IMG/VR virus record: IMGVR_UViG_3300030108_005504
Coordinates: 1 to 21,674 of that record
From: a virus
Direction: 5' to 3' (one strand)
DNA: 21,674 nucleotides
In this document: positions 1-21,674 of the stretch, piece by piece
Position numbering within the stretch: position 1 is the stretch's first letter
Layout: each line of letters begins with the position of its first letter
Program-made: the position numbers and the translations under genes
The notes under the pieces: model-generated
What the model saw: only the letters and a program-made list of their open reading frames with translations
What the model was told of the DNA's origin: nothing
The model's database searches: none

Positions 1-177
1 GGATCCTGCCGCCGCTGGATCTCCACAACCTGTAGTATCTCCTATCCTAACAACTTTGGCCCCATTAACAAAAACTTTTGCGGCACCTGTGGCATAGGAA
101 GTTTGATGGAATGGATTAGGAGTTGGAGAAGCATGTCCAACATGTTTGTCTGTTCCTACTCTCACTATTCCTGGCAT
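1..177 (-). CDS. PAAR-domain tail spike tip protein (T4 gp5.4-like), partial
   Basis: The reverse strand reads from an ATG at 177 to the window edge (59 codons, C-terminus missing). The translation starts MPGIVRVGTDKHVGHASP and continues with alternating Gly, small and charged residues, including KVFVNGAKVVRIGDTT and a GCG turn. This is the repeat pattern of PAAR proteins, which form the sharp zinc-bound cone capping the gp5/VgrG spike. The His residues near the start (HVGHASP) and the later Cys are the type of residue that binds the tip metal. The ATG overlaps the TAA stop of the upstream gp5-like gene by one base (TAATG), so translation is probably coupled. Membership of the PAAR family is a strong pattern match. 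The T4 gene number is inferred from adjacency to gp5. Confidence 0.8.
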   Translation of the reverse strand, partial: MPGIVRVGTDKHVGHASPTPNPFHQTSYATGAAKVFVNGAKVVRIGDTTGCGDPAAAGS

Positions 178-1700
178 TATCCTAAAAACCTTTGATCTGG
201 TTGTTCTCTATCTGTAAGTGAAGGTTCAGTGTTGGCAGGTTTATTTTCATGTTCACGATATGGCTCGTTGGTTGGCACACGTTTTGTTATAGATTGTGTT
301 GTGTCACTGTCCGTGATGTCATATGTAGCGAGTGCTGTTAGAACTGAAGTGGTAACTTTGCCATCAGTGTTAAAATGTATTTCACCACTATTAGTTGTGT
401 CTGTGTTAACAAGAAAGTCTTTTCCAGTAAATGCTTTTACATTAGAGCCAGCTTTGATGAGACCATCTGATCCAATGAATAGTTCTGTGTTTGCGGCGGA
501 TTCAATACGCACTCTACCTGTTGTCGCATCGTCTGTTGAATTGACCAATGTATCGCCTGTGTTTTGTCCGGTAGCTTTTATGTTAACATTCCTGCCTGCT
601 TCGATGTTTAGATCACGTTCCGCTCTAAGATTGAAATCGTTCTCGGTGTGTATGCTAACAGAATCTTTAGCATAGATATCAATCTTTCCATTTTTAGAAA
701 ACTCCATCCATGCTGTGCCATCGTTGTTAATGAGATATACCAGTCCTTCGGTATTGTGAAGCAACAGTTGTGCTCCTGACCTTGTGCGTAGTCTAATCAG
801 TTCGTCTTTAATTTCAGTTACATCTTGATTGCCTTCTCTAAATCTTGGCACTCCGTCATCCATTACAAATGTGTTACCTCCTAATCTTGAATGGGCAACT
901 CTTTCAAATGCGAATTCATCACCTGAATCGCTGTAAATTTTTCCATGCCTGTTTATTGATTCTTTTTTGTTTGTCCTTTGTCCATCAAAGTCAATAGGTC
1001 CTGGCGTTGAAATGCCAAATACTTGTGAAGGAGTTTCACGTCTTCCAGATGCTGATGTTGTGCCTCTTATGTCATCACTAATTAAGCCTTGGGCGATCAG
1101 TGTTTCGGTGTAGGGGGTATGCACAGGTCTAGTACGAAAAGCTATGTCCTCTCTTGCTTTTGTGTTGAGTCTGGACACGTTCAGTGACTCAGCTTTCCTT
1201 TGAGCTTCTGCTACTGGAACATTTTCTAAGGACAATTCGTCAAAATATCTAGCATTTTCGCTTTCATTACCTACAAAATTACTGCTAGAAGCAATACCTG
1301 GAGTCATGTTGTTGATAAAATCTTCAAACACACATCCTATCCAATACGCTTGGTTTGGATTACCATTAGCAAACATCACTAAAACTTTAGTGTCTATGTC
1401 AGGTGGTACCATCCAAAATCCATATGATTTTTGCGTGTTGGCAAATTCTCTAGGATCATCGCCAGTGTTTGCCAAAGGAGTTTGTCCTGCAAACGGAGAA
1501 CAGTACTGACATGGCACCGTTTGTTGGGATTGACTCTTGTTTATTTCGTCATATTTTCCATGGAGTTCTGGTATGTGTACAAACAACCTTCCCATTCGAT
1601 TAACATCAGTAGGATTTTTGACATATCCTACATAAGGCCCAGGAAACTGTTTAATTTCCTGTGCTAGATCAGTAAATTTTGTTGTTCGATTTTCAGCCAT
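177..1700 (-). CDS. 5: Baseplate hub/tail spike protein gp5-like, apparently without a lysozyme domain
   Basis: This 507-residue protein should form the trimeric cell-puncturing spike under the tail tube. Residues about 20-130 look like the gp5/VgrG OB-fold (GPYVGYVKNPTDVNRMGRL, then FWMVPPDIDTKVLVMF and YWIGCVFEDF). Residues about 300-420 show the repeating short beta strands of the triple-stranded helix (WMEFSKNGKIDIYAKDSVSI, DLNIEAGRNVNIKATG). In T4 gp5 a lysozyme domain lies between these parts. Here the middle section (about 135-300) is polar linker-like sequence rich in Ser, Thr, Arg and Glu, and I see no lysozyme catalytic pattern. The start is an ATG two bases after the TAA of the upstream hub gene. 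The downstream PAAR gene overlaps its stop. Family assignment is firm; absence of lysozyme is judged by eye. Confidence 0.85.
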   Translation of the reverse strand: MAENRTTKFTDLAQEIKQFPGPYVGYVKNPTDVNRMGRLFVHIPELHGKYDEINKSQSQQTVPCQYCSPFAGQTPLANTGDDPREFANTQKSYGFWMVPPDIDTKVLVMFANGNPNQAYWIGCVFEDFINNMTPGIASSSNFVGNESENARYFDELSLENVPVAEAQRKAESLNVSRLNTKAREDIAFRTRPVHTPYTETLIAQGLISDDIRGTTSASGRRETPSQVFGISTPGPIDFDGQRTNKKESINRHGKIYSDSGDEFAFERVAHSRLGGNTFVMDDGVPRFREGNQDVTEIKDELIRLRTRSGAQLLLHNTEGLVYLINNDGTAWMEFSKNGKIDIYAKDSVSIHTENDFNLRAERDLNIEAGRNVNIKATGQNTGDTLVNSTDDATTGRVRIESAANTELFIGSDGLIKAGSNVKAFTGKDFLVNTDTTNSGEIHFNTDGKVTTSVLTALATYDITDSDTTQSITKRVPTNEPYREHENKPANTEPSLTDREQPDQRFLG

Positions 1701-1702
1701 TT

Positions 1703-3901
1703 TTAATTGTTTGGTATTCTTGGATTTACCCTATTCCTATTGCCTATTGTTTCAATGGTTATTCTAGGTATAGGCAGTTGATCAACAACGTTGTCAGTGC
1801 TGTTGTTACTATCTATGCTAGTACCATTTGAAAAGTTGGTAGATCCGGATCCATCTCCTGTGGTACCGTTGTTACCAGGCGATAAACCTAAATTTTCTCG
1901 TTCAAAATCAGTTGGCTGATGACGCATTCTAACCATTTGTAAAACATTTGTAAATACGCCTCCTGCAAATCTTGATTCACATAAAAAAACTTTATACTTG
2001 CCTTCGAAAAATGCGGCGTCTTGTATTTTAAACAAACCTGTTGTATCATCTAGATCAGTAGGCGTTTTAAAATTTACCTGGACAAAAACTTCATATTCAT
2101 CTCCTGTTACTGATCCGAATCTGTCCAAATTTGGCGATCCTTCTATGTATGAATTTTGGTATGATTCATTAAGCACACTTTTTTGTTCTATCCAACAGGG
2201 GTCTCCTAGAATTTCCATTTGTGTTACTAGTAAATCAGCTGATGGATCTTGAATTATTTGTTCAAAAATTGTTGCTACTTCGCCATTGATTGTGTTTAGG
2301 TCAGCAATGAATCCATCTTTGGTTGTCCTTACAACTTCTGTTGTGACTTGAGTGGTTCCTACGCCTGTAGTTCCTGTGGTATCTTCATCTTCACTATCTG
2401 TGGGTATTTCTCCAGATTGTGTGCTAACTGGAACTTTGTTTCCCGACCCTTTGAAGTAAGGAATAGCTTGGTAAAAACCAAATTTGTATGTTACAGCAAA
2501 ATCAAGTATGTCCTTATTTGCTCCTGTGTAAAGATAATCATATTGCCTTACTGGATTGACATTGCTTACCACATCCACTGCTTCTTTTTTAAAATAATTT
2601 TCACTTACAAAAAAAGGACGAACAATCCATAAAAATTTATACACAGGTCGATTGCCGCCACCGCCACCGGTAGTAGAAAGTATTTCTAATCTTGTTGTGG
2701 TTCTAAGTGCTTGTAAAAAACCTTCCTTTGACTTAATGGGTTGGCCGTTGGTGTCAAATTGACTCCTATAATATGTGCTTTCTCTGACTAAAGCTTCAAT
2801 AAATGTCTGCATGCCAGTGCCTTTTGGAATTGTAATTTCTCTTCTGCGCCTATCCGGAGGGCCTTCCTGTACATTACTAATGTTGAAAATATTTGAAGAA
2901 TCACTATTAACATCGTAGGGGATTTGTGAGTCCACTATTTCCTGATAAGACTCAGATACAGAAAATTCATATACATCCGATTCTTGTATTCTATCCTCTG
3001 CTTTTAAAGTTTGTAAAGTTGAATTATATTTTTCAAAGAAGTTTTTTAATACTTCTCCAACAGTGTCACCTGTAACTGTTATGTTCTCTGATGTTATGCC
3101 ATGTAATTCTGTTTGTCCAAGATATGTTGCCGGTACACACTGTAATTGATACGTTGTTACTCCTGCTTCCACATTCATTTCTACTGCATATATGTGTATT
3201 GGTATCCGTTTGACAGTATACGGACTAGTAATATCAGTAGGAACTTCATCTTTCATGCCCCTGAATTCTATTTTCAACAGAAATACTGCTTTCAAATGAT
3301 TATCATACCCTAGTCTTTTTGCGGCGGTAATTAATGCATCCACAAAAGATGTTCCATATGGCTCAGTAATTTCAAATGACACTTGATATACTGCACCAGA
3401 TTGAGCTTGTGGTGTAGGCGATATTGTGTTTCTTACTACTAGATTGTCAATATAATAATCATTGCCTAATACGCCTACAGACTGTTCACCTTTCCCACCA
3501 CTTCTAGCAATCAATATTTCTTCTCCTGATCCTGCTGAGTTGAAATTTTCTTTACTAATGCACGATAAGGAAATTATATAATTGACAGGTTCGAAATCAA
3601 ACAGTGGATTTGATCTTGGAATGACATTGGTTGATCCAACATTAGATGTTGATGAGGATTCTGATGCTAGAGCTGATCCAAATGGAGCAAAATTGGTTTG
3701 TGGAGCACCCACTTGATCAATGATAGCATTTTTTTTTGAAACTTCTTCAAAATCGTCTAGCACTAATTTTATGGATGCGGGTTTTGTTCTATCAGCACTT
3801 TGTTGGAAAAAATTTGTGTCAATACTATTTGCTTTTTTGTTTTGAGATTGTTTAATAGGCCTATCAGACAAATTATCTTTGAATAAATTTATCCTTGACA
3901 T
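1703..3901 (-). CDS. Large baseplate hub-like structural protein (gp27 position)
   Basis: This is a 732-residue protein with no signal peptide or membrane segment. Between gp53 and gp5 in a tail-tip operon, the expected partner is the hub protein on which the gp5 spike sits (gp27 in T4), but this protein is nearly twice the length of T4 gp27 (about 390 residues). Residues about 95-290 are beta-rich (YIISLSCISKENF, VYQVSFEITEPYGTSF, YAVEMNVEAGVTTYQLQCVP), as expected of a hub ring domain. A Gly-rich stretch lies near residue 410, Thr-rich linkers near 505-525, and the C-terminus is low-complexity (Ser, Asn, Gly, Thr). The ATG lies one base after the stop of gp53, with an AGGA upstream. The hub role comes mainly from gene order. 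A fusion with another baseplate part is possible. Confidence 0.55.
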   Translation of the reverse strand: MSRINLFKDNLSDRPIKQSQNKKANSIDTNFFQQSADRTKPASIKLVLDDFEEVSKKNAIIDQVGAPQTNFAPFGSALASESSSTSNVGSTNVIPRSNPLFDFEPVNYIISLSCISKENFNSAGSGEEILIARSGGKGEQSVGVLGNDYYIDNLVVRNTISPTPQAQSGAVYQVSFEITEPYGTSFVDALITAAKRLGYDNHLKAVFLLKIEFRGMKDEVPTDITSPYTVKRIPIHIYAVEMNVEAGVTTYQLQCVPATYLGQTELHGITSENITVTGDTVGEVLKNFFEKYNSTLQTLKAEDRIQESDVYEFSVSESYQEIVDSQIPYDVNSDSSNIFNISNVQEGPPDRRRREITIPKGTGMQTFIEALVRESTYYRSQFDTNGQPIKSKEGFLQALRTTTRLEILSTTGGGGGNRPVYKFLWIVRPFFVSENYFKKEAVDVVSNVNPVRQYDYLYTGANKDILDFAVTYKFGFYQAIPYFKGSGNKVPVSTQSGEIPTDSEDEDTTGTTGVGTTQVTTEVVRTTKDGFIADLNTINGEVATIFEQIIQDPSADLLVTQMEILGDPCWIEQKSVLNESYQNSYIEGSPNLDRFGSVTGDEYEVFVQVNFKTPTDLDDTTGLFKIQDAAFFEGKYKVFLCESRFAGGVFTNVLQMVRMRHQPTDFERENLGLSPGNNGTTGDGSGSTNFSNGTSIDSNNSTDNVVDQLPIPRITIETIGNRNRVNPRIPNN

Positions 3902-3902
3902 T

Positions 3903-4202
3903 TTATATTCCTAAAAACTTTTCAAGTGTGGTCTTCTTAGGTATTCTTATTGTCGTGCCAGAAACAAAGTCCCAGATAGGATCTGTAATGATGTCCATAT
4001 TCCTGTGCATGAATACCCACCAAAGTTTCGCCGATCCATATAAATCAAAAGCAAGTAGATCCGGTCTATTTTCATAGAATGAATCAATTTCGTAGACAAT
4101 ATCATCTTGTTCAAATGCGAACAATCTTTTACTCAGTAAACCTAACGATTCTCTACCTTGCCGTGTGGTATAATAAGGTGATGTTTTAGAATACTGCGAC
4201 AT
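3903..4202 (-). CDS. 53: Baseplate wedge subunit gp53
   Basis: This 99-residue protein has the compact signature of the gp53 family: FDLYGSAKLWWVFMHRNMD, then DPIWDFVSGTTIRIPKK close to the C-terminus. In T4, gp53 joins neighbouring wedges around the hub in baseplate assembly. T4 gp53 is longer (about 196 residues); this is the short form that carries only the conserved core. The ATG overlaps the end of gp48 (TCTAATG), so it is probably translated by coupling, and it ends one base before the ATG of the large hub-like gene. The LWW...IP motif pattern and the gp48-gp53 order make the assignment confident. Confidence 0.85.
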   Translation of the reverse strand: MSQYSKTSPYYTTRQGRESLGLLSKRLFAFEQDDIVYEIDSFYENRPDLLAFDLYGSAKLWWVFMHRNMDIITDPIWDFVSGTTIRIPKKTTLEKFLGI

Positions 4203-5122
4203 TAGATAAAGCCTCCGTTTTTAGTTAGATCACCGGAAGCAAAATCTTTTAGATTAAAGTTGCGTGATATTTTGTTTCTGGAGTACACTGGAACCACTGT
4301 AACAGATATCAAAGAATCTGTAGGCACATAATTCACTGAGCCGGTGCTTTCTGTTGCTAGAGTAGGAGAGCCTGTCATAGCATTTCTTTGACCTGGTGAT
4401 ATACCCTCCACATCTGCGTATCTGTTAGCCGGTCCAAATTGACCTGTGCCAGGAGCCACTATGGATTCTTCAAGGGCACTCCTACTGTCTCCGTTCCTTA
4501 CATTAACTCCAATGTAATCAACCTGTTCTCTCAATTCAACAGTAAAGTTGGTAATAACGATAGGAACGTCTTTGTAGATATAATCTCCGTAACCATTAAG
4601 TTTACACACTGGTGGCGGATTGCCCTGGTTTTTGACCCCGCCATAATACATTTTTGTTACAGTCCTTAGAAAGTGTAATGAAGCAATCCAATTTTGTCCA
4701 TCTTTTTGTGTCTGAACTGGAAAAGAACCTGCTATGGTCATTTGATCAACTTGTGAATTTTGGTAAGCATAATATGGGTAGTTGTTGTGTACAACTGATC
4801 TTCCATCATATGCGGCAGTGTGAGACATGTTGATAAAAGGGGTTACTGGAAAACGTAATCCTTTGAACTTTTGAAAAGACTCAGGAAATATAGGAGCACC
4901 GGCCATTAGATCATTGTATACAGCATCCGATACACTTATTCTAACTCCCCAATCGCTAGTCGCAGAGGGTGAACCTACGTTTGACTGAAGAGATGTTTGT
5001 TGTTTAGTATTGAATATTCCACCAATTGGCAATCCAGCTCTGGCTAGTCTGTTTGCTACAGAACTTGTGGCTCCTGTTAAAAAGTTAGAACCTTTGTTTA
5101 AAAAATTAGTAAATGATGCCAT
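4202..5122 (-). CDS. 48: Baseplate tail-tube cap protein gp48
   Basis: From the ATG at 5122 the protein has 306 residues. It should sit on top of the hub and start polymerisation of the tail tube. Recognisable parts are the aromatic FINMSHTAAYDGRSVVHNNY block near 97-116, the LHFLRTVTKMYYGG helix near 150, and GYGDYIYKDVPIVITNFTVE followed by VDYIGV near 180-210, the typical arrangement in gp48/gp54 tube-initiator proteins. A TTG codon directly upstream (5125) would add one Met, but the ATG is preferred: it lies exactly five bases after a late-promoter box, which puts the predicted transcript start on the A of this ATG. It heads the leftward operon gp48-gp53-hub-gp5-PAAR. gp48 rather than gp54 is chosen because gp53 follows directly. 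Confidence 0.8.
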   Translation of the reverse strand: MASFTNFLNKGSNFLTGATSSVANRLARAGLPIGGIFNTKQQTSLQSNVGSPSATSDWGVRISVSDAVYNDLMAGAPIFPESFQKFKGLRFPVTPFINMSHTAAYDGRSVVHNNYPYYAYQNSQVDQMTIAGSFPVQTQKDGQNWIASLHFLRTVTKMYYGGVKNQGNPPPVCKLNGYGDYIYKDVPIVITNFTVELREQVDYIGVNVRNGDSRSALEESIVAPGTGQFGPANRYADVEGISPGQRNAMTGSPTLATESTGSVNYVPTDSLISVTVVPVYSRNKISRNFNLKDFASGDLTKNGGFI

Positions 5123-5127
5123 CAAAA

Positions 5128-5135
5128 TATTTATT
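5128..5135 (-). promoter_or_regulatory. T4-type late promoter box for the gp48 tail operon
   Basis: The reverse strand reads AATAAATA, one base from the T4 late consensus TATAAATA recognised by RNA polymerase carrying gp55. Five bases (TTTTG) separate it from the ATG of gp48. By T4 geometry (box at -13 to -6), transcription would begin on the A of the start codon, giving a leaderless message. The box overlaps the -35 element of the divergent gp55 promoter by two bases. Confidence 0.7.
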
Positions 5136-5162
5136 GCATAAATTAAGTATGTAGTTTATAAT
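5134..5162 (+). promoter_or_regulatory. Sigma70-type promoter of the gp55 gene
   Basis: TTGCAT at 5134-5139, a 17-base spacer, and a perfect TATAAT at 5157-5162. Only six bases (TAATAT) lie between the -10 hexamer and the ATG at 5169, so the expected start is on or beside the ATG. The same TTGCAT/17/TATAAT pattern recurs upstream of gp47. It overlaps the leftward late box of gp48. Confidence 0.75.
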
Positions 5163-5168
5163 TAATAT

Positions 5169-5954
5169 ATGGCAATCAATTATCTCAACAACAAAGACAT
5201 GCTGGCCGAAATACACAAGTCAAAGTCTACCTATTGTTCTTTTTTAACAGATGAGGACAAAGATTTTCACATCATTCTTCCGTCTGTAGACAAAATCAAC
5301 ATCCGATCAATTGCTGAAGGCAAAAGAAATAAAGCAAAAATTTTATCCAAAAAAACAGGTGAAAACATAAAACCAAAAAATTTTGAAAAAACTGATATTG
5401 TTTTTAGAATAATGACGTATGATCATATTCCAAATTTACAAAGAAAAGCAAAACCTAAAACTATAGCAGATTCAAAAGCAAAAGTAAATTTTCCACCATT
5501 CCAACATTGGCGATACAACGATAACAATGAATTAATATGTGTTGGCAAATCGCATTGGAAAGATGGATTACAAAACGGAAAATTTAGCACAACGCATGGA
5601 AAAATGACTCATAAATTAGCAAAAATGTTTTTACTGTTAACACAGAGATATGGTACCAGAGGCAACTGGCGTGGATACACATACAATGATGAGATGCAGG
5701 GACAAGCACTCATGCAGTTAAGCCAGATTGGTTTACAGTTCGACGAATCCAAATCGGATAATCCTTTCGCATATTATACAGCGGCTATCACAAATTCTTT
5801 TACTAGAATATTGAATGTAGAAAAGAAAAATCAATCACTAAGAGATGATATCCTACAAGAAAATGGAATGATGCCATCTCATACTCGTCAAATGGAATGG
5901 GAAATAAAACAAAAAGCCGAAAGAGATTTGGAAGATAAAAATAAGAAGTATTAA
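5169..5954 (+). CDS. 55: Late-transcription sigma factor gp55
   Basis: This 261-residue protein should bind host core RNA polymerase and direct it to TATAAATA-type late promoters, several of which occur in this window. The conserved C-terminal half is clear: RGNWRGYTYNDEMQGQAL near residues 165-181, then FDESKSDNPFAYYTAAITNS near 193-212 and a run of basic and polar residues with LRDDIL and MPSHTRQMEWE. It matches the abbreviated region-2-like domain of T4 gp55. The N-terminal 130 residues are Lys-rich and longer than in T4 gp55 (185 residues in all), as in marine relatives. A sigma70-type promoter ends six bases before the ATG and no Shine-Dalgarno site is present, so translation from a leaderless mRNA is likely. 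Confidence 0.9.
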   Translation: MAINYLNNKDMLAEIHKSKSTYCSFLTDEDKDFHIILPSVDKINIRSIAEGKRNKAKILSKKTGENIKPKNFEKTDIVFRIMTYDHIPNLQRKAKPKTIADSKAKVNFPPFQHWRYNDNNELICVGKSHWKDGLQNGKFSTTHGKMTHKLAKMFLLLTQRYGTRGNWRGYTYNDEMQGQALMQLSQIGLQFDESKSDNPFAYYTAAITNSFTRILNVEKKNQSLRDDILQENGMMPSHTRQMEWEIKQKAERDLEDKNKKY

Positions 5955-5962
5955 ATTCACTA

Positions 5963-5991
5963 TTGCATTATCATAACAATTATCTTATAAT
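5963..5991 (+). promoter_or_regulatory. Sigma70-type promoter of the gp47-gp46 operon
   Basis: TTGCAT at 5963-5968, a 17-base spacer and TATAAT at 5986-5991: the same hexamers and spacing as the gp55 promoter. The ATG of gp47 begins eight bases after the -10 element, leaving a predicted leader of at most about two bases. There is no Shine-Dalgarno sequence. Confidence 0.75.
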
Positions 5992-5999
5992 AAGAATCA

Positions 6000-7010
6000 A
6001 TGCAAACTTTTAAACGTGCGGCTGTGTTTGCTGATATACACTTTGGCAACAAAGGTAATTCGCGCCAGTTCAACGAAGACTGTGATCGCTATGTCGATTG
6101 GTTCATTGAACACGCTAAAACACAAAATTGTGAGACGTGTATATTCCTAGGTGATTGGCATCATCAACGTGCCACCATCAATATTACTACCCTACAACAT
6201 TCCTTAAAAAATTTAGAAAAGATTGCTTCTGCTTTTGAACAAAACTATTTTATTGTAGGCAATCATGACTTATATTATAAAGATTCACGTTCGGTGAATT
6301 CAATAGAATTTGCCAAACACATTAAAAATTTAAATCTAATTCTGGAGCCATACTACACTGAGGATTGTGCGTTTATACCTTGGTTGGTGTCAGAAGAATG
6401 GAAGCAACTCAAAGATATGCCTGCGAAGCCGTACATATTTGGGCACTTTGAGTTGCCAACTTTCTTGATGAATGCTATGGTGTCTATGCCTGATACAAAT
6501 GAACTAAAAGCAGATGATCTTAATCATCATGGCTATGTTTTTTCTGGACATTTTCACAAACGCCAGATGAAAGGCAATATACATTACGTCGGCAACGCTT
6601 TTCCACACAACTACTCAGATGCTAACGATTTCAGACGTGGTTATATGGTATTGGAACATGGTGGTGACCCTGTGTATCATGATTGGAAGGAAATGCCTGT
6701 GTATCAAACACTCAAACTAAGCGAAGTATTACACAATACTTCAGTGCTGAAAAAAAGAGCTTATGTAAGAGTAGATATTGATACAGAAATCACGTATGAA
6801 GAATCAAACTTTATCAAAGATACATTTATTGGTCAGTATAAACTGAGAGAAATGACATTTATACAACAACGTGATATAACAGCACATGATTCGACTGATG
6901 TTTCTCAAGCATTTGAATCAATTGACGAAATTGTGCATTCGCAGTTAATGTCTGTTGATTCTGAACACTATGACAGAACTTTGTTGTCTGAAATTTATAA
7001 AAATTTATGA
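6000..7010 (+). CDS. 47: Recombination endonuclease subunit gp47 (Mre11/SbcD-like)
   Basis: This 336-residue metallophosphoesterase forms the nuclease half of the gp46/gp47 complex, which resects DNA ends for recombination-dependent replication and helps degrade host DNA. All core motifs are visible: DIHFG at 12-16, GDWHH at 51-55, GNHD at 87-90, GHFE at 148-151 and SGHFHK at 182-187, which supply the two-metal site. The length agrees with T4 gp47 (339 residues). Its TGA overlaps the ATG of gp46 by four bases (ATGA), so the two subunits are probably made in coupled amounts. It begins almost directly at a sigma70-type promoter, consistent with early expression. Confidence 0.93.
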   Translation: MQTFKRAAVFADIHFGNKGNSRQFNEDCDRYVDWFIEHAKTQNCETCIFLGDWHHQRATINITTLQHSLKNLEKIASAFEQNYFIVGNHDLYYKDSRSVNSIEFAKHIKNLNLILEPYYTEDCAFIPWLVSEEWKQLKDMPAKPYIFGHFELPTFLMNAMVSMPDTNELKADDLNHHGYVFSGHFHKRQMKGNIHYVGNAFPHNYSDANDFRRGYMVLEHGGDPVYHDWKEMPVYQTLKLSEVLHNTSVLKKRAYVRVDIDTEITYEESNFIKDTFIGQYKLREMTFIQQRDITAHDSTDVSQAFESIDEIVHSQLMSVDSEHYDRTLLSEIYKNL

Positions 7011-8770
7011 TAAAACTAAAAACATTAACTGTAAAAAATTTTATGAGTGTTGGAAATGTTACTCAAGCAATTAATTTTGAAGGCCATGACCTAACATTGG
7101 TGCTTGGCCAAAATGTTGATCTGGGTGGAGATGATGCTGGATCAAGAAACGGCACAGGCAAAACAACGATTCTAAATGCTTTGTCCTTCGCCTTGTTTGG
7201 AGACGCACTTACAAACATTAAAAGAGATAATCTAGTCAACAAGACTAATGAAAAAAACATGATAGTATCTTGTGAATTTGAAATTGATGGGAAAAATTAC
7301 AAAATTGAAAGAGGCAGAAAGCCTGCTATTATTAAATTTTATGTTGATGGACAAGAAGACACAGATGACGAAGCACAAGGTGATTCACGAGAAACACAGA
7401 AAGACATAACCAAACTATTAGGTATGTCACACATAATGTTTGAAAATATAGTGGCACTACACACATATTCGCCGCCATTTTTTGGCTTGAAAGCATCAGA
7501 ACAAAAAGACATAATCGAACAACTGCTAGGCATTACAATTCTATCCGAAAAAGCAGAAGTACTCAAGGAAGAACTAAAAGAAACTAAAGAAGTCATCAAA
7601 GAAGAAGAAATACGTCTGGATGAAATTGAACGCAATAATGAAAAAATACAATCATCGATTGATGCTTTGGCAACACGTCAACGTGGTTGGCGAGCACAAC
7701 AAAAAGAAGACATAGAAAAATTAACACGCAGTTTAGAAGAACTAATGAAAGTTGATATAAAAGCAGAAATTGATAAGCATAAAAAACTTGAAACATATAG
7801 AGAAAATTTTGAAAAGAAACGCACATGGGAAAGAGAACTTGCGACTGTTCAGACAGCAATCAAACAAAGCACTAAACAACTAACAGAGATTCTTGATTCC
7901 ATAGACAAAACACAAAACAAAACTTGTCCTACATGCGGTGGATCCATGGAGGATGAAAAGCATGAAATGATGGTTAAAAAACTCAATGATGACCGCAAGG
8001 AGTTTGAAAAATACGTTGAAGATTTAGTTTCACAAGAATTAAGTCTTACACAAAAAATAAAATCTGTTGGTGATTTAGAACAACCAGAAACTTACTATGA
8101 TACAGCACAGGAGGCTTACAAGCATGAAAATACAGTGGAATATCTTGGGCAACAATTAGAAACAAAAACCAAAGAAAAGGATCCATATCAAGAACAGATC
8201 GATGAATTAAAAAGTTCTGCTGTACAAGAATTATCATATGACAAAATGAATAATCTACGCAAACTATTAGATCATCAAGAATTTTTGTATAAACTTTTAA
8301 CTTCGAAGGATTCATTTGTGCGTAAGCGAGTAATTGATCAAAACTTAACATATCTAAATTCAAGATTAGCATACTATTTGGACAAAACTGGACTGCCTCA
8401 TGAAGTAAAGTTCCAATCAGATCTCACTGTTGAAATTACTGAACTAGGCAGAGATTTGGATTTTGATAATTTGTCAAGAGGAGAACGTAACAGATTAATC
8501 TTAAGTTTGTGTTGGGCATTTAGAGATGTGTGGGAAATGTTGTATCACAACATCAATACAATGTTTATTGATGAATTAGTAGACTCAGGCATGGACACAG
8601 CAGGAGTAGAAAATGCTATTGGCATATTAAAACAAATCGCAAGAGAGCGCCGTAAAAACATATATCTCATATCACATAGAGATGAACTACAAGGACGTGT
8701 TAATAATGTGTTGAAAGTCACCAAAGAAAATGGATTTACATCATACGCATTCACGGATATAGTTGAATAA
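7007..8770 (+). CDS. 46: Recombination endonuclease subunit gp46 (Rad50/SbcC-like ATPase)
   Basis: This 587-residue SMC-like ATPase partners gp47. The Walker A motif GSRNGTGKTT is at about 45-54. A long Glu/Lys-rich coiled coil follows on both sides of a zinc hook CPTC at 307-310. The ABC signature NLSRGERNR is near 488-496 and the Walker B MFIDELVDS near 520, with a late His switch in YLISHRDE. The length is close to T4 gp46 (560 residues). The start is the ATG overlapping the gp47 stop; the end (TAATG) overlaps the ATG of the next gene by one base, placing that gene in the same operon. Nothing in the motif set is missing. Confidence 0.93.
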   Translation: MIKLKTLTVKNFMSVGNVTQAINFEGHDLTLVLGQNVDLGGDDAGSRNGTGKTTILNALSFALFGDALTNIKRDNLVNKTNEKNMIVSCEFEIDGKNYKIERGRKPAIIKFYVDGQEDTDDEAQGDSRETQKDITKLLGMSHIMFENIVALHTYSPPFFGLKASEQKDIIEQLLGITILSEKAEVLKEELKETKEVIKEEEIRLDEIERNNEKIQSSIDALATRQRGWRAQQKEDIEKLTRSLEELMKVDIKAEIDKHKKLETYRENFEKKRTWERELATVQTAIKQSTKQLTEILDSIDKTQNKTCPTCGGSMEDEKHEMMVKKLNDDRKEFEKYVEDLVSQELSLTQKIKSVGDLEQPETYYDTAQEAYKHENTVEYLGQQLETKTKEKDPYQEQIDELKSSAVQELSYDKMNNLRKLLDHQEFLYKLLTSKDSFVRKRVIDQNLTYLNSRLAYYLDKTGLPHEVKFQSDLTVEITELGRDLDFDNLSRGERNRLILSLCWAFRDVWEMLYHNINTMFIDELVDSGMDTAGVENAIGILKQIARERRKNIYLISHRDELQGRVNNVLKVTKENGFTSYAFTDIVE

Positions 8771-9414
8771 TGAATCTTAATATCTATAACAAACTAAAGC
8801 AAATTTGGCCCTGTTCCGATAAAACTTTGTTCGACACTTTTGGTGTTCGTGTTGATCAAGATGGCTTGGAGATAGATTCTTTGACATATGAAATAAACGA
8901 AACAATCATGCACAAGTTTTTTTCTGAAATTTGGCAACCAAGATTGAAAAAATTTAAATTTAGTGGTTTAAAATTAATAGACGAAATCAACGCTTTGAAT
9001 CCAAGATCAGTGTTGGATGTTGGCTGTGGTTACAATGAATTCAAAGGAAAAATTAATAACTTATTAGGCATCGATCCTTACAATAAAAATGCTGATGTTA
9101 AGGTTAAGATTGAAGACTATCAGACCCAAGACAAATTTGATGTAATTATTAGTCTTGGATCAACACATTTCGGTCCTCAACAAAAAATAGAGGAACAAAT
9201 GTCTAAGATGTACAATTTGTTAGAGCCACAGGGCAAAATATTTTTCCGTGTAAATCCTGGTATCAATGATGAATATGAAATGACAAAATGGATTAATTTT
9301 TTTCCATGGAACGTGTTTTTTATAACTGAAATGGCAAAAAAATATAACTTTAGTGTATTAGATTTACGACATGATGCGTTTGACAGAATTTATTTTGTTT
9401 ACGGAAAATTATGA
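8770..9414 (+). CDS. Class I SAM-dependent methyltransferase-like protein
   Basis: This 214-residue protein has a Rossmann methyltransferase core: motif I SVLDVGCGYNEF at about 80-91, an acidic end of strand 2 in LLGIDPYN near 100, a strand DVIISLGSTHFG near 125-137 and LLEPQGKIFFRVNPG near 155-170. The substrate cannot be told; nucleic acid, protein, lipid or small molecules are all possible. The motif at the DPPY position of N6-adenine DNA methylases is absent. It is translationally coupled to gp46 and thus belongs to the early operon, but nothing ties it directly to recombination. It ends convergently with the leftward P-loop gene, overlapping it by six bases. The N-terminal 60 residues have no recognisable domain. 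Confidence 0.65.
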   Translation: MNLNIYNKLKQIWPCSDKTLFDTFGVRVDQDGLEIDSLTYEINETIMHKFFSEIWQPRLKKFKFSGLKLIDEINALNPRSVLDVGCGYNEFKGKINNLLGIDPYNKNADVKVKIEDYQTQDKFDVIISLGSTHFGPQQKIEEQMSKMYNLLEPQGKIFFRVNPGINDEYEMTKWINFFPWNVFFITEMAKKYNFSVLDLRHDAFDRIYFVYGKL

Positions 9415-10047
9415 TTCCTTACACGCTTTTTTAACTTCTTTGTCAAATTTGCCTTGTTTAACTTTTTGAATGTATTTTTTATTAGCATCAATTTTGAACA
9501 AATCCTTTAATAGTGTAGGATTATTGTAGGCAATGGGGAAATCAATTTGTTTGGATAAACTTTGCAGGTATATGGATCCATACAAATACAATGCTTCATG
9601 TGAAACAAAATAAGCCTCTTTTAAAAATTTTAATTGATCAATAAAATGTAAAGTTGAAGGTTTGCCTCGGACTCTTTTTTGTTGTTGTTCCAAAATGTTC
9701 CTATCCCTAGCAATAACCAATATTTTTACTGTGAAATATTTTTTTGCTTCAGCAATAAATTGTTTGTATTTTGGAATATGAGACTTTTTATTTTTAACAT
9801 AAGGACATGAAATAGATGTAACAAAATTTTTACATGCTCCTGGTTTGAAATGTTTAAGTTTTTTAGGATCCTGCCAATATTCCTGAAATGGTTCAAGATG
9901 ATGTCCTTGCCATTCTTGCCACCTCATATTCCAACCATTCACCTTAGGATGTAGATTGAAAATTTTAGCAAGTAAATGGTTACCGGACCCTTGTGGCCCG
10001 GTAACTACAAGCAGTTTAGGCAATTGCTGGTTTTTTGTGTGTTCCAT
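9409..10047 (-). CDS. Sulfotransferase-like P-loop protein
   Basis: This 212-residue protein begins with LLVVTGPQGSGNHLLAKIF at 12-30, a P-loop followed by a helix and HPKVNGW. This resembles the 5'-phosphosulfate-binding loop of sulfotransferases more than an NTPase Walker A, because the usual GK[S/T] is GSGNH. A beta strand ending in ILVIARDRN near 130 could supply the 3'-phosphate-binding Arg. The C-terminus is strongly basic. The gene starts within the last 32 bases of the symporter gene, in another frame, so it is probably coupled to it. The start lacks a clear Shine-Dalgarno site. A kinase-like function is the alternative. The acceptor is unknown; phage sulfotransferase-like genes in marine viruses often lie among glycan-modifying genes. 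Confidence 0.5.
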   Translation of the reverse strand: MEHTKNQQLPKLLVVTGPQGSGNHLLAKIFNLHPKVNGWNMRWQEWQGHHLEPFQEYWQDPKKLKHFKPGACKNFVTSISCPYVKNKKSHIPKYKQFIAEAKKYFTVKILVIARDRNILEQQQKRVRGKPSTLHFIDQLKFLKEAYFVSHEALYLYGSIYLQSLSKQIDFPIAYNNPTLLKDLFKIDANKKYIQKVKQGKFDKEVKKACKES

Positions 10048-11467
10048 ATTGACTTATTAATAAAGCTAATATAGGTGATCCAAAAATAGCTATTAGTGTT
10101 CCTTGGAACGCTGTATCTGTGTACCCTAATTTGCCGAGAACAAAAAGGATTTCGCCCACACTAGCACAAATGGCAATGCCCCAGAACATGCCTTGTTCAG
10201 TTATCCAATGTGGTTTCATCAATGCTATCATTGACGGGAGCCAAACAGCCGCCCTAAGCACAGCAAAAAACAAAAACAAATACACCAACTGCATGCCTGG
10301 AATGTTTGCTACAATTAATCCTGCTATTGCTAAAGCAATCATCCCCCAACGAGCCCATGCAATCTCAGAACCTCCCTTGAACTGATTGAATATGTCATGT
10401 CCAGTCATGTTGGCCACAGAAGCAAACTGTGAATCAAGGATTGCCACTAATCCAGCAAACACCATAAACACAAACACAATGGCAGCTGCTGGTGGAAGAA
10501 ACGTAGCAATAGTAATTGCGTTAGTAGTGCCCACCATATTGCCTGGAATATCTAATCCAGCGCCTGCGGCTAAAAATCCTAATAGTCCCATCATAATAGG
10601 CACCACAATGAAAACAAATGACGCCAACACATATGAAGGTATGATGGAGTCTTTTTTAATAGCAAATGCCCTTTGATAAAATGAATTATCACCCCATGGG
10701 CCTCCTAGATGTCCTAAGAAAGCTGCCGCACCAAAACCAGTAAACACTCCCCAAGCAAAAGGTGTACCAAATATTGCGGCTCCTTCACCTGTGCGTCCTC
10801 CTAGTCCTGCCACAACTGTGTCCCATCCTCCTGCTGAGGAAATTGCCCATGGCACAAGTATTATTACACCTGTCCAAACCACAACAATCTTGATAACTTC
10901 TGTAATTACAGTTGCTTTGAGTCCTGTTCTAAATGAATATAATATAGCCACTCCAGCCATAAGAAAAGTTGCTAGAGTATAATCAATACCTGTCAAAACT
11001 TGAACAGTTTTCGAACCTGCTAATAAATTTATAGCAAAGGCACAAGTGGCTAGCAGTAACATTTCTGCTACAAATAATGACTGCACCCTGCCAGAAAATC
11101 TTTTACGTAGATAACCAGAAAATGTAAACCCTTCTGGTTCATTGGATCTTATACGTTTGGCAAAATAAGCGAACGCACCTAAAGTTAGGAAATTGCCCAA
11201 ACAAAACCAAAACAATCCAACTAAGCCGTTTACATAGGCCTGTTGTGTTGATATAAAAAGTCCAGGTGCCCACAGCCAAGCGGCGGCGACACTAAGTGAC
11301 CCTTGAAATGTGCCTAGTTCTCGCCTTGCGACAAGAAAACTAGTTTTTGAATCGTTGTAACCCCTTGAATACCAATAAGTCATCAATAAAGCAAATGCTC
11401 CGTATACTGCTAATATGGAAATTCCTGTGGATGGGGTAAACAACGGAAATAGTGACGTTACGTCCAT
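10016..11467 (-). CDS. Sodium:solute symporter (SSS) family transporter
   Basis: This 483-residue integral membrane protein has about 13 hydrophobic segments, for example ISILAVYGAFALLMTYWYS near 17-35, VVWTGVIILVPWAI near 195-208 and AAAIVFVFMVFAGLVAI near 325-342. The family pattern is seen in the cytoplasmic YNDSKTSFLVARRELG loop before TM2, the GLKATVITEVIKIVVVW segment, GPWGDNSFYQRAFAIK near 255-270 and the LDSQFASVANMTGHDIF block after TM9. It most resembles the urea/DUR3-type and related branches; the substrate cannot be decided. It has a strong AGGAG Shine-Dalgarno site at 11475-11479, seven bases before the ATG, unlike the leaderless style of neighbouring genes. A full-length transporter in a T4-like phage is unusual and suggests an auxiliary metabolic gene taken from a host. 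The frame is intact. Confidence 0.85.
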   Translation of the reverse strand: MDVTSLFPLFTPSTGISILAVYGAFALLMTYWYSRGYNDSKTSFLVARRELGTFQGSLSVAAAWLWAPGLFISTQQAYVNGLVGLFWFCLGNFLTLGAFAYFAKRIRSNEPEGFTFSGYLRKRFSGRVQSLFVAEMLLLATCAFAINLLAGSKTVQVLTGIDYTLATFLMAGVAILYSFRTGLKATVITEVIKIVVVWTGVIILVPWAISSAGGWDTVVAGLGGRTGEGAAIFGTPFAWGVFTGFGAAAFLGHLGGPWGDNSFYQRAFAIKKDSIIPSYVLASFVFIVVPIMMGLLGFLAAGAGLDIPGNMVGTTNAITIATFLPPAAAIVFVFMVFAGLVAILDSQFASVANMTGHDIFNQFKGGSEIAWARWGMIALAIAGLIVANIPGMQLVYLFLFFAVLRAAVWLPSMIALMKPHWITEQGMFWGIAICASVGEILFVLGKLGYTDTAFQGTLIAIFGSPILALLISQYGTHKKPAIA

Positions 11468-11529
11468 TGTTGTTCTCCTAAAGATTGTCTATGAACTGTG
11501 CTAGAAGCACTGGGTTATGACACATTTAA
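11468..11529 (-). promoter_or_regulatory. Leader of the symporter gene: short hairpin and strong ribosome binding site
   Basis: The 62 bases between the GIY-YIG gene and the symporter hold a perfect 5-bp hairpin (GTGCT at 11498-11502, AGCAC at 11506-11510, 3-base loop) and AGGAG at 11475-11479. No clean -10 element is visible. Transcription may come from the GIY-YIG gene upstream. Confidence 0.4.
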
Positions 11530-11937
11530 TTATCGTTTTTTAAACATTGAACCATGGACTCTGACTCTGATGTGGCCGTTGTAATAGTCATCTGATTCTA
11601 GCACTTTCCTAGCAAACTGTTCTCTGGCCTCCACATATGATAGTTCTGCTTTGTTTCTGCACCAAAATAATATTTCCCTTAAAAAATTTTCTTGTCCTAG
11701 CTGTTTAACATCTTCAGTCAGTGCATCAGATGAACCATAGTATTCACGCCAATCCGACTCCACTTTGTATCTACGTCTATTTTTTCTGCCTTTGAGTGGT
11801 GGGCGAGATTTTTTAAACTCCACTAATTTTTTTCCTATGTATTTTTTGCCTGTTTGATTGTTAGTAATTTGATAGACAAATCCCACGTATCCCTCAGGTA
11901 TTTCTTGTGCTGGTTTTCCTTTATACTGCCAAGTCAT
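11530..11937 (-). CDS. GIY-YIG family endonuclease-like protein
   Basis: From the ATG at 11937 the protein has 135 residues. The GIY-YIG core is GFVYQITNNQTGKKYIGKK near 18-36, followed by a basic loop (PPLKGRKNRRRY), WREYYGSSDAL with the conserved Arg position near 61, and a helix ELSYVEAREQF that supplies the acidic metal ligand. Small free-standing GIY-YIG proteins are common in T4-like phages as Seg-type homing endonucleases or repair nucleases. An upstream in-frame ATG at 12042 would add 35 residues, but these are Cys-rich, overlap the divergent gene at 11954 and are unlike the family, so the shorter start is chosen. A weak -10-like TATACT lies just before it. It may have mobilised the adjacent symporter cassette; that is inference. 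Confidence 0.65.
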   Translation of the reverse strand: MTWQYKGKPAQEIPEGYVGFVYQITNNQTGKKYIGKKLVEFKKSRPPLKGRKNRRRYKVESDWREYYGSSDALTEDVKQLGQENFLREILFWCRNKAELSYVEAREQFARKVLESDDYYNGHIRVRVHGSMFKKR

Positions 11938-11953
11938 GTTAAGTATATAATGT

Positions 11954-12457
11954 ATGCACCAGGCCTCACCTGAAATTGTTGACTCCATCACACAGTGGTT
12001 GGAAACATTTGTTGAACAACCACATCCTAGTTTTGGAAACATGCCTCCATGTCCATATGCACGTCAATTCCGGTTACAAAACAAAGTCCAAATTATTGAA
12101 GTCAATACTGCCATATGGGATGAAACAAAAAAACAAATGGTCAATTGGACCGACGAATGGGAGGCAGTAATTGTTGTATCAAAAGTTACACAAATGAGTC
12201 ATGGCTTGTTGAGTGAAAAAATATTCGCATTAAACAAGCGTTTCAGACATCATGATCTAGTCGCACTGGAAGATCATCCAGACAGCGTAGAAACTATCGA
12301 CGGCGTTGTTATGAATCATGGTAGTTTAGTATTGGTGGTAATACAAAGATTAAAAAGGCTCAACCAATTTTCAAAAAATTTACAAAAAACAAAATATTAT
12401 GACAAATGGAGCCAAGAAAATTTAGATGATGTTGTAACTTGGCGGTTCAACGACTAG
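11954..12457 (+). CDS. Conserved-looking hypothetical protein with a CPYA motif
   Basis: I do not recognise a named family. The 167-residue product is soluble, with an N-terminal helix DSITQWLETFVEQPHP, then GNMPPCPYARQFRLQNKV near 28-45, a beta-rich centre (VQIIEVNTAIW, WEAVIVVSKV), LVLVVIQRLKRLNQFSKNL near 125-143 and an acidic end. The GNMPPCPYAR pattern gives a single Cys in a Pro-rich turn and looks like a conserved active or binding site. The gene is divergent from the GIY-YIG gene (16 bases apart). A TATAAT at 11946-11951 is so close to the ATG at 11954 that either the message is leaderless or the true start is further in, for example the ATG at 12041. It overlaps the next, convergent gene by 11 bases. 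Confidence 0.6.
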   Translation: MHQASPEIVDSITQWLETFVEQPHPSFGNMPPCPYARQFRLQNKVQIIEVNTAIWDETKKQMVNWTDEWEAVIVVSKVTQMSHGLLSEKIFALNKRFRHHDLVALEDHPDSVETIDGVVMNHGSLVLVVIQRLKRLNQFSKNLQKTKYYDKWSQENLDDVVTWRFND

Positions 12458-13178
12458 CTGGTTTATGCAGTCCATATACGCCTTTGTACACACTTTCCAA
12501 ATCCTCAAGATCTTCAACAAAACAATCAGCCTTAATGTGTTGAGCATACATGCCCATGTCTTGACTCCATTCTTTGCCTGTCCACCATTCAAAGCCAGGT
12601 ATGTTGGCCTTGTAAGCACAAGATTGATCATATGAGGCTCCTAAGTAAAACCAATTGTAGCCTTTTTGATGTGCTGTTCTTATTTCATAATCCATAGAGA
12701 ATCTGCCAAGATGTAGTCCAGGATCAGCATAGTCCCAGGCATACTGCCAGTTGTCAATGGAATGTCCATATTTTGTCCAAACTGACCATGCTACTAATTT
12801 GTCTTGATAGTAATAGCAGTAAAATGTTTCTTTGTCAGATATGTCAGCATTAGTAAATGGATATGAGTCATGAAACTTATTGTATTCAATGAATCTATCA
12901 TATACATCTTGAAGTAGATTTTGATGTTTCATAGCAAATGTGCCAGACCATTTTTCTACGGACACGCCTTTGCGTTGTTTGTATTTCGAAGCTGCCTTGA
13001 TATAATTTTTAATATTGATCCTAGAGGACCTAACCTGTAGCCAATTAGGGCCAACATCAATGAATCCTTGGGCAAGAGCTTGTTCTTGTTCTTCGGGATC
13101 CACTTGAGCCCAAACTTTGACCCACTGCATATCATATTTGTCAAGTCTGCCATATGGATGTTCATACCAAATCTTCAT
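12447..13178 (-). CDS. Aminoacyl-tRNA-protein transferase-like protein (ATE/Bpt-type GNAT fold)
   Basis: From the ATG at 13178 the protein has 243 residues, the usual length of bacterial leucyl-/arginyl-transferase Bpt. The order of features fits that family. QEQALAQGFIDVGPNWLQVRS at 31-51 sits where Bpt has its LLxxGFRRSG...P segment, and FTNADISDKETFYCYYYQDKLVAW follows. The C-terminal stretch 149-204 (DYADPGLHLGRFSMDYEI, KGYNWFYLGASYDQSCAYKA, PGFEWWTGKEW) parallels the YtFYDPd...SLGtyailqqI...YLGY...MxYKaxFxPxExl block. The N-terminal Cys residues of arginyltransferases are absent. Such enzymes transfer an amino acid from tRNA to the N-terminus of a protein and mark it for ClpS/ClpAP. A different GNAT acyltransferase (FemX-like) is the alternative. 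The longer start at 13196 is rejected because the promoter lies inside it. Confidence 0.55.
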   Translation of the reverse strand: MKIWYEHPYGRLDKYDMQWVKVWAQVDPEEQEQALAQGFIDVGPNWLQVRSSRINIKNYIKAASKYKQRKGVSVEKWSGTFAMKHQNLLQDVYDRFIEYNKFHDSYPFTNADISDKETFYCYYYQDKLVAWSVWTKYGHSIDNWQYAWDYADPGLHLGRFSMDYEIRTAHQKGYNWFYLGASYDQSCAYKANIPGFEWWTGKEWSQDMGMYAQHIKADCFVEDLEDLESVYKGVYGLHKPASR

Positions 13179-13184
13179 TGTGTC

Positions 13185-13214
13185 ATTATAACACATCTAG
13201 CCAAAATGACACAA
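13185..13214 (-). promoter_or_regulatory. Sigma70-type promoter of the transferase-like gene
   Basis: On the reverse strand: TTGTGT at 13214-13209, an 18-base spacer and a perfect TATAAT at 13190-13185. Six bases (GACACA) separate the -10 from the ATG at 13178, so the predicted first transcribed base is the A of the start codon. The -35 match is weaker than at gp55 and gp47. Confidence 0.6.
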
Positions 13215-13399
13215 GACAAATTTCGACTGTCATAAAATAGTGTGCTAGGCAATCCAGGCAAACTTCAAAAAACATTAAGGCTTACATAGCATCTTTGGTA
13301 ATAGAGAACTACTCCATGAAGAATGGCGGCGAATCTCTTGATGCACATGGCTTAATGATGTGGCTCTGGCAAGAAAAAGATCCACCCACAACTTGCTGA
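13206..13399 (+). pseudogene. Possible broken small reading frame
   Basis: From an ATG at 13206 the frame reads MTQDKFRLS, meets TAA at 13233, and continues in frame as NSVLGNPGKLQK up to an AAAAAA run at 13265-13270. Moving to the minus-one frame there gives 42 further codons (NIKAYIASLVIENYS, MKNGGESLDAHGLMMWLWQ, then EKDPPTTC) ending in TGA at 13397. The second part has the composition of real protein. One stop and one frameshift would make this a decayed gene; alternatively only the part from the ATG at 13316 (27 codons) is translated. The 5' end overlaps the -35 element of the divergent transferase-like gene. No family is recognised. Confidence 0.25.
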
Positions 13400-13637
13400 T
13401 TAATAATTCAATCTAGGAATCAGCAGGTCGCGTTGTACAGAATGAGCAAACGGGCACAGCACAACCACCCGACGACAAGTAGCGAGATTGGATGACTGCG
13501 ATACAAACGTGATGTATCAAAAGTTATAGTTCTGCTGTGAAGCAGAATTATGACTGCTCATCAACGTGATGACGACAACTTTACTTCGTAAAAGAAAATG
13601 CTTGAGCGTAAGCGAAAAGCGATTGACGAAGTCAATC
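13391..13637. ncRNA. Hairpin-dense region, candidate structured RNA
   Basis: This gene-poor interval contains seven short stems in a row. 13391-13401 pairs with 13418-13428 (11 bp with one G-T). 13500-13505 pairs with 13513-13518. TTCTGCT at 13530-13536 pairs with 13541-13547 around a GTGA (GNRA) loop. 13558-13563 pairs with 13567-13572; 13580-13584 with 13588-13592; 13600-13604 with 13609-13613 (last pair G-T). GATTGAC at 13621-13627 pairs with 13631-13637 around GAA. Additional longer-range pairing is possible (TCGC 13428-13431 with GCGA 13482-13485; GTTGT 13432-13436 with ACAAC 13461-13465). Direction is uncertain, since the stems work on either strand. If leftward, it is the 3' region of the small gene ending at 13637. 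No known RNA family is recognised. Confidence 0.4.
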
Positions 13638-13846
13638 TACAAACGATGTTGCTTATCGAACTTTTGAATAAACTCTTGTAATTCTATATCAGGTCGTGCT
13701 TCTTTACAGTGAGTCTCTAAAAACGCACTCATTAATTCTGCAACTTGTTTAGGCGAACGATTCAACAGCATGGTTTTGAGAATCATTGATGTTTGAGAAT
13801 GGAGTTCTCCTGGCTTCAACACTTCGTGTTTGGATCTAGTGTTCAT
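13637..13846 (-). CDS. Small hypothetical protein
   Basis: The 69-residue product is unrecognised. It is charged and mostly helical, with SPKQVAELMSAFLETHCKEA near 31-50 and a Lys/Gln-rich end (FIQKFDKQHRL). It has no membrane segment. The ATG at 13846 has no Shine-Dalgarno site; an A/T-rich stretch (TATTATAGA) directly precedes it. Its stop codon lies at the foot of the last hairpin of the 13391-13637 array, which could act as a 3' barrier for its transcript. It follows the 148-residue gene by 45 bases on the same strand and is probably co-transcribed with it. The composition is consistent with a true gene but evidence is limited. Confidence 0.5.
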   Translation of the reverse strand: MNTRSKHEVLKPGELHSQTSMILKTMLLNRSPKQVAELMSAFLETHCKEARPDIELQEFIQKFDKQHRL

Positions 13847-13891
13847 TCTATAATAGTTAATATTAGCACATATCTTTATTAAAGTGTAAGA

Positions 13892-14338
13892 TTATTTTAT
13901 ATCGGCTTTTTGTACAAATATTTTTGCGAGTTGACGCACAGTGGCATCGATATAAGGGCGATTAGGTTTTCCGTTGACAAACGCTTTGTTTTTGTCGAAC
14001 TTTTTTAACACTTGTTGTACTTCTGGCAAGTCGCCATGTTTGGCTGACATAAAGTTGTACAGATATGATTTCAACAGATGTCCTTTGTTTAATTCATTAG
14101 TGTTCTTGTCAATGTTGCGAGGCTTTTGTTGGCGATATGTGTCAGGATCATCTAAAAACTGTTGTTGTTCATCTTCTAATGATTTATTGAATCCTGCTAT
14201 CATGTCATCTTCAACAGCATCAGATGAACTGTACACTTTGTTGGCGAATGTTTTAGCAATTATTGATCCAAAATCTCCAAAAAAGTCGCCCAAAGCACCA
14301 ACAGCTCCTGGACCAACACCTATTTCATTAAATCGCAT
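13892..14338 (-). CDS. Hypothetical protein under a late promoter
   Basis: The 148-residue product is not assigned to a family. The N-terminus MRFNEIGVGPGAVGALGDFF is Gly-rich and amphipathic. The centre is acidic and Gln/Asp-rich (LEDEQQQFLDDPDTYRQQKP), and the end is basic and helical (ATVRQLAKIFVQKADIK). A perfect late box TATAAATA ends five bases before the ATG, so it is a late gene with a predicted leaderless message, probably a virion or assembly protein. It lies directly downstream of gp26/gp51. No signal peptide or membrane anchor is seen; the hydrophobic N-terminal stretch is short. Confidence 0.65.
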   Translation of the reverse strand: MRFNEIGVGPGAVGALGDFFGDFGSIIAKTFANKVYSSSDAVEDDMIAGFNKSLEDEQQQFLDDPDTYRQQKPRNIDKNTNELNKGHLLKSYLYNFMSAKHGDLPEVQQVLKKFDKNKAFVNGKPNRPYIDATVRQLAKIFVQKADIK

Positions 14339-14343
14339 GTGAA

Positions 14344-14351
14344 TATTTATA
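14344..14351 (-). promoter_or_regulatory. Perfect T4-type late promoter box
   Basis: The reverse strand reads TATAAATA, overlapping the TAA stop of the gp51-like frame (14349-14347). Five bases (TTCAC) separate it from the ATG at 14338. The same ATAAATATTCAC string occurs at the gp26 late promoter (15448-15437). Confidence 0.85.
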
Positions 14352-14577
14352 GCAATGGCAGTTTTGTCTTTTTAACATTGTCATAGTTGTCTTTGATTAT
14401 TTTTCCTATGATCTCTCTGTCATCTGGACTGAGACAATACGCCTCGCTGAGACTGATGCCACCACGCATGTGCCACATGATACGCATGATGTAATCTTTA
14501 AGTTGTTTGATTTCGTTGTCTAGAGTTTTGAAGTATTCAACTAGGTCAGATTCCGAGAGCGAAAGGATTTTAGCCCG
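14347..14577 (-). CDS. gp51-like extension, probably reached by -1 frameshift from gp26
   Basis: In the -1 frame relative to gp26 there are 76 codons before TAA: RAKILSLSESDLVEYFKTLD, NEIKQLKDYI, MRIMWHMRGGISLSEAYC, LSPDDREIIGKI and a Lys-rich end TKLPLL. The amphipathic helices and the MWHMRGG...LSP motif look like a conserved domain. In T4, gene 51 (baseplate hub assembly) follows gene 26. There is no ATG, GTG or TTG in this frame between the TGA at 14612-14610 and the ATG at 14487, which is inside the likely domain and has no ribosome binding site. Entry by slippage at AAATTTTTTC (14586-14577) explains this and would give a fusion of about 358 residues. Identity with gp51 is by position and size, not by clear sequence match. 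Confidence 0.6.
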   Translation of the reverse strand, partial: RAKILSLSESDLVEYFKTLDNEIKQLKDYIMRIMWHMRGGISLSEAYCLSPDDREIIGKIIKDNYDNVKKTKLPLL

Positions 14578-15422
14578 AAAAAATTTGAAGCATCCAGTGT
14601 GATAGGAGTTTCAAATGTAGCAGGAGATCCCTGTTCTACCAAGGACTGAGGTGATTGTACAGTGATCGGCTTGATGGATCCTTGTGATCTTAGATCGTCC
14701 ATACCTGCTTTGATCATGTTTGCTTCTTGTGAATCGATGTTCATCACCCAATTCATAATCTGTGATCTGTCTGTCACTGTTTCCTCTTGAGGTGTAGTGA
14801 CTGACTCAATCGAGTCAACCAAAGTTTCAATGTTGTAGTTTGTTAATTTACTGAATATTTCTTGATACTTGATTAGTTTCTGTTCTTCTGTAAGGTTGGC
14901 GTCGTTCATTGTTTTGATCATGCGTTGCTCTTCATATGATTTAAGTTGCAGTTTACTCATCTGTTGATAGTTAAGCGGCTTAATTTTTACAATGATGCCA
15001 TTGCTCATTGTGATGTTGTCATTGATGTGTACCTGCGATAATTTTTCCATAGTTTGATTGAGATCGACCTGTACAGTGATTGTTTCTTTGGACTTTGGTA
15101 CAGTCACCATCATGTCCATGTTGGATCCGTATGTTGCTATCCTAATTGAAACTAATACAGCATCCAAATCAATTGACGGCATGTGCCATGGATTAACAAT
15201 GGATGGTACACAAGATTTAATCACATCCACTGTGGCCTGTCCGTTCATTAAGGAATCAGGTTGCTTCATGACAATTTCGTCTCGAGCAGTCATGGCATAC
15301 ACAGAATGTTCATCAGTGACAGAGTCCGCCAATGAACCAGTCGGCCAATAGCGACCACCACTTGGCAGTTTCATTGCCAATTGTGGTTGCCTGAAATAAT
15401 TTTCTAGTGGTTTTTGTGTCAT
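14541..15422 (-). CDS. 26: Baseplate hub assembly protein gp26-like (PF12322-type)
   Basis: This 293-residue protein begins MTQKPLENYFRQPQLAMKLP followed by SGGRYWPTG, the characteristic opening of T4-like base plate proteins of the gp26 family. MTARDEIVMKQPDSLMNG follows near 43-60, then VIKSCVPSIVNPW near 67-79. The middle has VKIKPLNYQQMSKLQLKSYE, similar to tail chaperone/gp26 proteins. The length is somewhat above T4 gp26 (208 residues). The gene ends 12 codons after a slippery site, with the gp51-like frame continuing beyond. A late box lies 19 bases upstream of the ATG. It is divergent from the tape measure gene, 37 bases apart. The arrangement suggests a chaperone of tape measure or hub assembly. 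Confidence 0.75.
   Translation of the reverse strand: MTQKPLENYFRQPQLAMKLPSGGRYWPTGSLADSVTDEHSVYAMTARDEIVMKQPDSLMNGQATVDVIKSCVPSIVNPWHMPSIDLDAVLVSIRIATYGSNMDMMVTVPKSKETITVQVDLNQTMEKLSQVHINDNITMSNGIIVKIKPLNYQQMSKLQLKSYEEQRMIKTMNDANLTEEQKLIKYQEIFSKLTNYNIETLVDSIESVTTPQEETVTDRSQIMNWVMNIDSQEANMIKAGMDDLRSQGSIKPITVQSPQSLVEQGSPATFETPITLDASNFFGLKSFRSRNLT
14577..14586 (-). other. Candidate -1 ribosomal frameshift site
   Basis: Read on the reverse strand as codons of gp26, TCA AAT TTT TTC contains two overlapping heptamers of the form X XXY YYZ: A AAT TTT and T TTT TTC. Slippage on T TTT TTC keeps Phe-Phe and moves the ribosome into the 76-codon open frame downstream. No strong downstream stem-loop was found by eye. 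Confidence 0.6.
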
Positions 15423-15429
15423 ATAAATA
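15422..15429 (+). promoter_or_regulatory. Late promoter box for the tape measure gene
   Basis: Perfect TATAAATA. It overlaps the start codon of the divergent gp26 gene (15420-15422). The ATG of the tape measure gene is 30 bases further on, so a leader of about 25 bases is predicted. Confidence 0.75.
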
Positions 15430-15441
15430 TTATGTAGTGAA

Positions 15442-15449
15442 TATTTATG
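15442..15449 (-). promoter_or_regulatory. Late promoter box for gp26
   Basis: The reverse strand reads CATAAATA, one base from consensus, followed by TTCAC as at the 14344 promoter. It lies 19 bases upstream of the gp26 ATG. It faces the rightward box at 15422-15429 with only 12 bases between, so the two transcripts would overlap at their 5' ends. Confidence 0.65.
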
Positions 15450-15459
15450 TACGCAGATA

Positions 15460-17532
15460 ATGGATGATATAATTCAGGACATCAAAAATGCCTTAGGCAC
15501 TGATTTACCAAAATGGGCCACAGAAAGCACCCTTGCGGAAATAAAAAAAATTCTTGAAGGTTCAGGCGATGGATTGAAAAGTCTAAAAAATGCCAATGAA
15601 AACATAGGTAGTAAATTCAAATCAGGAACTTTCATTGGCGGACTGTATCAAGCACAGTTAGAGAGCGAAAAATTAGCATCTAAAACATCTGTGGTACGTG
15701 ATGTATTGGGCGAAATAGCACAAATAGGTGGCATTGCCGCCAGATCAGTGTTTAACAGCTCAGGAAAGTTTTCAGATCTTAATCCAATCATTGATGCAAC
15801 TTCAGGAGCAGCTGCCAATTTAGCATCACAGTTTGGTCCATTAGGACAGGTGGTAGGAGCCACTATTCTAGCTTTTAGTAAGTTGAGACAGGCACAAAAT
15901 GAAATATTAGATAATCAGGTTCAAGGATTCATGCAGTTGAGTAAATCAGGACTGAACTTGACCACAGATATACAAGATCTAAATGTGGCAGCTTTGAGAG
16001 CAAGATTGAATCTTGATGTTTTGGCTGATGTGGTCACCGCCAATGCGTCTGGCATCACAGCACTAGGTGGAGAATTCACAAGAGGAGTAAGTAGATTCTT
16101 ACAACTACAGACTGACATCAGTGAACGTGAAAACAACATGCTAGAACGTATGGGCCTCAACATACAAGAACAGGCCATGTTCCTAGGTGAATTCATCGAA
16201 AACAATCAGCGTAATGCTGTGTTGGCCAACATGTCGCAAGGACAACTTGCTGACACTGTATTTGGACTTGCCAAAAACATGAGAATCCTTGCTGAACTGA
16301 CAGGTGAGGACATCAACACACAACGACAAGCACAGATGCAGGTGGCCGGAGACATGGCCTTCCAAGCAAGAATCAGGGAACTTACAATAGCCGGACAAAC
16401 AAAAGAAGCTGCCGCTCTTAATCAATTGGTGGCTACACTTGAGACTGTCAATCCTGATCTAGCACGTTTGGTAAAACAGAGTGTCAGCACTGTGGGCATG
16501 GGATTTGATGCACAGACAGCTGTGTTGGCTCAAGTGTTGGGCGGACAAGAAAGCATCAATAAAATTTTAGGAGGTGTGGAAGACATTGAAGATGTGCCCA
16601 AAGTTGTAGCAGACCTCTTGGAACTGTCCAATCAAGCTGCCAACAGCACCAACAACCTGCAGATGGCACAATTGTCACTGGGCGGAATAACAAATGAATA
16701 TTTCCAAGCACTTCAAGATGTAATTGAATCAGGTGGAAGATTTGATAACATCCTCAAGGCAGCCGAAGAAGATGGTATATCAGTAGCAGAGTATCTCGAA
16801 CAGATGTTTGCTGATACCACAGACGGCGCAGAAACAGTAGCCACTTCCAGCATGTTGCTGATGGATGCCGCCATTGAACTTGACAAAGCTGCCAAAACAT
16901 TTAATGCCGCTGTGTTGGCAAATTTTGACGATCTGTTTGACAAGCAAATTACATCCAACAATAAATTAGCAGAAGATTTAAAAATAATAACAAGCGACAA
17001 TGCTAACGTTTTTCAAAAGAGTTTGGCAGGATTCGAACTATTGTTAGAAACAAGTGGAGCGGCCACGTTCGATAGATACATAGGCGAATTTGTTGACGCA
17101 CTTACTGGAGACTTTTTCAACTATTCAGAGGGCGGATTTTTTGGATCTCTTAAAAATCTAATAGTAGGAGCAACACCTAATCTAGAACAAAATTACACTG
17201 GCGGCCTTGGATTTCCTGGACAACTCAGTATGGTAGGAGAAGGTGGTGCTGAATTAGTAAGATTTGGTCAACTAGGCGAAGTAATCAATAATACAACAAC
17301 AACAGACATCATGGGTGCCGCGGCAGGCATTGTAGACGCACTAAAATCACCAGTCAGCACACAACAACAAAATACCAACCAGATAGCTGACACAACCACT
17401 CAACTACAAAACAACATAAGAAATATGTCAGACGATCTTCTCAAACAAATTGCTGAAACACTCAATCAATCCAACATGATTCAATCCAACATGCTCAAAG
17501 AAACCAAAAGGGTTAAACGCTTTGACTATTAA
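15460..17532 (+). CDS. Tail tape measure protein (gp29-like)
   Basis: The 690-residue protein is largely helical and rich in Ala, Gln and Leu, with long stretches lacking Pro. Hydrophobic segments lie near 105-150 (ATSGAAANLASQFGPLGQVV, then GATILAF), as in tape measure proteins that set tail length and enter the cell envelope during infection. A Gly-rich patch GGLGFPGQLSMVGEGGAELV near 583-602 is typical of tape measure C-terminal regions. A final coiled segment includes a small tandem repeat (QSNMIQSNML, encoded near 17468-17497). T4 gp29 has 590 residues. It is next to gp26/gp51, whose products act in hub and tape measure assembly in T4. No Shine-Dalgarno site precedes the ATG. The function is assigned by size, composition and context. 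Confidence 0.7.
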   Translation: MDDIIQDIKNALGTDLPKWATESTLAEIKKILEGSGDGLKSLKNANENIGSKFKSGTFIGGLYQAQLESEKLASKTSVVRDVLGEIAQIGGIAARSVFNSSGKFSDLNPIIDATSGAAANLASQFGPLGQVVGATILAFSKLRQAQNEILDNQVQGFMQLSKSGLNLTTDIQDLNVAALRARLNLDVLADVVTANASGITALGGEFTRGVSRFLQLQTDISERENNMLERMGLNIQEQAMFLGEFIENNQRNAVLANMSQGQLADTVFGLAKNMRILAELTGEDINTQRQAQMQVAGDMAFQARIRELTIAGQTKEAAALNQLVATLETVNPDLARLVKQSVSTVGMGFDAQTAVLAQVLGGQESINKILGGVEDIEDVPKVVADLLELSNQAANSTNNLQMAQLSLGGITNEYFQALQDVIESGGRFDNILKAAEEDGISVAEYLEQMFADTTDGAETVATSSMLLMDAAIELDKAAKTFNAAVLANFDDLFDKQITSNNKLAEDLKIITSDNANVFQKSLAGFELLLETSGAATFDRYIGEFVDALTGDFFNYSEGGFFGSLKNLIVGATPNLEQNYTGGLGFPGQLSMVGEGGAELVRFGQLGEVINNTTTTDIMGAAAGIVDALKSPVSTQQQNTNQIADTTTQLQNNIRNMSDDLLKQIAETLNQSNMIQSNMLKETKRVKRFDY

Positions 17533-17536
17533 ATAC

Positions 17537-17565
17537 TTGCAAAGCAGACAGGAAACACATATAAT
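17537..17565 (+). promoter_or_regulatory. Sigma70-type promoter before the portal gene
   Basis: TTGCAA at 17537-17542, a 17-base spacer and TATAAT at 17560-17565. The ATG of the portal gene begins seven bases further on, leaving a leader of about one base. A weak late-like box (TTAAATAC) overlaps its upstream side. The hexamers and spacing match those of gp55 and gp47, which is unexpected for a structural gene. Confidence 0.6.
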
Positions 17566-17572
17566 ATAAGTC

Positions 17573-19300
17573 ATGAGTTGGAAAAAGTATTTTAATTTAG
17601 TCAAGCCAGATGGAAGCATGTCACCTGTGTCAGGTGCCAACACTGCTTCGAATCCAATGAATCAAGTGGGTCGTAGAAACTACACATCCTATCTGCCAGA
17701 AGTTTACACAGGCCATCCCAACAGAATGGAAAGATACTTCCAATATGATCAAATGGATCAAGATTCAGAAGTAAATGCCGCACTGGACATCATTGCTGAG
17801 TTCTGTACTCAACCTAATAAACAAACTGAGACTCCTTTTGATCTACACTACAAAGACAAACCAACTGAAACAGAAGCATTAATTCTAAGGGATGCACTGA
17901 AACAATTTTCCACACTCAACGAATGGAATCGCAGAGCATTTAGGATGTTTCGCAACACATTAAAATATGGGGATTCATTTTTCATAAGAGATCCTGAAAC
18001 ACAGGAACTAATTCATGTTGCCGCATCCAAATGTGACAAAGTCATTGTTAATGAATCACAAGGCAAAAGGCCAGAACAATATGTGTTTAGAGACTTAAAC
18101 TTAAATTTAGAATCACTGTCTGCTTCACAAGTGGCAGCCAACGTGACTTATTCTTCTCCAGGTTCAAGTGCTGTGGCCGGAGGCAGTTATGGCAGTGGAC
18201 AACAAGGCATGGCAGGTGGAGCGGGCTACGCCGGTACATACGGACAACAAGGCGGAAGATTTGAAACAACAATCAATCAATATGCTGTGGATGCCAATCA
18301 TGTGTGTCATGTAAGTTTAAGTGAAGGACTTGATTCCAACTTTCCATTCGGCACATCCATATTAGAAACTGTCTTCAAAACATTCAAGCAAAAAGAATTA
18401 TTGGAAGATGCTATAATAATTTATAGAGTACATCGTGCTCCTGAAAGACGTGTGTTCTACATTGATGTAGGCAACATGCCAACACACATGGCCATGGGCT
18501 TTGTGGAACGTGTGAAGAATGAAATACATCAAAGGCGTATTCCTTCCATATCAGGAGGATCTAATCAAATCGATACAACCTTCAATCCACTGTCTATCAA
18601 CGAAGACTACTTCTTCCCGCAGACAGCAGAAGGTAGAGGATCAAAAGTTGAAACACTGCCAGGTGGCACCAACTTAGGCGAGATTGATGACCTAAGATAC
18701 TTTACAAACAAATTGTACAGAGCATTGAGAATTCCTTCATCGTATTTGCCAACTGGTCCAGATGACGGAGCTAATCCACAGTATTCAGATGGCAGAGTAG
18801 GCACAGCATACATTCAAGAACTGAGATTTAACAAATACTGCGAAAGACTACAGGAAATTTTAGTGCCTGCCATTAATAAAGAATTCAAACTGTTTCTCAA
18901 AAACAGAGGCATCAACATTGACACGTCACTGTTTGATCTTAAATTTAATACTCCACAAAATTTTGCCGCATACAGACAAATTGAACTGGACAATCAACGT
19001 GTCCAAGCGTTCACACAGATTGAACAGGTGCCATATCTATCCAAAAGATTTGCCCTCAAAAGATTCTTAGGATTATCAGAAGAAGAAATGGCACAGAATC
19101 AAAAGATGTGGACAGAAGAAAAAGGCGAAAGTAAAGAAGACGCTGTCCAAGGGCAAGATCTTAGAAATGTTGGCGTCACAGGTGGAGGCATTGCTTCTGA
19201 TATAGATGCCCAGACAGGAGATGTTGAACCTGAAACTCCAATTGAACCAGGCGAAGAAGGTGATCTTGTTGCCGGTGATGAAGGCGGAGATGAGGAATAA
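17573..19300 (+). CDS. 20: Portal vertex protein gp20
   Basis: The 575-residue portal forms the 12-subunit ring at one capsid vertex through which DNA is packaged and the tail attached. Typical gp20 landmarks are RMERYFQYDQMDQDSEVNAA followed by LDIIAEFC near 46-73, RAFRMFRNTLKYGDSFFIRD near 121-140, VHRAPERRVFYIDVGNMP near 285-302 and LYRALRIPSSYLPTGPDDG near 381-399. The length agrees with T4 gp20 (524) plus a Gly/Ser/Gln-rich insertion at about 198-225 and an acidic C-terminal tail (EGDLVAGDEGGDEE). There is no good Shine-Dalgarno site; a sigma70-type promoter ends seven bases upstream. Capsid assembly genes follow in the T4 order. Confidence 0.95.
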   Translation: MSWKKYFNLVKPDGSMSPVSGANTASNPMNQVGRRNYTSYLPEVYTGHPNRMERYFQYDQMDQDSEVNAALDIIAEFCTQPNKQTETPFDLHYKDKPTETEALILRDALKQFSTLNEWNRRAFRMFRNTLKYGDSFFIRDPETQELIHVAASKCDKVIVNESQGKRPEQYVFRDLNLNLESLSASQVAANVTYSSPGSSAVAGGSYGSGQQGMAGGAGYAGTYGQQGGRFETTINQYAVDANHVCHVSLSEGLDSNFPFGTSILETVFKTFKQKELLEDAIIIYRVHRAPERRVFYIDVGNMPTHMAMGFVERVKNEIHQRRIPSISGGSNQIDTTFNPLSINEDYFFPQTAEGRGSKVETLPGGTNLGEIDDLRYFTNKLYRALRIPSSYLPTGPDDGANPQYSDGRVGTAYIQELRFNKYCERLQEILVPAINKEFKLFLKNRGINIDTSLFDLKFNTPQNFAAYRQIELDNQRVQAFTQIEQVPYLSKRFALKRFLGLSEEEMAQNQKMWTEEKGESKEDAVQGQDLRNVGVTGGGIASDIDAQTGDVEPETPIEPGEEGDLVAGDEGGDEE

Positions 19301-19306
19301 TAAATA
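19299..19306 (+). promoter_or_regulatory. Late promoter box inside the end of gp20
   Basis: AATAAATA spans the gp20 stop codon and is followed by five bases (ACGGT) and the ATG at 19312. Spacing is identical to the gp48 and 14338 promoters, again predicting a transcript that begins on the ATG. Confidence 0.65.
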
Positions 19307-19311
19307 ACGGT

Positions 19312-19548
19312 ATGCAACTGTTTGAATTTTTTGATTCTTTAGACAACAACACAAGATACGACCACACACAGGATAAAACTGTGTATGACATGACACAAGA
19401 TACTAGAAAATCTCGACTTACTTTACAAATGATCAACGGACTACGCGAGACCATGCAGAAAAGACGTGAAGAACAAAGAGAAGACAGAGCTCTCTATCAA
19501 AAAATGTACGGCGGATCAGTTACAGACAACGCCGAACCCACTCTTTAA
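19312..19548 (+). CDS. Small charged hypothetical protein of the head gene cluster
   Basis: The 78-residue product lies between portal and prohead core genes. It is highly charged and helical, with RKSRLTLQMINGLRETMQKR followed by REEQREDRALYQKMYGG near 32-68 as a likely amphipathic helix or coiled coil. T4 has small prohead core proteins (gp67, gp68) in this interval, so an assembly role is plausible, but I see no clear match to either. The ATG is five bases after a late box and there is no Shine-Dalgarno site. The next gene begins 16 bases after its stop. Confidence 0.6.
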   Translation: MQLFEFFDSLDNNTRYDHTQDKTVYDMTQDTRKSRLTLQMINGLRETMQKRREEQREDRALYQKMYGGSVTDNAEPTL

Positions 19549-19564
19549 TAACTAATTTTCATAA

Positions 19565-20449
19565 ATGGCAGGAAGAAGAACAGCGTTTAAAATTGCCGCT
19601 TGTGAGGCGTTGGTCAAAGGACAATCAACATTCACAAAATTCGGCAAGTCAGTCAATATCAGTGATTGGTTAACCCCTGAAGAACAGGCTAATCCAAAAC
19701 AATCTCTTGAAGCGTTACAGAAACTTATACAGCAACAAAAGCCTGCTGTATCTCTTCCTAAAGAACTTCCACCCACTGTTCCTGTCAAAGACACTGATTA
19801 TAAGCCTGATGGCGACATTTGTTTTATTATAGCCAACGGCGAATCTAGAAAGAACTTTGACCTAAACAAAATAAAGGATAAAGGATACATTATAGGCATG
19901 AATGTTTTGCCAATTTTTGAGGATTTTTGGCCAGACGCACTTGTTTCTGTGGACATAGCAACTGTCAAATACATTTGTAGCCACGCCAAACAAGTTCCTG
20001 ACAAACTTGAAATGTGGTCATATCCCAGAGGTGGAGTCAAAGACCCTAGAGTCAAAAGACTTGCCAAAGATTGGGGATGGTCATCAGGTCCTACATCAAC
20101 TAGAATAGCACTAGAATACAAAAAATTTAAAACAATCTACATATTAGGCATGGATTTTTTTGGTATTACGCCAGAAGGAACAATAGACGAAAAAAATGGA
20201 CGCAAATTAAACAATATGTACAAGGGCATGGATCGATATCGCAGATCCAATTCAGATCGTACATATTTTGGAAACTGGCTAAACCAGATGATAACCAATA
20301 CATCTAATCATCCTCACGCAAAATTTTATCATGTAGTGCTTGAAAATCAAAAATCTCCCAATAAACTAGCACAAAAGAACAATTGGATTGATATTACATA
20401 CAATGTGTTTGAAGGACATCTGTCAAAAATGCCCAAAAAAAGCTCTTAA
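19565..20449 (+). CDS. DUF115/glycosyltransferase-like Rossmann protein
   Basis: This 294-residue protein has two parts. Residues 1-80 are a helical, Pro-rich leader with no recognised domain. From 83, GDICFIIANGESRKNFDLNK and GYIIGMNVLPIFEDFWPDAL followed by VSVD, then SSGPTSTRIALEYKKFKTIY and ILGMDFFG near 173-200, follow the pattern of DUF115/MptE-like and sialyltransferase-like (GT42) proteins. There a Gly-rich NG[EP]S loop and an LxGxD strand bind a nucleotide. The catalytic reaction is unknown; sugar transfer to a virion or host glycan is one option. It is inserted in the head gene cluster between portal and prohead core. No Shine-Dalgarno site or clear promoter precedes the ATG. A structural role with a repurposed fold cannot be excluded. 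Confidence 0.45.
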   Translation: MAGRRTAFKIAACEALVKGQSTFTKFGKSVNISDWLTPEEQANPKQSLEALQKLIQQQKPAVSLPKELPPTVPVKDTDYKPDGDICFIIANGESRKNFDLNKIKDKGYIIGMNVLPIFEDFWPDALVSVDIATVKYICSHAKQVPDKLEMWSYPRGGVKDPRVKRLAKDWGWSSGPTSTRIALEYKKFKTIYILGMDFFGITPEGTIDEKNGRKLNNMYKGMDRYRRSNSDRTYFGNWLNQMITNTSNHPHAKFYHVVLENQKSPNKLAQKNNWIDITYNVFEGHLSKMPKKSS

Positions 20450-20471
20450 AAGGGCTGTGTTTCCCGTTTTT
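20441..20471 (+). terminator. Weak candidate terminator
   Basis: AGCTCT at 20441-20446 pairs with AGGGCT at 20451-20456 (one T-G pair) around a TAAA loop that contains the stop codon of the preceding gene. A T5 run follows only at 20467-20471. The stem-to-T distance is too long for a standard intrinsic terminator, so this is tentative. Confidence 0.25.
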
Positions 20472-20480
20472 GTTAAATAT

Positions 20481-20498
20481 TTGCCTTAAAGGAGGCAA
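20481..20498 (+). promoter_or_regulatory. Ribosome binding site within a palindrome, prohead core gene
   Basis: TTGCCT (20481-20486) is perfectly complementary to AGGCAA (20493-20498) with TAAAGG between. The strong Shine-Dalgarno AAAGGAGG at 20488-20495 lies partly in the loop and partly in the 3' arm, five bases of spacing from AGGCAA to the ATG at 20504. A late-like GTTAAATA at 20472-20479 precedes it. The hairpin could tune translation of this abundant core protein. Confidence 0.45.
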
Positions 20499-20503
20499 TA
20501 ATC

Positions 20504-21457
20504 ATGTCTAAATTTGAAAAACTCCTTGACTTGCTTGTGAACGAGCAGAAGGACGAAGCTGAAAAGCTTTTCCACGAAATTGTTGTGGAAAAATCACGTT
20601 CTATCTACGAAGGTATCCTAGCAGACGAGGAAGCAGAATCAACTGAAGAATCAGCAGACCAAGATGATGCTGATGAAGTTGATGAAGGAATGCACAAAGA
20701 TAAAAAAGAAAAAGTAAACGCAATGGCACACGGCGATAAGAAAGACAAAGACAAAAAAGAAAAACTTAAAGCCGGCATGCATAAGGAAGATGTAAGCGAT
20801 CCTGAAGACGAAGACGAAAAGGAAGAGCCTGCAGAATCAACTGACGAAACAATCGAAGAAATCGGTGGTGATCAAACTGATGACCTTATTTCAGACATCG
20901 AATCAGAAGCAGAAGGCATGGACATGGACATGGATGATGATAACGATGATGATGAAGGTATGGACCATGACGGTGATTTCGACGATGATGGCGACATGGA
21001 CAAAGAAACTGAGGACATGTTTGAGCCATTAGAAAAAGAACTTGACCAGTTAAAGGCCGAGTTTGCCAGCATGATGGACAAAGATGATGACAAAAAAGAA
21101 GAATCATTAGAAGTTGAAGAGTCCAAAGATGCAGACACCATTGTTAAAGAATATGCTGAAATGGTCAAATCAGGCCATGGAGCAGAAAAAATGGGCAAAG
21201 AAGCAGGTGCTGATCAAAAAAAATCACCTGTAGCTGGAAAAAATAAACCTGTAAATGATGCAAAAGCACATGGCATTGGCGGCGGCGCAGAAGAAAAAGG
21301 CGGCGTTGGCAAAGCACTAACAGGTGACACTGCTAAGCCAATGGGAAAGACATATAAAAACGCAGGTGGTTCAAAATCACAAAAGTTAGATATGGCTCCA
21401 AAGGCAGAAACATCAGAAGGATCAGTTGACGCTAAGTCACCTGTAGCTTCTAAGTAA
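20504..21457 (+). CDS. Acidic prohead core/scaffold protein (gp67/gp68 position)
   Basis: The 317-residue protein has a helical N-terminus (MSKFEKLLDLLVNEQKDEAE followed by KLFHEIVVEKSRSIYEG) and a very acidic low-complexity centre, including MDMDMDDDNDDDEGMDHDGD near 145-165. A helix rich in Leu and Glu follows near 175-215 and a Gly/Lys/Ala-rich tail ends it. Acidic proteins between portal and protease in T4-like phages are internal prohead core components that are cut by the gp21 protease during maturation. Gene order (gp20, this, gp21) fits T4 gp67/gp68, though it is much longer than those (80 and 141 residues). It has the strongest Shine-Dalgarno site in the window, consistent with high expression. 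Sequence identity to gp67 or gp68 is not evident. Confidence 0.65.
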   Translation: MSKFEKLLDLLVNEQKDEAEKLFHEIVVEKSRSIYEGILADEEAESTEESADQDDADEVDEGMHKDKKEKVNAMAHGDKKDKDKKEKLKAGMHKEDVSDPEDEDEKEEPAESTDETIEEIGGDQTDDLISDIESEAEGMDMDMDDDNDDDEGMDHDGDFDDDGDMDKETEDMFEPLEKELDQLKAEFASMMDKDDDKKEESLEVEESKDADTIVKEYAEMVKSGHGAEKMGKEAGADQKKSPVAGKNKPVNDAKAHGIGGGAEEKGGVGKALTGDTAKPMGKTYKNAGGSKSQKLDMAPKAETSEGSVDAKSPVASK

Positions 21458-21468
21458 GGAACTAGGAT

Positions 21469-21674
21469 ATGCAAGTACTATCAGAACACTTGACATTTGA
21501 CCAAGCAAAGGTTGTTGTTGAGTCTTCAAACGAAGGCAAGGATCTGTACATGAAAGGTATTTGCATTCAAGGTAACGTAAAGAACGCAAACCAGAGAGTA
21601 TATCCAACCTCCGAAATCAACAAAGCAGTTAGTAAAATATCCGATACAATCGCTGGGGGCCAAAGTGTCCTCGG
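21469..21674 (+). CDS. 21: Prohead core scaffold protease gp21, N-terminal part
   Basis: An ATG at 21469, 11 bases after the stop of the core protein and preceded by AAGGA and TAGGAT, opens a frame that runs off the window (68 codons). The sequence MQVLSEHLTFDQAKVVVESS is followed by LYMKGICIQGNVKNANQRVY and PTSEINKAV. The GxxxQGNVKNANxRVYP stretch is the conserved N-terminal segment of T4-type prohead proteases (gp21, U9/S78-like serine peptidases). The catalytic His and Ser lie beyond the edge. The gene order gp20 - core protein - gp21 supports this. Confidence 0.85.
   Translation, partial: MQVLSEHLTFDQAKVVVESSNEGKDLYMKGICIQGNVKNANQRVYPTSEINKAVSKISDTIAGGQSVL

Follow-up and report, generated by a model that had tools for sequence, protein, structure and literature searches.

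A conserved slippery heptamer at the gp26/gp51 junction of a T4-superfamily phage and a predicted -1 frameshift joining the two reading frames

The window discussed here is the whole of an IMG/VR record of 21,674 bases, which may itself be a genome fragment, and it bears a T4-like gene set that includes the portal gp20, a late sigma factor and baseplate proteins. The phage is a T4-superfamily myophage of a diverged, jumbo-phage-like lineage, and its gp26 locus raises the question of whether translation ends at the gp26 stop codon or also continues, through a -1 frameshift, into a gp51-type domain. Elsewhere in the window, a transporter-like membrane protein of 483 aa (10016-11467, minus strand) is encoded among the structural genes, and the product of 12447-13196 (minus strand) has ATE_C/GNAT-like matches (PF04377, E 1.3e-6; PF13480, E 2.3e-5).

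The G/GT chaperone system of phage lambda has been described, and G-T frameshifting was stated to be conserved in long-tailed phages "except T4" (Atkins et al. 2016; PMC5009743). For T4, gp26 and gp51 are both entered among the hub assembly chaperones, with the function of gp51 given as unknown (PMC3004832). Passages of two later papers credit the assignment of gp26 and gp51 as tail assembly chaperones to Vladimirov, Gautam and Davidson 2022 (via PMC10885494 and PMC12846349). In these passages, the PRFect paper cites Vladimirov et al. 2022 for the occurrence of one short and one long chaperone gene in some T4-like phages (PMC10885494), and the paper on phage Adele refers to that study for the poly-T signals at which T4-like chaperone genes shift frame (PMC12846349). 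As conveyed there, T4-like chaperones have already been published in general, and the present step is an incremental one on a known kind of system. The features of the locus are as follows.

14541..15422, minus strand: gp26, predicted short form of the tail assembly chaperone, 293 aa, stop TAG at 14543-14541
14577..14583, minus strand: conserved slippery heptamer T TTT TTC, kept in relatives
14580..14586, minus strand: second heptamer A AAT TTT, overlapping the first, common in near relatives and not universal
14541..14576, minus strand: 0-frame tail of gp26 past the slip site, 11 codons and TAG, pLDDT about 32-45
14347..14577, minus strand: -1 frame extension, gp51-type C-terminal domain of the predicted long form, 76 codons
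14611..14613, minus strand: TGA at which the -1 frame opens, lying upstream of the slip site
14485..14487, minus strand: first ATG of the -1 frame, 30 codons past the slip site
15460..17532, plus strand: divergent neighbour, probable tape measure or other virion structural protein, 690 aa, no Cys

The gp26 product matches PF12322 (T4_baseplate) at E 4.5e-16 and 59.6 bits, above the curated cut-off of 24.5, and phrog_150 (baseplate hub) at E 6.7e-19, and Sinorhizobium phage Phosso shares 32% identity with it over 96% of its length. Its final codons read TCA AAT TTT TTC GGG ... TAG, and the stretch AAATTTTTTC at 14586-14577 of the minus strand holds both A AAT TTT and T TTT TTC in frame, in the position and phase given by the original prediction. 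Recounting likewise upheld a gp26 stop 12 codons past the slip site, with 11 sense codons followed by TAG as the twelfth, and a -1 frame open for 76 codons (14577-14350), to a TAA stop at 14349-14347. The claim that this frame lacks a start also stands, with no ATG, GTG or TTG between its opening and the ATG at 14487-14485, which is too late for the whole conserved -1 domain; the opening TGA, placed originally at 14612-14610, lies instead at 14613-14611.

By itself, a slippery heptamer is ordinary in this AT-rich window, where 61 in-frame X XXY YYZ heptamers are spread across 18 genes, and shuffling of the gp26 codons places one within the last 20 codons in 8.5% of cases (P 0.085). Such figures favour a reading in which a poly-T stretch fell by chance near the end of gp26, ahead of an unrelated or decayed frame. 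What stands out is the length over which the -1 frame stays open: of 1042 stretches of 76 codons tested in shifted frames of genes of the window, none is free of stops, and past the other heptamers of the window the -1 frame is open for at most 51 codons, the single exception leading from gp47 into gp46. Evidence from the window alone shows more than chance only in part. At the exception, an in-frame A AAT TTA (6995-7010, plus strand) lies near the end of gp47 (6000-7010) and the -1 frame enters gp46 (start 7007), which is probably a chance effect of the 4-base overlap of the two genes.

Comparison with relatives is decisive. A tblastn search with gp26 matched 68 phage records, mostly of jumbo phages, and the -1 domain used alone as the query matched Phosso and the Agrobacterium phage Atu_ph07, both times at the junction with gp26 and in the -1 phase. 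The junctions read in 17 such phages all bear T TTT TTC at the same Phe-Phe (T TTT TTT in XacN1), with an open -1 frame thereafter. The heptamer also occurs in cyanophages S-RIM8, P-HM1, S-CAM7 and Syn1, in Pseudomonas phage pf16, in Stenotrophomonas phage BUCT608 and in KVP40, and is kept in nearly all named relatives; existing annotations of S-RIM8, P-HM1 and Syn1 already label a portion of the -1 frame gp51 or "baseplate hub assembly catalyst". In IMG/VR, a search with a single protein found no relative and an alignment of six proteins, too distant from one another, yielded no usable search pattern, and the pattern was built from three close proteins. Only peptides of the N-terminal half were used, which renders the resulting sets blind to the slip site.

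T TTT TTC is present in 80 of 80 window-type loci (44 distinct junctions, the window included) and in 80 of 80 cyanophage-type loci (79 distinct), counts that are uncorrected for phylogeny, and the site is also shared by groups whose proteins are about 20-30% identical. Whether relatives keep the heptamer, a question raised with the original prediction, is thus answered for T TTT TTC by 160 of 160 IMG/VR relatives and most named phages; A AAT TTT, proposed alongside it, proved common but not universal. The conserved Phe-Phe is written TTT TTC in 53 of 53 window-type and 80 of 80 cyanophage-type distinct genes, and its two codons are the most invariant of the 20 and 38 conserved two-fold codons of the respective groups, for which the median invariance is 0.78 and 0.75. 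TTC is the minority Phe codon (22-31% of Phe codons), and other Phe-Phe dipeptides of the same genes are written as T TTT TTC in 0 of 11 and 0 of 89 cases. The extension measures exactly 76 codons in 40 of 40 distinct full-length window-type sequences, the -1 frame being open in all, and is similar to that of the named jumbo phages (E 1.2e-21). Conservation of the site in 160 IMG/VR loci and about 24 named phages, together with the codon constraint and the homology of the -1 domain, argues against a chance origin, a reading already refuted by these sequence comparisons and accorded practically no credence.

A gp51-like domain also follows gp26 in the -1 frame, at junctions bearing no canonical heptamer, in two Ackermannviridae-like phages, and likewise in Ackermannviridae and in Vibrio phage K483; the -1 domain of SFP10 carries YSIFEISESMPW. 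Non-canonical junctions read GAG ATT TTC ATT TAA and CTT TTC AAG TAATG (loci L027 2640-2840, L201-L215; L028 2560-2770). The Ackermannviridae and K483 junctions may use a non-canonical shift or coupled reinitiation.

Candidate stimulators of the shift were sought on both sides of the slip site. The best stem begins 5-6 nt past the heptamer in 27 of 40 window-type loci and is mostly of 9-13 bp, and downstream folding in this group exceeds that of synonymously recoded sequences (mean z -2.5), a signal confined to that stretch. When the 40 window-type loci are taken together, RNAalifold returns no consensus hairpin, apparently as a result of the 3' arm occupying one of two registers. Taken register by register, the hairpin is supported by a covariation score higher than in any of 500 shuffles or any slid control. 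Over the first 55 bases past the slip site in L032-L109, the AGGATC-like 5' arm is kept and its partner lies at +26..36 or +44..54, an apparent switch of hairpin register. A hairpin was sought and not found in the window (z +0.6 to -0.5) or in its subclade (L031, L040, L050, L054), so that only the heptamers are seen in the window. Upstream, a GAGG-like stretch lies within 20 bases of the slip site in 57 of 78 cyanophage-type loci (L111-L190) and in 1 of 40 window-type loci, at the distance of a Shine-Dalgarno-like stimulator, and may only reflect conserved Glu-Gly codons.

The same features bear on whether the frames could be joined by transcriptional slippage on the T run rather than by the ribosome. 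A homopolymer run of six is indeed present in all loci, but slippage by bacterial polymerases normally needs longer homopolymer runs. Moreover, nearly all loci have six T followed by C, always in the X XXY YYZ phase, and the covarying hairpin of the relatives stands at a spacing typical of ribosomal shifting, all of which renders a transcriptional origin extremely unlikely.

The domain encoded past the slip site can be related to T4 gp51, which is itself a PF12322 protein (E 3.9e-52) with a C-terminal tail. The -1 extension of the cyanophages matches this tail in hhalign (E 4.8e-10, probability 96.6%), and gp51 aligns end to end with the cyanophage fusion at E 2e-15, as does the cyanophage fusion with the window-type fusion at E 2.6e-16. 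Between gp51 and the window-type fusion, the end-to-end alignment reaches E 5.5e-5 (probability 66%), and the match of the isolated window-type extension to the gp51 tail is weak (E 0.011, probability 3.8%). Because of this weak match, the equivalence of the window-type domain to the gp51 tail draws on its position, on the whole chain and on the cyanophage bridge. The name gp51, given to the -1 domain in the original prediction, is justified in that the cyanophage -1 domain is homologous to the T4 gp51 tail and the fused chains are colinear.

It could still be argued that gp51 stands alone as a small protein, translated from a start of its own or through coupling at the gp26 stop. The -1 frame is annotated as a gene of its own in many records, TAATG or ATGA overlaps occur in KVP40, Phosso and Atu_ph07, and 34 of 78 cyanophage-type loci show a start pattern of (3) or (3, 6) codons past the slip site. 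Against this, the window lacks a start for 30 codons even though the startless region encodes conserved protein, and 26 of 40 window-type and 15 of 78 cyanophage-type loci are devoid of a start up to codon 12. The absence of a start originally noted therefore extends to those window-type relatives and not to the cyanophages generally, which often have one 3 codons past the slip. An independent gp51 would also leave the invariance of T TTT TTC unexplained, and the gp51 of T4 carries the domain joined to a gp26-like one. Separate production as the sole explanation is accordingly very unlikely; a free domain may in addition arise by coupled reinitiation in KVP40 and many cyanophages, whose -1 frame has a start shortly after the slip.

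The claim that gp26 and gp51 are joined by a -1 frameshift in the manner of G/GT is thus supported by heptamer conservation, by codon constraint and by gp51 homology. The site, the open and conserved -1 frame and the relation of the fusion to gp51 can be read from the sequences, and they argue strongly that gp26 is the short form, and the gp26-gp51 frameshift fusion the long form, of a tail assembly chaperone, a reading held with high confidence. Most ribosomes would stay in frame and terminate at TAG, yielding the 293-aa short form, and some would slip by -1 on T TTT TTC, where both tRNAs could re-pair from UUU/UUC to UUU/UUU. Those that slipped would produce a 358-aa fusion bearing the gp51-type helical domain. 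AlphaFold2 models the -1 domain as helical with a mean pLDDT of 90.7, and the 0-frame tail past the slip site is predicted to be disordered. Neither Pfam nor PHROGs recognised the -1 domain of the window, a sequence search of solved structures gave nothing significant, and Foldseek found no significant match for either model in the PDB (HK97 2ob9_B, E 5.2, TMt 0.45). By analogy with lambda gpG/gpGT, and in keeping with the assignment of the T4 proteins in the literature, the tape measure protein would carry a coat of the short form, and tail tube subunits would be brought in by the long form; slippage in cells, its efficiency and the chaperone action are inferred.

The likeness to lambda G/GT and P2 E/E+E' lies in a short protein accompanied by a C-terminally extended -1 form, with the slip near the 3' end of the gene, and P2 also shifts on a T-run heptamer. 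In lambda and P2, the extended form is of low abundance and the chaperone gene lies beside the tape measure gene. Unlike those systems, the window proteins gave no sequence match or significant structural match to lambda or P2 proteins, and the gene is divergent from, rather than co-transcribed with, its tape-measure-like neighbour. The neighbouring gene (15460-17532) begins 37 bases from gp26, a spacing that was correctly noted; its identity as a tape measure gene, which was asserted at the same time, is putative. The gene is divergently transcribed and gave no tape-measure family profile match, including in a profile comparison with T4 gp29. Homologues divergent to gp26 were found by phmmer in 24 of 39 window-type relatives, the complete ones spanning 691-943 aa, and they vary in length as tape measure genes do. 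The C-terminal VGEGGAELVRFG of the neighbour resembles a tape measure motif, an identity that the profile comparisons did not confirm.

Closer parallels are found among T4-like phages. The gp26/gp51 of cyanophages (Kyanoviridae), gp26 of KVP40 and that of pf16 share with the window the same heptamer in the same place, a -1 domain and a single PF12322 gene, and differ in an extension of about 55-71 codons of different sequence, compared with 76 in the window, and in being often annotated as separate genes. For phage Adele of the Vandenendeviridae, a conserved -1 shift has been described whose poly-T site neighbours the tape measure gene; this phage belongs to a different family and its site is given as GTTTTT (PMC12846349).

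T4 itself resembles the window in that its gp26 is a homologue of the short form and its gp51 is colinear with the frameshift fusion, but it has two separate divergent genes and no slippery heptamer in place of one gene and a frameshift; with gp26 and gp51 so separated, T4 has no frameshift. T4 gp26 keeps the Phe-Phe as TTC TTT, its two-gene relatives are likewise devoid of the heptamer, and gp26 of the T4 type ends in TTC TTT or other non-slippery codons. PF12322 occurs in one copy in every single-gene frameshifter genome in which the model scored, the gp26 of SCTP-2 being missed by it, and in two copies in T4 and RB43. In an unrooted tree with large distances, 14 two-gene proteins split from 18 single-gene proteins with support of 98/96, a division that fits a single duplication. 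It appears reasonably likely that frameshifting came first in the T4 superfamily as a whole and that the T4 lineage duplicated the gene, whereupon gp26 would have lost its slippery codons and gp51 would have become the in-frame fusion; the hairpin would have been lost, and the tandem heptamers kept, in the subclade of the window.

The lambda-type frameshift between a short and a long chaperone is thus indicated in the wider T4 superfamily, in a gene that annotation wrongly splits in two or leaves as an unlabelled gap, and the annotation of many jumbo phages and cyanophages is correctable in this respect. It becomes possible to test whether the gp26 and gp51 of T4 are a single recoded gene in duplicated form, and, if true, duplication out of recoding would explain T4 as the textbook exception.
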